Below are positions 1-64,000 of a DNA stretch of 64,000 bases, piece by piece. The DNA is from Methylophilus sp. Leaf416 (GTDB taxonomy: Bacteria; Pseudomonadota; Gammaproteobacteria; Burkholderiales; Methylophilaceae). Location of the stretch: the NCBI RefSeq assembly GCF_001424665.1, contig NZ_LMQS01000004.1, forward strand, positions 62,001-126,000, read 5' to 3'. The position numbers and the translations under genes are program-made. The notes under the pieces are model-generated. The model saw only the letters and a program-made list of their open reading frames with translations, was not told the DNA's origin and did not search any database. Each line of letters begins with the position of its first letter. Position 1 is the stretch's first letter.

Positions 1-421
1 AGGTGACCTCTTCTTTTTGCGTGACTACCCGTTGCAATGCTTCACGTTGCCGCAAGAAGTTTCGCAACACGGCATTCACTAAACTTTTGGCCCAGCGCTG
101 ACCGGTTTTACTTGCCGCTTCCACTGCCTGGTTCACCACCGTAAAATCATCGTCTTTGCCATGCAATAACTGCGAAAGCGCTATCAGCAATAAAGCTTCA
201 ACCCGTGTGTCAGAAACGGGCTTGGGGGTGAGCTTCGCCAGATAGGCGGCTGATTCCGCATAAAAGCGCAAAGTCAGATAGCTGTAATCCTGCGCAGCAG
301 CCTGCTGTTGTGGCGTAGCAGCTTTGACTTTGCGCAATGCTTTTGGCATCGAGACAGTCAGGTTATGGCCAGCCAATACTTCGGCAACGGCATGGGCGGC
401 TATTAGCTGGGCAACTTGCAC
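1..421 (-). CDS. rsmB: 16S rRNA m5C967 methyltransferase RsmB, N-terminal part (gene runs off the window)
   Basis: The minus strand has an open frame from a GTG at 421 to the window edge, about 140 codons, with no stop. The encoded N-terminus starts MQVAQLIAAHAVAEVLAG and contains LLLIALSQLL and WAKSLVNAVLRNFLR. This is the all-helical NusB-like RNA-binding domain that precedes the SAM methyltransferase domain in RsmB (Sun). The catalytic domain lies outside the window. RsmB modifies C967 of 16S rRNA in the cytoplasm. Its place downstream of def, fmt and htpX on the same strand matches the usual def-fmt-rsmB neighbourhood. The start is not certain: GTG gives the best family-like N-terminus, but no strong ribosome binding site is visible upstream. 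Confidence 0.85.
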   Translation of the reverse strand, partial: MQVAQLIAAHAVAEVLAGHNLTVSMPKALRKVKAATPQQQAAAQDYSYLTLRFYAESAAYLAKLTPKPVSDTRVEALLLIALSQLLHGKDDDFTVVNQAVEAASKTGQRWAKSLVNAVLRNFLRQREALQRVVTQKEEVT

Positions 422-516
422 GGAATAAACTCGGAGTAAAAACGCTATTTTACTTGATGCAGCTTCTTTCACAGTGAAAACAATGTAAGTAATCAAATAT
501 GTACGCAGGCCAATAA

Positions 517-543
517 AAAAGGCTTTCCTGAGGAAAGCCTTTT
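517..543 (-). terminator. Rho-independent terminator after htpX
   Basis: A 12-bp stem of AAAAGGCTTTCC with its complement and a 3-nt loop has a T-run on the minus strand just after the htpX stop. It would end the htpX transcript before rsmB, so rsmB may be transcribed separately. Confidence 0.8.
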
Positions 544-564
544 AACAACAGCTTTACTTTTATT

Positions 565-1437
565 TTAGTACTGGTTAGCCAGCGACATTAAACGGCGAAC
601 ACGCTCTTCTGTTTTGGGATGGGTACTGAACAAACCGGAAAAGTCAGCCCCTGATAACGGGTTAATAATCATCATCTGACCGGTTTCAGGGTGTTGCTCA
701 GCAGTCATGTTAGGAATTTTGTGCGCATAATTATGGATTTTCTCCAATGCGCTCGCCAGGGCTTTCGGATCACGACTGATATCCGCACCCATACGGTCAG
801 CTTCATATTCACGCGAGCGTGATATTGCCATCTGGATCAAACTCGCGGCCAGCGGCGCCATGATAATCATCAAAATACCCAGCATAGGGTTAGGTCTTTC
901 TTCACCTTCCCTATGACCACCACCAAACAGCATACCGAATTGGGCAATCGCTGAAATCGCACCAGCCACGGTGGCTGACATGGTAGAAATCAGGGTATCG
1001 CGGTTTTTTACGTGCGCCAGTTCATGCGCCATCACGCCACGCAATTCGCGTTCGCTAAGGATCTGCATAATGCCGGTGGTGGCAGCCACTGCCGCATTTT
1101 CCGGGTTACGCCCGGTAGCAAATGCATTTGGCTGGCTTTCGTTAATGACAAATACACGTGGCATCGGCAATTGCGCGCGTTCCGCCAGTTCTTTGACCAT
1201 GTTGTAATAGTTATTGAACTGGTTGTTTCCGTAATTGTTCTCGGCGTTGATTTCTACGGCACCATACATTTTGAGCACAGCCTGGTCGCTGAACCAATAA
1301 GCATAAAAATTCATGCCGCCTGCCAGCAACAGAGCCATCAGCATACCGCTTTGGCCACCAAAAGCACCGCCCACAGCCACAAACAGGGCTGTAATCGCTG
1401 CCATCAGCACAAAGGTTTTAGTCCAATTACCTAACAT
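565..1437 (-). CDS. htpX: Membrane zinc metalloprotease HtpX
   Basis: At 290 residues this has the normal HtpX size. Two hydrophobic helices lie at about residues 8-26 and 32-50. The zinc-protease motif HELAH is at 138-142, followed by further membrane segments around 150-172 and 183-205. A downstream EYEAD motif near 210-214 supplies the third metal ligand, as in the M48B family. HtpX is an inner-membrane peptidase that degrades damaged membrane proteins under envelope or heat stress. The ATG at 1437 has a good ribosome binding site (AAGGAA, 8 nt away). It sits between fmt and rsmB on the same strand, a gene order seen in many betaproteobacteria. I saw no recognisable heat-shock promoter, but the 132-bp gap to fmt leaves room for one. 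Confidence 0.96.
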
Positions 1438-1569
1438 TCCAAAATTCCTTCATTCCATGATTACTCTTCACCAACATGGGGTCGCTAACGGTTTTTTCAA
1501 TGCTAATGATGTCTTATGAAATCACCGTGACATCCGTACATTTTGTATGGATTCATCATACAGAGACAC

Positions 1570-2508
1570 TTATAAAAACCTGTCACCTATATGCACGTGC
1601 TGCCCCTGCACGAACTGCTGTGCAGCCTGGCGTTTGCCACCCGGCATTTGCAGTTCATGTATCTCCAACGCTCCATCTCCACAGGCAACTATTAAAGGCT
1701 GAACCTGTAAAATGGTGCCTGGCGGTTGCGTTAAATCAAGCTCGGCTGCATGTTGGGCAACTTGCGCAAACCAGAGTTTGCATACCTGCTCTTTGAATTT
1801 GGCCGTGGCGACCGGAAAAGGATTGAACGCCCGCACCTGCCTAGAAAGCTGAATGGCAGATTGTGTCCAGTCAATAGCGGATTCAGATTTTTCAAGTTTG
1901 TGCGCATAAGTCACCAGCGATTCATCTTGCTCTTCTGAAGGCAGTTGGCCGGTGGTTTGCAGCGTATGCATTGCCTCTATCATCAGGCGCGCGCCTTCAC
2001 GGCTGATGGCATCATGCAAAGTCTGTGTGGTGTCTTGCTCAGTGATCGGCACGGCCCATTTACTGACCATATTGCCTGCATCCAGCTTGGGCACTACTTC
2101 CATAATAGTGACACCGGTTTCGTTATCGCCTGCCAGAATAGCACGATGGATAGGTGCCGCCCCGCGCCAGCGTGGCAGCAGTGACCCATGAATGTTATAA
2201 CAGCCACGCTTGGGAATATTGAGGACAGCAGTGGGGATAATCAGGCCATAAGCCGCCACGATCAACACATCGGCATGGGTTGCGGCGATTTCATCCTGCA
2301 CCTCTGAAGGTTTCAGATTTTCCGGCTGGAATACAGTCAACCCATGTTGTAAAGCCAGCTGCTTGACCGGGCTGGCCTTAAGTTGCATGCCGCGCCCTGA
2401 AGGACGATCCGGCTGGGTGAGCACCATGACAATATCATGCCCGGCGTCAATGAGTCCCTGCAAGGCAGGCACGGAAAATTCCGGAGTCCCGGCATAAATA
2501 ATTCGCAT
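1570..2508 (-). CDS. fmt: Methionyl-tRNA formyltransferase
   Basis: At 312 residues this is typical for Fmt, which transfers a formyl group from 10-formyl-tetrahydrofolate to the initiator Met-tRNA. The catalytic set is visible as N105, H107 (in NIHGSLLPRW) and D143 (in PKLDAGN). The N-terminal Rossmann-like formyltransferase domain covers about residues 1-200 and the C-terminal OB-like domain about 205-305. The common NxHASLLP motif reads NIHGSLLP here, a mild change. The gene starts 16 bp after def on the same strand, so the two are very likely one operon in which initiator formylation and later deformylation are encoded together. Confidence 0.97.
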   Translation of the reverse strand: MRIIYAGTPEFSVPALQGLIDAGHDIVMVLTQPDRPSGRGMQLKASPVKQLALQHGLTVFQPENLKPSEVQDEIAATHADVLIVAAYGLIIPTAVLNIPKRGCYNIHGSLLPRWRGAAPIHRAILAGDNETGVTIMEVVPKLDAGNMVSKWAVPITEQDTTQTLHDAISREGARLMIEAMHTLQTTGQLPSEEQDESLVTYAHKLEKSESAIDWTQSAIQLSRQVRAFNPFPVATAKFKEQVCKLWFAQVAQHAAELDLTQPPGTILQVQPLIVACGDGALEIHELQMPGGKRQAAQQFVQGQHVHIGDRFL

Positions 2509-2524
2509 GGTTTAAGCTCGTGAC

Positions 2525-3040
2525 TTAATAGCTGTTGCGCTCAATCTCACGCGCATGCTTGATCATTTTGCTGCGAATTCGATTGCGTTTCAGGGGAGAG
2601 AGATATTCCACAAACACCTTGCCCTTCAGGTGATCCATTTCGTGCTGTATACATACACTCAGCAAACCATCCGCATCCAGTTTAAAGGTCTTGCCTTGCG
2701 CATCTTCCGCTTCCACGGTAATGAATTCCGCGCGGGTAACACTTTCATAAATGCCCGGCACTGACAGGCAACCTTCTTCATAATCCTGATGGCCGGATTC
2801 AGCAATAATCCTCGGGTTGACCAGCACCAGCAGATCATTTTTTTCCTTGCTCAGGTCAATCACGATCAACTGGATATGCTGGTCAACCTGCGTGGCAGCC
2901 AAACCGATGCCAGGCGCGTCATACATTGTTTCGGCCATATCTGCGACCAGCTTCTGCAAAGCATGATCAAATACCTTTACCGGCTTGGCAACCGTGTGCA
3001 AGCGGGGATCAGGATATTGCAAAATAGGGAGGAGTGCCAT
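2525..3040 (-). CDS. def: Peptide deformylase
   Basis: This 171-residue protein shows all three deformylase motifs. GIGLAATQ is at 44-51, EEGCLSVP at 88-95 with the metal-ligand Cys91, and HEMDH at 133-137 with two metal-binding His and the catalytic Glu. It removes the formyl group from nascent proteins as they leave the ribosome. It is the first gene of the minus-strand def-fmt-htpX-rsmB series. Its start is divergent from the LysM gene across a 255-bp gap that must hold both promoters. Confidence 0.97.
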
Positions 3041-3295
3041 GCTCTATAAATCTTTCAATCCAAAGTGTTTACGAAACGTTTTAAGGGTCTGTGTTAGCGA
3101 GTGGTCAAACTACAGTGACCTTGCACTTCACCGCTATACACTTATTTTGGCGTTTCTTAAATGAATACAAGGCAAAACGCCCGTTTTTTCATCTTGATAA
3201 TAACTTTAAACCCATGCTAGATTGGTCGACATTGCGCATTAACCCGCGCCATGCATGCTGCATAACGTCAGCACTGCATATTACAGAGACGTCAC

Positions 3296-4330
3296 ATGAC
3301 CAAAATTGTTCAAATTATAACCTCGCTTGCCCTGGCTTGTAGCAGCTTGTACGCTTTTGCAGAGGAAATTACCCTACGTTCGCAACACCCGGACCGCCAC
3401 GTGGTGGTTAAAGGCGATACTTTATGGGATATTTCTGCCAAGTTCCTCAAGAATCCCTGGCAGTGGCCACAGATATGGCAGATCAACCGTGACCATATCA
3501 AAAATCCGCACTGGATCTACCCGGGAGATGTAATCGTGCTGGACACCAGCAGCGGCAAACCGGTACTGAGGTTGATTCGCGAATCTGTCAAACTGGAGCC
3601 TGGTGTCATTGTGACACCGATCAAGGCCGATGCTATCCCGACCATACAGCCAAACGCTATACTGCCTTTTTTGACTAAGCCTATGCTGGTTTCCGCAGAT
3701 GAGCTGAAAAATGCGCCTAGAATTATTGCCGCGGAAGAAGAACGAGAAATCCTGAGCCCCGGTACACATATTTATGTGCAGGGATTGCCACAAACCCCGC
3801 AACCGGTCTGGGCCATTTACCGTGAAGGTGAACCGGTTAAGGATCCCGAAAATGGTGAAATCCTAGGTATTGAAGCGCATTATCTCGGTGAAGCCAATCT
3901 GCTACGCCTGGGTCAACCTGCAACCCTGAATATCAGCCAGGTGAAAGAAGAAATCGCCGTTAAAGACAAACTGATCGCTGTTGAAGATGAGTTAACCCAG
4001 ACATTTATACCGCATGCACCGGAAAACCAGTTGCATGGCCAGATTGCCCGCATCAGCAATGGTATTAACGAAACCGGCTCCGGCCGTGTGGTAGTGCTTA
4101 ACCGTGGCGCAAACGATGGCCTGGAACGTGGGCACGTGCTGTCTATCCTGCGCAAAGGCGCCAGCATGATAGACCCGGGATCAGATCCTGAACATCCGGT
4201 GACCTTGCAATTACCGAATGAGCCAGTCGGGTTGGTGATGGTGTTCAAAACCTTCCCCAAACTGTCTTACGCATTGGTGATGCAAGCTTCTCAACCCGTA
4301 CATGTGGAAGATATCGTTCAAACACCGTAA
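3296..4330 (+). CDS. Secreted LysM-domain protein next to dprA
   Basis: The N-terminus is a clear signal peptide (residues 1-22, cleavage near AFA/EE). A LysM peptidoglycan-binding domain follows at about 35-83, with VVVKGDTLWDISAKF and a closing YPGDVIVLD. The remaining 260 residues have no motif I can name; they look like a beta-rich periplasmic domain. LysM proteins of this length directly upstream of dprA are common in beta- and gammaproteobacteria, but their role is not well defined; binding or remodelling of the cell wall is likely. The stop is 9 bp before dprA, so they probably share a transcript. No strong ribosome binding site is visible before the chosen ATG. Confidence 0.88.
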   Translation: MTKIVQIITSLALACSSLYAFAEEITLRSQHPDRHVVVKGDTLWDISAKFLKNPWQWPQIWQINRDHIKNPHWIYPGDVIVLDTSSGKPVLRLIRESVKLEPGVIVTPIKADAIPTIQPNAILPFLTKPMLVSADELKNAPRIIAAEEEREILSPGTHIYVQGLPQTPQPVWAIYREGEPVKDPENGEILGIEAHYLGEANLLRLGQPATLNISQVKEEIAVKDKLIAVEDELTQTFIPHAPENQLHGQIARISNGINETGSGRVVVLNRGANDGLERGHVLSILRKGASMIDPGSDPEHPVTLQLPNEPVGLVMVFKTFPKLSYALVMQASQPVHVEDIVQTP

Positions 4331-4339
4331 GATTCCTAC

Positions 4340-5500
4340 ATGGAAAACACTTACATCGAAAACGCAAGCTTGCCCGACGCAAGCTTGAGCAGCTCTTCTC
4401 GCGAACAATATGCACCGTGGATAGCGCTTAGCCTGGTTGACGGGCTCGGCAATACCATGCTGTGCCAGCTATTACTGCTGTTGAAATCGCCGGAAGCGAT
4501 TCTGGCAGCGTCATACGCCGAGCTACGCGACACTGTCAGCAAAGATGTCGCAGAGCGTATCCAGCGCGCGATGGAGCATGCAGATATTGCCAAAGCGCTG
4601 GACTGGCTGGAGCAACCTGATAATCACCTGATCACCCTGGCCGACCTGCACTACCCAAGACGTTTACTGGAAACCGACCAGCCACCGCCGCTACTCTATG
4701 CCAAAGGCAACTTGCAGATACTCAAACGGCCAGCCATGGCGATTGTGGGGAGCCGGCATGCAACCGCGCAAGGAGAAACCACTGCAGAAAACTTTGCCGA
4801 GAGCTTATGCCGCGCGGGCTTAGTCGTAGTTAGCGGACTTGCCCTGGGGATTGATGGCGCTGCCCATCGTGGCGCCTTGAAAGCAGATGGGGCAACCATT
4901 GCGGTAGTCGGCACCGGCCTCGATATTGTCTACCCGGCCAAACACAAAGCACTGGCGCATCAGATTGCCCAGCATGGCCTGTTGCTGTCGGAATATGCAT
5001 TAGGTACGCCTTCGATCAATTACAACTTTCCCAGACGTAATCGTATTATCAGTGGCTTATCTGAAGGCTGCCTGGTGGTTGAAGCAAATGTCGATAGCGG
5101 ATCCCTGATTACCGCGAAACTGGCGATTGAACAGGGACGTGAAGTATTTGCGATTCCCGGTTCCATCCATTCTCCGGTGTCTAAGGGCTGTCATGCCTTG
5201 ATTAAACAAGGTGCAAAACTGGTGGAATCCACCGACGATATCCTCAGTGAGTTACGTCATATCCGCCTGCCAAATGCCAGCCTGGCTGATAGCCCAAACG
5301 GGCTAATACCCAATTGGACTAATCTACCCTCTGAAGCAAGCCCTGTATTGGCTTGCATGGGGTTTGACCCTATCTTCGCCGAGCAGATCGCAGCCCGCTC
5401 AGGCTTGACGCCCGGAGAAGTTTCCACCATGCTTACACTACTTGAATTAGAAGGTGTAGTCAGCCATCTTGCGAACGGGCAATTCCAGAGACTGGCTTAA
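4340..5500 (+). CDS. dprA: DNA-processing protein DprA (Smf)
   Basis: This 386-residue protein has the three DprA regions. A helical SAM/HhH-like N-terminus covers about 25-80. The central Rossmann-fold ssDNA-binding domain has GSRHAT at 137-142, SGLALGID at 165-172 and NFPRRNRIISGLS further on. A winged-helix tail covers about 325-386. DprA protects incoming single-stranded DNA and loads RecA during natural transformation. Two near-identical stretches around ACGCAAGCTTG(C/A)GC lie in its first 20 codons (4361-4390), a small local duplication. It follows the LysM gene by 9 bp, and smg follows 48 bp later, probably as one operon. Confidence 0.96.
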   Translation: MENTYIENASLPDASLSSSSREQYAPWIALSLVDGLGNTMLCQLLLLLKSPEAILAASYAELRDTVSKDVAERIQRAMEHADIAKALDWLEQPDNHLITLADLHYPRRLLETDQPPPLLYAKGNLQILKRPAMAIVGSRHATAQGETTAENFAESLCRAGLVVVSGLALGIDGAAHRGALKADGATIAVVGTGLDIVYPAKHKALAHQIAQHGLLLSEYALGTPSINYNFPRRNRIISGLSEGCLVVEANVDSGSLITAKLAIEQGREVFAIPGSIHSPVSKGCHALIKQGAKLVESTDDILSELRHIRLPNASLADSPNGLIPNWTNLPSEASPVLACMGFDPIFAEQIAARSGLTPGEVSTMLTLLELEGVVSHLANGQFQRLA

Positions 5501-5548
5501 TCTCACAAGGTAGCGCTAGTATTGAAGTAGCATGTTGAGGAGATATGC

Positions 5549-6016
5549 ATGTTGGAAGTATTGATATTTATTTATCAAAACTATTGGGACAAACATGATG
5601 CGTTTGAGTTGAAAGAAACCGACGAAGCCATCATGGCCTATGAATTGTCCCAGGCAGGATTTAACCACCAGGATATTCTGCACGCGGTAGACTGGGTAAA
5701 AGACCTGCGCCGCTCGGTTGCGCATCCGCAATATTTGCAGAATCCTTCTGCCCTGCGTATTTTCTGCGAGATGGAACGCGATAAAATTAATGATGAGAGT
5801 CTGAACTTTCTCTGTCTATTAGAGAAAAGTGACATCATCAGCGCTTATGAGCGTGACCTGATTATCGACCGCTGCATGGTGTTGCCACAGGAAACCTTAA
5901 GCATGGAAGATATCCGCTGGATCACCATGATGGTGCTGTGGGATGAAAGCCGTAAACAGGATTACCTGTTTGTTGAAGATGCGTTATTTAATCCGAAAGG
6001 TCTGTCGTTGCAATAA
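5549..6016 (+). CDS. smg: Smg family protein (DUF494)
   Basis: The protein is 155 residues, the full length of the Smg/DUF494 family. It starts MLEVLIFIYQNYWD and is acidic and helical. A ribosome binding site (GAGGAG) sits about 7 nt before the ATG. Smg has long been found downstream of dprA (smf) in proteobacteria, but its function is not established. It is followed by a strong terminator and then by convergent metF, so it is the last gene of the LysM-dprA-smg unit. Confidence 0.92.
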   Translation: MLEVLIFIYQNYWDKHDAFELKETDEAIMAYELSQAGFNHQDILHAVDWVKDLRRSVAHPQYLQNPSALRIFCEMERDKINDESLNFLCLLEKSDIISAYERDLIIDRCMVLPQETLSMEDIRWITMMVLWDESRKQDYLFVEDALFNPKGLSLQ

Positions 6017-6035
6017 CGTAATATTTTGCTACAAA

Positions 6036-6061
6036 AAAAGCGCGATTTAATCGCGCTTTTT
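6036..6061. terminator. Bidirectional Rho-independent terminator between smg and metF
   Basis: The stem GCGCGA/TCGCGC with a 5-nt loop is flanked by an A-run and a T-run, so it works in both directions. It separates the convergent genes smg (+) and metF (-). Confidence 0.9.
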
Positions 6062-6078
6062 ATCTATTCAGGCCCAAC

Positions 6079-6906
6079 TTAAAGTTGCCGGATAATCTGC
6101 CCAATAATGCCCGCCTGGTTCAAGGTATAAAAATGCATTTTATCCACTCCCGCCTGGGAAAGCTTGGCGCAAATATCAGTCACCACATCAACGCCGAAGG
6201 CGCGTAATGAAGCGATATCATCGCCATAAGCCTCAAGGCGCAATCGTAACCAGCGTGGAATTTCAGCGCCACACACATTAGAAAAACGCGCTAACTGTGT
6301 GTAGTTATAAATTGGCATCACACCAGGAATGATAGGGGCTGTAATACCCTGTTTGTGCGCCAACTCAACAAAGCGGAAATAAGCATCCACATTGTAGAAA
6401 TATTGCGTAATGGCTGAATCAGCACCGGCATCAATTTTACGTTTGAAATTATCCAGGTCTTTTTGAGCAGAGCTCGCTTCAGGATGGAATTCAGGATAGG
6501 CCGCGACTTCGAGGTGAAACCAGTCAGCCGTTTCGGCACGGATAAAACTCACCAGTTCATTCGCATATTTAAAGTCGCCAGCACTCACCTCACCGGAAGG
6601 AATATCTCCTCGCAAAGTGACCAGGCGTTTAATGCCTTTGGATTGATACGTCTGTAACAACTCGCGAATTTCCTCTTTGCTGGAAGAAATACAGGAAATG
6701 TGTGGTGCGGCGCCATAGCCCTCTGCCTGAATTTCCAGCACGGTCTCCATAGTGCGGTCACGGGTTGAACCTCCAGCGCCAAACGTCACCGAAAAAAATT
6801 CAGGGGAAAATTTAGCTAATTCCGCGCGCGCGAGGCGCAAGTTAGCCATACCCTCCGCCGTTTTTGGCGGAAAAAACTCAAAGCTGAAAGAAGTTTTATT
6901 ATTCAC
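6079..6906 (-). CDS. metF: 5,10-methylenetetrahydrofolate reductase
   Basis: This is a 275-residue TIM-barrel flavoprotein. It starts with the FSFEFFPPKT signature, in which the second Glu is the catalytic acid. SVTFGAGGSTRD and PHISC follow, with AQKDLDNFKRKIDAGADSA split by the conserved DAGAD. It reduces methylene-THF to methyl-THF, the methyl donor for methionine synthesis. The start is GTG at 6906; no ATG fits the family N-terminus. It lies downstream of ahcY and a small membrane gene on the same strand, so it may be partly controlled by the SAH riboswitch upstream of ahcY. A hairpin after ahcY may reduce read-through. Confidence 0.95.
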   Translation of the reverse strand: MNNKTSFSFEFFPPKTAEGMANLRLARAELAKFSPEFFSVTFGAGGSTRDRTMETVLEIQAEGYGAAPHISCISSSKEEIRELLQTYQSKGIKRLVTLRGDIPSGEVSAGDFKYANELVSFIRAETADWFHLEVAAYPEFHPEASSAQKDLDNFKRKIDAGADSAITQYFYNVDAYFRFVELAHKQGITAPIIPGVMPIYNYTQLARFSNVCGAEIPRWLRLRLEAYGDDIASLRAFGVDVVTDICAKLSQAGVDKMHFYTLNQAGIIGQIIRQL

Positions 6907-6976
6907 GTGTTTAATCTTTATTTATGGCAAGCCCGCACTCACAAAAATGGATGCGGAAACCAGCCTTCTTAGCCAG

Positions 6977-7324
6977 TTAATCACTATCAGGGATAATCGA
7001 ACTGAGCACCCCGGAAATCAAACTGTAGACCAAGGCACCAATTACACCAATCAGGATGGAGCTGACCGAAAATCCTTGCAGATAATTGCCGACCAGCCAG
7101 AACAGCACCCCGTTAATCACCAGAATAAACAAGCCTAGTGTTAACAAAGTAATCGGCAAGGTAAGCAGCACCAGCAACGGTTTAATCAATATATTGACCA
7201 GGCCAATCACCAAAGCAGCTATTAGTGCAGCTGTAAAATTCGCCACATGGATGCCAGGCACCAGGTAAGCCACCGCCATTAACGCCAATGCGTTCAATAC
7301 CCACACAATCAGTAACTTAAACAT
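6977..7324 (-). CDS. Small four-helix membrane protein, phage-holin-4 (YvlD) family
   Basis: This 115-residue protein is almost entirely hydrophobic, with about four membrane spans. It carries the repeated Gly/Leu/Val pattern of the Phage_holin_4_2/YvlD family, for example ALVIGLVNILIKPLLVLLTLP and GVLFWLVGN. Despite the name, this family is chromosomal in many bacteria and no phage genes are nearby. It lies between ahcY and metF on the same strand, an arrangement that recurs in betaproteobacteria. A role in the methyl cycle is not shown; it may simply be a passenger in the operon. Confidence 0.88.
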   Translation of the reverse strand: MFKLLIVWVLNALALMAVAYLVPGIHVANFTAALIAALVIGLVNILIKPLLVLLTLPITLLTLGLFILVINGVLFWLVGNYLQGFSVSSILIGVIGALVYSLISGVLSSIIPDSD

Positions 7325-7368
7325 TTCACTCCCCTGTCGTCATTAGATTGAGGAAGAGTGTACACCGA

Positions 7369-7397
7369 AACCTCGGCCAGGACACCTGACCGAGGTT
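7369..7397 (-). terminator. Strong hairpin after ahcY, possible attenuator or terminator
   Basis: On the minus strand a 13-bp stem (AACCTCGG... paired to its complement with one G-U) with a 3-nt loop lies 20 bp after the ahcY stop. The 3' side is followed by TTTCGG rather than a long U-run, so it may only reduce transcription into the holin-like gene and metF, or stabilise the ahcY mRNA end. Confidence 0.55.
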
Positions 7398-7416
7398 GCG
7401 GCTTAAGTATAGAAGC

Positions 7417-8826
7417 TTAGTATCTGTAGTGATCAGGCTTGTAAGGGCCACTCTTGCTCACGCCGATATAGGCCGCTTGCGCATCGGTAAGTACAGTTAG
7501 CTGTGCATTGAGTTTTTTCAATTGCAGGATAGCCACTTTTTCATCCAGATGTTTAGGCAAGGTATACACGCCCACTGGATAGTTGCTGGTTTGCGTGAAC
7601 AACTCGATTTGCGCAATAGTCTGGTTGGCAAAGCTGGAGCTCATGACATAGCTAGGGTGTCCGGTTCCGCAACCCAGGTTTACCAAGCGGCCTTTAGCCA
7701 GCAGGATGATGCGTTTGCCATCCGGGAAAATCACATGGTCGACTTGCGGCTTGATTTCGTCCCATTGGTATTTCTCAATACCGGCCACGTCGATTTCATT
7801 ATCAAAGTGACCGATGTTGCAGACAATCGCCTGGTCTTTCATTTTCGCCATATGGTCGTGGGTGATCACGTGGTAGTTACCGGTCGCGGTCACGAAAATA
7901 TCGCCGTGTTCAGCGGCATAATCCATAGTGACCACACGGTAACCTTCCATCGCTGCCTGTAAAGCGCAGATCGGGTCGATTTCAGTCACCCAAACTTGTG
8001 CAGACAAAGCACGCAGTGCTTGCGCAGAACCTTTACCCACATCACCATAACCAGCCACGATAGCGATCTTGCCTGCGATCATCACATCGGTTGCACGCTT
8101 GATACCATCTACCAATGATTCACGGCAGCCGTAAAGGTTATCAAATTTAGATTTGGTCACCGAATCATTGACGTTAATTGCCGGGAAAGCCAGTTTGCCG
8201 TCTTTATGCATCTGGTACAGGCGGTGTACACCAGTAGTAGTTTCTTCAGTTACACCCTTGATTTCTTTCAGGCGAACGGAATACCAGGTCGGGTCTGTCT
8301 TCAGTTTGGCTTTAATCGCATTAAACAAGCAGACTTCTTCTTCAGAAGTTGGGTTGCCCACCACGGATAAATCTTTTTCTGCACGTGCGCCCAGGTGCAA
8401 CAGCAAAGTCGCATCACCGCCGTCATCCAGAATCATGTTGGAGTAACCACCGTCAGCCCACTCAAAAATGCGGTGGGTATAATCCCAGTATTCTTCCAGC
8501 GTTTCGCCTTTCACGGCAAACACAGCGGTGCCAGTGGCAGCAATCGCAGCCGCCGCATGGTCTTGGGTAGAGAAAATATTACAGGAAGCCCAGCGCACTT
8601 CAGCGCCGAGGTCTTTCAGTGTTTCGATCAGCACTGCGGTCTGAATGGTCATATGCAAAGAACCGGTAATGCGTGCGCCACGCAACGGTTGCACAGCGGC
8701 ATATTCTTCGCGAATGGCCATCAAGCCCGGCATTTCGGTTTCGGCAATGGCAATTTCCTTACGGCCCCAGCCAGCCAGGTTCATATCGGCAACAATGTAA
8801 TCTTTGAAATCAGCTACAGTATTCAT
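7417..8826 (-). CDS. ahcY: S-adenosylhomocysteine hydrolase
   Basis: At 469 residues this has the length of the bacterial AhcY form, with the extra insert seen in proteobacteria. It shows [21 protein letters not shown] near the N-terminus, the NAD-binding Rossmann motif [12 protein letters not shown] near 255-267, and the C-terminal KPDHYRY that is nearly invariant. It splits SAH into adenosine and homocysteine, relieving product inhibition of methyltransferases. The ATG at 8826 follows a ribosome binding site (AGGA). An SAH riboswitch upstream (8921-9000) fits exactly with the substrate of this enzyme, so SAH should induce expression. Confidence 0.98.
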
Positions 8827-8920
8827 GTTTGAAGTCCTAAAAAAATGAAAACTGAGCAGGGAAGGTTCTTAGAACCGGTGGAAACGTTTTGTTCACCTTT
8901 TTTCCGTGCTCGCACAGTGA

Positions 8921-9000
8921 AAAGTGAACGCAGTTGAGAAGCTTCGCAGCTATCACTCTGAGCCTGGGAGTATGAAACTCTCGCAGCGTTCCTCAGAAGG
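8921..9000 (-). promoter_or_regulatory. SAH riboswitch upstream of ahcY
   Basis: The minus-strand RNA reads CUGAGGAACGCUGCGA, then CCCAGGCUCAG, then CUGCGUUCAC. These are the three conserved blocks of the S-adenosylhomocysteine riboswitch: CUGAG pairs with CUCAG, and GAACGC with GCGUUC. It sits directly after a good promoter and 95-175 nt before the ahcY start. SAH riboswitches are ON switches for ahcY and related genes. A competing stem may form between 8924-8929 and 8891-8896, which would break the ligand-bound fold. Confidence 0.93.
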
Positions 9001-9004
9001 CGTG

Positions 9005-9032
9005 ATTATACGCCAACCGCCATATTTTACAA
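9005..9032 (-). promoter_or_regulatory. Sigma-70 promoter of the ahcY operon
   Basis: The minus strand has TTGTAA (9032-9027), a 16-nt spacer and a perfect TATAAT (9010-9005). The predicted start at about 8998 is the first base of the SAH aptamer, which strongly supports both calls. Confidence 0.8.
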
Positions 9033-9240
9033 AAGACCACCTTTTTTCATTATCAAAACAACTGCGCAATTACGCTTCAAATGTTTGTTTGGCTGTTTTA
9101 TTTACGCCAGTCATGAGTATGATTGTAAATTGAGGCCAATAGACCGCTTTTCTTAATAAAATCATTTACCTGTCACCATGGCATGATGTGTCAACTGCAG
9201 TATTTATAGTCACTCAACCATTACGGAAAGGCGGGAAATT

Positions 9241-9390
9241 ATGTCAATGTACCAGGTCATGGACGAAGAGAATCATTGCATCGCGACCTTTTATCACTTT
9301 CAGGAGGCTGTGGTGACCGCGCAAGACTTCACAGTCTGGGATGACGAGCATTACTACCATGTTGAAGAGCTGGATTTGCAAGTTGTTTAA
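9241..9390 (+). CDS. Small acidic protein of 49 residues, unknown
   Basis: A 50-codon frame (including stop) begins at an ATG 4-5 nt after a GGCGGG-type ribosome binding site and ends 18 nt before a strong terminator. The protein starts MSMYQVMDEENHC and is rich in acidic and aromatic residues (WDDEHYYHVEELDL). It has no signal peptide or membrane span. The compact ribosome-site-to-terminator layout argues that it is a real gene. It lies alone between the SAH-riboswitch region and the convergent protease gene. I do not recognise a family. A 33-codon alternative starting at a later ATG is less likely. Confidence 0.6.
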   Translation: MSMYQVMDEENHCIATFYHFQEAVVTAQDFTVWDDEHYYHVEELDLQVV

Positions 9391-9407
9391 CTAAACAACT
9401 GCCAAAT

Positions 9408-9432
9408 AAAAAGCGCCCATGAGGCGCTTTTT
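9408..9432. terminator. Bidirectional terminator between the 49-residue gene and the protease gene
   Basis: The 10-bp stem AAAAAGCGCC/GGCGCTTTTT with a 5-nt loop has T-runs on both strands and serves the two convergent genes. Confidence 0.9.
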
Positions 9433-9478
9433 GTTTGGCTATATGAGCAACTGACTTTCCACTATACCAGCATGTGGG

Positions 9479-10486
9479 TTATGGCAATGTTTTCATGGCG
9501 ACTGTCAGTTCTGCTGCTTTTTCTGCATCCAGCTGGTTAAGCGTCTCTACACTTGCCAATGCTTCGCTGTGTTTACCATTCGCTTCAGCAATCAGGCCAA
9601 GATAATAGAAAGCCTGGCTATGCTGGTCGTTCATGCTCACGACACGGTGCAAATGTTGCTCAGCCAGTGTTAGATCACGTGTTTCGTACTCTGCAGCTGC
9701 CAGGTAAAACCAGGCTTCTGTATTGGCAGGCTCTTGTTTCACCCATTCAGCCGCTACTGTTTTCAAGCCGTTCCAGTCTTTATGCAGGTAAGGAAACACC
9801 ACTTTCATAAAGCTAGGCCATTGCGCTGCCGGTTTACCCCAGAATGGCAACTCGCTTTTCACTAATATAGGACCCGCAGGTTTAGTTAACAATGCTTGCA
9901 CCCAGTCAATCGACATATAGTAATAATACGCATCTTTGCCAGGGCTTTTCAGTGTGATCAAGCCTACCAGTGTGCCGGACTCATCAAACAAACCACCGCC
10001 GCTTGCACCTTGTTTAAAAGTGCTGGTAGCACGCACAATCACTGAGTCATCCATGGTGAATAAACCTTTCACAACACCTTTGGTAGTGACAGGTGCCGGC
10101 ACAAAACTTGGGTAGCCAATGGTGAATACCGGTTGCTCATATTTCAATTCACGGCTGGATTTCATGGCGACTGGTGTGAGAGGCAGGTCATCCATTTGCA
10201 GCATGCAAACATCATGCTCCCAGTCGGGCTTGACGCCCACTGCATGATAAACCGCACCACCACTTAACACGCTGATGCTGCTGGCGTTAGCGACCACATG
10301 ACAGTTAGTCACCACTTGATTGTCGGCAACCACAACTCCTGAACCCAAGCCAAACTGACCATTGGTCAGTCCCACTTGAATGCGCAGTACCCGACTGTTT
10401 AACGACTGCATTAACGCGTCAGAAGGTTCTGCCATCAATGGTGCGGCAAAGCACCCTACCAGTAAACCAATCAAAAACTTTGTCAT
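9479..10486 (-). CDS. Secreted trypsin-like serine protease with a C-terminal TPR-like region (paralogue 1)
   Basis: The start is set to the ATG at 10486, preceded by GGAG at 6 nt, rather than an upstream TTG. It has a signal peptide at 1-19 (cleavage near LMA/EP). The catalytic triad is H63 (TNCHVV), D92 (HDVCML) and S162 (QGASGGG). Cys62 and Cys94 flank the triad and could form a disulfide. Residues about 235-330 look like TPR-type helical pairs (EAWFYLAAAEYE, AFYYLGLIAEA). There is no PDZ domain, unlike DegP. A paralogue with the same layout lies at 40390-41412. Expected location is the periplasm or outside the cell. Substrate and regulation are unknown. Confidence 0.87.
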   Translation of the reverse strand: MTKFLIGLLVGCFAAPLMAEPSDALMQSLNSRVLRIQVGLTNGQFGLGSGVVVADNQVVTNCHVVANASSISVLSGGAVYHAVGVKPDWEHDVCMLQMDDLPLTPVAMKSSRELKYEQPVFTIGYPSFVPAPVTTKGVVKGLFTMDDSVIVRATSTFKQGASGGGLFDESGTLVGLITLKSPGKDAYYYYMSIDWVQALLTKPAGPILVKSELPFWGKPAAQWPSFMKVVFPYLHKDWNGLKTVAAEWVKQEPANTEAWFYLAAAEYETRDLTLAEQHLHRVVSMNDQHSQAFYYLGLIAEANGKHSEALASVETLNQLDAEKAAELTVAMKTLP

Positions 10487-10870
10487 GTAATGCTCCAATC
10501 TGTTACCGCAAGTTGGTGTATCGTTGGAAAGCCTTTAATTACATTTCAGCAAGATGCATTCCAACCCAACGCGCACACAAATCGAGCACTATTTAAACGG
10601 TAAGATAATCAAATAAAGTTATTAATAATCAAACAGTTAAGCATATTAATATTTACGAATCAAGAGATTCAATATCAGAGATTTAATCAAAAACGACTAT
10701 ATGCCTGAGGCCTGCAATCCCGTTAACGCACCATTAAAGTGCACTAAAAAGGTGTATGCACAGACATCGCTCAAACATCATGAAGCGAAAACGAATTGAG
10801 TATAGAAGAGAAATATTTGCCTCATGCGGGCAAGTGAAATAGATTGAATGCGTTTTAACGCATACTGGGA
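10487..10870. other. Non-coding gap between protease and diguanylate cyclase genes
   Basis: This stretch of about 384 bp is AT-rich and has no credible gene. It must hold the promoter of the protease gene. A short hairpin at 10848-10863 (ATGCGT/ACGCAT, loop of 4) lies just after the cyclase stop on the minus strand but has only a weak U-tract, so it is at best a poor terminator. Nothing else stands out. Confidence 0.5.
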
Positions 10871-12043
10871 TCAATGATTAGCAATAAAAACGCGGTTTCG
10901 GCCTTGTTGCTTGGCAGAATACAGCGCAGCATCAGCCATGCGCATCATATGTGACAAACCTTGCTGGTCATTCAGCTGTGAGGTCGAAACCAGGCCGAAT
11001 GAAGCCGTGTAATGGATTTTTTCGCCATTTTCAATCAACACGCTATGGTCGATTTCTGAGCGCAGACGCTCAATCACGCGCGTAGCTTCATGTAGATCTG
11101 TCATCGGCATCAGGATACCGAACTCTTCACCACCCAGCCTGCCGACCATATCGCTGGTGCGCAGCGCATTCACGCACCGCAGGCAAAAATTCTGCAACAC
11201 CACATCACCGGCATAATGGCCGTGTTTGTCATTTATTTTTTTGAAATGATCAATATCCACCATCGCGAACGAAAATGGGGCTTCGTAACGCTGACTGCGC
11301 CTGATTTCGGATTCCAGCTCATGCATGAAATGCCGGCGATTGGCGATGCCGGTTAAAAAGTCGGTAAATGCAAATTTGTCTGCCTCGATATGCAAACGGT
11401 AGATGCGCGACACAACAAATACACTGACCAGCAAAAATAGGGATAGTAATAACCCGGCGTATATCAAACCCGCCTTGGTATGCCGCTGCAGCCGTTGTTG
11501 GCTTTCATTCACATATTGAGTGGCACGCTGATTAGCAGAGCCAAGGATGGACTCATTCAACCTGGCCACTTCTGCAAAGCGGCTAGTCCAGTCAGTTTCA
11601 ATCAAGCGGTTGGCTTCAGAAAATTTGGCATCTTCCAGTTTTTGCAAAATCTGGTCGCGTACCTGGTTGAGTGCCTGCCATTTTTGACGGAGATTGATGA
11701 CTTGTTGCGGGTCACCGGAATAGCTGTGCTGCATCACGGCAATTTTCTCTTCCGCCAACCGCTCGTGCTTTTCGATAAACGTGATAGTGGCAGCCACATC
11801 ACTCGCATCCGCCTTGATCAGCGTTGCATATAACAGGCTACTGCGGATTTGATATAAAGCGGCTTTGAGTTCAAGCGCCGCATTTGAAACCGCAAACGGC
11901 TTTTCGTAAAGATTGCGCGTGGTCTGGTGCATTTCGCGCATGCTGGAAAAATAAATCCACAGAAACAATAAAGCACCAATAAAAGCAATGAGGAACCCTG
12001 AAACAAGGATATACAACACCGCTTTTTTGCGCTGTGTTTTCAT
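10871..12043 (-). CDS. Membrane-bound diguanylate cyclase (GGDEF)
   Basis: The 390 residues run as follows: a membrane helix at 10-31, a periplasmic helical bundle at about 32-190 resembling the four-helix sensor of methyl-accepting proteins, a second helix at 191-211, and a GGDEF domain at about 222-388. The active-site motif is GGEEF at 304-308, which is functional in the family. The allosteric I-site R295xxD298 is present, so product inhibition is expected. It makes c-di-GMP from two GTP. The signal sensed by the periplasmic bundle cannot be told. It is a single gene with no obvious partner. Confidence 0.92.
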   Translation of the reverse strand: MKTQRKKAVLYILVSGFLIAFIGALLFLWIYFSSMREMHQTTRNLYEKPFAVSNAALELKAALYQIRSSLLYATLIKADASDVAATITFIEKHERLAEEKIAVMQHSYSGDPQQVINLRQKWQALNQVRDQILQKLEDAKFSEANRLIETDWTSRFAEVARLNESILGSANQRATQYVNESQQRLQRHTKAGLIYAGLLLSLFLLVSVFVVSRIYRLHIEADKFAFTDFLTGIANRRHFMHELESEIRRSQRYEAPFSFAMVDIDHFKKINDKHGHYAGDVVLQNFCLRCVNALRTSDMVGRLGGEEFGILMPMTDLHEATRVIERLRSEIDHSVLIENGEKIHYTASFGLVSTSQLNDQQGLSHMMRMADAALYSAKQQGRNRVFIANH

Positions 12044-12093
12044 GACCTAAGCGAATGAAAATATAAACATGCGTAACGCCTCCAGGCAAGGCT

Positions 12094-12558
12094 TCATGCG
12101 CTAATCAATTTCGTGATTAATGCCCACTCCCTGGGATCGACTGGCGTAATCGACAATCGGTTCCCTTTTTGCAATATTCTCATATTCGAAAGCTCCGGGA
12201 TTTCGCGTAATTCTTTCAGGCTCAGCAAGCGGGTTTTACGCACCAGCTTCACATCCACATTGACCCAACGCGGGTTTTCCGGAGTAGATTTAGGGTCAAA
12301 ATACTTGTGCCCTTTTACAAACTGGAACTTGTCCGGATAAGCCAGCGTACTCACTTCACAGATGCCGGCAATGCCAGGCACCTCACAATTAGAGTGGTAA
12401 AACAATACGCCATCACCGACTTTCATCTGGTCTCGCATGAAATTACGCGCCTGGTAATTACGCACCCCATACCAGTCAACGCTCTGGTTTGGGAACCCCG
12501 CCAAATCATCAATAGAAACATCCGAGGGTTCGGACTTCATCAGCCAGTAACGTGCCAT
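12094..12558 (-). CDS. EVE domain protein
   Basis: The 154 residues start MARYWLMKSEPSDVSIDDL and include WYGVRNYQARNFMRDQMKVGDGVLFYHSN in two parts, with the VRNYQARNF signature of EVE domains. These PUA-like domains bind modified bases in DNA or RNA, and stand-alone EVE proteins of this size are widespread. No restriction or methylation genes are nearby, so a defence role is not supported here. It ends 50 bp before the diguanylate cyclase start, on the same strand. Confidence 0.93.
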   Translation of the reverse strand: MARYWLMKSEPSDVSIDDLAGFPNQSVDWYGVRNYQARNFMRDQMKVGDGVLFYHSNCEVPGIAGICEVSTLAYPDKFQFVKGHKYFDPKSTPENPRWVNVDVKLVRKTRLLSLKELREIPELSNMRILQKGNRLSITPVDPREWALITKLISA

Positions 12559-12592
12559 TGCTTAAAACCTTCTTCTAAATGTGCAAAATGCC

Positions 12593-12621
12593 AGTATCAT
12601 AAACCCTAGTATCATAAACCC
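12593..12621 (+). repeat. Short tandem repeat upstream of the EVE gene
   Basis: The 14-mer AGTATCATAAACCC occurs twice with a 1-bp gap (12593-12606, 12608-12621) between the divergent EVE and DUF2237 genes. It could be a binding site pair or a simple slippage product. Confidence 0.6.
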
Positions 12622-12678
12622 CAACGCTCACAAACCGAAAGTTACTCCACTTCCAAAGAGTGACCACACATAGATATC

Positions 12679-13038
12679 ATGGCTAAAAACGTCCTCGGCA
12701 CCTTGCTTATTCCTTGCAGCACACACCCTGTCACCGGCTTTATGCGGGATGGCTGCTGCGGGTTTCATCCGGAAGATTTAGGCAGACACACGGTTTGTGC
12801 AGAAATGACAGATGAGTTTCTGGCGTATTCCAAAGCCCAGGGTAACGACTTATCAACCCCTCTGCCGGATTATGACTTTCCCGGATTGCAGGCTGGCGAT
12901 CGCTGGTGTCTGTGCGCAGGCCGCTGGTTACAAGCCAGCGAAGCGGGCTACGCACCACCGGTAGTGTTGGAGTCTTGCGATGAAAGTTGCCTGGAAGTCG
13001 TCAGTCTGGCTGACTTGATGTACCACGCCTTAAGATAG
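12679..13038 (+). CDS. DUF2237 family protein
   Basis: The 119-residue protein has the family signatures GTLLIPCSTHPVTGFMRDG, CCGFHPEDLGRHTVCAEMT, DLSTPLPDYDFPGL and GDRWCLCAGRW, with many conserved Cys residues. Length is complete. DUF2237 proteins are small cytoplasmic proteins of unknown function found in many bacteria and some algae. It is divergent from the EVE gene and followed by the 6S RNA gene on the other strand. Confidence 0.9.
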   Translation: MAKNVLGTLLIPCSTHPVTGFMRDGCCGFHPEDLGRHTVCAEMTDEFLAYSKAQGNDLSTPLPDYDFPGLQAGDRWCLCAGRWLQASEAGYAPPVVLESCDESCLEVVSLADLMYHALR

Positions 13039-13067
13039 CGTAGTCATTGAAAATGATGTGCTAAGGG

Positions 13068-13243
13068 GTTACCTGAGCCTTGATCCTGAACCAAAAAGTT
13101 CAGGTGGTAACAGCCTAAGGTACATTAGGTTCACACGCCAAGGGAGTCTTAAAAGACCTCCCAACTTAGTGCGATCGCACAGCACCTGATGAGCCGAAAC
13201 CTATAACAAAGACTAGTTCAAGGAATTTTAGACTCAGGCAACG
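13068..13243 (-). ncRNA. ssrS: 6S RNA
   Basis: The minus-strand RNA of about 176 nt begins GUUGCCUGAGUC and ends GGCUCAGGUAAC, which pair to form the closing stem. The inner part contains CACCUGAAC...GUUCAGG and a GUUACC element, similar to the 3' half of E. coli 6S RNA, around a large internal loop. It lies just downstream of zapA on the same strand, the standard place for ssrS in proteobacteria. 6S RNA mimics an open promoter and holds sigma-70 RNA polymerase in stationary phase. The usual ygfA gene does not follow here. Ends are estimated from the closing stem. Confidence 0.88.
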
Positions 13244-13364
13244 CCTTAACACACCAGATTAAAAGTACAGCGGATTAAATTTAAGCCGAAGTAAAACTAT
13301 GTGGTTAAAAAATGATACGCCATTTACTATCAATGACGGTGAATATTTTGTGAAGTTCAGGGGA

Positions 13365-13667
13365 TTACAGCAATTTATTCTGGCTGGATAGCACCTCATC
13401 CATTTGCTGCTGCATGGTGCTAATGCGTTTTTTCACATCGCCCACATCCACACCTGCACTTCGGGTATTCAATAACTCGTGCGTGATATTCAGTGCCGCC
13501 ATAATCGCAATTCGCTCCACACTGACCATCTTGCCCGCATCGCGTATTTCACGCATTTTACCATCCAGGTAACCCACTGCCTGCACGATGACATCGCGCT
13601 CTTCATCCGTGCATGTCACACTAAATGCACGACCCATAATTTCAATATCGATTGGTTGTTTCGCCAT
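13365..13667 (-). CDS. zapA: Cell division protein ZapA
   Basis: The 100 residues show the ZapA pattern: an N-terminal globular part (QPIDIEIMGRAFSVTC, then DERDVIVQAVGYLDGKMREIR) and a C-terminal coiled coil (DVGDVKKRISTMQQQMDEVL). ZapA cross-links FtsZ filaments at the division ring. The ATG at 13667 follows GGAAGG and begins 3 nt after the upstream zapB-like stop, so the two are cotranscribed. 6S RNA follows downstream. Confidence 0.93.
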   Translation of the reverse strand: MAKQPIDIEIMGRAFSVTCTDEERDVIVQAVGYLDGKMREIRDAGKMVSVERIAIMAALNITHELLNTRSAGVDVGDVKKRISTMQQQMDEVLSSQNKLL

Positions 13668-13670
13668 CGT

Positions 13671-13871
13671 TTATTGACCTTCCTGTGGTAATGCAGACAA
13701 CAATTTTTCCAATTGCACACTGGCTTGCGTCATATTCAGCTTGAGGGATTGCGACTCCTGATGCAATTTTGAGACCTCCTGGCGTAACTGACCATTATCC
13801 TCACGCAATTGATTGCACAGCGCAATTAACTTCGCCACACGCTCTTCCAAACTTTTCAGATCAGCATCCAT
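13671..13871 (-). CDS. ZapB-like coiled-coil protein
   Basis: The start is placed at the ATG at 13871, giving 66 residues (MDADLKSLEERVAKLI...). A longer frame from 13907 begins with a hydrophobic stretch that does not fit the family. Nearly the whole protein is heptad coiled coil (LEERVAKLIALCNQLREDN, VSKLHQESQSLKLNM). Small coiled-coil genes directly before zapA match the ZapB-like family, which links ZapA to the division apparatus. Sequence similarity to E. coli ZapB cannot be judged by eye, so no gene symbol is given. Confidence 0.75.
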   Translation of the reverse strand: MDADLKSLEERVAKLIALCNQLREDNGQLRQEVSKLHQESQSLKLNMTQASVQLEKLLSALPQEGQ

Positions 13872-14013
13872 TGAGTCATTATCAATGAAAAAAATGATTG
13901 TGGTCAATAGCTAAGCGTAGTTTTTCAAAGTAATTTAACAATTTAAAGTTGGCTACACAACCATGGTTTTCTAGCTAAAACAGACACTTTCTACTAGAAT
14001 AGGCGCCAGTTGT

Positions 14014-14200
14014 CAGGTGCTCGACGCTGTGTTCTTGCAGCCAAGAGTGAAACTGGGAAACAGGTGCGTGAATTCACATTCGCAATGCCTGTGCTGCCCC
14101 CGCAACGGTAAGCAAGTGCGGGTCTATCAACATGCCACTGAGTGCAAACTCGGGAAGGCGATAGATCAAAACTTGCAAGCCCGGAGACCGGCCTCACAAC
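14014..14200 (+). promoter_or_regulatory. Cobalamin riboswitch
   Basis: The plus-strand leader has the conserved blocks in order: AGGTGC, AACAGGTG, GCTGCCCCCGCAACGGTA (the B12 box core), GCCACTG, GGGAAGGC and AGCCCGGAGACCGGCCT. A TAGAAT -10-like element at 13995-14000 lies just upstream. Cobalamin riboswitches bind adenosylcobalamin and shut off import or synthesis genes. It controls the two TonB receptors at 14349 and 16352 and possibly the cob genes beyond. Confidence 0.97.
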
Positions 14201-14286
14201 CAACCATTTGCAATACCGCGGGGTGACGGTGTCTGATAGTGTATTTCTTTTTTTGCTAACCATAGCAAATCCAGATTCATTGTCCC

Positions 14287-14344
14287 TTATCCCTGAGTAT
14301 TGCCCAATAACCCATATGCGGGGTCGCATATGACACAGGGATAA
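14287..14344 (+). promoter_or_regulatory. Translational expression platform of the cobalamin riboswitch
   Basis: TTATCCCTG (14287-14295) pairs perfectly with CAGGGATAA (14336-14344), which contains the ribosome binding site AGGGA 8 nt before the ATG at 14349. Inside lies a second perfect hairpin, CATATGCG/CGCATATG (14313-14320 and 14325-14332) with loop GGGT. Masking of the binding site is the likely off state. Confidence 0.78.
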
Positions 14345-14348
14345 GATA

Positions 14349-16289
14349 ATGAAAAAGAAGTTTTTATTTAGCGTCATTGCCACGCTTTTAACCACACCTG
14401 CATTCGCTGAAGATCTCCAACTGGATGATGTCACCGTCAGATCATCTGGCTTTGAACGTAAAGATACCGAAACCACCTACAGCTCTGAAATTCATACTGC
14501 CAAGCAAATCGATTCTTCTGGTGCCAGTACACTGTATGATTTTTTGGCTCAACAAAGTTCGCTGAATATCTTATCCAGCTTTGGCAACAAAGCCACTCCG
14601 TCAATCAACTTGCGTGGCTTTGGTAGCGAAAATGGTGCCCAAAACGTCGTCATCACTCTTAACGGTCAACGCCTTAATAATATCGATAGCAGTTCACAGC
14701 TACTGGCGGGCATTCCATTAAGCAATATCGAGCGTATTGAAATCAGCAAGGGTAGTGGTTCTGTCTTATATGGGGATGGTGCAACAGCTGGTGCGATTCA
14801 AATTTACACCAAAGCAAAAACTGGCATCACAGCCTCTACTAGCTGGGGAAACTTTGGCCAGCAGAGCCACTATGCCACGGCTGGATTAAACGAAGAGAAA
14901 CTGGAGCTATCAGCAAACCTTTCTCATGACAGCCATGATGGATTCGGCAAAAAGGATCCATCCGGATATCGGGATGAATTTACCAGCAACACCCAGAATG
15001 CACGTGTAAAAATCAAGCCAATGGAGTCGTTTCACATTTTTGCCGAAGCCACTAGTACTCGGAATGATATCCGCTATGCTCCATCATTAACCAAAGCCCA
15101 ATTCAAAGATAGCCCTCGTAACGTGGGCCTTAACTTCTTGGGCAATCCGATGGATTACACACATCAGGCTCTTGATAGTGACCGCTGGCAAATTGGAACA
15201 GAGATTGATCTTTCACCATCTTGGCATGTCACCGCTAGTCATTACCGTGAAGATAAGCTGTCTGAGTTTTACAATTTCAATAGCAAATTTCATTATGATC
15301 AGGAAGCAAGCGTCGTGGATTTACGCTATGACGATGCTCAAGTCAGTGCGATCACAGGCATCCAGATCAACGACGGAGAAAGAAAAGCCAGCGATAACTC
15401 CACAACAAAAAATAATCGTGCGTTGTTCGCAAGTCTGGAATACAGGCTACTGGAAAATTTAACATTGTCTTCAGGTGCACGCACGGAAAAAGTATCCTAT
15501 CAATTCAGACCGAATGCGGGTGACTTACTGGCAGACAGTGAGCATCTGAGTGCATGGGACATTGGTGCAAACTATCGGATTAATTCTGGAATCTCCATAT
15601 TTGCCAACCACAACCACGCTTACCAAGCTCCAGATATAGATCGTTTTTTTACCACTAACCTTTTTACGGGCGTCACAAGTTTTAACGGCTTCATCAAGCC
15701 TATGCGTACAAAAACGACCAACCTTGGTTTGAATTTTGTAACGGATAGAAATCGAATGAAAATATCCACATTTTATTCAGATTTGGATAATGAGATTTAC
15801 GTTGTCCCCGGTGTTTTTACCAATACGAATTTAGACCAGTCACACAAATACGGGCTTGAATTACAAGATACATTCCAAATCGATACCGGCCTAACGGCAT
15901 CTTTGCTTTACAACTATGTACGAGCAAAAATTGATCGAGAAATCAATGGCAGCGGAAGTTTTAATGGTAAAGATTTGCCTGGTGTGCCCAAACATAACCT
16001 TATTGCAAATCTGAACTGGAAATTTAATCCTAACACCAGCCTTAATGTGAATCATGCATGGCGTTCCAGCGCTTATGCTTACCAGGATTTTGCTAATAAC
16101 CTGAGTCAAAAACAATCAATCTACTCAAGTACTAACATATCGCTTAATTATCAATACCGTCATTTCACAATCTTTACTGCTATCAATAACCTTTTTAAAC
16201 ATGAAAATTCGATACAAGTGGCCAATGACGCGATTTACCCAGTAGATTTTGTCCGTACGTGGCGAGTTGGTCTAAAGGCTGACTTTTAA
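14349..16289 (+). CDS. TonB-dependent outer-membrane receptor under the cobalamin riboswitch
   Basis: The 646 residues have a signal peptide (1-20), a plug domain (about 45-155, with PSINLRGFGSENGAQNVVITLNGQRLN and RIEISKGSGSVLYGDGATAG in separate parts) and a 22-strand barrel ending in the terminal Phe expected of porins (GLKADF). The TonB box is probably LQLDDVTV near residue 24. It comes directly after the cobalamin riboswitch, which strongly suggests a corrinoid as cargo. It differs from the following BtuB-like receptor in many plug residues, so it may take a different corrinoid or precursor. Its sequence looks more AT-rich than that of neighbouring genes. Confidence 0.9.
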   Translation: MKKKFLFSVIATLLTTPAFAEDLQLDDVTVRSSGFERKDTETTYSSEIHTAKQIDSSGASTLYDFLAQQSSLNILSSFGNKATPSINLRGFGSENGAQNVVITLNGQRLNNIDSSSQLLAGIPLSNIERIEISKGSGSVLYGDGATAGAIQIYTKAKTGITASTSWGNFGQQSHYATAGLNEEKLELSANLSHDSHDGFGKKDPSGYRDEFTSNTQNARVKIKPMESFHIFAEATSTRNDIRYAPSLTKAQFKDSPRNVGLNFLGNPMDYTHQALDSDRWQIGTEIDLSPSWHVTASHYREDKLSEFYNFNSKFHYDQEASVVDLRYDDAQVSAITGIQINDGERKASDNSTTKNNRALFASLEYRLLENLTLSSGARTEKVSYQFRPNAGDLLADSEHLSAWDIGANYRINSGISIFANHNHAYQAPDIDRFFTTNLFTGVTSFNGFIKPMRTKTTNLGLNFVTDRNRMKISTFYSDLDNEIYVVPGVFTNTNLDQSHKYGLELQDTFQIDTGLTASLLYNYVRAKIDREINGSGSFNGKDLPGVPKHNLIANLNWKFNPNTSLNVNHAWRSSAYAYQDFANNLSQKQSIYSSTNISLNYQYRHFTIFTAINNLFKHENSIQVANDAIYPVDFVRTWRVGLKADF

Positions 16290-16351
16290 TAAGCGACTTA
16301 CTGAATTACATGGATAGCAAAAATAATTAACGGACAAGCAGCAGAAAATTT

Positions 16352-18205
16352 ATGAAAAAGATAATTTTATTAGGGCTGATGGTAAGTCTGCCTATAAACA
16401 CCTTTGCGGCAGAAACGCTGCCAACACCAAACCTGGACGAAGTCGTGGTCACCGCCAGCAGGAACTCGCAATCCACCAAAACCGTCACTGGTGATATCAC
16501 CGTGATTGATAGCGAAGAAATCAACCGGCTACGCGGTGGCTCTATCGCAGATTTGTTAAGACTGCAGCCCGGCGTAGAAACCTATACCAATGGCGGCATG
16601 GGGACTAGCAGCAATATCGGGTTACGTGGCACCAACGATAACCAGTTGATCGTGTTAGTCGATGGCGTACGCATCAACTCGGGCACAACCGGCACCACCG
16701 CGTTTGAAAATATCCCGCTGGCATTGATAGACCGTATCGAAATTTTACGCGGACCAGCTTCCAGTCTGTATGGCTCAGACGCGATTGGCGGCGTGATCCA
16801 GATTTTCACCAAGCGAGGAAAAACTAATAACACCCATCTTTACGCCAATGCAGGCGCAGGGAGTTACGATGCTTACAGCGGAAATGCAGGTTTTGACACG
16901 GCCTATCAAGCCTTAAAATTCGGTGCGCAGGTGAGTAACTACGATACTCGTGGGATTAGTGCGAAAAAGCGCCCAACTGCTGTCGCCGAAAAAGACCGCG
17001 ATGGATATAACAACTTCAGTGGTACAGCATATGCCGACCTCGATTTTGCGCCTGGCCATTCACTAGGCTTGAACTATCTGGAAAGCAAAGGCAGGAACCA
17101 ATACGATAGCACCTTTATCGGCAATTATTTAGAACGTTACCAGCAAGGCTATGGCCTGACACTGAGGAATGCATTGACTGATCACTGGAACAGTAAGGTC
17201 CAATACAGCATAGGCCGCGACCAGTCATTTAGTGTACTCAACGCAGCGACAAACAATAATATTGAGACTGAACAACGCCAACTCTCTTGGCAACATGATT
17301 ACAAACTATCCAATGGCACACTCACCTTTGCATATGACAGGCTAGAGCAAGAAGTGTTAACCGAAAACACAGGCAGACGTACGCTAGAGAGAAGCCGCAG
17401 TAATGATGCTTTTGTACTTGGCTATGTTGGCAAGTTTGACGCACATAGCACTCAACTTTCATTGCGCGAAGACCACAACAGTCAATTCGGCAATTACACG
17501 ACTGGTGGTATTGGCTATGGCTATGCTTTCTCACCGGCCTGGCAATTCACGACACAGTATGGCTCTTCTTTCAGGGCGCCTACTTTCAACCAACTGTATG
17601 CCAACAATTTTGGGAATCCTAACTTACCCTCAGAAAAAGCTGACAATATTGAGGCCAGCTTGCGCTACCAGGGTCAACAATTACAGGCGAAATTTACCGT
17701 ATTTGATAACCACATCCGCAACTTTATCCAGAATGCAACGACAGGCTGTCCAACTGGCTTTCCAAGCTGTGCCGTCAATGCTGGCAAAATAGAAATTCAG
17801 GGCATGACATTGGAGAGCAGCCTGGCATTAGCAGAGAACTGGTTTCTGTCCGGCAATTTAACTGTGCAGTCTCCACGCGTCGATGCAACTGACAACCTGC
17901 TGATAAGACGCGCCCAGCGTTTTGGCAACTTAGTACTGCAATATAAAAACGGTGCATGGGATTGGTCTAGTGAGCTAAGTGCTTCATCTGAGCGTTACAA
18001 CGATACGGCCAATCGCGTTTCTATGAGCGGCTACGCCTTGTTAAATTCTACTTTGGCTTATCAAATCGATCCTCATTGGCGTTTGCAAGCGCGTGCTAAC
18101 AACATCTTGGACAAAAACTATGTATTAGCGATTGCCCCAGGCAATATCGACTACACCACCATGGGCACCAACGTATTCGTCAGCCTGAGTTATGACATGA
18201 AGTAA
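16352..18205 (+). CDS. btuB: Vitamin B12 receptor BtuB
   Basis: The 617-residue receptor has a signal peptide (1-19), a TonB box LDEVVVTA near residues 28-35, and a plug with LLRLQPGVE, NIGLRGTNDNQLIVLVDG and RIEILRGPASSLYGSDAIGG in separate parts. The barrel ends YDMK. Plug and length agree with BtuB, which moves B12 across the outer membrane with TonB energy. It lies 62 bp after the first receptor with no terminator seen, so both are probably on the riboswitch-controlled transcript. An extracellular loop carries two Cys (TGCPTGFPSCAVN) that could form a disulfide. Confidence 0.9.
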   Translation: MKKIILLGLMVSLPINTFAAETLPTPNLDEVVVTASRNSQSTKTVTGDITVIDSEEINRLRGGSIADLLRLQPGVETYTNGGMGTSSNIGLRGTNDNQLIVLVDGVRINSGTTGTTAFENIPLALIDRIEILRGPASSLYGSDAIGGVIQIFTKRGKTNNTHLYANAGAGSYDAYSGNAGFDTAYQALKFGAQVSNYDTRGISAKKRPTAVAEKDRDGYNNFSGTAYADLDFAPGHSLGLNYLESKGRNQYDSTFIGNYLERYQQGYGLTLRNALTDHWNSKVQYSIGRDQSFSVLNAATNNNIETEQRQLSWQHDYKLSNGTLTFAYDRLEQEVLTENTGRRTLERSRSNDAFVLGYVGKFDAHSTQLSLREDHNSQFGNYTTGGIGYGYAFSPAWQFTTQYGSSFRAPTFNQLYANNFGNPNLPSEKADNIEASLRYQGQQLQAKFTVFDNHIRNFIQNATTGCPTGFPSCAVNAGKIEIQGMTLESSLALAENWFLSGNLTVQSPRVDATDNLLIRRAQRFGNLVLQYKNGAWDWSSELSASSERYNDTANRVSMSGYALLNSTLAYQIDPHWRLQARANNILDKNYVLAIAPGNIDYTTMGTNVFVSLSYDMK

Positions 18206-18294
18206 TGTTTGCTACGGTTGGATTTTGACCAAGCCAGATGGAATTGGGCTAAAATCCACCCCTAGTTAATTTAATAAATTTGGGAGTCGTTGGC

Positions 18295-18864
18295 ATGCCA
18301 CGTAAAATTTCAACTCAATCTCTGGCAATCGCATTGGTCATTGCACTGATGGTCATTGTGACGCGCGGCCATCATTTCGCGTCAGTCGATTTCCTGCCTA
18401 GCGCTTCATATGCAGCTTTCTTCATTGCTGGCTACTATCTGCGTTCTACCATTATGTTCGTTGCCCTGCTGGCTTTGTGTGTCGGGCTTGATTTAGCGGC
18501 AGTGACCTGGGGTGGTGTCAGCAATTTCTGCGTGACACCGGCTTACGGCTTTTTGCTGCCAGCCTATGGCACCATGTGGCTGGCAGGTCGCTGGACGGCG
18601 GACAATACCAGCTGGGAGTTCAGCAGCCTGTTCAAACTTGCAGGTGTCGTTGTCGTTGCGTCTGCTATTGCAGAATTGTTCTCCAGCGGTGGTTTCTACT
18701 TCTTCGGTGGCCGTTACGCCAACCCAACCCTGGTGGAATTTGGCACACGCCTGGTGAAATACTATCCTAAGCAGCTGGAAGCGATTGCGTTCTGGGTAGT
18801 AGTTGCCTTGATTGCGCACGTAGTTTTTGGCCTGGCCAAACGCTCTATTCAAGAAAAAGCTTAA
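18295..18864 (+). CDS. btuM: BtuM-type inner-membrane cobalamin transporter (ECF S-component-like)
   Basis: The ATG at 18295 has GGGAG 8 nt upstream; a TTG 15 nt earlier overlaps that site and is rejected. The 189 residues form about six membrane helices. The loop GVSNFCVTPAYGFLLPAYG places a Cys at residue 79. In BtuM of Thiobacillus denitrificans a conserved Cys near position 80 binds the cobalt and removes cyanide from cyanocobalamin. Size, Cys position and place between btuB and cobO fit BtuM. No ECF ATPase or EcfT gene is in the window, matching the solitary BtuM type. A TTGACC...TAAAAT pair (19-nt gap) at 18225-18255 could be its own promoter. Confidence 0.82.
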   Translation: MPRKISTQSLAIALVIALMVIVTRGHHFASVDFLPSASYAAFFIAGYYLRSTIMFVALLALCVGLDLAAVTWGGVSNFCVTPAYGFLLPAYGTMWLAGRWTADNTSWEFSSLFKLAGVVVVASAIAELFSSGGFYFFGGRYANPTLVEFGTRLVKYYPKQLEAIAFWVVVALIAHVVFGLAKRSIQEKA

Positions 18865-18873
18865 GTCTTAAAT

Positions 18874-19482
18874 ATGACGGAAACCAATGACCGCGACAGC
18901 CGCCACAAGGCGCGCATGATAAGAAAAAAGGCGGTCATTGATGACAAGATCGAGCAGGCCAAGGTTGAGAAAGGCGTGCTGCTGATCCTCACCGGTAATG
19001 GCAAAGGCAAAAGCTCTTCCGCCTTTGGCATGGTTGCCCGTTCACTCGGCCACGGCATGCGTGTCGGTGTCGCCCAATTCATCAAAGGCAGGTCTGATAC
19101 CGGAGAAGAAGCCTTTTTCCGCGAACATCCATTAGTGAGCTGGCATGTGCTGGGCGAAGGTTTTACCTGGAACACGCAAGACCGCCAGCGTGATACCGAC
19201 ACCGCTATGCGCGGCTGGCAAATTGTCGCTGGCATGCTGCAAAATCCTGCGATTCAATTAGTGGTTCTTGACGAACTGACCTACACCTTCAAATATGGCT
19301 ACCTGGATGAGCAAATGGTACTGGATGCCATTGCCAACCGCCCGCCCATGCAGCATGTGGTCATCACTGGCCGGGGCGCCTCAGAAGCATTACGAAACGC
19401 TGCCGATACGGTGAGCGAACTGATGGACGTCAAGCATGCCTGGCGCGCAGGCGTTAAAGCCCAGGCTGGAATAGATTTGTAA
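18874..19482 (+). CDS. cobO: Corrinoid adenosyltransferase, CobO/BtuR type
   Basis: The 202 residues include the P-loop GNGKGKSS at 41-48, VVLDELTY and VITGRGASEAL, the CobA/CobO/BtuR signatures. It transfers adenosyl from ATP to Co(I) corrinoids. It starts 9 bp after btuM and overlaps the next gene by 1 nt (TAATG), showing a tightly packed operon. The basic N-terminal extension (about residues 10-30) is usual for the CobO group and helps cap the active site. Confidence 0.95.
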   Translation: MTETNDRDSRHKARMIRKKAVIDDKIEQAKVEKGVLLILTGNGKGKSSSAFGMVARSLGHGMRVGVAQFIKGRSDTGEEAFFREHPLVSWHVLGEGFTWNTQDRQRDTDTAMRGWQIVAGMLQNPAIQLVVLDELTYTFKYGYLDEQMVLDAIANRPPMQHVVITGRGASEALRNAADTVSELMDVKHAWRAGVKAQAGIDL

Positions 19483-20765
19483 TGCAATCCCAAGCTGCAA
19501 CCTGCCATGCCATGCTGATGGCGGCACCCGCGTCGGGACAAGGTAAAACCATGACCACAGCGGCATTGGCTCGTGCTTACCGTAATCGCGGCTTACGCGT
19601 GCAGGCATTCAAATGCGGACCGGATTTTATTGACGGCATGATCCTCGAAGTTGCCACCGGCAAACCGGTTTACAACCTTGACTTAGGGATGTGTGGTGAA
19701 CAAGATGCGCATCGTTTGCTTTATAAAGCTGCACAGGAAAATGATGTGATTCTACTTGAAGGCGTCATGGGCCTATACGACGGCAACCCTTCCTGCGCCG
19801 ATATCGCCGAGTGTTTTGGCATCCCGGTCGGGCTGGTAGTCAACGCCAAAGCCATGGCACAAACGTTCGCTGCGGTCGCGTATGGCTTGTATGCATTCCG
19901 CCCTGGCTTGCAACGCGCAGGCGTCATTGCGAACCAGATAGGCAGTGAAGGCCATGCACGCATGATCAGAGAAGCATTGCCTGCCGATATTCCGTGGCTA
20001 GGTGCCATGCCATATAACGATCAATTAAGCCTGCCCGAACGCCATTTGGGTTTGCATCTGGCACAGGAAATCAACGATATTGATCAGCGCATAGAAGCCG
20101 CCGCGCAATTATTGGGGCAAGAAATTCCGCTGCCGCCAACGGTGAGTTTTGCTGCGCCAGAAAACGATTCTGACGAGCTACTTTTGCAAGGCAAAACAAT
20201 TGCCGTCGCTAAAGATGCTGCCTTTTGTTTTATCTACCAGGCCAACCTGGATCTGCTGCGAGCGTTGGGTGCAAGCATTACATTCTTTTCGCCGTTAACA
20301 GACGTGCAATTACCAGTAGCAGATGCCTATTGGCTGCCTGGCGGTTACCCTGAATTGCATCTGGAAAAAATTGAAACCAATACCGGTATGCGCGACAGCC
20401 TGCAGGCGGCAGCGGCAGCTGGCATACCCATGCTGGCAGAGTGTGGTGGCATGTTGTCATTAGGCGAAAGTCTGGATGGCAGGCCGGTTTTTGGGTTATT
20501 AAAAGGTCACGGCAACATTGAAAGCAAACGGCAAGGCCTGGGCACGCAACATGCGACGTTGCCAAATGAAAATGGCACCAGTACCATAGGCGCACATACT
20601 TTTCACTATGGGCGTTTCGAGACTGACCTGCCGGCGATTGCACACGGCAAAGGCCGATATGGCACGGGCGAAGCGATCTACCGTGATCAAAACATCACCG
20701 CCAGTTTTTTGCATTTTTATTTCCCGTCTAACCCGGCGCTGGCCGCGCAGTTTTTCCTGCCATGA
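19482..20765 (+). CDS. cobB: Cobyrinate a,c-diamide synthase
   Basis: The 427-residue protein has a P-loop APASGQGKT at 15-23 and DFIDGMILE in the ATP-dependent synthetase half. The C-terminal glutamine amidotransferase half carries the catalytic Cys321 in MLAECGGML and YWLPGGYPELH before it. It amidates positions a and c of the corrin ring using glutamine. The name CbiA is used for the anaerobic-pathway enzyme; which route feeds it cannot be told because no ring-building genes are in the window. It overlaps bluB by 4 nt (ATGA). Confidence 0.95.
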   Translation: MQSQAATCHAMLMAAPASGQGKTMTTAALARAYRNRGLRVQAFKCGPDFIDGMILEVATGKPVYNLDLGMCGEQDAHRLLYKAAQENDVILLEGVMGLYDGNPSCADIAECFGIPVGLVVNAKAMAQTFAAVAYGLYAFRPGLQRAGVIANQIGSEGHARMIREALPADIPWLGAMPYNDQLSLPERHLGLHLAQEINDIDQRIEAAAQLLGQEIPLPPTVSFAAPENDSDELLLQGKTIAVAKDAAFCFIYQANLDLLRALGASITFFSPLTDVQLPVADAYWLPGGYPELHLEKIETNTGMRDSLQAAAAAGIPMLAECGGMLSLGESLDGRPVFGLLKGHGNIESKRQGLGTQHATLPNENGTSTIGAHTFHYGRFETDLPAIAHGKGRYGTGEAIYRDQNITASFLHFYFPSNPALAAQFFLP

Positions 20766-21433
20766 GTTTTGCCTATCCTGAAAATGATAAAGCGGCGATC
20801 TACAAAGTGATTGCCGAACGGCGCGATATGCGGCATTTTTTGCCTACGCCTATCGCTCCGGAATTATTGCAAAAACTTCTGCAAGCAGCGCACCATGCAC
20901 CTAGCGTTGGCCTGATGCAACCATGGCGGTTTATCCGTATCAGTGATGTTGAGTTGCGCAAACGTATCCACACACTGGTTGATGAAGAGCGCAAACTGAC
21001 TGCGCAAGCCATAGGTGAAGTCGAAAATACGGCGCGCATGGCCGAATTTATGCTGCTGAAAGTAGAAGGTATTCTGGACTGTGGAGAGTTACTGGTCGCG
21101 ACACTATGTGACCAGCGTGAGAAATACGTTTTTGGCCGCCGTACCTTACCGGAAATGGACCTGGCTTCTGTCAGTTGTGCGATCCAGAACCTGTGGCTGG
21201 CCGCGCGCGCCGAAGGCATAGGCATGGGCTGGGTCAGCCTGTTTGATCCGCAGGCGCTGGCTTCGTTACTGGGCATGCCCCATGATGCAAAACCGGTTGC
21301 AATTTTATGCCTGGGTTATGTGAATACTTTTTACAAATCTCCCATGCTGGTGGAAGAAGGCTGGGCAACGGAAAAATCTTTGTCCGAGATGCTGATGGAA
21401 AATGGTTGGAATAAGGATACGCAACAGCCATGA
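20762..21433 (+). CDS. bluB: 5,6-dimethylbenzimidazole synthase BluB
   Basis: The 223 residues have the nitroreductase-like flavin fold, with the BluB features ERRDMRHF (FMN phosphate binding), HHAPSVGLMQPWRF and GMGWVSLFDP. BluB breaks down reduced FMN with oxygen to make the lower ligand DMB, so the cell can complete true B12 under aerobic conditions. It overlaps cobB and the BtuF-like gene by 4 nt on each side, suggesting translational coupling. Confidence 0.93.
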   Translation: MSFAYPENDKAAIYKVIAERRDMRHFLPTPIAPELLQKLLQAAHHAPSVGLMQPWRFIRISDVELRKRIHTLVDEERKLTAQAIGEVENTARMAEFMLLKVEGILDCGELLVATLCDQREKYVFGRRTLPEMDLASVSCAIQNLWLAARAEGIGMGWVSLFDPQALASLLGMPHDAKPVAILCLGYVNTFYKSPMLVEEGWATEKSLSEMLMENGWNKDTQQP

Positions 21434-22236
21434 GTCACTGGCCGCAACGCATCGTATGTCTGACCACGGAAACGGTAGAAGTACTCTATCTGCTGGGTAA
21501 GCAGGACCGCATTGTTGGCATCTCAGGCTTCACTACCCGTCCGGCGATCGCCAGAAAAGAAAAACCAAAGATCAGCGGTTTTACCAGTGCCAATATCGAC
21601 AAGATTCTGGCGCTGGATCCTGACCTCGTGCTTTGTTTTTCCAACTTGCAGGCAGACATTGCTGCCTCGCTGATCAAAGCCGGCTGCCAGGTACATGTAT
21701 TTAACCAGCGTAGCCTGGATGAAACCTTGCAAATGATACTGACCGTGGGTTACCTGGTCGGCGCCAGCAATAAGGCACAAATGTTGGTCACGCAATATCA
21801 GGCGTTGCTGGATGCCTCTCGTAACCGGGCTGCCACCTGGTCACGCAAACCAACTATCTATTTTGAAGAGTGGGATGAGCCCATGATGTGCAGTATCCGC
21901 TGGGCAGCGGAACTGATAACCGCAGCTGGCGGGCAGGATTGTTTTCCGGAGCTGAGCCGGTTTCACAACGCACGCGATCGCCAGGTCAATGCAGAACAGG
22001 TGGTCGCAGCGCAACCGGACATCATCATCGGTTCCTGGTGCGGCAAGAAATTCCAGCCGGAAAAGGTGAAGGCCCGCACAGGTTGGCAAACCATACCCGC
22101 GGTTCAGCACGGCCATTTGTATGAAATCAAATCAGTGGATATCCTGCAACCGGGGCCCGCCCTGTTTACTGAGGGACTGGTGCAGTTGCAAAACATTATT
22201 GAACACTGGCAACAGCAAACCGGGAGGTTGTTATGA
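21430..22236 (+). CDS. BtuF-like cobalamin-binding protein without a signal peptide
   Basis: The 268 residues match the helical-backbone metal/B12-binding protein family (BtuF/FecB type): RIVCLTTETVEVLYLLG at the start, PKISGFTSANIDKILALDPDLVL split in the usual places, and VDILQPGPAL near the end. It has no signal peptide. An in-frame TAA at 21412-21414 and the ATGA overlap with bluB rule out an upstream leader. No BtuC or BtuD gene is in the window. It may bind a corrinoid in the cytoplasm, or be exported by another route. It overlaps cobP by 4 nt. Confidence 0.88.
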   Translation: MSHWPQRIVCLTTETVEVLYLLGKQDRIVGISGFTTRPAIARKEKPKISGFTSANIDKILALDPDLVLCFSNLQADIAASLIKAGCQVHVFNQRSLDETLQMILTVGYLVGASNKAQMLVTQYQALLDASRNRAATWSRKPTIYFEEWDEPMMCSIRWAAELITAAGGQDCFPELSRFHNARDRQVNAEQVVAAQPDIIIGSWCGKKFQPEKVKARTGWQTIPAVQHGHLYEIKSVDILQPGPALFTEGLVQLQNIIEHWQQQTGRLL

Positions 22237-22757
22237 GTACACATTTGATTCTGGGTGGTGCGCGCAGCGGCAAGAGTGCGTATGCAGAACGTTTGGCTTC
22301 TGCGCTGGAATTACCGGTTACCTATATCGCCACCGCGCAGGTTTATGACGATGAATTTGCCAAACGGGTGGCGCATCACAAAGAGCGCCGGCCGCCCTAT
22401 TGGGCCCTGGTGGAAGCGCCATTTAACCTGGGCCAGACAATGCTGGATAACGATGCGCCGGAAACATGCCTGATTGTCGATTGCCTGACCTTGTGGCTGG
22501 CGCAATGCATTTGCCCGGATTGCGACAAACCGGAGCGGCTGGATTGGCAGGAGGAAAAGCAGGCGTTGCTGGCGGCTTTGCCCCAGCTACAGGCACACGT
22601 ATTGATAGTCAGCAACGAAGTCGGCATGGGTATTGTGCCACTGGGTGAAATCAACCGACAGTTCCAGGATGAACAGGGCCGCTTAAACCAGGATATTGCT
22701 GCCATCGCCAACCAGGTCAGTTTCGTTGCAGCAGGCCTGCCTTTAAAACTCAAATAA
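22233..22757 (+). CDS. cobP: Bifunctional adenosylcobinamide kinase / cobinamide-phosphate guanylyltransferase
   Basis: This is a 174-residue CobU/CobP protein. The P-loop GGARSGKS is at 8-15, RVAHHKERR carries the His that takes GMP, DCLTLWLAQ follows, and SNEVGMGIVP closes the signature set. It phosphorylates adenosylcobinamide and then makes adenosylcobinamide-GDP for CobS. It overlaps the BtuF-like gene by 4 nt. Confidence 0.95.
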   Translation: MSTHLILGGARSGKSAYAERLASALELPVTYIATAQVYDDEFAKRVAHHKERRPPYWALVEAPFNLGQTMLDNDAPETCLIVDCLTLWLAQCICPDCDKPERLDWQEEKQALLAALPQLQAHVLIVSNEVGMGIVPLGEINRQFQDEQGRLNQDIAAIANQVSFVAAGLPLKLK

Positions 22758-22773
22758 CCATAAAGGAAAATTC

Positions 22774-23598
22774 ATGAAAAAGTTCTCTCTGCTGACCAGC
22801 GCGCTGTTCACAATACTGGCAGCACTCACCGCTGAAGCACATGTGCCATTTTTAAAGCCTAACCAGTTCAATGTCACGCATCACCGCCTGACCATAGAAT
22901 CTGCGTTTACCGAGTTCCCTTTCCAGGCAGACTTTGCCATGGATTCGCCAAACTTCACCATTACCGGACCTGATGGCGTTTCCACAGCCATCAAGCCGAT
23001 CGCCAAAACCAAGGCAGCGGTGTACCTGGAGCCGGAATTAAAAGAAGAAGGCACTTACCGTATCAGTACCGGTCAACGGGTGGGTCCAGTCTATAAAGCG
23101 GTGGAAACAGCTGATAAAAAACTGTATTTTGCAGCGGATATGAAACGCGTTACCGGCAAGCCAACAACCATGAATTACTACAGTTATGCAGATACGTATA
23201 TTTTCAAGGGTCAACAGAAATACCAGGCAAAACCATTTAACAAAGGCTTGGAAATTATTCCATTAACTTCGCCAAATGGCCTGGTACCAGGTATTGAGGG
23301 TTCATTCCGCATTTTGGAAGATGGCAAACCGGTCAGCAACGCACGTATTATCGTGGTCACTGATAACGAACATTTTATCAGGCACCGGGTTGAAGATCTT
23401 TACGACCTCGATAATGTGCGGGAGTCCAACATTCATGCAAACCAGCAAGGTGAGTTCACTTTTAAACCCACAAAAGCAGGGTTGAATTTCCTGTTTGTGA
23501 CCGTCCATCACCAGCTGAACGAAAATCTGTGGGAAAGCCAGAATGCTTCGTTGACGCTGGAAGTAAATTTACCGGCAGAAGCACCGAAAAAGCCTTAA
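22774..23598 (+). CDS. Periplasmic DUF4198 protein, possible metal-uptake component
   Basis: The 274 residues start with a signal peptide (1-22, cleavage at AEA/HV), so the mature protein begins with His, a possible amino-terminal metal ligand. The rest is beta-rich with GLVPGIEGSFRILEDGKPVSNARIIVV, typical of DUF4198 (COG5266), a family named after periplasmic parts of Co/Ni transport. There is no C-terminal membrane span. It follows cobP by 16 bp with a good AAAGGA site, so it belongs to the cob operon. Cobalt supply for corrin synthesis is a reasonable but unproven role. Confidence 0.8.
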   Translation: MKKFSLLTSALFTILAALTAEAHVPFLKPNQFNVTHHRLTIESAFTEFPFQADFAMDSPNFTITGPDGVSTAIKPIAKTKAAVYLEPELKEEGTYRISTGQRVGPVYKAVETADKKLYFAADMKRVTGKPTTMNYYSYADTYIFKGQQKYQAKPFNKGLEIIPLTSPNGLVPGIEGSFRILEDGKPVSNARIIVVTDNEHFIRHRVEDLYDLDNVRESNIHANQQGEFTFKPTKAGLNFLFVTVHHQLNENLWESQNASLTLEVNLPAEAPKKP

Positions 23599-23637
23599 CT
23601 TAATCTCTCTAACTCACTCACACCGGAAAACATCCTT

Positions 23638-23856
23638 ATGACAACCACGACTTTTCAACTCAAAGGTGAATATATTGCGCTCTGTGATTTGCTGAAACTG
23701 GAAGGTGTGGCCGACAGCGGTGGCCAGGGCAAGTCTATGGTAGCCGAAGGCTTGATTTCAGTGGATGGCCAGATCGAGCGCCGGAAAACCGCCAAGATCC
23801 GCGCCGGCCAAGTGGTGCAGGCGTTTGAGCAGACCATTAACGTGGTTGCCGGTTAA
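23638..23856 (+). CDS. Small S4-domain RNA-binding protein (YbcJ-like)
   Basis: The 72 residues form one S4 domain: [24 protein letters not shown] split at the usual turn, then [25 protein letters not shown]. This matches the YbcJ/YaaA group of stand-alone S4 proteins, which bind structured RNA. Its stop codon overlaps the cobQ stop tail-to-tail by 4 nt (TTAA). No link to B12 is evident; it seems to be a bystander. Confidence 0.9.
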
Positions 23857-25331
23857 TTCGGCACGAAGCCTGCAGGCAAAAACGGGGCAAGTGCAGCCCA
23901 GTTGAGGTTTTTACACAAACTGTCTGCCAACCGCTCCAGGCTTTGTTCGCGTAATCGCGTATAGTCGTAAGCGACCTGATTCGATAATCCTGCCCACTGC
24001 AACCAGGCCGCACAGGCCTGCGGATGGTCAAACAGGCCATGGATATAACTTCCCGCTATCTGGCCATCTTCTGAGATCGCACCTTCAGCCTGATCGTTGA
24101 TTAGGTGTACGGGACGCTCTAGAGCTGGCCCAGTACTCACGCCCATATGAATTTCATAGCCTTGCACTTGCGCATCGCCGAAGGTCAATTTTCCGGAAAT
24201 CTGTTTTAGCTGCTTGTGTGCTTCCAGCGTGGTTTGCATTTTCAACCAGCCGAGACCGGCGCTGCTGCCCGCCTCGCCCTCGAGAGCCAACGGGTCATGC
24301 AATTGCAGGCCAAGCATCTGGAAACCACCGCAAATCCCCAGCAGCTTTCCGCCATAACGCAAATGCCTTTCAATGACAGGCTCCCAGCCATGCTCACGCA
24401 GCGCTGCCAAATCGCCACGCACATTTTTGCTGCCGGGCAGAATAATTAAATCGGCAGCAGGTACCGGCTCATTCAATCGCACGAACTTCAAATCTACTTG
24501 TGGGTGCAAACGCAGCGCATCAAAGTCGGTATGGTTGGCGATATGTGGCAGCACCGGCACGATAATGGTGAGCTGAATATCCGTTTTTCTAGCGTTGCTA
24601 CTGGCAACCGCATCTTCCGCTTCCAGATGCAAATCATGCATGTAAGGCAACACACCTATCACCGGTTTACCGGTGCGTTGCTCCAGCCAATCCAGCCCCG
24701 GTTGCAGCAAAGCAATATCACCACGGAATTTATTAATCACAAAACCAGCGACCCTAGCCTGCTCGCTCCCTGACAATAAAGCCAGGGTGCCGACCAGGTG
24801 CGCAAATACACCGCCTTTATCAATATCCGCCACCAGGATCACTGGACAATCCACCGCTTCGGCAAACCCCATATTGGCAATATCGTTGGCGCGCAAGTTG
24901 ATTTCTGCCGGGCTACCCGCCCCTTCCACCATCACAAAATCATATTGCTGCTTTAATCGCTGATAGGATTGCAGCACTGCCTGCATGGCGACTTTTTTAT
25001 ATTCGTGGTAAGTGCTCGCTTCCTGGTTACCCTGCACCCGGCCGTGAATAATTACCTGGCAACCGGTATCAGAATTAGGTTTAAGCAGCACCGGATTCAT
25101 ATCGGTATGCGGCTGCAGTCCGGCAGCCATCGCCTGCACTGCCTGAGCGCGGCCAATCTCGCCACCGTCTTCAGTCACCGCGGCATTCAGCGCCATGTTT
25201 TGCGGCTTGAAAGGGACGACAGCTACCCCGCTGCGGTACAATACGCGGCACAATCCGGCCACCAGCGTACTTTTACCGGCATCCGACGTGGTGCCCTGAA
25301 CCATTAATGTTTTTACTGCCTGTTTATCCAT
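23853..25331 (-). CDS. cobQ: Cobyric acid synthase
   Basis: The 492 residues have a P-loop [10 protein letters not shown] at 13-22 and [13 protein letters not shown], then [27 protein letters not shown] and a C-terminal amidotransferase domain with the catalytic Cys in [10 protein letters not shown]. It performs the four remaining amidations of the ring to give cobyric acid. It is transcribed alone on the minus strand. Its first 25 bp overlap the start of divergent cbiB, so the promoters of each gene lie inside the other. Confidence 0.97.
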
Positions 25332-26254
25332 CCGCCGATTATCTCATACTCGCCATGCTTGCCTGCGGCGCGGTTGCGCTTGATCGCTGGCTGGGAGAAC
25401 CTGAGCGCTGGCATCCGCTGGTTGGGTTTGGCCGCATCGCCAATGATTTAAGCAACCGTTTCAATCCAGTGGCATCTCAACCAAACATCTCGCAACGTGT
25501 GGTTGGTTTATTTGCATGGATAATTGCTGTTTTGCCAATCTCCTATTTTGCCTTCCTGCTGGCGCAGTCCAATGTGGGCTGGCTGGTACATGGCTATTTG
25601 CTTTACTTTGCCATCGGCCACAAAAGTTTGCGGCAACATGCATTGGCAGTGTATTCCGCGCTGCAAAATAACAATCTTCAACAAGCGCAACTCGCCGCTT
25701 CATACATGGTCAGCCGCGACAAAGAAGCGATTGAACCTGTGTCTGCCACGCTAGAATCGGTGCTTGAGAACGGCAGTGATGGCGTGTTTGCGGCATTGTT
25801 CTGGTTTCTGTTGGCAGGTGGGCCTGGTGCATTGTTATACCGGCTGGCAAATACGCTGGATGCCATGTGGGGCTATAAAACCAGCCAGTACTACTATTTT
25901 GGCTGGGCCGCAGCGCGGCTGGATGACGTTTTGAACTACATCCCTGCCCGTTTGACGGCACTCACCTACGCACTACTGGGCAGTACAAAAAAAGCATTGC
26001 ATGCCTGGCGCACCCAGGCGAAACAATGGGATAGCCCGAATGCCGGACCGGTGATGTCTGCCGGCGCTGGCGCACTGGATGTCGCCCTCGGCGGGCGTGC
26101 CCGCTATCATGGTGTCTGGCATGAACGTCCCGCATTGGGGACTGATAAACAAGCAACTTTAGAGGATATCCCTCGCGCATTACGCTTGGTAAGTGCCGGG
26201 CTATATTCCTGGCTGGCAATTGCCGTGCTGATTGGAGCTATCGCTTATGCTTGA
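25307..26254 (+). CDS. cbiB: Adenosylcobinamide-phosphate synthase CbiB
   Basis: The 315-residue membrane protein has [20 protein letters not shown] near residues 25-45, [15 protein letters not shown] and [30 protein letters not shown] in parts, all CbiB hallmarks. It attaches the aminopropanol (phosphate) arm to cobyric acid at the inner membrane. The ATG at 25307 lies inside the start of divergent cobQ (25-bp overlap). An ATG at 25355 would avoid this but leave only 8 residues before the first conserved motif, so the longer form is preferred. It overlaps cobD by 8 nt. Confidence 0.94.
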
Positions 26255-27239
26255 ACACGGCGGCAACCTGCTGCAAGCAGCAGCCAAATATGGCATACCG
26301 GTGAACGACTGGCTGGATTTATCGACCGGTATTAACCCGCAGCACTTTCCGATCCCAGCTCTGGCGCCTGCGCTATTCCAGCGCTTGCCAGCCACGGATG
26401 ACGGCTTACAAACAGCTGCCCGTCGCTATTATGGAGCGACACATATTCTGCCATGCGCAGGTTCTCAGGCCGCATTGCAGGTGTTGCCCTCATTGCGTCC
26501 GGCTTGCCGGGTTGCCATGCCGCGCACCATGTATCAGGAACATGCACATGCTTGGCAACGTGCCGGTCATGATGTGCAATTTTTTGAGCAGCAACCGGAT
26601 AGCGATCTCCTGAGCACCGCTGACGTACTGCTGCTATGTAATCCTAACAATCCAACCGGTCAGTTGTATCCGGTTAATATGCTTTTAGACTGGCATGCGC
26701 AATTGGCTACGCGTGGCGGCTGGCTGGTGGTTGATGAAGCGTTTATGGATACCACACCGCAATCAAGCATCGCCAGTCATAGCGGTCAGCCAGGATTATG
26801 GATATTGCGCTCGCTAGGCAAATTTTTCGGGCTGGCGGGGCTAAGGGTAGGTTTTTTGATGGGGGAACCCGTCGCGCTGGCGCAGGTTGAATCTTTACTC
26901 GGGCCATGGACAATCGCCGGCGCTAGCGGTCATATCGCACAGATAGCGCTGGAAGATACTGACTGGCAGCAAAACATGCGTGCACACTTGCCTGCGCAAT
27001 CCAGGCGGTTACTGCAATTGCTTAGTCAATACGGATTTAATCCGGTTGGCGGTACAGATTTATTTCAATATGTGCAGCATCCTGCGAGCCATCAGCTGCA
27101 GGATGCCCTGGCACAAGAAGGCGTCTGGACGCGTTACTTTGCGTCGCCGCAGGCATTACGATTTGGGTTGCCGCCAGTAACCGAGTGGTCCAGGCTGGAA
27201 CAAGCACTGGCCAAGGCGAGTGTGAGAATTACCGATTAA
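26247..27239 (+). CDS. cobD: Threonine-phosphate decarboxylase CobD
   Basis: The start is the ATG at 26247 (330 residues), with GGAG 9 nt upstream; a TTG at 26232 covers that site and is unlikely. It has the fold-type I PLP aminotransferase pattern: WLDLSTGINPQHFP, CNPNNPTGQLYP, VVDEAFMD, and RSLGKFFGLAGLRVG with the PLP Lys. It makes (R)-1-amino-2-propanol O-phosphate, the linker used by CbiB, whose gene it overlaps. The 3' end overlaps convergent cobC by 11 bp. Confidence 0.93.
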   Translation: MLEHGGNLLQAAAKYGIPVNDWLDLSTGINPQHFPIPALAPALFQRLPATDDGLQTAARRYYGATHILPCAGSQAALQVLPSLRPACRVAMPRTMYQEHAHAWQRAGHDVQFFEQQPDSDLLSTADVLLLCNPNNPTGQLYPVNMLLDWHAQLATRGGWLVVDEAFMDTTPQSSIASHSGQPGLWILRSLGKFFGLAGLRVGFLMGEPVALAQVESLLGPWTIAGASGHIAQIALEDTDWQQNMRAHLPAQSRRLLQLLSQYGFNPVGGTDLFQYVQHPASHQLQDALAQEGVWTRYFASPQALRFGLPPVTEWSRLEQALAKASVRITD

Positions 27240-27798
27240 CAAATTCAATTCTCGGTACCGTGCCTGAAAAATCTATCCGCGTCACGCTGGCATGATCGAC
27301 CTGGAACCTGAACAGCCCTTTGAGTTGCATATTCAATGCATGCGCAATCAGCGCGCGTATCATCCCGCCATGTGTAACCACCAGGATATGCTGGTTCACA
27401 TGATTCTGTAAGCACTCATCAATAAAGGCTATGCCGCGCTGTTGCAATGCAGCAAATGTTTCGCCATTCGGCGGCGCCAGATCAGCATAATTTTGCGCCC
27501 ATACATCAAACAATTCACGCGGAATATCGCTCCAGGCCAGCATTTCCCAGTCGCCAAAATGCAGTTCTTTGAGCCGGTCGTCGTGCACAATCTGGTAATC
27601 AAACCCAAGTGCATGTGCAAGTTTGCTGCACCTTTGCAACGGGCTGGCGTATACGGCATCAAACTGCTCACCGGATAATTTGGTTTGCAACCGCTCCAGT
27701 TCATCCATGAAACTGGCTGACACATCAATATCACTATGCCCGTAACACACACCGTCAGGTACTTGCAGGCGCGTGTGGCGGATCAATGTAAGTTTCAT
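27229..27798 (-). CDS. cobC: Alpha-ribazole phosphatase CobC (histidine phosphatase)
   Basis: The 189 residues begin MKLTLIRHTRLQVPDGVCYG, in which RHT is the histidine-phosphatase motif. It also has YASPLQRCSKLA, ELHFGDWEMLAWSDI and VVTHGGMIRAL with the second catalytic His. It removes the 5'-phosphate from alpha-ribazole phosphate or from cobalamin phosphate. It is the last of three minus-strand genes, cobT-cobS-cobC, joined by 4-nt overlaps. Confidence 0.92.
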   Translation of the reverse strand: MKLTLIRHTRLQVPDGVCYGHSDIDVSASFMDELERLQTKLSGEQFDAVYASPLQRCSKLAHALGFDYQIVHDDRLKELHFGDWEMLAWSDIPRELFDVWAQNYADLAPPNGETFAALQQRGIAFIDECLQNHVNQHILVVTHGGMIRALIAHALNMQLKGLFRFQVDHASVTRIDFSGTVPRIEFVNR

Positions 27799-28592
27799 AT
27801 CAATCGGCTCCAGGCCAGTAAGCCAAGATAAAAAGCCAGTTCAGTCAGCTGCTGCATGGCACCCAGGGTATCACCGGTATAACCTTGCAGATGTCTGACC
27901 AATAAGGCCCGCCACCACCACCAAACCAGGACCACAGGCAATTCAGTCAGCAATAAAAATTGCAAGGAAGCCAGCCCGGAATGATTCAGCCATAACAGTG
28001 CGGCAAAGCCGACCCATATCCACAAGCCGAATACGCTGGCCCACCAGAGGTCATTGCGCGTTGGGCTGGTGGCGAGTGGTTTGGATTTTCCGGTAGTACG
28101 GACATAGGTCATGTTCGCCATCAGATATACCGCTGCCAGGCGGCTTGAGGCGTGTGCGGCAATCAGCGCAAATGGTAATACTGCTGCAGGTAATGCAACC
28201 AGTGCCTGAAATTTGAATACCAGCATACCGATCAGCGCAATGGCGCCGTAACTACCCAGGCGCGAATCCTTCATGATTTCCAGTTTGCGGGCACGGGTTA
28301 ACCCGCCGCCTAACCCATCCGCACTGTCAGCCAGGCCATCTTCGTGAAAAGCACCCGTCAGGTAAATGCTGGCGGCCATGCTGGCCAACACCGCGATGGC
28401 GGGCGGGAAGGGTAACGACGACAGCCACCACACAATGGCGGCAATCAGGCCAACCAATAAGCCAACCAGCGGGAAATAACGCGCGGCGTGGTTTAATTCA
28501 GATTCCTGAAAGTCGGGCAAGGTTGGCACTGGCAAACGGGTAAAAAAACCGACTGCCAGCTGGAAATAGCGCCATTGCAATTTCCAGTTCAC
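27795..28592 (-). CDS. cobS: Adenosylcobinamide-GDP ribazoletransferase (cobalamin synthase)
   Basis: The 265-residue membrane protein carries FFTRLPVPTLPDF, ARYFPLVGLLVG and the acidic motif FHEDGLADSADGLGGG, which binds Mg and is diagnostic for CobS. It joins adenosylcobinamide-GDP with alpha-ribazole (phosphate) at the inner membrane. It overlaps cobT and cobC by 4 nt on each side. Confidence 0.96.
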   Translation of the reverse strand: MNWKLQWRYFQLAVGFFTRLPVPTLPDFQESELNHAARYFPLVGLLVGLIAAIVWWLSSLPFPPAIAVLASMAASIYLTGAFHEDGLADSADGLGGGLTRARKLEIMKDSRLGSYGAIALIGMLVFKFQALVALPAAVLPFALIAAHASSRLAAVYLMANMTYVRTTGKSKPLATSPTRNDLWWASVFGLWIWVGFAALLWLNHSGLASLQFLLLTELPVVLVWWWWRALLVRHLQGYTGDTLGAMQQLTELAFYLGLLAWSRLI

Positions 28593-29635
28593 TGGCTTTT
28601 CCCGCTGACGCCAGCACTTTCAAAGCTGGCCATTTCATTGAGGAAAGCCACCGCAGATTGTAACAAGGGATACGCCAGCACGGCGCCGGTTCCTTCGCCC
28701 AAGCGCAATGACAAATGCAGCAATGGCTGCACTTTTAGGTGTTCCAGCATTTTGCCGTGACCGTTTTCATCCGAGCAGTGCGCAAACACGCAATAATCCA
28801 GCACTTGCGGATAAAGTTTGGCAGCAACTAAGAGTGCAGAAGTTGCAATAAAGCCATCAATCAGCAACGTGACTCGTGCTTCAGCTCCTGCGAGCAAGGC
28901 GCCGACCATCATGGCGATTTCGAACCCGCCAAAAACTGCCAGCACCTGCAAAGGGTCTTTGGCATCGACATGATGCTTTTGCAATGCGTTGGTCAGCACC
29001 GATAGTTTATGATCCAGACCTTTATCGCTGAGGCCGGTACCGCGGCCTACACATTGATGCAAGGGAAAACTGCACAACACACTCATCAGGCAACTGGCAC
29101 TGGATGTATTCCCAATACCCATCTCGCCCAGCGCCATTACATTGCAGCCTTCGGCAATCGCATCACGGGCGATTTCAGCGCCGCGGGCAATGGCTTGCGC
29201 AGCCTCTTCACGCGTCATCCCCGGATGATGCAGGAAACTCAACGTGCCCATGCCGAGCTTGGCATCAATCAGCATCGGATGCGGTTCAAAAACGGCATTG
29301 ACGCCGCTATCCACCACATGCAACTGAAAGTCATGCTGGCGCGCGAAAACATTGATTGCAGCGCCACCATTCAGGAAGTTCAGCACCATTTGTGCCGTCA
29401 CCGCTTGCGGATACGGACTAACGCCTTCGGCCACAATGCCATGGTCACCGGCAAACACCAGCATGGTTTGCTGTTGCAAAGCCGGATGTTCAGTTTTCTG
29501 GATCAGCCCAAGTTGCAAAGCCAACGTTTCCAGCCGCCCAAGTGCACCTAACGGTTTGGTTTTCTGGTTGATTTTCTGTATGAGCGCAGCTTGCAGCGTT
29601 TCGTTTTTTGTCGATTCAATCTGGAATGTTTGCAT
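28589..29635 (-). CDS. cobT: Nicotinate-nucleotide--dimethylbenzimidazole phosphoribosyltransferase
   Basis: The 348 residues include INQKTKPLGALGRLE, VFAGDHGIVAEGVS, GEMGIGNTSSASC and LRLGEGTGAVLA, where the Glu is the catalytic base. It activates DMB to alpha-ribazole phosphate. With BluB encoded 8 kb away, the lower ligand path is complete. It is the first gene of cobT-cobS-cobC; no riboswitch was seen in the 108-bp gap before it. Confidence 0.96.
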   Translation of the reverse strand: MQTFQIESTKNETLQAALIQKINQKTKPLGALGRLETLALQLGLIQKTEHPALQQQTMLVFAGDHGIVAEGVSPYPQAVTAQMVLNFLNGGAAINVFARQHDFQLHVVDSGVNAVFEPHPMLIDAKLGMGTLSFLHHPGMTREEAAQAIARGAEIARDAIAEGCNVMALGEMGIGNTSSASCLMSVLCSFPLHQCVGRGTGLSDKGLDHKLSVLTNALQKHHVDAKDPLQVLAVFGGFEIAMMVGALLAGAEARVTLLIDGFIATSALLVAAKLYPQVLDYCVFAHCSDENGHGKMLEHLKVQPLLHLSLRLGEGTGAVLAYPLLQSAVAFLNEMASFESAGVSGKSQ

Positions 29636-29694
29636 GCAGTTATTCTACCCGATGAAATATCCGCCTGTCAGATAGACGCGTTGGCATCCAGCAT

Positions 29695-29719
29695 AAAAAA
29701 GCCCCGCGTAGGCTGGGCT
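29695..29719 (-). terminator. Rho-independent terminator after the DegP-type gene
   Basis: The minus strand reads AGCCC...GGGGCT followed by six T residues, just after the protease stop at 29744. Confidence 0.75.
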
Positions 29720-29743
29720 GAGAGAGGGATGGCAATATTCAAC

Positions 29744-31204
29744 TTAGCTAATCTTCACCGGCACATAAATCTTGTTGTCTCCACGCATGACCAGTAGTGC
29801 AATATTTTTGCTGTTCGGCAGTAATTTTTCATGCAGTTGCGTCACGCTGGTGACCTGGTCACCGTTCACTGCAAGAATCACATCACCCGGCTGGATGCCC
29901 GCATTGGCAGCAGGTCCTTTGCCTACTTCCTCTACCAGCAGGCCTTGCTTGACTTGCACTTGCGCCAGCTCTTGCGAAGTTAGCGGGCGCACACTGACAC
30001 CAAGCTTGGCCTGTTTATTGTCAGGTGCAATCAATGGAGCAGCTTTGGCAGTTTGCATTTCATCCACACGCACACTCAGGGTTTTGAGTTGTTTTTTACG
30101 CCAGACTTCCATCTTGACCGTGCTACCAGGCACAATATTTGCCACCATTGGCGGCAGGTCACTGGAGCGGTCTATCACCTGATTATTGAATTTCAGGATC
30201 ACATCCCCAGGCTCCAACCCGGCTTTATCGGCCGGACCATTTTTCTCAACATTGCTGACCAGCGCACCACTGTTGGTTTTCAGGCCGAATGAAGTTGCGA
30301 GGTCCTGATTGATAGACTGCACACCTACCCCAAGTCGGCCGCGGCTGACTTTGCCTTTATCCAGCAATTGTTGCTCAATACCCATGGCGACATCGATAGG
30401 AATAGCAAATGACAAACCTTGGTAACCGCCACTGCGGCTATAGATTTGCGAGTTAATACCAATCACCTCACCATTCAGATTAAACAGTGGGCCGCCTGAG
30501 TTACCGGGGTTGATCGCCACATCCGTCTGCAAAAACGGGACGTAGCCTTCATCCGGCAAGGCGCGGGATTTGGCCGAGATAATGCCGGCAGTGACGGTAT
30601 TATCGAAGCCGAATGGAGAGCCAATCGCCACTACCCAATCGCCGACATGACTGTTTTTAGTGCTGCCGATTTTGACGGTAGGCAAGTCTTTACCATCAAT
30701 TTTCAGTACGGCCACATCGGTCAGTTTATCGACACCAATGACCTTGGCTTTGAATTCACGTTTATCAGTCAACCTGACGATCACTTCATCGGCCTTGTCG
30801 ACCACATGCGCATTGGTCAGGATTACGCCTTCCGGCTTCACAATAAAGCCAGAACCCATGCCGCTCATAGGTGTTTCGGTTTGTGGCTGATTAGGTTGGA
30901 AACGGCGGAAAAATTCATACATGGGATCATTCGGATCCATGCCCGGGATGCCACTGGTTTTAACGGTACCGGTAACGCTGATATTCACCACTGCCGCGCC
31001 CTGGCTATCGGCAATGGTGGCGAAATTTGGCAAGGTAATGTATGCGCTAGGGCTAGAGATGGTTTTCGCGGCAACCTGTGCGGTGGCCTCCGCATGATTC
31101 ACCAGCGTATTGCCTTTTACCCAATAGCCAGCACCAAACAGCGCTGCAATAGCCAGTGGTACGCTGACCCAATGAGTGAGTTTTGATTGCATAAATGCCT
31201 GCAT
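29744..31204 (-). CDS. Periplasmic serine protease, DegP/MucD (Do) family
   Basis: The start is placed at the ATG at 31204 (486 residues), preceded by AAAGGAA; the frame opens 22 codons earlier without support. A long N-terminal hydrophobic segment (about 11-28) acts as a signal peptide or anchor. The catalytic triad is H133 (TNAHVV), D163 (DVAVLKID) and S236 (GNSGGPL). Two PDZ domains follow at about 285-375 and 395-480. It degrades or refolds misfolded envelope proteins. It is a single gene with its own terminator. Confidence 0.94.
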   Translation of the reverse strand: MQAFMQSKLTHWVSVPLAIAALFGAGYWVKGNTLVNHAEATAQVAAKTISSPSAYITLPNFATIADSQGAAVVNISVTGTVKTSGIPGMDPNDPMYEFFRRFQPNQPQTETPMSGMGSGFIVKPEGVILTNAHVVDKADEVIVRLTDKREFKAKVIGVDKLTDVAVLKIDGKDLPTVKIGSTKNSHVGDWVVAIGSPFGFDNTVTAGIISAKSRALPDEGYVPFLQTDVAINPGNSGGPLFNLNGEVIGINSQIYSRSGGYQGLSFAIPIDVAMGIEQQLLDKGKVSRGRLGVGVQSINQDLATSFGLKTNSGALVSNVEKNGPADKAGLEPGDVILKFNNQVIDRSSDLPPMVANIVPGSTVKMEVWRKKQLKTLSVRVDEMQTAKAAPLIAPDNKQAKLGVSVRPLTSQELAQVQVKQGLLVEEVGKGPAANAGIQPGDVILAVNGDQVTSVTQLHEKLLPNSKNIALLVMRGDNKIYVPVKIS

Positions 31205-31352
31205 AAATTTGATTCCTTTCAGACTTAACTTTTGCTTAGTTTGAGTGTTTGGATAAATAACTAAAAACACTTTCTGTGCGTAAGAGCAAAAAATTCGCTG
31301 CGAAGTTTCCGGGAATTTGTATCCTCATGTATCACGATCTGGATTTGCAAAC

Positions 31353-31514
31353 ATGGCCTCGCGCGCCTGTCACAGGCCGTGCGCGTGATACACTGCCAAC
31401 TTTCATTATGCACTCGCAGTGTCGTATTCGCTCATGCCTGCTATCCCCGCGTTTTTGAAACCCTACTGGCCTCGTCCTGTCACTGGCTCGCTGCGTGATC
31501 ACGCACGTGCCGCA
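31353..31514 (+). repeat. Imperfect direct repeat spanning the HPP gene start
   Basis: Two copies about 48 bp long, 31353-31400 and 31466-31514, share TGGCCTCG, CCTGTCAC, GGC and GCGTGAT with small gaps. The second encodes WPRPVTGSLRDHA of the HPP protein; the first reads WPRAPVTGRARDTL in another frame upstream. Confidence 0.5.
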
Positions 31515-32576
31515 TTCGGTGCCGGCTTAGGCATTCTAGGCACAGGCCTGATGGCCCATGCTGCTTTACCGGGTGACTGGCTCACCGCTATTTTCCTGAT
31601 CGCTCCTATGGGGGCTTCGGCAGTCATCCTGTTCTGTTTGCCATCCAGCCCGCTTGCCCAGCCATGGGCGATTCTAGCGGGCAATACGGTGGCGGCACTC
31701 TGTGGCGTTTTCTTTGCCCATTTATTGCCGGCCCATATTGCCTATGCCGCTGCCCTGGCAATGCTGTCAGCGATTGCCATGATGTTTGCCTTGCGTTGCC
31801 TGCATCCGCCAAGTGGCGCGGTGGCATTGACCGCAGTGCTTGGTGGTGAAACAGTTTATCAGCTGGGGTATACATTTATTTTGTGGCCGGTACTGGCAAA
31901 TAGCGCGTTACTGGTATTGTCCGCCTGGCTATACCATACCCTGACTGGCTACCGCTACCCTGCGCTGCAAATCGATACTAAGCCTGCTGGGCCCGAGCAC
32001 ATGAATTACCAGTTCGGTTTCCGGCAGGAAGACTTACAGGCAGCGTTAGGGCAATTTCATGAAGTACTGGATATCAGTCCGGACAGCTTGCAGGCACTGC
32101 TGCAACAAACCGAGCTGATTGCCTATCACCGCAAACTGGAAGAAATTGAGTGCCGGCATGTGATGCGTCCGGTGACAGATACCTTACAGTTTGGCGATAC
32201 ATTGGAAGATGCCTGGCAAACATTGTTGCAACAATCTGAGCCGGCCATCCCGGTGGTGAATAAAGCCAACCTGGTGATTGGCTTATTGAGTGTGGCGGAC
32301 TTTATGCAGCACGCCAAACCCGAAAAATTTAACCAGGTGGCACCGGCACTTAAAAAGCTGATCCGCTGGTCACCGACCACCCATAGCAGCAAACCGGAAG
32401 TAGTCGGCCAGATCATGGCCACTCCGGTGATTACTATTCTGGAAAATATGCACCTCATGCATACCATCCCTCTGATGACCAGCCATCATTTGCAACTGGT
32501 ACCGGTGGTTGACAAGCATAATAAGCTGGTGGGTATCCTGACCCAGACTGATATTATCCGTGCGCTATATCGCTAA
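31419..32576 (+). CDS. HPP-domain membrane protein with CBS pair
   Basis: The 385 residues consist of an HPP integral-membrane domain at about 15-175 and a CBS pair at about 240-385. The HPP domain includes LIAPMGASAVILFCLPSSPLAQPW split across two helices and CLHPPSGAVALTAVLGG, which holds the HPP signature. The CBS part includes HVMRPVTDTL and VGILTQTDIIRALYR. HPP proteins are thought to be membrane transporters, with nitrite transport reported for plant members; CBS pairs bind adenosyl nucleotides. The start is uncertain: GTG at 31419 or ATG at 31434. No clear ribosome binding site is visible at either. Confidence 0.88.
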   Translation: MSYSLMPAIPAFLKPYWPRPVTGSLRDHARAAFGAGLGILGTGLMAHAALPGDWLTAIFLIAPMGASAVILFCLPSSPLAQPWAILAGNTVAALCGVFFAHLLPAHIAYAAALAMLSAIAMMFALRCLHPPSGAVALTAVLGGETVYQLGYTFILWPVLANSALLVLSAWLYHTLTGYRYPALQIDTKPAGPEHMNYQFGFRQEDLQAALGQFHEVLDISPDSLQALLQQTELIAYHRKLEEIECRHVMRPVTDTLQFGDTLEDAWQTLLQQSEPAIPVVNKANLVIGLLSVADFMQHAKPEKFNQVAPALKKLIRWSPTTHSSKPEVVGQIMATPVITILENMHLMHTIPLMTSHHLQLVPVVDKHNKLVGILTQTDIIRALYR

Positions 32577-32609
32577 GCTCTTCCTTACTTTAAGCCAGTA
32601 CTAAGCACA

Positions 32610-33065
32610 TTAAAGTTTCTTCGACTTTTCCATTTGCTTGTATGGCACGATCACTTCGCGTGAGGCCAGAACAATCTCCCGCAAAAAACATAGCAAAGAC
32701 AATATCAGCGAAGCCATCGAGACAATAAAAGAAATCATCACCAGATGTGACAGGCGCACGCCGGTCTCCACTGACAGAAACATGCTGGCAATCGAAACGC
32801 AAATACACAGCGCGGCAAAGGTCGCCAAGCCTATCGCCCGGCGCAGCCATTTGGTCCTTCGTACGATAATCTTCAATTCATCCTTAAAGCGTTCTCGTTT
32901 TTCTTCTGGTGCATCGGTCAGAAATCTTGCACGATCAATCGAGCGTCCCAGCCTGCCGATCAGTACACCCAGGATAGAGCCAATACCAGTAAGCAAAAAC
33001 ACCGGTGCTACTGCATCGCGGATGGCTCCAGAGACATTATGAATCTCAAATGCGCTGCCAATCAT
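32610..33065 (-). CDS. DUF2721 membrane protein
   Basis: The start is the ATG at 33065 (151 residues), 12 nt after AAGGA; the frame extends upstream but without a better site. There are three membrane helices: near 15-35 (VFLLTGIGSILGVLIGRLG), 75-95 and 105-130. A charged cytoplasmic loop between the first two contains RARFLTDAPEEKRERFKDEL. This matches DUF2721, small membrane proteins of unknown function. It is convergent with the HPP gene. Confidence 0.85.
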   Translation of the reverse strand: MIGSAFEIHNVSGAIRDAVAPVFLLTGIGSILGVLIGRLGRSIDRARFLTDAPEEKRERFKDELKIIVRRTKWLRRAIGLATFAALCICVSIASMFLSVETGVRLSHLVMISFIVSMASLILSLLCFLREIVLASREVIVPYKQMEKSKKL

Positions 33066-33416
33066 GAAGTTTATTTTTCCTTTCAAAAATAGAGGGTTCC
33101 TCCTTCTCCGATAAGCAGTTCTTATGCCCATATCTGGAGATAAACTTTCCCTACGAATTTTTACATTTATTGCTATATTTCTGCACCAATAAGGGGAGTT
33201 ATCGCCCCATGAAAGTGCAACCACGCTTGGAAAACCGTAATAAAGGTCAATTGTAGGCTTTATCGAATACTAAATATGTGAAAAATCCCGTATTTTCAGA
33301 GCTGAAGCAAAGAAAAACGGCCGTTTTGACTGCTTATTCGCTCAATTTCATCGCGGTTTCAGGTCCCGTTCTTGCTGTAGAAGCATCGGATATTCGATGT
33401 TTTTTGAAAGTGTTTC
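33066..33416. other. Non-coding gap before the CheW-sensor gene
   Basis: This stretch of about 350 bp has no credible gene. It contains a perfect 14-bp palindrome AAAACGGCCGTTTT (33314-33327) about 90 bp before the next start, a possible operator. I could not identify a convincing sigma-28 or sigma-70 promoter by eye. Confidence 0.45.
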
Positions 33417-36002
33417 ATGTACAAGCAGCCCCTTACCGATGATCTCACCAGCCATTTCAAACAAGTTAATGATTTTCGCTCACGAATTTACCAGCTTCAA
33501 CACGCCTGGGACAGTCTGGCATTAATGGCCCAGCTTTCCGGCACCGGGTCTGAAATGGAGCATACCCGCAGTGCGTTTAATACGATTTCTAACGATGTAC
33601 TGCAGCATTTATCACAGGAGACCTTACGCAAAACAGCGGCACAGCTATCTTCCAAAGCGTTTGAAATTATCAATCTGCTGGTACGCAACCTGTTTGAGCG
33701 TACGGCGGACATTGGTTTTTTTGCAACTGATGATGATGTGCGAGATTATTTATCGCACTATATGCAAGGCACAATGACCGATGAGGAACACGATGCAATT
33801 TGCTTCCGCTTTGAGGAATACCAGAAAAAATACACCGTATACGAGAATATCGTGCTGTTCGACAGCCAGGGGCAACTAATCCACCAGCTGGATGCCAGCC
33901 AGACCATACTTGATCATTTCCACCCTATCGTGGCGCTGGCTCAGCAATCTTCAGAGCCGTACATCGAGCGTTTTTACGAAACGGTGATTAACGGCAGCAC
34001 GTACAAATCACTTGTTTATGCACACGAAGTGCGTAGCAAGGATGACAAAAGATCCCTGGGAGTGTTATGCCTGAGCTTCAAGTTTGTGAATGAACTGGAT
34101 ACGATTTTCCACAACCTGATTCCCGAACATGACTGGACCATAGGCATCTTGCTGGATGAAGAGCGCAATGTGATTGCCTCCAGCGATGTTTACCAGATTC
34201 CACTGGGTGCAAAAATCTGTGCCGAGCCAGACCAGGACTGGTTTATCAGCCGCTTCTCCGGCCGTGAATATTTGTGCGTGACCAAACATTCAGAAGGCTA
34301 CCAAGGCTACTTGGGGCCAGGCTGGTTAGGCCAGGCCATGATTCCGCTTGAGTATGCCTTCCGCCATAGTATGCATGAAATGGTGGCGCATATAGATGGC
34401 GAAACCCTGCGCAAGGTGATGCGCAGCCCGCTGATTTTCTCGGACAGCTTGCTGAATATTCCGAAACAGGCAGCCAGTATCCAGAGCAAACTTAACCAGT
34501 CGGTGTGGAACGGCAATATCTGGCAAAGCAACTATGTGGATACCCAGCAGAAAAACTTCTCCAAAACCCTGCTGTGCGAGATCAGCAATACCGGTCACAA
34601 AACGCAGCAGATTATTGAGCAGATGGTCTCTGAGCTATACCAGACCGTGGTCTCAGTAATGCTGGAAAACTCCAGTTTTTGCGCACAAATGGCGGTGGAT
34701 ATCATGGACCGCAACCTGTATGAGCGCGCCAACGATGTCCGCTGGTGGGCACTGACTCACAGTTTCAGGGAGTTGCTAGGCCAAAGCCAGTTGACCAAGG
34801 ATGATCAGCGCAAGATCTCCGACACCCTGCGCTATATCAATAGCCTATATACCGTGTATGATAACCTGATTGTGTTTGACCGCCAGGGCGAGGTCATGGC
34901 TGTTTCAAATCGCCACTATGAGCATCTGCTTGGCACGCAGTTGCAAGATGAATGGGTGGGCCGAACGCGTAGCTGCCTGTCGACGCAGGATTATGTGGTT
35001 TCCGCCTTTGAAAAAACGTCTTTATACAACGACCAGTTTACTTACATTTATGCCGCACCGATCCGGCATCTGGATAACAACAGCATTGTTGGTGGCATAG
35101 CGATTGTGTTTGATAGCACACCACAATTCCAGGCCATGTTGAAAGATGTGGTGCCGCGCGATAGTGATGATGCGCCGGTTGCAGGAAGTTTTACCGTGTT
35201 TGTGAGTGACCAGCTCAGCGTAATTTCCAGCACCTATCAGGAAATTATGGTTGGTGATAATTTCGAACTCATGCCTGCCATAGACAAACTGAAAGAAGGC
35301 GAGCAATTGTTTGATATCGCCATTTACCACAATACCTATTATGCCGTTGGTGCGCATGCCTCTTATGGTTATCGCGAATATAAAGGCGCAAAGGATAACT
35401 ATCGCAACAAGGTAATTGCGCTGATTTTTACACCACTGGGTAAAGTGGATGAGATTAATCAACGCATACGCGCGGAATCGGAAGTGATCCATAACAAATT
35501 TAATCCCAACCTGTTCTTGCAGTCCGGCAAAGAATCTCAGGAATACGCCACTTTCTACGTGGCCGACACCTGGATGGGCATTGAAACCAGTTTTGTACGT
35601 GAGGCGATTGACGAAGGCCAGTTACGCACGCTACCGGAGGCGGCACCGTTTATTGCCGGCATGCATGCTTACGGTGACGAGGTAATCCCAGTCATTGACC
35701 TCGCGCGCATGCTTGGCCACCCGCATTACTCTACCGAGTACCGCCAAATTATCGTGATAGAAGATAAAACCTCTTCGCTGAAATTTGGCGTATTCGTTTC
35801 GGCTCTGGGGGAAATCCCATATCTCTCGCCCAACCAGATTCAGCCACTGACCTCGCTGTTTAAAGGCGTCAGCCATAACCCGGGCATCGCGATTGCCAAC
35901 ATTGCTCAGAACAGCATGCTGACTTTGGTCTCCCCGCAAAGTTTATGGGACAAGGCGCTCACCGTACGCAGCCTCAGGCAGGAAGAACAGGTGTTTGTCT
36001 GA
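33417..36002 (+). CDS. Large soluble protein with two tandem sensor modules and a C-terminal CheW domain
   Basis: The 861-residue protein has no membrane helix or signal peptide. Two similar modules are visible. The first begins RNLFERTADIGFFA near residue 90, followed by KKYTVYENIVLFDSQGQ. The second begins RNLYERANDVRWWA near 432, followed by SLYTVYDNLIVFDRQGE. Each continues into a PAS/Cache-like region (VYAHEVRSKDDKRSLGVLCLSF; IYAAPIRHLDNNSIVGGIAIVF, in parts). A CheW-type domain at about 705-850 (YVADTWMGIETSFVREAI, GDEVIPVIDLARML) ends the protein. There is no methyl-accepting signalling domain. It overlaps the next gene by 1 nt (TGATG), so the two form one operon linking a sensor scaffold to c-di-GMP turnover. 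Confidence 0.8.
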   Translation: MYKQPLTDDLTSHFKQVNDFRSRIYQLQHAWDSLALMAQLSGTGSEMEHTRSAFNTISNDVLQHLSQETLRKTAAQLSSKAFEIINLLVRNLFERTADIGFFATDDDVRDYLSHYMQGTMTDEEHDAICFRFEEYQKKYTVYENIVLFDSQGQLIHQLDASQTILDHFHPIVALAQQSSEPYIERFYETVINGSTYKSLVYAHEVRSKDDKRSLGVLCLSFKFVNELDTIFHNLIPEHDWTIGILLDEERNVIASSDVYQIPLGAKICAEPDQDWFISRFSGREYLCVTKHSEGYQGYLGPGWLGQAMIPLEYAFRHSMHEMVAHIDGETLRKVMRSPLIFSDSLLNIPKQAASIQSKLNQSVWNGNIWQSNYVDTQQKNFSKTLLCEISNTGHKTQQIIEQMVSELYQTVVSVMLENSSFCAQMAVDIMDRNLYERANDVRWWALTHSFRELLGQSQLTKDDQRKISDTLRYINSLYTVYDNLIVFDRQGEVMAVSNRHYEHLLGTQLQDEWVGRTRSCLSTQDYVVSAFEKTSLYNDQFTYIYAAPIRHLDNNSIVGGIAIVFDSTPQFQAMLKDVVPRDSDDAPVAGSFTVFVSDQLSVISSTYQEIMVGDNFELMPAIDKLKEGEQLFDIAIYHNTYYAVGAHASYGYREYKGAKDNYRNKVIALIFTPLGKVDEINQRIRAESEVIHNKFNPNLFLQSGKESQEYATFYVADTWMGIETSFVREAIDEGQLRTLPEAAPFIAGMHAYGDEVIPVIDLARMLGHPHYSTEYRQIIVIEDKTSSLKFGVFVSALGEIPYLSPNQIQPLTSLFKGVSHNPGIAIANIAQNSMLTLVSPQSLWDKALTVRSLRQEEQVFV

Positions 36003-38164
36003 TGAACAGCCAAACCATACTCGGCATTATGCAAAACGACATCATGGACTCCTTGCTCACTGCGCAACAGCAAAGGCTGCTGGATACGCTGCTGGATAAC
36101 CTGGATGGCATGATTTACCGTTGCCTGTATGACGACAGCTGGACCATGATCTATGTCAGCAAAGGCTGCGAGACGCTGACTGGCTATACACCGCCTCAGT
36201 TATTGCTCAATAAGGATATTTCTTATGAAAGCATGACGCATCCTGATGATCGTGACAGGGTGCGGATCACCATCGCCGAAGCCCTGGAAAAACGCGAACG
36301 ATTTCAACTGGAGTATCGTATTGTGCGGGCCAGCGGCGACTTCGTCTGGGTGGCTGAACGCGGTAGCGGTGTGTTTGACGAGGATGGCGAGCCGGTCGCG
36401 CTAGAAGGCATTATCCAGGATATCAGCAGTCGCAAAAGGATTGAACAGGCGCTATTCAGCACCGAGCAAAAATACCGCTCCATGTTTGATAATTCAACAT
36501 TGGGCATGTTCCAGACTACAGAATCCGGCACTTACCTGAATGCCAACCAGGCATTGGCCAACCTGTATGGATACGCATCTGCCGCCGACCTGATCAGCGA
36601 CCTCAACAATATCAGTACCCAGCTTTATGTTGCTGAAAGCCGCCGTAGTGAATTCACTCAGGCCATCAGCACTTATGGCCGCGTGCAAAACTTTGAATCC
36701 GAGGTTTACCGGCACAACGGCGAAGCGATCTGGATCTCAGAGAATGCACACGCGGTGTATGACACCGTTGGCAATATCCTGTATTACGAAGGTACAGTAG
36801 AAGACATTACTGACCGCAGAAACCATGAACAGCAAATTCACCAGTTAGCCGTCACCGACAAATTGACTGGCTTGCTCAATCGCCATGCCTTCAGCGGCAA
36901 ACTCGCCAGCCTGATTGCCGAAGCCGATAAAATGCAACGCAAAATCGCGATTGCATTTATTGACCTCGACCACTTCAAGCTGATTAACGACACCCTCGGA
37001 CATCGCGCCGGCGATAAAATGCTGGAAAATGTTGCGCAACGGCTGATACAGAGCACGCGTCCCAGCGACGCGATCGTGCGTTTTGGTGGTGATGAATTTG
37101 TCATGCTTTACCCCGGTTTACGTGATGGCGAAGATGCCGAGCCATTACTGGCCCGTGTCATGGAAGCGATCTCGCTGCCAATTGAAATTGGCGACTACGT
37201 GTTTAACATGACATGCAGTGTCGGCGTCAGTATTTACCCCGACCATGCCAAAGATATCGACACCCTGCTCAGTTGCGCAGACTCGGCACTCTACAGCGCC
37301 AAAAATGCCGGCAAAAATAAAGTGCAGATGTTCAGCGGCACCCTGGCGCAACAGCTTGGTGAACGCAACGAAATTGAATATGGTCTCGGCCATGCTTTGC
37401 AGCGCGGTGAACTGATGCTGTATTACCAGCCACAACTCAATATGCAGCATGGCAATATCAGTGCCCTGGAAGCGTTAATCCGCTGGCAGCATCCTGAAAA
37501 GGGATTGATCCCGCCAGACGAATTCATCCCGGTAGCGGAAGAAACCGGGCACATTTTTGCGATTGGTGAATGGGTGCTGCAAACCGCCTGCCAGAAAATT
37601 AAATCCATGCAGACTGAATGGGGCTACCTGGTCCCTATCGCAGTGAATGTATCTCCGATACAGTTCTTGCGTGGTAACCTGGTCGAAACTGTGCAAAGAG
37701 TGTTACGTCAGGAAAGGGTACCGCCACACTTATTGACGCTTGAAGTCACAGAAAATGCAAGATTCAAAGATGAAGCCATGTTTACGCGTACGCTTGAGCA
37801 GTTAAAACGATTGGGTGTATGTATCGCGATTGATGATTTTGGCATTGGCTATTCCAACATGGCATACCTCAAAAACTATCCGATTGATGAACTGAAAATC
37901 GACAAAGCTTTTGTGCAAGACCTTGAGCAAAGCGTGACCAACGGCAATATTCTGCTGGCGCTGATTAACCTAGGTAAAAGCTTGCATAAATCGGTCACCG
38001 CAGAAGGGATAGAAACAGAATACCAGCACCGGTTTCTGCTACATAGCGGCTGCGATGTCGGGCAAGGTTATTATTACAGCCGACCGTTATCGGAAGAGGC
38101 TTTGACAGAGTTTATGCGGGAGCAACAGCCGAAGTTTGATCATATGCAGAGAGTGGCCAGGTAA
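36002..38164 (+). CDS. PAS-PAS-GGDEF-EAL c-di-GMP enzyme
   Basis: The ATG at 36002 overlaps the TGA of the upstream CheW-sensor gene, giving 720 residues. Two PAS domains lie at about 28-150 and 155-280 (MIYVSKGCETLTGY; MFDNSTLGMFQTTESG). GGDEF follows with an intact GGDEF at 362-366 preceded by the inhibitory site RPSD. An EAL domain follows with EAL at 490-492 (ALEALIRWQHP) and DDFGIGYSNMAYL. Both catalytic halves look intact, so it may make and break c-di-GMP depending on the signal. There are no membrane spans, so it is cytoplasmic. Confidence 0.94.
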   Translation: MNSQTILGIMQNDIMDSLLTAQQQRLLDTLLDNLDGMIYRCLYDDSWTMIYVSKGCETLTGYTPPQLLLNKDISYESMTHPDDRDRVRITIAEALEKRERFQLEYRIVRASGDFVWVAERGSGVFDEDGEPVALEGIIQDISSRKRIEQALFSTEQKYRSMFDNSTLGMFQTTESGTYLNANQALANLYGYASAADLISDLNNISTQLYVAESRRSEFTQAISTYGRVQNFESEVYRHNGEAIWISENAHAVYDTVGNILYYEGTVEDITDRRNHEQQIHQLAVTDKLTGLLNRHAFSGKLASLIAEADKMQRKIAIAFIDLDHFKLINDTLGHRAGDKMLENVAQRLIQSTRPSDAIVRFGGDEFVMLYPGLRDGEDAEPLLARVMEAISLPIEIGDYVFNMTCSVGVSIYPDHAKDIDTLLSCADSALYSAKNAGKNKVQMFSGTLAQQLGERNEIEYGLGHALQRGELMLYYQPQLNMQHGNISALEALIRWQHPEKGLIPPDEFIPVAEETGHIFAIGEWVLQTACQKIKSMQTEWGYLVPIAVNVSPIQFLRGNLVETVQRVLRQERVPPHLLTLEVTENARFKDEAMFTRTLEQLKRLGVCIAIDDFGIGYSNMAYLKNYPIDELKIDKAFVQDLEQSVTNGNILLALINLGKSLHKSVTAEGIETEYQHRFLLHSGCDVGQGYYYSRPLSEEALTEFMREQQPKFDHMQRVAR

Positions 38165-38305
38165 AACTGGCTATTATTTTGTATCGCTGCCATCACGCGA
38201 GTTTCGCACCACTTTCAGTGTGCGTTTGTAAAGCTTACTTAGTCAAAATACAGGGCAGACTGTCAAAGGATCTAAACACCTTTCGTTATTCTGGCAGAGG
38301 TATAG

Positions 38306-38333
38306 GGGTTCATAGAGCATGCTCTATAAAACC
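38306..38333. repeat. Perfect 16-bp palindrome in the gap after the GGDEF-EAL gene
   Basis: ATAGAGCATGCTCTAT (38312-38327) is its own reverse complement and is flanked by GGxTT/AAxCC, extending the dyad. It lies in a 291-bp AT-rich gap between convergent genes. There is no T-run, so it is not a standard terminator; it may be an operator or a cruciform site. Confidence 0.6.
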
Positions 38334-38455
38334 TATTACCTAACTAGTCAGCCATTTCAAAACTTTAACCTTTGCATGAAAGAGAGATTTAGATTTAGTT
38401 TTGTTATTGCCATCAGAACGACTAAGCAATGCTAGCTAGCCTTTAATATTACGAA

Positions 38456-39688
38456 CTAAGCCGTTGTTTGTTCTAATTCTATCTCTGGCAGAGCTTCGTT
38501 TTTAATGGCTGCCTCAAATGCGGTCAAACGTTTATAAATAGATAGCAACTCAACAATGGTTGTCCATGAATTCACCAGATACTGGAACGAACTGCTTACC
38601 TGGTTGAATGCGTTAAGTATCTGCTGCATTATGCCAAAAGTAATTTTTCCGACAGCAATTGTAGGAACTAAAATAAGAAAAACAAAGATATTATCTGCTT
38701 GAATATATAACATTCTTGCAACGTTAAAATACATATAGTGAAAGTACAATCTAAAATAGTTATTTCTCACGTCAGAAAACAATTCTTTCAGTGTCATTGG
38801 TTGGGCACGTTGCTCATCATCTTCACCATAAACCAGCTCTTTGCGGTATGCGGCCTCCACTCTTTGATTTTTAAATTCAAGACCGGGCAATTTGATTCCA
38901 ACTAATGCTAATAAAAAAGTACCAAACAAAGACCATGCAACCGCCGCCATGAATAAAGGATAAGGTATAACACCTACTAATGGCAGTTCTGTAACGTACT
39001 TTGAAAGACTCCACAAAATGGGGAGAAATGCAAAGAGGGTCATTATCGCATCTACAAATGAGACGCCTAAAGTCTCCATCGTTGTTGCAAATCGCATAGT
39101 ATCCTCTTGAACGCGTTGAGAAGCTCCCTCAATCTCGCGTACTTGGGACCAATGAGCTGTGTAAAAGTCATTCATAGCTGTTCGCCAGCGAAAAATGTAG
39201 TGACTGACCACAAAGCGCGTGATCACATAAATAAAAATTGCAACGAAAGCGATTTCTGCGAATTTCAACATTAACAGGTAAAGCTCACTTGCTGGAACTT
39301 TCGCCTGTCCAGAAAGTGCTTTTTGAACAAGATCAAAAAATGGTCTTCGCCAATTATTAATTGCAACAGTCACCTGTACTGAATAGTATGTTGAAAACAG
39401 AATAAACGCAGAACCGACTATCGACCACCATTGCCAGCGGCTAGGTTTCAGCGTAAACCAGAGTAAAGCAAATATGGTGACACTAAGCGCGTAAAAGATA
39501 TAAAAGAGCTTGAAAGAATCGGTGACAAAATGCCCAAGGCCAATGATTGGCTCTTTTTCAGTCATATCCAGGCCAACAGCGGTGCCAATCGCGGTGGAAA
39601 ACTCGAACCATACTCCGCAGCAAATCACTGACCATAAAATGACAGAAGGCCAGAACCAGCGGGAATCAGGGAAAAAGGATTTGAACAT
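38456..39688 (-). CDS. SbmA/BacA-type peptide transporter
   Basis: The 410 residues match SbmA in length (406 in E. coli) and pattern: FFPDSRWFWPSVILWS at the start, six to eight membrane spans, WRTAMNDFYTAHW, IEGASQRVQEDTMRF and FNQVSSSFQYLVNSWTTIVEL in parts. SbmA is a proton-driven inner-membrane importer of peptides such as microcins and proline-rich antimicrobials. There is no ATPase domain, as in SbmA proper. The gene and the gap beside it look more AT-rich than the surroundings, with many ATA, AGA and TTA codons, suggesting horizontal gain. Confidence 0.92.
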   Translation of the reverse strand: MFKSFFPDSRWFWPSVILWSVICCGVWFEFSTAIGTAVGLDMTEKEPIIGLGHFVTDSFKLFYIFYALSVTIFALLWFTLKPSRWQWWSIVGSAFILFSTYYSVQVTVAINNWRRPFFDLVQKALSGQAKVPASELYLLMLKFAEIAFVAIFIYVITRFVVSHYIFRWRTAMNDFYTAHWSQVREIEGASQRVQEDTMRFATTMETLGVSFVDAIMTLFAFLPILWSLSKYVTELPLVGVIPYPLFMAAVAWSLFGTFLLALVGIKLPGLEFKNQRVEAAYRKELVYGEDDEQRAQPMTLKELFSDVRNNYFRLYFHYMYFNVARMLYIQADNIFVFLILVPTIAVGKITFGIMQQILNAFNQVSSSFQYLVNSWTTIVELLSIYKRLTAFEAAIKNEALPEIELEQTTA

Positions 39689-39787
39689 GGTGTTTTCTTT
39701 ATGGATTTTTTGCCAGTGTATTGCCTCTGACAGTTAGCCGCAAGAAGAATGACTTTCAAAAGCTTTTATAACAAACACTGACAAGAA

Positions 39788-39810
39788 AAAAGCCTCACAA
39801 GGAGGCTTTT
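39788..39810. terminator. Rho-independent terminator
   Basis: The 9-bp stem AAAAGCCTC/GAGGCTTTT with a 5-nt loop lies downstream of the small secreted-protein gene (39836-40183, minus) and before sbmA. Confidence 0.85.
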
Positions 39811-39835
39811 GGAGGATCAATTTAATTCACTTTTG

Positions 39836-40183
39836 CTAGCTACGATATCCGCGGAAGCAACAATCAACCGGCGCTGATTTTGCCTTCACCAACTGTATGC
39901 GAGGTGTTTTTGCGTTTGCGTGACGGGTATTGTGCATACGTTTTTTGGCCACTGCAGGTTTTTTTTCAACCTGAGTCTCGATGGCCTCATTTTGGCTGGT
40001 ATCGGCAACCTTCATCAAGCCATCGGCTTGTACACTACCGGTACGGCTAGGTTGATCGCCAATCACTTTTTGCGGTTTTTCATTTATTTCTGCCGGTGCG
40101 TGGCCTTCAAACGTCATCATGATCACGGCCAGAACGTTGGCAAAAATCATCTTCGGAACCATATAGGATTTTGAATTGTGCAT
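39836..40183 (-). CDS. Small basic secreted protein, unknown
   Basis: The 115 residues start MHNSKSYMVPKMIFANVL, a likely signal peptide ending near HAPA. The mature part is hydrophilic and turns strongly basic (VEKKPAVAKKRMHNTRHANAK). It ends DCCFRGYRS with two adjacent Cys. I do not recognise a family. A terminator follows the stop. The protein may be low in structure and act in the periplasm, but nothing more can be said. Confidence 0.6.
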   Translation of the reverse strand: MHNSKSYMVPKMIFANVLAVIMMTFEGHAPAEINEKPQKVIGDQPSRTGSVQADGLMKVADTSQNEAIETQVEKKPAVAKKRMHNTRHANAKTPRIQLVKAKSAPVDCCFRGYRS

Positions 40184-40389
40184 CTTGAATAACTCTTATT
40201 TATTACTTGAAGTGAAATGGTAGAGGGGCATAGTTGTAGTCTTAAGAAGGATAAGTCCGATTTGCCTGTAAGAATTCCCTTACACTGCACTGAGAATTCA
40301 CAATTTAATACGCACCAGCAAAACGTTTACTAAATAAAGTAGTCATAGCAACACTTACAGGTAGCATTCATCGGATAACGGGGACTTGC

Positions 40390-41412
40390 ATGAAACCAAT
40401 CATGGCGCTTTTTTGTTTGACTATCGGCTTGAATATTAACGGTGCGCAAGCCCAGCCGGATATAGTGGATACACTGGAGTTAGGACACTCCATCGTGATG
40501 GTCACTACCGATATGCCGGGTGGGTCTAATGGCCGTGGTTCAGGTGTGGTGGTAAGCCCTGAATATGTCGCCACCAATTGCCATGTGATTGCCAATAGCA
40601 ATGGTGCCAATATCGCCAAATTTCGGGATGGTTATCAGCCGACCGGATTGAAAGCCAATTGGCGTCGTGATTTATGTCTGCTCAAATTTACTCCGCTCCC
40701 TTTCAAACCGGTGCCAATGCGCGAGAGCAAAACGCTTAAATATGAAGAAGAAGTATTTACCTTAAGTTTCCCCGCTGGTTCGCCGGTGCCGCAACCTTCT
40801 TACGGGACGATCAAAGGTATTTACCCTTATGATGGCAGCCAGATTGTGCGTTCGAGTGCCTCTTTTGCGATGGGCTCCAGCGGTGGTGCCCTGTTTGACC
40901 AGAATTTCAATTTAATCGGCCTGACCACGTTCAAAAGCCCTGGTCATCACGCCTTTTTCTATAGCTTACCGGTAGAGTGGATTAAAGAGTTGATGGAAAC
41001 GCCGGATGTAATGTCATTGAAAACGATGGAAGTACCTTTCTGGGCATTGCCTATGGCAGAAAGGCCTTTTTTCATGCAAGTGGTGATTCCTTACCAGAAT
41101 GAGGAATGGGCAAACTTAAAAACCATTGCCAGCCAGTGGACCATAAAAGAACCGGAATCGGCAGATGCCTGGTATTTTTTAGGACTGGCTGAAGAAGGGT
41201 TATTGGAGCTGGCACAAGCCGAAAAAGATTTCAAAAAAGCCTATGCCATCAATGCGCGCGACCTGGATGCCATGCTGGCATTGTCGCGAATTGCCTTTGT
41301 GCAGAAAAACCTCAACGCGCTGGAGTTATTGCAACCTGCTGTCTCGTCACTGGACCAGGCGCAGGGTGAGCTGATTGCACAGCAAATCACAAAGCTCAAG
41401 CAAACCAATTAA
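40390..41412 (+). CDS. Secreted trypsin-like serine protease with a C-terminal TPR-like region (paralogue 2)
   Basis: The 340 residues have a signal peptide (1-21, cleavage AQA/QP) and a catalytic triad of H65 (TNCHVI), D94 (RRDLCLL) and S164 (GSSGGAL). The paired Cys64 and Cys96 are in the same positions as in the protein at 9479-10486. The tail (about 240-335) has TPR-like repeats (AWYFLGLAEEGLLELAQAEKDF). Clear colinear identity with that protein (GSGVVV, LKYE..VFT, SSGGALFD, PVEW) makes them paralogues 30 kb apart. There is no PDZ domain. Expected location is the periplasm or outside. Confidence 0.87.
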   Translation: MKPIMALFCLTIGLNINGAQAQPDIVDTLELGHSIVMVTTDMPGGSNGRGSGVVVSPEYVATNCHVIANSNGANIAKFRDGYQPTGLKANWRRDLCLLKFTPLPFKPVPMRESKTLKYEEEVFTLSFPAGSPVPQPSYGTIKGIYPYDGSQIVRSSASFAMGSSGGALFDQNFNLIGLTTFKSPGHHAFFYSLPVEWIKELMETPDVMSLKTMEVPFWALPMAERPFFMQVVIPYQNEEWANLKTIASQWTIKEPESADAWYFLGLAEEGLLELAQAEKDFKKAYAINARDLDAMLALSRIAFVQKNLNALELLQPAVSSLDQAQGELIAQQITKLKQTN

Positions 41413-41497
41413 CAAGCACTTTCATTCTTACGCCATGTAAAACAGCATTCTTATCTAGTGGCTCCCATCCCATGGCCAACAATGGTAAGGTTTAATA

Positions 41498-42118
41498 ATG
41501 GATAAGAAAGATACGACTGAAGCTGCCGCTCATTCCGGCATGGTGGGCATTTTGCTGGCCGCTGGTTTTTCGCGCCGGTTTGGTGAGCACGATAAATTAC
41601 TGCATAAACTCAATAACGGACTAACAGTGGCTGAAGCTTCTGCACAGGCGCTGCTGCAAGCGTTACCGCATTCGGTTGCAGTAGTGCGCGAGGAAAATCT
41701 GGCTTTGCAAAGCATGTTGGCGGCACTTGGTTATCATGTAGCACCGAGCAAGCATCAAAATGCAGAAATGGCTGATAATCTTAAACTTGGGATACTCAGC
41801 GCAGACTCCAAATTCACTCAGGCCTCGGGCTTTGTCATCGCACTGGCCGATATGCCTTTTATCCAGCCACACACCATCACAAAAATTGCGAATCTATTAG
41901 CGACAGCCGCCATTGTGCAGCCCGTTTTCAATGGTAAAGCAGGACATCCGGTAGGTTTCTCGCCGAGGTTTAAGAATGAATTGCTGGCGATTCAAGGCGA
42001 TCAGGGCGCACGAGAAATTCTGCGTGCCCATCAAAATGAGATAGTGTTACTGGCTTGTGACGATGAAGGCATTTTGCGCGACATAGATACCCTGGCTGAT
42101 CTGCCTGGTCAGGCTTGA
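41498..42118 (+). CDS. MocA/MobA-like nucleotidyltransferase
   Basis: The 206 residues have the NTP-transferase signature GILLAAGFSRRFGEHDKLL near residue 17, LADMPFIQP (metal-binding Asp) and GKAGHPVGFSPRF. This matches the MocA family, which adds CMP to molybdopterin for enzymes of the xanthine dehydrogenase type. It lies convergent to an XdhC-IorB-IorA operon that needs this cofactor form, which supports the role. MobA-like or other sugar-nucleotide roles are less likely. Confidence 0.88.
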   Translation: MDKKDTTEAAAHSGMVGILLAAGFSRRFGEHDKLLHKLNNGLTVAEASAQALLQALPHSVAVVREENLALQSMLAALGYHVAPSKHQNAEMADNLKLGILSADSKFTQASGFVIALADMPFIQPHTITKIANLLATAAIVQPVFNGKAGHPVGFSPRFKNELLAIQGDQGAREILRAHQNEIVLLACDDEGILRDIDTLADLPGQA

Positions 42119-42143
42119 ATGATAAACCTTCAAGCGACTGAAT

Positions 42144-43127
42144 TCAGGCAACCGCGCGACTAATATCTACAGCCTGAATACCTGCCTGCTGTACCTGCGA
42201 GCGTTCCTGAATCAACTCGGCCAAAATAGATACCGCGATTTCAGCAGGTGTACGACTGCCAATACGCAGACCAACCGGACCGTGCAGACGGTTGACTTCC
42301 TGCTCACTTAAATCAAACGTACGCAGACGCTGTTTACGTTTTTCCTGGTTTTTTAACGAGCCCAAAGCACCAATATAAAATGCTTCAGATTTGAGTGCCT
42401 CCAATAACGCCATATCGTCCAGTTTCGGGTCATGCGTTACAGCAACAATCGCGGTATGCGGGTCTGGGGAGATTTCCAGCACCACATCATCCGGCATACC
42501 CGGCAACCAGTCAGCGCCTTCTACATGCCATTCGTCGCGCATTTCTTCACGCGGATCACAGATCATGACGTGAAAATCCAGCGCCTGTGCCATGGCGGCC
42601 AGTACCGAGCCAAGCTGGTTTGCGCCAATAATCAGTAAGCGCCATTGCGGGCCAAAATAGCTATGGAACCAATCATTTTCCAGGCGTGGTTGCCCTTCAG
42701 GCAATACGTATGCGTGACGGATTTCACCGGTTGGCAAATGGACAGAGCGTTTGAGCAATCGCCGTTGCGCCAGGCTTTCCAGCATAGGCGTTAATTGTGA
42801 GGCATCATTAAGAGGTTCAGAAAAAATCTTGATCTGGCCGCCACAGGGAATACCGAACCGTTGCGCCTCGGCCTGATTAACGCCGTATTCCATGATCGCT
42901 GGCTGTACAGGTAGCTCTTGATGCTTGGCCTTATCGGCTAAATCATCTTCGATACAACCGCCGGACACCGAACCGACCAGATGGCCGTCTTGACGCACTA
43001 CCAGGATAGCGCCTGGCAACCTGGGGGCAGACCCCCAGGTTTGAATCACAGTGAACAAATGCGCACGATATCCCTGTTGCAACCAGTCTCTGGCGCGTTG
43101 CAGCACTTCCTGATCAGAAGATTGCAT
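42144..43127 (-). CDS. XdhC/CoxF family molybdenum-hydroxylase maturation protein
   Basis: The 327 residues include GSAPRLPGAILVVRQDGHLVGSVSGGCIEDDL in parts (the XdhC N-terminal domain), a Rossmann region LLIIGANQLGSVLAAMAQAL, and VTHDPKLDDMALLEALKSEAFYIGALGS. XdhC binds molybdenum cofactor, helps its sulfuration and inserts it into the enzyme. Its start overlaps the last base of the large-subunit gene, so it is cotranscribed with iorB-iorA-type genes. Confidence 0.92.
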   Translation of the reverse strand: MQSSDQEVLQRARDWLQQGYRAHLFTVIQTWGSAPRLPGAILVVRQDGHLVGSVSGGCIEDDLADKAKHQELPVQPAIMEYGVNQAEAQRFGIPCGGQIKIFSEPLNDASQLTPMLESLAQRRLLKRSVHLPTGEIRHAYVLPEGQPRLENDWFHSYFGPQWRLLIIGANQLGSVLAAMAQALDFHVMICDPREEMRDEWHVEGADWLPGMPDDVVLEISPDPHTAIVAVTHDPKLDDMALLEALKSEAFYIGALGSLKNQEKRKQRLRTFDLSEQEVNRLHGPVGLRIGSRTPAEIAVSILAELIQERSQVQQAGIQAVDISRAVA

Positions 43128-45289
43128 TATGCTAACTGATCCCCAATTGGCAGGCGGCGTATGCGTTTGCCGGTCGCTGCAAACACGGCATTAGCCACCG
43201 CAGGCGCCAGTGGTGGCACGCCAGGCTCGCCTACGCCCCCCATTTTCTCGTTACTTTTCACGATATGCACTTCTACTCTGGGCATATCTTTCATGCGCAA
43301 TACCTGATAATCATGGAAGTTGGATTGCGCCACATTGCCGTCCTTGAAACTGATTTCGCTGGTCAAGGCAGCGCCCAGCGCATAGGCAACTGACGATTCC
43401 ATCTGTGCTTGCACACCATCAGGATTGACTGCCAAGCCACAATCGATAGCCACTACGACGCGATGTACTTTGACTTCGCCTTCTTTAACGGAGACTTCCG
43501 CTACTTGTGCGACATAGCTGCCGAAGGATTCGTGCACAGCGATACCGCGGAACACGCCGGCAGGTAATGGCTTGCCCCAGCTGGCCTTATCTGCTGCCAG
43601 ATTGAGGGCCGCCAGGTGACGCGGATGATCTTTCAATAACTGGCGACGGTAGGCAAGCGGATCCTGTTTAGCCGCGTGCGCCAGCTCGTCGATCAGGCTT
43701 TCCATCACGAAACCGGAATGGCTATGGCCGACCGAGCGCCACCACAATACCGGGATATCACTTTGTACGGAATGCAGGTGCACCTGGTGATTTGCAGTGC
43801 CTTTCACATAAGGAGAATCGGCAATGCCTTCTACCGAAGTCGCATCAATACCATCCTTGATCATGACACCCTCAAACGGGGTGCCTTTGATAATGGATTG
43901 GCCCACCAGTGTGTGCTGCCATGCCAATGGCTTGCCCTGTTTATCCAGCGCAATACTGGCGCGGTGCAGGAACATCGGGCGGTAAAAACCACCCTTGATA
44001 TCATCTTCACGGCTCCAAACGGTTTTCACCGGCATATTCGCTGCCTTGGCAACTTCCACTGCTTCAGAAACAAAGTCTGCACGCGGATTGGCCCGACGGC
44101 CAAAGCCGCCACCGAGGAATTGCGTGTGGATTTTCACCTGTTCAGGTTTCAGGCCCAGGATTTTGGCTGCTGAGGCCTGGTCAGTGGTTTGCATCTGCGT
44201 ACCGGTCCAGATTTCGCAACCATCCCCTGAGATTTTCACTGCACAATTGAGTGGCTCCATAGGCGCATGCGAAAGGAACGGCAGCACGTATTCGGCGCTC
44301 ACGGTTTGCGTAGCCTTTTTGCTGGCACTGGCAATATCCCCGGCCTTGGCCGCCTGTGTGCCAGGCTTCTGTGCCAATGCCTGATATTGCTTGAGCAATT
44401 GTGCAGTATCCGGCCGTTCGTGCGCCGCTTCATCCCACACCAGTTTCAGTGCTTCACGGCCCTGTTTGGCAGCCCAGTAGTTTTCGGCAATCACTGCAGC
44501 GCCAGTCGGCACTTGTACCACTTTAATGACGCCAGGGATTTTGCGGGTAGCACTGTCATCATAAGATTTGAGTTTGGTGCCAAACACTGGCGCACGCGCG
44601 ACCATGGCGATTTTCAAACCATCAAACTGCACATCCTGGCCGAACTTGGCGGTGCCGTTAATTTTGTCGGCACTATCCAGACGCTTGGTCGGTTTGCCAA
44701 TATATTTCCATTGCTCCGGCTTTTTCAGTGTGACATTTTTCGGTGTTTCCAGCTGGCTGGCAGTTTCTACCAATTGACCATAGCTTAATTTCTGCGTGCC
44801 ATTGATAACATAGCCATTTTCAGTGCGCAAACCTTCAACCGGTACCTTCCATTGTTTGGCTGCTGCTTGCAGCAACAATGCGCGGGTTAGCGCGCCTGCC
44901 TGGCGGTAACGCTCAAACTCTGACCAGGTGGTAGAAGATCCCCCGGTAATCTGTATGCCATACGCGGTATGCACATAAGAAGGCGCAGCTGGTGCATGCT
45001 CAACCTTGATTTTGCTCCAGTCAGCGTCGAGTTCATCGGCGATCAGCATAGGCAATGTGGTCCAGATGCCCTGTCCCATTTCACTGTGTGCAAGCATGAC
45101 GGTAATACTATCGTCCTTGCCTATACGCAAAAAGGCATTTGGCGCCGGCAATGTCAGCGCCTCGGCGGCATTGGCCACACCCATAAAACGTTTCGCTTGC
45201 GGAATGCTGAAAGCCACCACCAGGCCACCCGCGACCAGGGCGGTATTTTTGATAAACCCACGGCGGGAGAGATTAATCATATCGTTCAT
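43127..45289 (-). CDS. Tat-exported molybdopterin-binding oxidoreductase, large subunit (IorB-like)
   Basis: The start is the ATG at 45289 with AAGGAG 7 nt upstream (720 residues). The N-terminus has a twin-arginine signal, [17 protein letters not shown]. The body shows [30 protein letters not shown], the cofactor-binding [17 protein letters not shown] and [17 protein letters not shown] near the end. This is the xanthine-dehydrogenase family molybdopterin subunit of the isoquinoline 1-oxidoreductase/aldehyde oxidase type. It should be folded with its cofactor in the cytoplasm and exported. The substrate cannot be told; aldehydes or N-heterocycles are typical. Confidence 0.92.
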
Positions 45290-45300
45290 GTGTTCTCTCC

Positions 45301-45756
45301 TTAAGCCAGTTTTTCGGCAGCTTCGTGAATCGCTGCACGGATACGTTGATAAGTACCGCAACGGCAGATATTGCCGCTCATGGCGGCATCAATATCGGCA
45401 TCATTGGGTTTCGGGTTTTGCCTGAGCAATGAAGTAGCGGACATGATCTGGCCGGACTGGCAATATCCACATTGCACCACATCAATTTTCTGCCAGGCGG
45501 TCTGTACCGCCTTGCCCACTTTATCTTCCTGCATGGCTTCAATGGTAGTGATCTTTTTGCCAACAGCAGCGCTCACCGGGGTCACACATGACCGGATAGC
45601 CTGCCCATCCAGGTGTACAGTACAGGCCCCACACATTGCCATACCGCAACCAAATTTGGTGCCGGTCAGCCCGGCGACATCGCGAATAGCCCACAAGATA
45701 GGCATATCATCGCTGACTTTTAATTCTGTTTCTTTGCCATTGATATTGAGTTTCAT
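45301..45756 (-). CDS. [2Fe-2S] small subunit of the molybdenum hydroxylase (IorA-like)
   Basis: The 151 residues have the plant-type cluster ligands C37, C42, C45 and C57 (FGCGMAMCGACTVHLDG) and the second cluster set (CGYCQSGQIM and CRCGTYQRIR). There is no signal peptide of its own, so it would be carried through the Tat system with the large subunit. It is the first gene of the three-gene operon and lies 11 bp before the large subunit. A palindrome upstream at 45852-45869 may be the operator. Confidence 0.94.
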   Translation of the reverse strand: MKLNINGKETELKVSDDMPILWAIRDVAGLTGTKFGCGMAMCGACTVHLDGQAIRSCVTPVSAAVGKKITTIEAMQEDKVGKAVQTAWQKIDVVQCGYCQSGQIMSATSLLRQNPKPNDADIDAAMSGNICRCGTYQRIRAAIHEAAEKLA

Positions 45757-45851
45757 GAGGTAAGGTTCCTTGGTATCTGACTAAAGCCACAGAAATGCGG
45801 CTGGTGCGCGAAACCCTGCGGTGGGGTCTCATCCTTGTCAAAAACATCCTA

Positions 45852-45869
45852 ACATACATGAGTGTATGT
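45852..45869. promoter_or_regulatory. Inverted repeat upstream of the molybdenum-hydroxylase operon, candidate TetR-type operator
   Basis: ACATACA-TGAG-TGTATGT is a perfect 7-bp inverted repeat about 100 bp before the iorA-like start. It resembles the known E. coli AcrR operator in its ACATACA half-sites. No regulator gene is adjacent. Confidence 0.55.
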
Positions 45870-46045
45870 ATGAATAGTTTAGCGATGACTTACTGGAAAT
45901 TTAAAAGTGTTAAAAAAGTGCGCTTATTCTGGAATAAAGGCATCAAGTACGATGCGGTTTTAGCACTTTAGCTATCACGCCGATGCTATTTGGGTCACAG
46001 ATGAATACTTAATCTAATGTGAAATAACGCTTTGAATTTTTTGCT

Positions 46046-46465
46046 TTATAACCACTTCAATTTAGTCGCCAGTGTATACAGCCCCATCCCCGCCAGCATA
46101 CTCGCGACAAAGATCCAGACCTGACTACCGCCGATCAGCATTGCGGCCACTGCGGGACCGGGGCAAAAACCGGCCAGGCCCCAGCCAATACCAAATAACA
46201 CTGCGCCTATCACTAAAGGTTGATCAATATTAGTACGCTCAGGCAAATCGATAGAAACCCCCAGCTCGCTCCACTTTCGCTGTTTGGCGTCGCGAAATGC
46301 AAAGAAGCCAACGGCAATCGCGCCTATCATGACAAACGCCAGTGAAGGATCCCAGTCACCGGCAACATCCAGGAAGCCCAATACTTTAGCCGGGTTGGTC
46401 ATGCCGCCTATGATCAGACCTAAGCCAAACACCAGTCCTGCTATTAATGCTATCAAGTTCGCCAT
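46046..46465 (-). CDS. YeeE/YedE-family membrane protein, second half (DUF6691)
   Basis: The 139 residues contain about four membrane spans with IAGLVFGLGLIIGGMTNPAKV and GIGWGLAGFCPGPAVAAM, the signatures of the half-size YeeE/YedE proteins. A conserved Cys sits in GFCPGPA. Together with the gene upstream at 46476 it forms the two-part version of the thiosulfate/sulfur transporter. The gap between them is 10 bp. Confidence 0.9.
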   Translation of the reverse strand: MANLIALIAGLVFGLGLIIGGMTNPAKVLGFLDVAGDWDPSLAFVMIGAIAVGFFAFRDAKQRKWSELGVSIDLPERTNIDQPLVIGAVLFGIGWGLAGFCPGPAVAAMLIGGSQVWIFVASMLAGMGLYTLATKLKWL

Positions 46466-46475
46466 GCAGGTTTCC

Positions 46476-46898
46476 TTACGAATTTAACAAGTGGCGGGTG
46501 ACCCACACTACAACAATAGCCACCAGCATAAATGTGAGCGTGGCGACCAGTGATCGCAAAGACAATCGAGACAAGCCGCACACGCCATGACCGCTGGTGC
46601 AACCGGAACCCAGGCGCGTGCCGAATCCCACCAGCAGGCCGGACACGATCAGTAAAGGCAAGCCAGCTTCAATCTGCATGGCTGGTAGTGGCGAGAATAG
46701 TTGGTAGAGTAACGGGGAAACCAGCAGGCCAATCACAAATGCCAGCCGCCAGCCACGGTCATCGGGCTTGCTTGACCAGAGTTGCCCGACAATACTGCTG
46801 ATGCCGGCGACTTTACCCAGCCAGCGGATTAATGACAGGGTGGAAAAACCGATCAGCAAACCGCCGATCAGCGATTGCCAGGGGGTGAATGTGGTCAT
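46476..46898 (-). CDS. YeeE/YedE-family membrane protein, first half
   Basis: The 140 residues contain four or five spans with WQSLIGGLLIGFSTLSL and LGSGCTSGHGVCGLSRLS, which carries the family's conserved Cys pair. Half-size pairs of this type (PmpA/PmpB-like) are linked to sulfur or sulfide handling. The ATG follows GAGGT. No sulfide-responsive regulator gene lies nearby. Confidence 0.9.
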   Translation of the reverse strand: MTTFTPWQSLIGGLLIGFSTLSLIRWLGKVAGISSIVGQLWSSKPDDRGWRLAFVIGLLVSPLLYQLFSPLPAMQIEAGLPLLIVSGLLVGFGTRLGSGCTSGHGVCGLSRLSLRSLVATLTFMLVAIVVVWVTRHLLNS

Positions 46899-46955
46899 GG
46901 TGCGGACCTCAGTAATAAGTATTGTTGTTATTGGCTGTAATGCGGAAAGCCAGCA

Positions 46956-47177
46956 CTAATCTTCTTCGTCCGTGGTATCCAGATTAGGCCTGAATTTACT
47001 GGTGTTGCATTCAAAACCGGCTTTCTCCAGCAACACGCGATATTCGCAATCTGGCAAATGGCCTTCAAGGCGACCGTTGATTTTGGTGGTCTCCTGTTTG
47101 CAAAATGCGCAGCGATAACGGTGTGCCTGACCTTCAAAATGCTCTTGCGGATAATCAATATAAAAAATCTTTTTCAT
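46956..47177 (-). CDS. Small protein with a likely zinc-binding Cys/His site, unknown
   Basis: The 73-residue frame starts at an ATG just after GGAGG. It has CAFC near residues 23-26 and GHLPDC near 40-45, giving a C2HC-type metal site, and an acidic tail (DTTDEED). I do not recognise the family. A DNA- or protein-binding role is possible. It lies 57 bp before the YeeE/YedE pair on the same strand and may lead that operon. Confidence 0.65.
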   Translation of the reverse strand: MKKIFYIDYPQEHFEGQAHRYRCAFCKQETTKINGRLEGHLPDCEYRVLLEKAGFECNTSKFRPNLDTTDEED

Positions 47178-47357
47178 CGCCGCCTCCTAACGTTATGTTC
47201 ACTCTATGCTACGCCGGGTTTTGCTTGACGACAATACACAACACCTGCTGAAGAAGTTTATGGCAAGTACTGAATAACGCCCTTATTTTAAGCACAGCTG
47301 AATTACCTTGTGCAATCAGTAGTTTACAGCTTCCACCCACAGCCCACCTTAAAAGTT

Positions 47358-47376
47358 ATCCACAAAAAATGTGGAT
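47358..47376 (-). terminator. Hairpin after the antiporter gene, probable terminator
   Basis: The minus strand reads ATCCACA-TTTTT-TGTGGAT followed by AACTTTT, 22 bp after the stop at 47398. The stem also contains a DnaA-box-like TTATCCACA, probably by chance. Confidence 0.5.
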
Positions 47377-47397
47377 TCACGCCTGATTGCTCCAAAC

Positions 47398-48981
47398 TTA
47401 GCCACGGGTATGCAAGGCTGCGATTTCCTGGATATCCAGGTCACGCTCCATCAAATGCAGCAGTTCATCATGAATCTGGCCTGAGCGATGCAACTTGAGC
47501 AACTCTTCCCGCCCTGCCGCCACTGCCGCCAACACCACATTAAAATGCGCTTTACGCACATCTTCAGGTAGCGCATACGAGTCTTTCAAGGTATGCGATA
47601 AATTGGCCCGGTAACCATATTGTTCCAGCAAGCGTGGATGAATTACTTTTCCGGATTCATCGTGTGCCAGCGCTTTCACCACCGCAAATTGCACCGCTTC
47701 AAGCTTGGCCCAGGTTTGCGGCTCGTTTAAATAGACATGCTCATTGGCCGTATGTTTAATATTCAGCACGCGAATCAGCCAGCCTATGGTGGTACCCTGA
47801 AAAAGCACTGTCACTAAAATAACGGCGAATGCAGAAAGCAGCATCAGGTCGCGGCCGGGAACTTGCGCGGGTACTGCCAACGCGGCCGCCAGCGTCACCA
47901 CACCCCGCATGCCTGCCCAGCTTTTGACAAAAGATTCGCGCCAGTTGGCCTGCATATGCGGCTTGTGCGATTGCTGTTTAAATAACCTGGCAAGGCCATC
48001 CACGGCAAAGATCCAGACGAACCGCGACAGGATGACCGCAGCCAACACCAGCAATACCTCAATACTGTAAGCACCCCAAGACTTCTCGGCATGCTCAATG
48101 CGCTCCCACACCCCGCGCAGGGAGAGTCCAATCAGGATAAACACCAGCGATTCCAAAATGAAAATCATAATCTCCCAGAAAGCACTACCGCGCCTGCGGG
48201 CGGTCGCGGTCATGATTTCATGCTGATACCAGCCCAGTATCATGCCGTAAGTCACAGTGGCAATCACGCCGGAAACATCAAGGTATTCGCCAACCACGTA
48301 ACAGATCCAGCCAGGCAACGCTGAAGCCAAAATCATGAGTGAAGTATCTTCCAGGTAACGCAGCAGTTTGTAGACCAGGTAACCAAACGCCGCCCCCAGC
48401 ACCACACCGCCTACACTCAGCCATACAAATTCAACCAAGGCACTTTGCATGGAAAACACACCAGTCAGTATGACGGCGATGGAAAACTTGTATAGCACCA
48501 GGCCAGTGGCATCATTGAGCAGGCTTTCGCCTTCAAGCAAAACCAGTAATTTGCGAGGCAACGCAACCCGTTGTAACACGGCTTTGGCAGCAATCGCATC
48601 CGGTGGGGACACAATCGCCCCAAGGGCAAAACATGCGGCCCATGGCAGGCCAGGGTTTAATGCATGCAAGGCGAGGCCAACAACGAGCGTAGTGAATAGC
48701 ACCGCCCCTATGGCGAGTAACAGGATGCCCGTGAGGTGACGACGGAATTCATGCCAGACCGTGAAATAGGCACCCTCCATTAGCAATGGCGGTAGAAAGA
48801 CTACCAGCACCAGGGCAGGATCAATCTCGAACGCAGGCAAGCCAGGCAAAAAGGCAATGACGGCGCCGCCGACTAGTTGAGCTACGGCGGGTGGTAGACG
48901 TAACTTTTTTGCCACCAGTTCGAGACCGATAATGGCGACTAGAAAGAAGAGAATCAGGTTGAAATAGAATTCATTGCTCAT
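47398..48981 (-). CDS. Na+/H+ antiporter, CPA1 (NhaP/NhaS) family
   Basis: The start is taken at the ATG at 48981 (527 residues); an upstream extension has no hydrophobic logic. It has about 12 membrane helices, with LGAIVSPPDAIAAKAVL, GESLLNDATGLVLYKF (the ND ion site) and GMRGVVTLAAALAVP, the CPA1 marks. The last 120 residues are a cytoplasmic helical tail (EPQTWAKLEAVQFAVVKALA, ending DLDIQEIAALHTRG). It exports Na+ in exchange for protons for pH and salt balance. It is a single gene. Confidence 0.93.
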   Translation of the reverse strand: MSNEFYFNLILFFLVAIIGLELVAKKLRLPPAVAQLVGGAVIAFLPGLPAFEIDPALVLVVFLPPLLMEGAYFTVWHEFRRHLTGILLLAIGAVLFTTLVVGLALHALNPGLPWAACFALGAIVSPPDAIAAKAVLQRVALPRKLLVLLEGESLLNDATGLVLYKFSIAVILTGVFSMQSALVEFVWLSVGGVVLGAAFGYLVYKLLRYLEDTSLMILASALPGWICYVVGEYLDVSGVIATVTYGMILGWYQHEIMTATARRRGSAFWEIMIFILESLVFILIGLSLRGVWERIEHAEKSWGAYSIEVLLVLAAVILSRFVWIFAVDGLARLFKQQSHKPHMQANWRESFVKSWAGMRGVVTLAAALAVPAQVPGRDLMLLSAFAVILVTVLFQGTTIGWLIRVLNIKHTANEHVYLNEPQTWAKLEAVQFAVVKALAHDESGKVIHPRLLEQYGYRANLSHTLKDSYALPEDVRKAHFNVVLAAVAAGREELLKLHRSGQIHDELLHLMERDLDIQEIAALHTRG

Positions 48982-49202
48982 ACTGTTTCGATTTTGAAAA
49001 ACTGCTGTTGGCACAATGACACAGGATAGATATTACAGTTAAATTTAAGATTTTAGATTTCATTCAGTTGGCGTATCAGACAAGGATGCAATAGGAGTTT
49101 ACACAGGAAGCTTTTTGCATTTGTGGCTGGCTTATGCAGAATTAAACGCGCCCTGCACTAGTAAATCAAGACCCATTTAATGTTAGGTTGATTGCAGTAA
49201 AT

Positions 49203-49503
49203 TGCAGCACTTGCTAGAAATCTGATCGGTATTTCTTTCAATAGTTACACACTGCTTTTCGCCTCTAGGCGACCCTCTTTCTTATGCTTGTCCATAAGAA
49301 AGAAGGCAAAGACACCCTAGCTTCCGCTTGTTTCCTGCGTTGCTCGACCTAGGACTTTCGTCCGTTGCTTGGCCGGACTTAGGCCAAGCGGTCACGAAAC
49401 TCAACCTAGTAGCTCACACAAAACGTGAGCTACTGCGGGATTCAGATAGTCGCTCCCTTGTATCTTATTTTGACTGCGCTACTCGGCGCGTCAGATAGGG
49501 CCC
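49203..49503 (+). repeat. Left arm of a large diverged inverted repeat
   Basis: This 300-bp arm matches the reverse complement of 49677-49982 in ordered blocks: GCAGCACTT, GTATTTCTTT, TTTCGCCTCTAGGCGA, CCCTAGCTTCCG, GTTGCTCG, CCTAGGACT, CGAAACTC, and GACTGCGCTACTCGGCGCG continuing to TCAGATAGGGCCC. It has an inner hairpin CTTTCTTATG/CATAAGAAAG (49277-49302). The whole region 48982-50229 holds no credible gene. Confidence 0.85.
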
Positions 49504-49676
49504 ATTTAAAAACACTACGATGAGACTTTAGTGATACATCAAAGATGGTGGGTGCTAACTGTTGTCTCTACAGATCAAGATAAAAACTCAATAAATTCGT
49601 GACTGGTTTTCCACAATGATAGAGCGTGATGCGGTATCTAAAGAATTACACTCAAGTGAAAGCGTGTGCCTTTCCC

Positions 49677-49982
49677 GGGCCCTATCTGACGCGCCGAGTA
49701 GCGCAGTCAGCGTGGGAGTTTTCGACCAGCGTCTGTTCGAGTTCCGCGGTGGCTTGCGTTCTTTGCAAGCCGCTAGGGCGAGTTTCGCTGGATGCCCACA
49801 TAGAGTCCGGTTACGGACGACAGTCCTAGGACGAGCAACGGAGGGAAAAAACGGAAGCTAGGGTACCCTTTCTTTTGGTTACATTTTCTTTGGGCAAGCA
49901 AAGAAAAGTAACTCGCCTAGAGGCGAAATAAAATGGTTAATTCTCAAAGAAATACTTTTAAAACCAAACCAAGAAGTGCAGC
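49677..49982 (-). repeat. Right arm of a large diverged inverted repeat
   Basis: This is the reverse-oriented partner of 49203-49503, with a 173-bp unique spacer between them. Its inner hairpin (49878-49912: GTTAC-A-TTTTCTTTG / CAAAGAAAA-GTAAC, one bulge) sits in the same place as the left-arm hairpin but with a different stem sequence. A short frame here has no coding support. Confidence 0.85.
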
Positions 49983-50022
49983 ACTCGCTCTTCGATCGTA
50001 ACCAAGCTAAGCATTAATTTTG

Positions 50023-50053
50023 CCTGGATTCCGGCCTTCGCCGGTATGACGAA
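50023..50053. repeat. REP-like palindromic element
   Basis: CCTGGATTCCGGCCTTCG followed by CCGGTATGACGAA forms the familiar GGATTCCGGC-CTTC-GCCGGxATGACG element scattered in proteobacterial intergenic DNA. One mismatch in the stem. Confidence 0.7.
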
Positions 50054-50229
50054 CCGCTGCAGATGATGATTTGTTAACAATAATGATTTGATATGGCAAG
50101 TGTCACCAAAGCTCGTTACACTTAAACCATCCAGTACATGGTGACGCCATCACTTCCACCATGTCGCGAAACCAAGCGGGCTATACCTCAGCAAACCCGC
50201 CTGACATAAAAATATAGAAGAGGATTTTC

Positions 50230-53200
50230 ATGAGCGCGTTGAAGATTGTATTGTTAAGCATACTATTGCTTTCAAATAAGGCTGGGGCCGAACCCGCACC
50301 CGCAACAGCCGCTGTCACGGTACAATCATTCTCGCCACAAGGTGAAATAAAAGCCGTACGCCAAGTGAGCGCACGCTTCTCAGAACCTATGGTGGCCTTT
50401 GGTGACCCCAGACTTGAATCGCCCTTTGACATCAGTTGCCCGGCACCCGGCAACGGCCACTGGGCCGATGCACGTAACTGGGTCTACGATTTTGACGATG
50501 ACCTGCCCGCGGGACTGAAGTGTACTTTCACACCAAAATCCTCCAGCAAAAGCCTGAATGGCGTGTCGCTTGATCGTAAATCTTTCAGCTTCAACACCGG
50601 CGGTCCGGCCATTCAGCTTTCCCATCCTTACGAAGGTAATGAGTCCATTGATGAAGAGCAGGTATTCCTGTTGGGGCTGGACGCGCCGGTCAATCTTGAA
50701 TCCGTGAAACAGCACGCCGCTTGCAGTATTAATGGCGTGGGTGACCGTATTCCGTTAAGGATTATCGAAGGCAGCCAGCGCGAAAAAATCCTGGCCGAGC
50801 AGGCTAGCCGTGCCAGTAATTTCTTTCTGGTCATCACCAAAAAAGCTAAACAAGGCATCGTTGAAGTCAAAGATAACCGCTTGAAAAACGCAACTGTGGT
50901 CGTGGCCCAATGTGACCGCAAGTTACCGGCCGGCAGCAAGGTGACTTTATGGTGGGACAAAGGCATCACCTCAACCTCAGGCATTGCCACTTCACAGGCC
51001 CAGTCACTGCAATTTGCCGTGCGCGAGGCATTTAAAGTCAGTGTCAATTGCACGCGCACCAACCCGAAAGCGGGCTGCGTGCCGGTGCTGCCAATTACGG
51101 TGCAATTCAGCGCGCCGGTAGAACGCGATGTTGCCAGTAAGTTATTGCTTAAGACTGCCGATGGCAAGCAAATAGCACCGGTGATTGCCAAGAATGACAC
51201 CGGTAAAACCTTGGAGTCGGTGTCTTTCCGCGGGCCATTTACCGAAAAAAGCAGCATCAGCCTGTCGCTGCCTTATGGCTTCAAGGATGACGCTGATCGC
51301 TCACCCGTGAACAGTGCGTCTTTCCCGCTGAAACTGAATATTGATGAAGACCCGCCACTAATCAAATTCCCGTCGCGCTTTGGTATTCTCGAACAACATG
51401 CACAACCTGCCCTGCCCGTCAGCGTGCGGAATGTGGAGGCAACATTGACCGGCGTGCAAGTGCAACCTGGTGCATCCACGACCAGTAAAGGCGTTGTCGG
51501 CAGGCTGGCACTGGACGATGACGCCACGCTGGCCGAATGGTTTTTTCGCGTCACCCGCCACCCTTACGATAACAAGTTAGATCAACAGTTTTCGCGCGAG
51601 CATGACCGTTACCCACGCGAAGGCGAAATCCCGCTATTGATGGGGTCAGCCAGGGATTCACGTTTTAACACCAGCCCACTGCAACTGCCGCGCGCCCATG
51701 GTGATAAAACCTTTGAGTTGATAGGTGTGCCACTGAAAAAGCCTGGTTTTTATGTAGTGGAATTCGCCAGTGACCGCTTGGGTGCTACCCTGCATGGCGA
51801 GCAAAAGCCCTACTATGTATCTTCCAGTGCGTTAGTGACCAATATGGCAGTGCATCTGAAACAGGGTCGTGAATCTTCGCTGGTATGGGTCACACGTTTG
51901 GATAATGCACAACCGGTCGCTAATGCTGCAGTTCGGGTTTCCACCTGTGAAGGTCGCACCTTGTGGGAAGGCAAAACAGATGGCAAGGGGATGGCACATA
52001 TTGAAGAAACGCTGCCTGACGGCTATTACAACCATTGCTCGGGTTTGCTGGCAACAGCGCGCAAGGATGATGATATGTCCTTCGTGTTTTCATCCTGGGA
52101 CGATGGCATCAGCCCCTGGCAATTCAACCTTGGCGGCGGCTCTTCCGGCACCCCGCTGATCGCACATACGGTATTTGACCGGCCGCTGTTCCGCGCCGGT
52201 GAAAAAGTGTCCATGAAACACTTCATCCGCGTACGTACCGGCAAAGGCTTTGATCTTGCAGACAACCAGCCAGATACTATTTCAGTCGTGCATGAGGGCA
52301 GCGGCGAGAAATACGATGTACCGGTGAAATGGCCCAATGCTGCCGGCATCTCGACCTGGGAAATCCCTAAGGAAGCAAAGTTGGGTACTTACTCTGTGTC
52401 GTTAATGGCAGGGCAGTTCATGCTCACCTCGGGCGCGTTCCGCGTGGAGCAGTACCGGGTGCCGCTGATGAAAGCAGTGCTGAAACCGCCTGTGCAACCA
52501 TTGATTAACGGCAATCAACTGGCGATTGATGCCCAGCTGAATTATTTGGCGGGAGGCGCCGCTGCCGGCACCCCGGTCAAATTCCGCAGCCGACTGGTGC
52601 GCTACCCGTTGCAATACAGCCAGTTTGAAGATTTCAGTTTTGGCGGGCGCATTCCAAAAGAGGGCATAGAGGCTGTACAACCCTATTCCTATGATCCGGA
52701 AATGGAAGAAGGGGGTGAAAGCGATGCAGGTGATGAATCTACCCAGGTAAAAGGCTACCCGGCGAAAACGGTCAATCTGTCGCTGGATGGCAATGGCGGT
52801 GCCAGGGTCACGTTCGACAAATTACCCAGGGTGCAGGAATCGCATGCGCTTGAGGTGGAGATGGAATACACAGACCCTAACGGACAGATTTTGAATGCGG
52901 CCACCCAGGCCATCATCCTGCCTGCGGCATTATCGCTAGGCATGAAAATAGAAGGCTTTTTTGCCACCAAGGAACGGCTGGCGTTCAAAGTACTGGCGCT
53001 GGATGCGGCCGGCAAACCTTGGGCAGGCCGCAAAGTGAATATCGAAGCATATACGCGTAAAACTTATGCTTACCGCAAGCGCATGCTGGGCGGGTTTTAT
53101 GCCTATGAGCAAACCGCTGAAGTGAAGCAGGCAGGCAATGTTTGCAGTGGCAATACTGATAAACGCGGCATGCTGGTTTGCGATGGCCCGGCGCCGGAAT

Positions 53201-56169
53201 CCGGCGAAATCATACTTGTCGCCACCGCCCAGGATAAACAGGGCAATATTGCCATCGCCAGCAATGAAGTGTACGTGGCAGACGACAATGCCTGGTTTGA
53301 CGCCTCGCAAAGTGACCGCATAGATTTGTTGGCGGATAAGCGCGCCTATGAACCTGGTGAAACGGCACGCTTTGAAGTGCGCATGCCGTTCCGCAAAGCG
53401 ACTGCCCTGGTGACAGTCGAGCGCGAAGGCATCCTCGACTCTTTCGTAGTACCTGTCAGTGCTAGTTCCCCTTTCATCAAGGTGCCGATTGCCAGCAATT
53501 ACGGCCCGAACGCCTATGTATCGGTGATGGTGGTGCGTGGCCGCATAGACCCCGAAGTGTCGGGCCAGTTTTCATGGCTGAAACGCATGGTTTACCGCAT
53601 AGGCATGTTCTTCGGGCTGGTCAAGAAAATGCCGGTTGAGGTAGATACGCGGCCCACTGCACTGGTGGATTTAACCAAGCCGGCATTCAAGCTCGGCATG
53701 ACACAAATACGCGTCGGCTGGCAGGCCTATAGCCTGAAAGTCAACGTCGAACCCGACCGCCAGACTTACCATGTGCGCGATAAAGCACGCGTGAAACTGA
53801 CGGTGACAGACCCATCCGGAAAACCTGCTGCCAATGCTGAAGTGGCATTGGCAGCAGTGGATGAAGGCCTGCTGCAACTGGCAAAACCGCAGTCGTGGAA
53901 TGTGCTGGAAGCGATGATGGAGCGGCGGCCAATTGAAGTACGTACGTCTACCGCGCAATCACAGGTGATAGGCAAACGCCATTTTGGCAAAAAAGCCGTA
54001 GCACCTGGCGGCGGCGGCGGCCAGGGCGCCAATGCACGTGAGTTGTTTGATACCTTGCTGTTATGGAAACCCAGCCTGAAACTGGATAAGCATGGCCAGG
54101 CAGTGGTGGATGTGCCCTTGAATGACTCTTTAACCTCATTCCGGATTGCGGCGATTGCCCACGCCGGGGCGATGCGTTTTGGTACGGCATCGACACTGAT
54201 CCGCAGCGGCCAGGAAGTGATGCTGTTCTCGGGCTTGCCGCCGTTTGTACGTGAAGGCGACCAGTTCAATGCCATGGTCACTGTGCGTAATGGTGCCGAG
54301 CGGCCATTGACCCTGGATGTGGCGGTAGCGGATGACATCAGCAAAACCCCGCACACCCAGCGCGTAACGCTGAAACAGGGCCTGGGCGCTACCTTATCTT
54401 TCCCGGCGACTGTTCCGTTAAATGCAACTCGTCTTAACTGGGCTATCAGTGCCAGGGAAGTGGTCACCGGTAACAATCAAAAACCCGCGCAAGACCTGCT
54501 GAAAATTTCACAGCAAGTCGGTGCCGCGTATCCGGTACGGGTATACCAGCAAACCTTGCAGCAATTGAATTCAGGACAACCATCAAACCCAGAAGCGCAA
54601 ACGAATGCACCATTGACCTTCTCCGTCCAGCAACCGGCCGGTGCGATTGCAGGACGCGGCGGTATCGATGTCCAGCTGACGCGCTCACTGGCTGGCAACC
54701 AGGACGCACTACGCGAATGGATGAGCAAATATCCCTATGTTTGCCTGGAGCAACGCGCTTCTGTCGCGGTCACGCTGGAAAGCGAAGGCGGCTGGAACCA
54801 GGTGATGAACAGCCTGCCTGCGCACTTGGATCAGGATGGCCTCGCCAGGTATTTTGCCATCGACTGGTTGCAGGGTGACGATACGCTGACCAGCTACCTG
54901 CTGCGTATCGCTGATGAAGCGCATTACACGATTCCGGAGGGTCCGCGTGAGCGCATGTTGAAAGGCCTGGAAGATTTTGTCGCCGGCCGTATCCACCGCT
55001 ATGGCAGCTTGCAAACAGCTGATTTAACGCTGCGTAAACTGGCCGCGATTGATGCACTGGCCAGGTATGAGCGCGCGCGCCCGGCCATGCTGGAACCACT
55101 GGAAATCAGTCCCAACCTGTGGCCAAGCTCGGGCGTGATTGACTGGCTATCCGTGTTGCAAAAGCTGCCAGAAATTCCCGAACATGACGAAAAACTGAAA
55201 CAGGCACGCCAGGTCTTGCAATCGCGGCTGACATTCTCAGGCACCACCATGAATTTCTCTACCGAGAAACAGGATTACCTGTGGTGGCTAATGGTGTCGC
55301 CCGACCTGAATGCAGTACGTGCACTGCGCCTGCTAGCAGAAGACCCGGAGATGGAAGCGGCTGACATAGGCCGTCTGGCGCGTGGTGCACTATCGCGCCA
55401 GGTCAACGGCCACTGGAGCACTACTGTTGCCAATGCCTGGGGCGCGACCGCTTTGCGTTACTTCCAGGCACATTTTGAGAAAGCACCGGTAGCTGGCAGC
55501 ACGCAAGTCAAACTGGGCGATCAAGCGCAGTCACTCAATTGGTCTGGCGCAAAAACGGCCTCAGAAGAAACCGGGCATCATGACCCGGTAAAAGGCACGC
55601 CTATGGGCGCCGGATTAGCCACGCATTTTGCCTGGCCAAAAAATGCCACACCACTGTCTATCCAGCACTTGGGCAATGGCAAACCATGGGCATTTGTGAC
55701 TTCCAAAGCCGCATTGCCGCTGGATAAACCATTATTTTCCGGCTATAAACTCAAACGCACAGTGACTACAATTGAACAAAAAAACGGTGGTCTGTGGCAA
55801 CGCGGGGATACCTACCGCGTGCAACTGGAAATTGATGCGCAGACCGATATGACCTGGGTAGTGGTGAATGACCCGGTACCGGCGGGAGCGACTATTTTAG
55901 GTAGCGGCCTTGGCGGCGATTCCAGCCTGTTGGCAGCCGGAGAAAAGAAACAAGGCTGGCAACGTCCTGCGTTTGAAGAACGCGCATTTGATGGCTTCCG
56001 CGCTTATTATTCATATGTACCTAAAGGCAAATTCAGCATCGAATACACCGTGCGGTTGAACAACGCTGGCCGCTTTGCCATGCCAGCCAGCCGTGTAGAG
56101 GCCATGTATGCGCCGGAGATATTTGCCGAACTGCCTGTCGCTGCCATAGAAGTAAAACCTGGCTTCTAA
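50230..56169 (+). CDS. Bacterial alpha-2-macroglobulin family protein
   Basis: The 1979-residue protein has an N-terminal signal peptide (1-20, ending AGA/EP) without a lipobox Cys, so it is likely soluble or periplasmic, unlike the lipoprotein YfhM. It contains several MG-type beta domains, the A2M signature LDKHGQAVVDVPLNDSLTSFR in parts, and the thioester motif CLEQ with Cys1505 (KYPYVCLEQRAS). Bacterial A2M traps proteases that enter the periplasm. It is longer than E. coli YfhM (about 1650). A GGGGGQGAN linker near residue 1260 marks a likely bait or flexible region. It is followed by pbpC, the standard partner. Confidence 0.93.
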   Translation: MSALKIVLLSILLLSNKAGAEPAPATAAVTVQSFSPQGEIKAVRQVSARFSEPMVAFGDPRLESPFDISCPAPGNGHWADARNWVYDFDDDLPAGLKCTFTPKSSSKSLNGVSLDRKSFSFNTGGPAIQLSHPYEGNESIDEEQVFLLGLDAPVNLESVKQHAACSINGVGDRIPLRIIEGSQREKILAEQASRASNFFLVITKKAKQGIVEVKDNRLKNATVVVAQCDRKLPAGSKVTLWWDKGITSTSGIATSQAQSLQFAVREAFKVSVNCTRTNPKAGCVPVLPITVQFSAPVERDVASKLLLKTADGKQIAPVIAKNDTGKTLESVSFRGPFTEKSSISLSLPYGFKDDADRSPVNSASFPLKLNIDEDPPLIKFPSRFGILEQHAQPALPVSVRNVEATLTGVQVQPGASTTSKGVVGRLALDDDATLAEWFFRVTRHPYDNKLDQQFSREHDRYPREGEIPLLMGSARDSRFNTSPLQLPRAHGDKTFELIGVPLKKPGFYVVEFASDRLGATLHGEQKPYYVSSSALVTNMAVHLKQGRESSLVWVTRLDNAQPVANAAVRVSTCEGRTLWEGKTDGKGMAHIEETLPDGYYNHCSGLLATARKDDDMSFVFSSWDDGISPWQFNLGGGSSGTPLIAHTVFDRPLFRAGEKVSMKHFIRVRTGKGFDLADNQPDTISVVHEGSGEKYDVPVKWPNAAGISTWEIPKEAKLGTYSVSLMAGQFMLTSGAFRVEQYRVPLMKAVLKPPVQPLINGNQLAIDAQLNYLAGGAAAGTPVKFRSRLVRYPLQYSQFEDFSFGGRIPKEGIEAVQPYSYDPEMEEGGESDAGDESTQVKGYPAKTVNLSLDGNGGARVTFDKLPRVQESHALEVEMEYTDPNGQILNAATQAIILPAALSLGMKIEGFFATKERLAFKVLALDAAGKPWAGRKVNIEAYTRKTYAYRKRMLGGFYAYEQTAEVKQAGNVCSGNTDKRGMLVCDGPAPESGEIILVATAQDKQGNIAIASNEVYVADDNAWFDASQSDRIDLLADKRAYEPGETARFEVRMPFRKATALVTVEREGILDSFVVPVSASSPFIKVPIASNYGPNAYVSVMVVRGRIDPEVSGQFSWLKRMVYRIGMFFGLVKKMPVEVDTRPTALVDLTKPAFKLGMTQIRVGWQAYSLKVNVEPDRQTYHVRDKARVKLTVTDPSGKPAANAEVALAAVDEGLLQLAKPQSWNVLEAMMERRPIEVRTSTAQSQVIGKRHFGKKAVAPGGGGGQGANARELFDTLLLWKPSLKLDKHGQAVVDVPLNDSLTSFRIAAIAHAGAMRFGTASTLIRSGQEVMLFSGLPPFVREGDQFNAMVTVRNGAERPLTLDVAVADDISKTPHTQRVTLKQGLGATLSFPATVPLNATRLNWAISAREVVTGNNQKPAQDLLKISQQVGAAYPVRVYQQTLQQLNSGQPSNPEAQTNAPLTFSVQQPAGAIAGRGGIDVQLTRSLAGNQDALREWMSKYPYVCLEQRASVAVTLESEGGWNQVMNSLPAHLDQDGLARYFAIDWLQGDDTLTSYLLRIADEAHYTIPEGPRERMLKGLEDFVAGRIHRYGSLQTADLTLRKLAAIDALARYERARPAMLEPLEISPNLWPSSGVIDWLSVLQKLPEIPEHDEKLKQARQVLQSRLTFSGTTMNFSTEKQDYLWWLMVSPDLNAVRALRLLAEDPEMEAADIGRLARGALSRQVNGHWSTTVANAWGATALRYFQAHFEKAPVAGSTQVKLGDQAQSLNWSGAKTASEETGHHDPVKGTPMGAGLATHFAWPKNATPLSIQHLGNGKPWAFVTSKAALPLDKPLFSGYKLKRTVTTIEQKNGGLWQRGDTYRVQLEIDAQTDMTWVVVNDPVPAGATILGSGLGGDSSLLAAGEKKQGWQRPAFEERAFDGFRAYYSYVPKGKFSIEYTVRLNNAGRFAMPASRVEAMYAPEIFAELPVAAIEVKPGF

Positions 56170-56216
56170 TGAGCATGTAGGCAAAGGAATCAAGTCCAGT
56201 TGAGGAAAGAACTGCA

Positions 56217-58406
56217 GTGACCCGCAAGCGTATCTTGCTCGCAACAATGACCATCTTGGTGATTGTTGCGAGTGCCTGGGTGTTTCTTGCGCCTGTGCCA
56301 TCATTTGAACAAGCCAGGTCTGCTACCCGTAGTTCTGAAGCGGTTTTGCTGGATAGGGACGGCCAGGTTTTGCAACGCCTGCGCCTGGATAAACAACGCC
56401 GTATGCTGGCATGGGTTCCCTTGCAGGACATTTCTCCCACACTGCAACAGGCTGTATTAGTCGCCGAAGATAAACGGTTTTACAGTCACTCAGGCGTAGA
56501 TTTAATGGCGGCAGGTTCAGCCGTACTGGACAACCTGCATCGCTCGCGTGCCCGGGGTGCAAGTACCATCAGCATGCAATTAGCCAAGCTGTTAAATGCT
56601 CCAGCTGACGGTTCTTCGCAAAACAGCTGGCTGTCTAAGCTCAACCAGATACGGTATGCGCTGGCGCTGGAATTGCACTGGAGCAAACCGCAAATCCTGG
56701 AAGCCTACCTGAATCGCGTCACGTTTCGCGGTGAGCTTGTTGGTGTAGATGCTGCGGCAAGAGGTTTGTTGGCTAAAGGTCCGAATGGACTGGATAACAT
56801 AGATGCAGCTATCCTGGCATCACTCATCAAATCGCCGGGAGCCTCCCGCAGCCGGCTGGCGAAGCGTGCCTGTGCAACGCTGCAGACCATGTCGTTTTTC
56901 ACCGGCAACAAATCCAAGCCGGATAGCTGCATGCAAGTGACCTTGCGCACAGCACTGTTGCCGTCACGACCGTTTCCAATCGCGGGTATGGACGATGCAC
57001 CGCATCTGGCGCGACATTTATTAAACAAAAATGGCGAACAGTTGAAGAGCAGTATCGATGCCAGTGTGCAGCGTTTTGCGCGCAATACCCTGCACACTCA
57101 CCTGGCACAACTGGCAGACCAGAATGTGGAAGATGGCGCGGTGGTGGTGCTCGATAACCTGAGCGGCGAAGTGCTCGCCTATGTCGGGTCCAGCGGTGAT
57201 TTATCCGGCGCGTCAGAAGTGGATGGCGTGGCTGCTTTGCGTCAGCCCGGCTCCACCCTTAAACCGTTTTTGTATGCACTGGCGATGGACCAGGGATGGC
57301 TGAATGCCAGTTCGGTACTGGACGATTCCCCATTGGCCCTGACCACCCCTTCCGGGCTGTATATCCCGCAAGATTATGACCGGCATTTCCAGGGCGCCAT
57401 CAGTGTGCGCACGGCATTGGGTGCGTCGTTGAATGTACCCGCGATCCGCACGCTGACGCTGGTCGGCGTTGATCCTTTTCTGGATAAACTCAGGAAACTA
57501 GGCCTTAGCAGCCTGACCCGTGATGCAGATCATTACGGCTTTGGCCTGGCACTCGGTGGGGCAGAGACCACGCTGCTGCAATTGACTAACGCTTATCGCG
57601 CATTAGCCAATGGCGGTCTATGGCAGGCGGTCAGTTTTATACCTGCCAGCACATCTACAGTAGAAGGTGAATCCAGGCAGGTGTTCAGCCCGCAAGCCAG
57701 CTTTATCATCGGAGATATACTGTCGGATCCCGGCGCACGCACCATCACTTTCGGGCTATCCAGCCCGCTCTCGACCCGCACCTGGGCAGCGGTGAAGACC
57801 GGCACCAGCAAGGCCATGCGAGATAACTGGGCGATTGGTTATACTGACCGTTATACAGTGGGGGTCTGGGTAGGTAATTTTTCCGGTGCGCCCATGTGGG
57901 ATGTGTCTGGCATCACTGGTGCGGCGCCGGTGTGGCGTGATATCGTTGAATACCTTCACCAAAAACAACATAGCCAGCAACCGACGCCTCCAGATGGCCT
58001 TTTGCATCAGCAAGTGCGTTATCAACCACCGATTGAGTCACCGCGGCAAGAGTGGGTGATCGCAGACAATCGCATCACGCAGGTCGTATCCAATCAAATC
58101 ATCAATATCAATGTTACCCCCGCATCAGCCATGCTGATTGCGCCGCCAGACTCCGCTATCATCGCCCCTGATCCGGATATCCCGCAGCAACGTCAGGCAC
58201 TGCTGCTGCAATCCGGAGGCACGGGTAAATCCTGCATGTTCTTGGACAATCGCCCGGTAGCTGCCTGCGGCAGAACAAAAGCTCTAGTGCCCTTGCCTAT
58301 GCCAGGGAAGCATGAACTGGTGCTGACAGATCCACATAATAGTATTTTAGACAAACATGTGTTCGAGGTGAGGGGGCTGAATGTACGCCCCTCCAAATCA
58401 CACTGA
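56217..58406 (+). CDS. pbpC: Penicillin-binding protein 1C
   Basis: The start is GTG at 56217 with GAGGAAAG upstream (729 residues). One membrane anchor lies at 5-24. The transglycosylase domain has E84 in VAEDKRFYSHSGVD and GASTISMQLAKLL. The transpeptidase has S346 in RQPGSTLKP and KTG at 527-529 (VKTGTSKAM). A C-terminal PBP1C domain (BiPBP_C) covers about 645-725. It synthesises or repairs peptidoglycan. The A2M gene 47 bp upstream is its usual partner, thought to shield the periplasm after wall damage while PBP1C repairs it. Confidence 0.95.
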   Translation: MTRKRILLATMTILVIVASAWVFLAPVPSFEQARSATRSSEAVLLDRDGQVLQRLRLDKQRRMLAWVPLQDISPTLQQAVLVAEDKRFYSHSGVDLMAAGSAVLDNLHRSRARGASTISMQLAKLLNAPADGSSQNSWLSKLNQIRYALALELHWSKPQILEAYLNRVTFRGELVGVDAAARGLLAKGPNGLDNIDAAILASLIKSPGASRSRLAKRACATLQTMSFFTGNKSKPDSCMQVTLRTALLPSRPFPIAGMDDAPHLARHLLNKNGEQLKSSIDASVQRFARNTLHTHLAQLADQNVEDGAVVVLDNLSGEVLAYVGSSGDLSGASEVDGVAALRQPGSTLKPFLYALAMDQGWLNASSVLDDSPLALTTPSGLYIPQDYDRHFQGAISVRTALGASLNVPAIRTLTLVGVDPFLDKLRKLGLSSLTRDADHYGFGLALGGAETTLLQLTNAYRALANGGLWQAVSFIPASTSTVEGESRQVFSPQASFIIGDILSDPGARTITFGLSSPLSTRTWAAVKTGTSKAMRDNWAIGYTDRYTVGVWVGNFSGAPMWDVSGITGAAPVWRDIVEYLHQKQHSQQPTPPDGLLHQQVRYQPPIESPRQEWVIADNRITQVVSNQIININVTPASAMLIAPPDSAIIAPDPDIPQQRQALLLQSGGTGKSCMFLDNRPVAACGRTKALVPLPMPGKHELVLTDPHNSILDKHVFEVRGLNVRPSKSH

Positions 58407-58413
58407 GTGAGGC

Positions 58414-59100
58414 TTAAGCTTTCAGTTGCATTAGCGGATGTTTGAAATTGCTATACCTTACAAACAGACTGATCATGGCCAAACCCATAAAAATCATTCC
58501 AGATGTTTGGTTTTCCGGCACTGAGCTTATCCAGGTCACTTGCCAGCTGCCTGGTGAGTTTTGATTTGACCCTGCGAATCCACTAAATGGCTCATCATAT
58601 CCATTGATGTTGTCACTGATAGTAGATGTCAGCATTTGTACGTAATGCGCGCGCCCACCGATAAAGAGATACTGATCTACGGAAATATCCCATGCTGATG
58701 GTAGACCTGCTGCATCCATGCTGATGATATCCAGATATGCCCCTACCCTTAGATCATAGGGGGGAAAAGGATCCGGTATTGGTGCTCCCGGATATTCGAG
58801 TGTGAAAACACTTCCTTCATAAGGGGTACCGGTCATGGTGACAGAGATGATATCCGCTAACTGCGTGCTTGGCGTAAGTAATGATGAAGTCCTGATAGCC
58901 GCAGTGATCGTGCTTTGAAATGTTTTTTCGACCGTAATCCAGTCATCCCCTTCACGCATTATGGTTGAGGAAGTGACATTAAAAGGCTGCCCAGTGTAAC
59001 TATAGATATAATCTGCTCTAGCCATGCCAGATGACATCACTAACGACATCACTAAAGAAAAATAAATTGCTGGATGCAATCGATTGAGTTTCCAATGCAT
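58414..59100 (-). CDS. Secreted protein with PEP-CTERM-like tail
   Basis: The 228 residues have a signal peptide (about 1-29, ending ARA/DY), a beta-rich body without motifs I know, and a C-terminal tail: VPENQTSGMIFMGLAMISLF and then basic residues. This layout is that of PEP-CTERM sorting signals, but the usual VPEP reads VPEN. Such proteins are processed by exosortase and linked to the surface polymer matrix. No exosortase gene is in the window. It is convergent with pbpC (8-bp gap). Confidence 0.72.
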   Translation of the reverse strand: MHWKLNRLHPAIYFSLVMSLVMSSGMARADYIYSYTGQPFNVTSSTIMREGDDWITVEKTFQSTITAAIRTSSLLTPSTQLADIISVTMTGTPYEGSVFTLEYPGAPIPDPFPPYDLRVGAYLDIISMDAAGLPSAWDISVDQYLFIGGRAHYVQMLTSTISDNINGYDEPFSGFAGSNQNSPGSWQVTWISSVPENQTSGMIFMGLAMISLFVRYSNFKHPLMQLKA

Positions 59101-59378
59101 AAAACCTCTCCTTTTCTATCCAAAATGAAAATTGATAGCGATATGCTCGCTCTTAGTGATATCAGAGCGTTTGATGCCACCTCAAACTTACTTTAAGCAT
59201 GCCTGATGATGAAAGATATGTAATGCGGTGATCTGAAACTTAATACTTAATCCCACTATACATTTTAATAAATACATTTGCACAAATAAAAAATACCGAA
59301 ATACTTTTTCCATGGCATTTTTTCAACTTACTATAGTCAATAAATGATTAGCAGGAAAATCCCAAACGAGGAGCACTT

Positions 59379-59618
59379 ATGTTTAAATTCAAAAAATGGC
59401 TATGGACCCAATGGCAAAAATTGCTAGGCACAGACCGCGCTTATGCCAGATATCTGAGCCATTTTCATCGCTACCAGGCGCAAGCTGCCGATAATGAACT
59501 GCAGCAATCTTTAAATCTTAAACCAATGAGTCGCCAAGCATTCGAGCAGGCTTGGCAAAAGAAAATGCTGAAGCCGACTGGAAAATCGTGTGGTTGCAAA
59601 CCTGGCGGTTCTTGCTAG
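59379..59618 (+). CDS. Small basic protein with a Cys-rich tail, unknown
   Basis: The 79-residue frame starts 6 nt after GAGGAGC and ends shortly before a strong terminator, so it is very likely a real gene. It is basic with an amphipathic helical N-terminus (FKKWLWTQWQKLLG) and ends SCGCKPGGSC. The size, the AYARYLSHFHRY stretch and the Cys tail are distantly like the YbdD/YjiX small proteins, but I cannot confirm this. It could be metal- or redox-linked because of the CxCx5C tail. Confidence 0.7.
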   Translation: MFKFKKWLWTQWQKLLGTDRAYARYLSHFHRYQAQAADNELQQSLNLKPMSRQAFEQAWQKKMLKPTGKSCGCKPGGSC

Positions 59619-59645
59619 CGACAAGAATCAATAAAAAATTTCATA

Positions 59646-59676
59646 AAAAAAAGCCGCATATCAATGCGGCTTTTTT
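59646..59676. terminator. Bidirectional Rho-independent terminator
   Basis: The stem AGCCGCAT/ATGCGGCT with loop ATCA is flanked by long A- and T-runs. It serves the small Cys-tailed gene (+) and the oxidase gene (-), which converge here. Confidence 0.93.
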
Positions 59677-59699
59677 ATTATCCAGTTATAAAGAATGAC

Positions 59700-61265
59700 T
59701 TAAAAAAGGGAATCCATATGCGATTTAAAGTAACGCGTCGCACACAAGCCTAAAGGGGTGTGATGCTTTGCAGGTGACATCCAGTCCACAAGGAAATTCA
59801 TCAGTGCTTCTTCATTGTCGATACTGTGCACATAACGCTCAAAAGACAGCTGGTCCTGGTTAAAATCGGTATCAGGCAATTTTTTACCGATACGGTTACC
59901 GGAATGGAAGTCATACACATTGCCATAACGGCTGTTTTTTGCATCTTCCTGCGCTTTGGACTGGCGTTCAACCATGCGCCATGGCCTACCTAACCGGGCC
60001 AGCATAGGCATACTTTCCAATGCATCTCCAGCAATCCAGTCATAAATCACTTGCTGTTCATAAGGTGTAAACACGCCAAACATGGCCGCTTTTTCACCGG
60101 CAATGACTTTCCAGAAAGGACTTTGTTCAGGGTCCTGGTGGCGTTTAATCCAGCCTGTTTTTTCCATTTCGTATAAAAACATGGCGACCTGTTCATTATC
60201 CTGCAACCATTCATTTACAGTCTTGCCGCCGATCACACAGCGGTCAGAATGCATGAATTGTCCGATGTTGGCTTTGCTTTGCAGAACCCTTACCACTTCG
60301 CCTTGCAGGTCGAAATGCCTGATGATATCCAGCGTACTCAATCCGACGTCATTTAACTTTACGCCAGCAATTACGCGTTGCATAAATTCGCGTGAGTTAC
60401 TAAACATTGGCATGGCTTCTTCAACCGCATCAATCGCTGAACGCGCATGACCAGATTGCGCATTATCAATAGTGGTGTGCAGCGTGAAATAATACGGATC
60501 TATATTGAGTTCTTTCAACTCGTAGGCAGTAATCAGCAGGTGCAGCGGTAGTTGCTCGTAGCCAAGATTAAAACCTATCACCTCCGGCAAATGGCTGTCA
60601 GTGTGTGCGGATAATGCTAATTGAATTGCACCCTGGGTGAAAAACTGGTCATCTAGCGTTTTCCAGTCTTCGCATCCATTGAGTTTTAATAGTTTGCGGT
60701 AAAGCACTACGTGGTTCATGGCTTCGACACCATCACCAAGTTCTTCGAGATAAATTTTGATCAGTGATGCTAGCCGAGGGTCTTGCCAATGACGCATCAA
60801 GCCAAATAACCATGCGCCATCTACCAGTTTGGTGGGTGCCACGGCTTTCAGGAAAAACAAAGCATGGGACTTGCTGCCGAAATACCACCTGGGTTGACCA
60901 GCTTTTCGCGCTGCCAGGTATTCCCGGTATTGACGGCCTACGATTTCATTATGTTCAGTCAGCCAGTGATCCAGCTCTTGAATACTGGCAGGCATGCTGG
61001 TGGCATGGCTGTCAGTTTCTTTTAACTTTTCAACCAGTAATTCTGCACTGTTTGCTTTGGTTGCTGCTGAATGATTAGATTCCAGCAAAGAGAAATAGAC
61101 TGATTTGGAAGTCCAGTGATTAACAGCCTTGCTTGGCTGACTGACCGCTCCCTGAGGCCTTTTTATTTCTCTTTCAAATTCAATACGCACACCAGACATA
61201 GTTACCGCCTCTGATTCATGAAGTTGGTAAGTTACGCATTTAGTGTCAAATTCCATATCAGACAA
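59700..61265 (-). CDS. Haem-oxygenase-like iron-containing redox enzyme, uncharacterised
   Basis: The 521 residues have about 90 variable residues, then a helical core matching the iron-containing redox family (haem-oxygenase-like metal oxidases). Candidate metal ligands are E174/E175 and H185 in YLEELGDGVEAMNH, E228 in LPEVIGF, and H263, D267 and H273 in HTTIDNAQSGH. The last spacing (H-x3-D-x5-H) differs from the common H-x3-D-x2-H. A C-terminal extension (about 320-521) has no motif I know. Known members use two iron or manganese atoms for N-oxygenation, C-C cleavage or fatty-acid decarboxylation. It is divergent from a methyltransferase gene. The start could also be a later ATG (MSGVRIEFE). 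Confidence 0.78.
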   Translation of the reverse strand: MSDMEFDTKCVTYQLHESEAVTMSGVRIEFEREIKRPQGAVSQPSKAVNHWTSKSVYFSLLESNHSAATKANSAELLVEKLKETDSHATSMPASIQELDHWLTEHNEIVGRQYREYLAARKAGQPRWYFGSKSHALFFLKAVAPTKLVDGAWLFGLMRHWQDPRLASLIKIYLEELGDGVEAMNHVVLYRKLLKLNGCEDWKTLDDQFFTQGAIQLALSAHTDSHLPEVIGFNLGYEQLPLHLLITAYELKELNIDPYYFTLHTTIDNAQSGHARSAIDAVEEAMPMFSNSREFMQRVIAGVKLNDVGLSTLDIIRHFDLQGEVVRVLQSKANIGQFMHSDRCVIGGKTVNEWLQDNEQVAMFLYEMEKTGWIKRHQDPEQSPFWKVIAGEKAAMFGVFTPYEQQVIYDWIAGDALESMPMLARLGRPWRMVERQSKAQEDAKNSRYGNVYDFHSGNRIGKKLPDTDFNQDQLSFERYVHSIDNEEALMNFLVDWMSPAKHHTPLGLCATRYFKSHMDSLF

Positions 61266-61353
61266 TCATGGAGATACATGTAGGAATACGCTTATTAAAA
61301 CAATTGCAGAGTTCTGTTAAGCTGCCATTACAACTCATCAAAGCATTGCAAAG

Positions 61354-62379
61354 GTGTTCAAAGTGATCAAGCAAGTCGATAATCCACCCGCCCAGGATAC
61401 TCTGGGCTACGATCCTCTAGAAAAGCTGTTGCAGGCTTTATATGAACGCGGTTACCGATTTGTCACGGTGACCCCGACCACGCATAGACTGGTAAATGAG
61501 CGCCCGGAAAATGCCTGGGCAAAAACTTTGCAGGATATTTTTGGCTGGAATCGTCCCTTCACGCAAGGAAGTATAGATGCTGATATTTTTGAGCTCATGC
61601 ATGCTGCCGCCGTGCTGCGTGCGGTAGATGATGGCTGGCAATCCCTGGTGCGCGTTTCCAGTGTCGCGGATAAATTATTTGTCCATTCCGGCTTTCCAAC
61701 CGAGGCACAAGACGCCGTGTTTTTTGGCCCGGATACCTATCGTTATATTAATGCCATGTATCACTCACTGGCGACACTGCAAGGTAAGGTTCAGCGTTGT
61801 GTGGATATAGGTACCGGGTCTGGAGTAGCAGCGATTTTACTGGCTGAAGCTTTACCATATGCAGAAATTTACGGTGTGGATATCAATGAGAAAGCGCTGG
61901 CTTTTTCAACGACCAACGCCAAGGCGAACAGCATTGCCAATGTCTATTTTCAATATAGTAATCTGCTGAATGATGTGCAAGGCGAGTTTGATGTGATTAT
62001 TGCCAACCCGCCTTATCTGGTAGACCCATCTGCCAGGGCATATCGCCATGGCAACGGGCCATTAGGTGCGCAGTTATCGCTGGATATTGTCGATGCTGCC
62101 CTGACCAGACTTTCTCCTGGCGGCACGCTCATGCTGTATACCGGTGTCGCAATCGTCGAAGGGCACGACCCGTTTCTGGAAGAAGTCAAACAGAAGACCA
62201 AAGAAGCTGGTTGCACCTATCAATATTCTGAGATAGACCCGGATATTTTCAGTGAAGAACTCGCTACCGATGCTTATGCGCGGGCAGACAGAATTGCCGC
62301 CGTCTGGTTATTGGTCAGCCGGCCTACCATTGAGGCAGATAACTTGCTGCAACTCATCAGCACAGTAGCTGAACCGTAA
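61354..62379 (+). CDS. SAM-dependent methyltransferase with NPPY motif
   Basis: The 341 residues have a SAM-binding motif VDIGTGSGVAAILLAEALP near 149 and IIANPPYLVDP with N218. This is the MTS/HemK-type core that methylates amide or amine nitrogen (glutamine, adenine or guanine). An N-terminal domain of about 145 residues precedes it, similar in layout to RlmG/RsmC or PrmB. The substrate cannot be told. The start is GTG at 61354 with weak upstream support. It lies 88 bp from and divergent to the haem-oxygenase-like enzyme, suggesting shared control. Confidence 0.85.
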   Translation: MFKVIKQVDNPPAQDTLGYDPLEKLLQALYERGYRFVTVTPTTHRLVNERPENAWAKTLQDIFGWNRPFTQGSIDADIFELMHAAAVLRAVDDGWQSLVRVSSVADKLFVHSGFPTEAQDAVFFGPDTYRYINAMYHSLATLQGKVQRCVDIGTGSGVAAILLAEALPYAEIYGVDINEKALAFSTTNAKANSIANVYFQYSNLLNDVQGEFDVIIANPPYLVDPSARAYRHGNGPLGAQLSLDIVDAALTRLSPGGTLMLYTGVAIVEGHDPFLEEVKQKTKEAGCTYQYSEIDPDIFSEELATDAYARADRIAAVWLLVSRPTIEADNLLQLISTVAEP

Positions 62380-62387
62380 GCCAGCAC

Positions 62388-62927
62388 TTACTTTGTAATG
62401 GATGCTGGGGTTGCAGCAGTCGGCATCTTGTTCAACGTCAGCCATAGCAAATGTACCCGGCAATCAAACTCATATTGCATGTAATTGGGTTCCATATGCT
62501 GGCACAATTGATAAAACGCTTTGTCGTGATCACGTTCTTTCAGGTGCGCGAGTTCGTGCACGACGATCATGGTCAGAAATTCAACCGGGGTGGATTTGAA
62601 AAACGCTGAAATGCGGATTTCTTTTTTGGCTTTAAGTTTGCCGCCCTGCACCCGTGAAATAGCAGTATTTAATCCTAGCGTCTGTTTTTCTACCGTGAGT
62701 CGATTATCAAAATAGACCTTGTCTAACAAAGGTGCATTTTTTAAATAGCGCTGCTTAAAATCGTTGCAGAAGTCATACAGTGCCTTATCGCTTTGAATAG
62801 CATGTGCCTGCGGATAGCGCTTGCTTAGGTAATCACCCAATTTGCCTTGGTCATGCAATTGCGCAATCTGCACATGTAACTGCGCGGGATACCCGGGTAA
62901 ATATTGCTGGATTAACTGCAAAGACAT
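62388..62927 (-). CDS. YgjP-type zinc metallopeptidase
   Basis: The 179 residues have VVHELAHLKERDHDKAF, with H124, E125, H128 and a third ligand H134, the pattern HExxHx5H of the YgjP/WLM (DUF45) family. It is cytoplasmic with no membrane span. Members are linked to SprT-like proteases and DNA-protein crosslink repair only by fold. It is convergent with the methyltransferase gene (8-bp gap). Confidence 0.9.
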   Translation of the reverse strand: MSLQLIQQYLPGYPAQLHVQIAQLHDQGKLGDYLSKRYPQAHAIQSDKALYDFCNDFKQRYLKNAPLLDKVYFDNRLTVEKQTLGLNTAISRVQGGKLKAKKEIRISAFFKSTPVEFLTMIVVHELAHLKERDHDKAFYQLCQHMEPNYMQYEFDCRVHLLWLTLNKMPTAATPASITK

Positions 62928-63042
62928 GCAGCTATTTTAGTGCACCAGCCCAATATTGGAAAATCAAGGATTTTAGCAATGTAACAAGTTGGGAATCAGA
63001 TACTGTGAAACGCCAACGCCAGCACTTGCTTAACAGAATCAC

Positions 63043-64000
63043 CTAGGCAACCAAATCCTGTTTTAACTCATGTTCAGCCAGGTATGCAGGAATATGTTCC
63101 GCTGCCATAGGCTTGGAATAGAAATATCCTTGTACCAGCTGGCAACCCATCTGCTGTAAAAACTGCACCTGGCTACCGGTTTCAGCCCCCTCGGCAACGC
63201 ACTCTACCTGCATGCCCTGGCACAAGGCCAGAATTGAACGCACAATGGTTTGGCTAGTGGTGTTGGTTTCAATATCCTTGATAAAACTACGGTCGATTTT
63301 GAGCTTGTCCAGCGGCAGGTTTTGCACATGGCTCAGGCTGGAATAACCGGTGCCGAAATCATCCAGGGCAATCCGCGCACCCGCCTGGCGTAGCAGTTCG
63401 ATATTATCTTTGGCGGTGGCAAAGTCCTGTAACAGCGCCGTTTCGGTGACTTCAAAAACAAAACGTGAAGGATGCAAACGGCTCTGCGCTACCATGTAAA
63501 TCAGCTCTTCAATCACCGCTTTATTGGTCACGTCATATGCTGACAAATTAAAAGAGAGGCGAATGTGCGCCGGCCATTCTGCCATCACGATAATAGACTT
63601 GTGGAACATCAACCGCGTGAGGTCAGAAATTACCCCTAAACTTTCTGCCACACCAATAAACACCGCTGGTGGCACAATGCCTAAAGTTGGACTATTCCAC
63701 CGCGCCAGGCTTTCAAATGAGCTTATCTCGCCAGTGCCTACATTGATGATAGGTTGAAACACCGGGAACAGCTCTGCCTCCATATCCGCCACACGCAATG
63801 CCTGGTCTACCTTGTGCAGATGCTGTCGCTCTTCCTCCAGTGTCTTCGAGTAAATCTCCATATTGCCACGGCCAGTGCGTTTCATATGATAAAGCGCAAA
63901 ATCCGCATGTTCATACAGTTCTTGCGCAGTATCTTTGGTGTTGGAAAACACGCAGGCACCAATTGAAGCCTTGATGTTAATGAGAATGCCGTCGACATTC
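63043..64000 (-). CDS. GGDEF-EAL protein, C-terminal part (gene runs off the window)
   Basis: The frame is open to the window edge (about 319 codons). The first visible residues, KASIGACVF and LYEHADFALYHMKRTGRGN, are the end of a GGDEF domain, followed by a full EAL domain. Its signature reads ESL instead of EAL (FESLARWNSP). The rest is well kept: DDFGTGYSSLSHVQNLPLDKLKID, in parts, and a QGYFYSKP end. Ser for Ala occurs in some active phosphodiesterases, so activity is likely but not certain. The N-terminal sensory part is outside the window. Confidence 0.92.
   Translation of the reverse strand, partial: NVDGILINIKASIGACVFSNTKDTAQELYEHADFALYHMKRTGRGNMEIYSKTLEEERQHLHKVDQALRVADMEAELFPVFQPIINVGTGEISSFESLARWNSPTLGIVPPAVFIGVAESLGVISDLTRLMFHKSIIVMAEWPAHIRLSFNLSAYDVTNKAVIEELIYMVAQSRLHPSRFVFEVTETALLQDFATAKDNIELLRQAGARIALDDFGTGYSSLSHVQNLPLDKLKIDRSFIKDIETNTTSQTIVRSILALCQGMQVECVAEGAETGSQVQFLQQMGCQLVQGYFYSKPMAAEHIPAYLAEHELKQDLVA

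Follow-up and report, generated by a model that had tools for sequence, protein, structure and literature searches.

The genome of Methylophilus sp. Leaf416 encodes an oxidase and a divergent methyltransferase that belong together. Computation assigns the oxidase to the haem-oxygenase-like family, with its ligand residues, an N-oxygenase-like fold and kinship to DtpC (desiccation tolerance protein C) of Acinetobacter baumannii, and finds its gene linked to that of the methyltransferase across many bacteria. The joint occurrence suggests that both enzymes act on one small molecule. We put at about one half (0.5) the probability that they form a two-enzyme module, in which an oxidase of the DtpC lineage and the methyltransferase work on a single amino-acid-derived molecule whose product aids survival of drying or oxidative stress. 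The window (the whole stretch analysed) comprises 64,000 nt of the forward strand (GCF_001424665.1, NZ_LMQS01000004.1 positions 62,001-126,000). The reading frames of the oxidase, the methyltransferase and a small neighbouring gene were found where the initial annotation had placed them:

59379..59618, plus strand: small Cys-tailed gene, an apparent bystander (distribution; PF04328 match below cut-off)
59647..59676, no strand: intergenic hairpin separating the small gene from the oxidase gene (fold energy)
59700..61265, minus strand: DtpC-like, haem-oxygenase-like oxidase (PF14518, model and fold matches, end-to-end DtpC alignment), with a core at about residues 45-333 and a C-terminal extension at about 334-521
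60444..60745, minus strand: candidate metal-ligand stretches of the oxidase (invariant in 48/48 rows; DtpC alignment), with E174/E175 and H185 at 60709-60745, E249 at about 60519-60521, and H263, D267 and H273 at 60447-60479, all derived from the oxidase reading frame
61200..61353, no strand: divergent gap (start codons; extent assumes an oxidase start at 61199)
61354..62379, plus strand: NPPY class I methyltransferase, divergent to the oxidase (PF05175, linkage)

The oxidase and methyltransferase genes are linked in all 18 oxidase-bearing genomes of the family (Methylophilaceae) and in both further genomes of the class with a full-length oxidase (2/2). Of 80 named loci, 63 have the methyltransferase next to the oxidase, with three orientations among them, and for 16 of the other 17 it is encoded elsewhere in the genome (79/80 genomes in total). 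Among 198 Pseudomonadaceae genomes, 91 encode both genes, adjacent in every case (91/91), 8 the oxidase only, 2 the methyltransferase only and 97 neither; the Fisher value for this co-occurrence takes no account of kinship. Clustering of ORFs from the 80 loci gave only these two genes in more than 20 loci, in an ORF set compromised by long antisense frames from GC-rich sequence (the clusters held 60 and 43 loci). The link put forward in the initial annotation is therefore well founded for this pair, which occurs together far beyond chance, whereas the proposed three-gene layout does not. The methyltransferase family is also paired with a short HrmI-like oxidase, and thus it appears to follow this kind of oxidase. 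The short oxidase had no match in ten genomes with the long one (a search run without a positive control), and profile comparison of the two oxidases gave a weak match (E 0.0011, probability 20). Seven plasmid loci of the methyltransferase were opened, with an oxidase alongside in four and none alongside in three.

The oxidase is annotated with 521 codons from a TTG start (59700-61265, minus strand). The likelier start is the ATG at 61199 (residue 23), preceded by GAGG and aligned with the starts of relatives; it would give a protein of about 499 aa. The divergent arrangement of the two genes stands, but the spacing of 88 bp first given for it is counted from the TTG and becomes 154 bp from the ATG. 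The gap probably holds promoters, although no promoter-like site was picked up by a sigma-70 scan of 61200..61353.

By family and candidate ligands, the oxidase is of the haem-oxygenase-like dimetal type. The Pfam search proposed in the initial annotation places it in PF14518 (E 3.6e-25, 89.2 bits against a gathering cut-off of 28.9), and direct sequence matching to solved structures gave nothing credible. The ligand set of such oxidases is E-H-E-H-(D/E)-H (available text of PMC11363339), and is present here as E175, H185, E249, H263, D267 and H273, the predicted metal ligands, within the motifs E175-x9-H185 and H263-x3-D267-x5-H273. These residues and E174 are invariant in 48/48 aligned oxidases (that of the window and 47 from the 80 named loci, after exclusion of 2 with an internal stop and 31 near copies). 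Pfam membership, fold and ligand conservation thus back the dimetal-type assignment of the initial annotation, with the metal site as a prediction, and the C-terminal extension is real, from about residue 334.

Among the matches listed, the solved folds that appear nearest to the oxidase are the N-oxygenases RohS (Z 21.0), HrmI (18.7) and SznF (18.5), all others scoring at most 14.9. Foldseek on the structure model gave a best E of 3.2e-3, with no match at or below 0.001. Identity to the three enzymes is only 12-16%. The E-x9-H spacing is common to the oxidase, HrmI and SznF, but the third histidine lies at D+6 rather than at D+3 as in the H-x3-D-x2-H of the third core helix of HrmI and SznF (in the 48 aligned oxidases, His is found at D+3 in 2 and at D+6 in 48). 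Because this motif differs, we only liken the oxidase to the N-oxygenases and do not class it with them. SznF carries a cupin domain, in place of which the oxidase has its C-terminal extension; the available source gives the SznF substrate as methylated, N-methyl-arginine.

The two enzymes could share a pathway in which carbon is the target of the oxidase, through desaturation, hydroxylation or C-C cleavage, while methylation tailors the molecule afterwards or separately. Haem-oxygenase-like oxidases perform all three reactions, and one of them, MboA, installs an alkyne on arginine in an ATP-grasp-made peptide and has H-x3-D-x4-H, so that spacing does not fix chemistry (available text of PMC13185094). 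We consider action on carbon unlikely, given that the top three fold matches listed are all N-oxygenases (Z 18.5-21.0 against at most 14.9, although fold alone shows no function) and that the short oxidase partnering the methyltransferase is HrmI-like. MboA and other oxidases were not among the best 50 fold matches listed, which excludes nothing.

Homology of the oxidase to DtpC extends end to end (35.8% over 461 aa), with the same ligands, the same spacings including H-x3-D-x5-H and the same C-terminal extension, which places it in the DtpC-like lineage; in the tree, DtpC joins the Methylophilaceae clade of oxidases (98/84). The publication on DtpC, of June 2026, presents it as a novel kind of desiccation factor without a known reaction. 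Survival of drying depends on the metal-ligand residues of DtpC: E143A, H153A and H232A each abolish protection (available text of PMC13232832). These residues correspond to E175, H185 and H263 of the oxidase. The initial description of the oxidase as uncharacterised does not hold, because this relative was studied by mutagenesis (PMC13232832, in its available text), and the H-x3-D-x5-H spacing, although present, is not peculiar to it, since DtpC has the same. In Acinetobacter dtpC is followed by katE, of which there is no match in the 64-kb window, and for lack of this operon we do not file the oxidase as a DtpC orthologue.

The methyltransferase family was absent at E 1e-20 from all three A. 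baumannii chromosomes searched, each of which has dtpC. Thus DtpC works there without the methyltransferase, as would be expected if the oxidase protected alone, by sequestering metal or slowly scavenging peroxide or superoxide and without a metabolite, next to a methyltransferase with a separate stress role such as protein or RNA methylation. Sequestration and scavenging are left open by the DtpC authors, whose dtpC mutants benefited from an iron chelator (PMC13232832, in the text available); the methyltransferase core also resembles HemK/PrmC. We regard such lone action as possible but doubtful. The pair persists across three gene orders and in 16 of the 17 unlinked genomes, and the methyltransferase pairs with a second oxidase, all of which one would hardly expect of an unrelated neighbour; HemK/PrmC cut-offs are not reached.

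The words "methyltransferase", "methyl" and "cyanophycin" each occur 0 times in the main text of the DtpC paper (PMC13232832), and no description of the oxidase-methyltransferase pair was found in the literature searched, whose coverage excludes most subscription journals. Through the linkage, the orphan DtpC lineage gains a partner enzyme and a candidate class of substrates, so that it becomes directly testable, in harmless laboratory strains, whether DtpC is a metal sink, a scavenger or a biosynthetic enzyme. It also brings to light a methyltransferase family matched with two different haem-oxygenase-like oxidases.

The methyltransferase has NPPY at residues 218-221 of a generic class I domain (PF05175, 63.9 bits, cut-off 23). 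Its profile matches, covering the core only, are HemK 2b3t (E 1.2e-17) and 7rc2-7rc6, which we take to be AerE. NPPY is a motif characteristic of methyltransferases whose target is nitrogen of the amide, amine or guanidine type. The HemK/PrmC and AerE/PoyE N-methyltransferases have this motif and a similar class I core but a different gene context; AerE is an Asn N-methyltransferase (available text of PMC11285071). Identification as HemK/PrmC was rejected on NCBIfam scores (TIGR03534, PrmC, 79.4 against 199.1; TIGR00536, 71 against 115.5).

The HemK-like core with NPPY would also suit an enzyme that methylates the oxidase protein itself, for example in setting up the active site. Pairing with two kinds of haem-oxygenase-like oxidase would be natural if the fold were recognised, and a self-modifying oxidase of the same fold, CADD, is described in the available source. 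We judge this very unlikely: DtpC and an oxidase-only clade lack the methyltransferase, several methyltransferases have no oxidase alongside, and nearby ligases and a dicarboxylate symporter point to small molecules.

We favour the two-enzyme module, in which a methylation and oxidation pathway on an amino-acid-like molecule probably serves stress protection. The oxidase would bind two metals, probably iron, via E175, H185, E249, H263, D267 and H273, and would activate O2. The methyltransferase would share the oxidase's small, amino-acid-derived substrate, working on it either ahead of the oxidation or afterwards, to give a methylated and oxidised, perhaps N-oxygenated, product that may help the cell through drying or oxidative stress. 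We infer the shared substrate, nitrogen as the site and the stress role in Methylophilus sp. Leaf416. Speaking for the pathway are the linkage, the pairing with the short oxidase, the N-oxygenase-like fold with E-x9-H, the nearby amide-forming ligases and the residue equivalence with DtpC. Against it, DtpC protects although the A. baumannii chromosomes (n=3) lack the methyltransferase, as do 8 of 99 oxidase-bearing Pseudomonadaceae; 3 of the 7 opened plasmid methyltransferase loci have no adjoining oxidase, ligases and katE are patchy, and the long and short oxidase profiles match weakly.

The small gene encodes, as first described, a 79-aa protein that ends in SCGCKPGGSC and is convergent on the oxidase. 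Its profile score against Sel_put (PF04328) is 19.1 bits, below the gathering cut-off of 25. It was proposed as part of the system, and a role as a peptide substrate modified by the two enzymes would agree with its position beside the oxidase, both in the window and at 7 of 8 genus loci, and with the Cys-rich tail that most members retain. This reading is largely refuted, and we consider it highly improbable. Of 22 genus genomes, 17 have the gene, 8 of these together with the oxidase and 9 without it; the gene is unmatched at the 10 other family loci (0/10) and near the oxidase in 3 of 4 Methylophilus named loci against 0 of the 76 others. Proximity to the oxidase was thus found in Methylophilus only, among family and named loci, and the co-occurrence search suggested earlier confirms the oxidase and methyltransferase but not the small gene. 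Partner and precursor roles were rejected on this distribution, the gene looks like a bystander, and the suggested peptide-modification layout loses its peptide. No co-occurring small precursor gene of the RiPP type was found in a search that covered precursors of about 60 aa and longer.

A hairpin (59647..59676, -17.7 kcal/mol, z -7.2) divides the small gene from the oxidase gene, which also speaks against the small protein as their substrate, and is probably a two-way terminator. The terminator of the initial annotation is supported to this extent but was not listed by a consensus terminator scan, perhaps because the stem includes the T run.

Genes near the oxidase vary among lineages. A cyanophycin synthetase was identified by tblastn in 17 of 80 named loci (ORF clustering had missed cphA) and also on a Sphingobium plasmid that carries the methyltransferase. 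In the family, cphA occurs in 1 of 18 genomes with the oxidase and 25 of 169 without, is not associated with it, and is absent from all Methylophilus genomes searched; cyanophycin as a general substrate was rejected for want of a link in Methylophilaceae. A PurD-like ATP-grasp gene accompanies the oxidase in 6 of 187 family genomes, and 3 of the 12 Pseudomonadaceae loci examined have a YbdK-type ligase nearby. Neither was found in the 80 named loci, and the PurD-like gene was dismissed as a general third part. Just 2 of the 80 named loci have katE nearby, and none of the ligases, katE or stress-protein genes tested was found in the 64-kb window. One record names a Komagataeibacter 361-aa gene by the methyltransferase a D-Ala-D-Ala ligase, but Pfam shows no such domain; its NCBIfam matches are weak and of the ATP-grasp kind (best E 2.3e-4).

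We can sketch, tentatively, an undescribed pathway to a stress metabolite, common to many beta- and gammaproteobacteria, in which an amino acid, arginine-like or otherwise amide-ligated, is both N-methylated and N-oxygenated (compare N-methyl-arginine and SznF). The Acinetobacter DtpC would be a reduced branch that lost the methyltransferase, and the Massilia oxidase, whose gene can lie immediately upstream of cphA, would be wired to cyanophycin (poly-Asp-Arg) metabolism. In MboA/mangotoxin-type clusters, too, a haem-oxygenase-like oxidase is combined with ATP-dependent ligases that use amino-acid substrates, partly as here (available text of PMC13185094), but unlike in those HDO plus ATP-grasp clusters, ligases adjoin this oxidase in some lineages only. 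A dicarboxylate symporter was also found nearby.

The three reading frames placed at this locus by the initial annotation were confirmed:

59379-59618, + strand: small gene, Cys-tailed product
59700-61265, - strand: long oxidase, haem-oxygenase-like, dimetal type
61354-62379, + strand: class I methyltransferase of generic type, NPPY motif

The genome that carries them is 2.94 Mb. The oxidase frame opens with TTG at 61265, from which residues are numbered here. The likelier protein is about 499 aa and starts at ATG 61199, because GAGG lies upstream of this codon, it agrees with the starts of relatives, and the N-terminal 42 residues of the longer version have low confidence in the structure model.

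Linkage of the oxidase to METHYLTRANSFERASE was followed across the Methylophilaceae, where 18 of 187 genomes encode the long oxidase and all 18 have the methyltransferase divergently beside it. A clear methyltransferase (E below 1e-120; the remaining family matches start at about 1e-22, except for a second copy in genome G056) occurs in 23 of the 187, 18 with the long oxidase and five without. The class sample (369 genomes) contains, besides the window's genome, two full-length oxidase matches (E 4.3e-186 and 1.3e-133), both adjoined by the methyltransferase. Five further genomes of this sample match the oxidase only weakly (E 1e-23 to 4e-20), and in none of them was a clear methyltransferase found. 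Among the named loci (the best 80 of 519 relatives), the methyltransferase lies within 400 bp of the oxidase in 63 (53 same strand, 8 divergent, 2 convergent). It is elsewhere in the genome in 16 of the other 17, and only the genome of the Massilia locus L104 yielded none. In the Pseudomonadaceae (198 genomes, the family of a Stutzerimonas genome), 91 have both genes, 8 the oxidase only, 2 the methyltransferase only and 97 neither (Fisher odds ratio 552, p 1e-43, uncorrected for kinship). The pair is adjacent, at 14-305 bp, in 91/91 genomes having both; the eight genomes with the oxidase alone cluster as a single clade in the tree, and no oxidase was found near the two lone methyltransferases. 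Across the 58-row oxidase tree, the methyltransferase stands beside the oxidase in 32 rows and not in 26, and this label switches eight times.

The proposed co-occurrence of all three genes thus holds for the oxidase and methyltransferase (18/18 in the family) and fails for the small gene, which is present in 17 of the 22 genomes of the window's genus, 8 with the oxidase and 9 without. It is convergent with the oxidase gene, with a strong hairpin between them, and the tail of its product is variable (GGSC, GGCC and others). The pair behaves as a cassette, since in G059, a genome lacking the pair, about 0.7 kb separates the small gene from a YgjP-like gene (L158); a YgjP-like gene of this kind follows the pair in the window. 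Beyond the small gene, the product of 58414-59100 (- strand) ends in a stretch that weakly resembles PEP-CTERM (NF038126, 18.5 bits against a cut-off of 50). By its domains, 50230-58406 (+ strand) encodes a bacterial alpha-2-macroglobulin-type protein and, after it, a penicillin-binding protein of class C; this pairing is common and ordinary.

Assignment of the oxidase to the haem-oxygenase-like family was borne out by a profile search, in which PF14518 passed. The structure model, built on 48 aligned rows (the window and 47 named loci), is of good quality (pLDDT 85.4, pTM 0.84), and the best solved-structure matches cover about residues 45-333. RohS is the top fold match (Z 21.0, rmsd 3.7, 262 aligned; second RohS match 20.9), followed by HrmI (18.7) and SznF (18.5), then FlcD (14.9 for 3bjd, and 14.4), CADD (13.3), BesC (12.5), UndA (11.7), AetD (10.0) and a true haem oxygenase (9.6). 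Values below about 13 may reflect mere helical likeness, and weight is therefore given solely to the RohS/HrmI/SznF group. Foldseek returned no match at or below 0.001 (best E 3.2e-3). The candidate metal ligands E174, E175, H185, E249, H263, D267 and H273 are invariant (48/48 rows), and in alignments the E175-x9-H185 spacing is that of HrmI and SznF. The third His is at D+6; the usual place, D+3, holds Asp in 19 rows, Ala in 9, Gly in 8, Ser in 5, Leu in 3, Gln in 2 and His in 2. Residues 266-272 are modelled without helix.

The five Methylophilaceae genomes with the methyltransferase and without the long oxidase have a short, HrmI-like oxidase (306-313 aa; E 3.1e-29) beside it in four cases, directly adjoining in two and across one PurD-like ATP-grasp gene in two; in the fifth it lies about 4 kb away. 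In G212, a class-sample genome, the methyltransferase is split over two contigs, and a short oxidase overlaps its end. The plasmid collection holds 22 records with the methyltransferase at E 1e-20. Seven of these loci were inspected: four have an adjoining short oxidase, two of them near copies, and three have no oxidase beside the methyltransferase. In the Sphingobium plasmids L191 and L192, the methyltransferase is followed by a dicarboxylate/glutamate-type symporter (PF00375 in L191), with no oxidase adjoining the methyltransferase. A Comamonadaceae plasmid carries the long oxidase amid stress-type genes and gave no methyltransferase match.

Genes for amide-forming ligases recur nearby. We identified cphA-like genes in 17 of the 80 named loci. 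In 12 of these, all from Massilia (L083, L094, L095, L098-L100, L102, L107, L108, L110, L111, L113), cphA immediately follows the oxidase gene in the same orientation. Four others, from Pollutimonas and Pseudoduganella, have cphA some 1.8-2.6 kb beyond the methyltransferase, and in L104 a cyanophycinase gene starts directly downstream of the oxidase. NCBIfam models confirmed cyanophycin synthetase (L110, 1028 bits vs 850; L186, 1048 bits) and the L104 cyanophycinase (263 bits vs 126.6). These neighbourhoods in the named loci stem from few evolutionary events. One Sphingobium plasmid has the order cphA, isoaspartyl peptidase, cyanophycinase, methyltransferase, short oxidase, dicarboxylate symporter. 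Cyanophycin is disfavoured as a general role, because no cphA match was found in genomes of the window's genus and, in the family, cphA occurs in 1/18 oxidase genomes vs 25/169 others. The PurD-like ATP-grasp ligase gene lies within the module in 6/187 family genomes (L171-L173, L182-L184; TIGR00877 92.6 bits, cut-off 288); it adjoins the methyltransferase in five of them and the oxidase in one (G121). Of 12 Pseudomonadaceae loci examined, three have a YbdK-type carboxylate-amine ligase, which adjoins the module in two and a solitary methyltransferase in the other; none was found in the 80 named loci.

The most economical account is a single pathway for ligase, methyltransferase and oxidase. 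In some species the ligase would join amino acids; the NPPY enzyme would methylate a nitrogen, with the oxidase using O2 to oxidise the same molecule. The nearest worked example is SznF, which oxidises N-methyl-arginine. We infer a nitrogen target, an arginine source and a stress role in the window's bacterium.

Acinetobacter relatives of the oxidase turned up by tblastn of the plasmid collection. In L194, an A. baumannii chromosome that the collection lists among its plasmids, the relative reads E143, H153 and H232 from start 5935, and a 714-aa ORF begins 54 bp past its stop; this ORF shares 60% identity with an annotated Acinetobacter catalase. We take the relative to be dtpC (desiccation tolerance protein C), because the three residues and the 54 bp to katE equal those given in PMC13232832. 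DtpC aligns end to end with the window oxidase (35.8% over 461 aa) and shares its C-terminal extension and the pattern H232-x3-D236-x5-H242. The two Acinetobacter rows group with the Methylophilaceae clade in the tree (support 98/84); their exact place is unsure because of a long branch and odd letter make-up. Genes like katE were found in the sequence retrieved around the oxidase in 2 of the 80 named loci. According to PMC13232832, E143A, H153A and H232A each abolished DtpC protection; its authors leave the choice open between sequestering metal, scavenging and making a protective small molecule. None of the 22 methyltransferase-bearing records (E 1e-20) is Acinetobacter, though dtpC-like genes are present in three A. 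baumannii chromosomes of that collection. The case of DtpC, an oxidase of this lineage that can protect without a methyltransferase of this family, weighs most heavily against the pathway being obligate. The oxidase lineage is already known since the DtpC paper; the methyltransferase pairing, the second oxidase partner and the cyanophycin-gene link were not found described in the literature searched, most subscription journals lying outside it.

All five Methylobacillus genomes (genus g14, by named matches; L019-L023, G053-G057) encode a second, divergent DtpC-like oxidase without a methyltransferase. The four aligned copies have substitutions at E174/E175 and H273, and in part also at H185 or H263/D267; from its sequence, this paralogue is probably a pseudoenzyme. 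A gene for a KGG-repeat stress-type protein adjoins it in four of the five, and another, at about 11569 in L194, lies about 4 kb from dtpC-katE; over a 65-aa alignment its product has 65% identity to the protein encoded beside the Methylobacillus paralogue.
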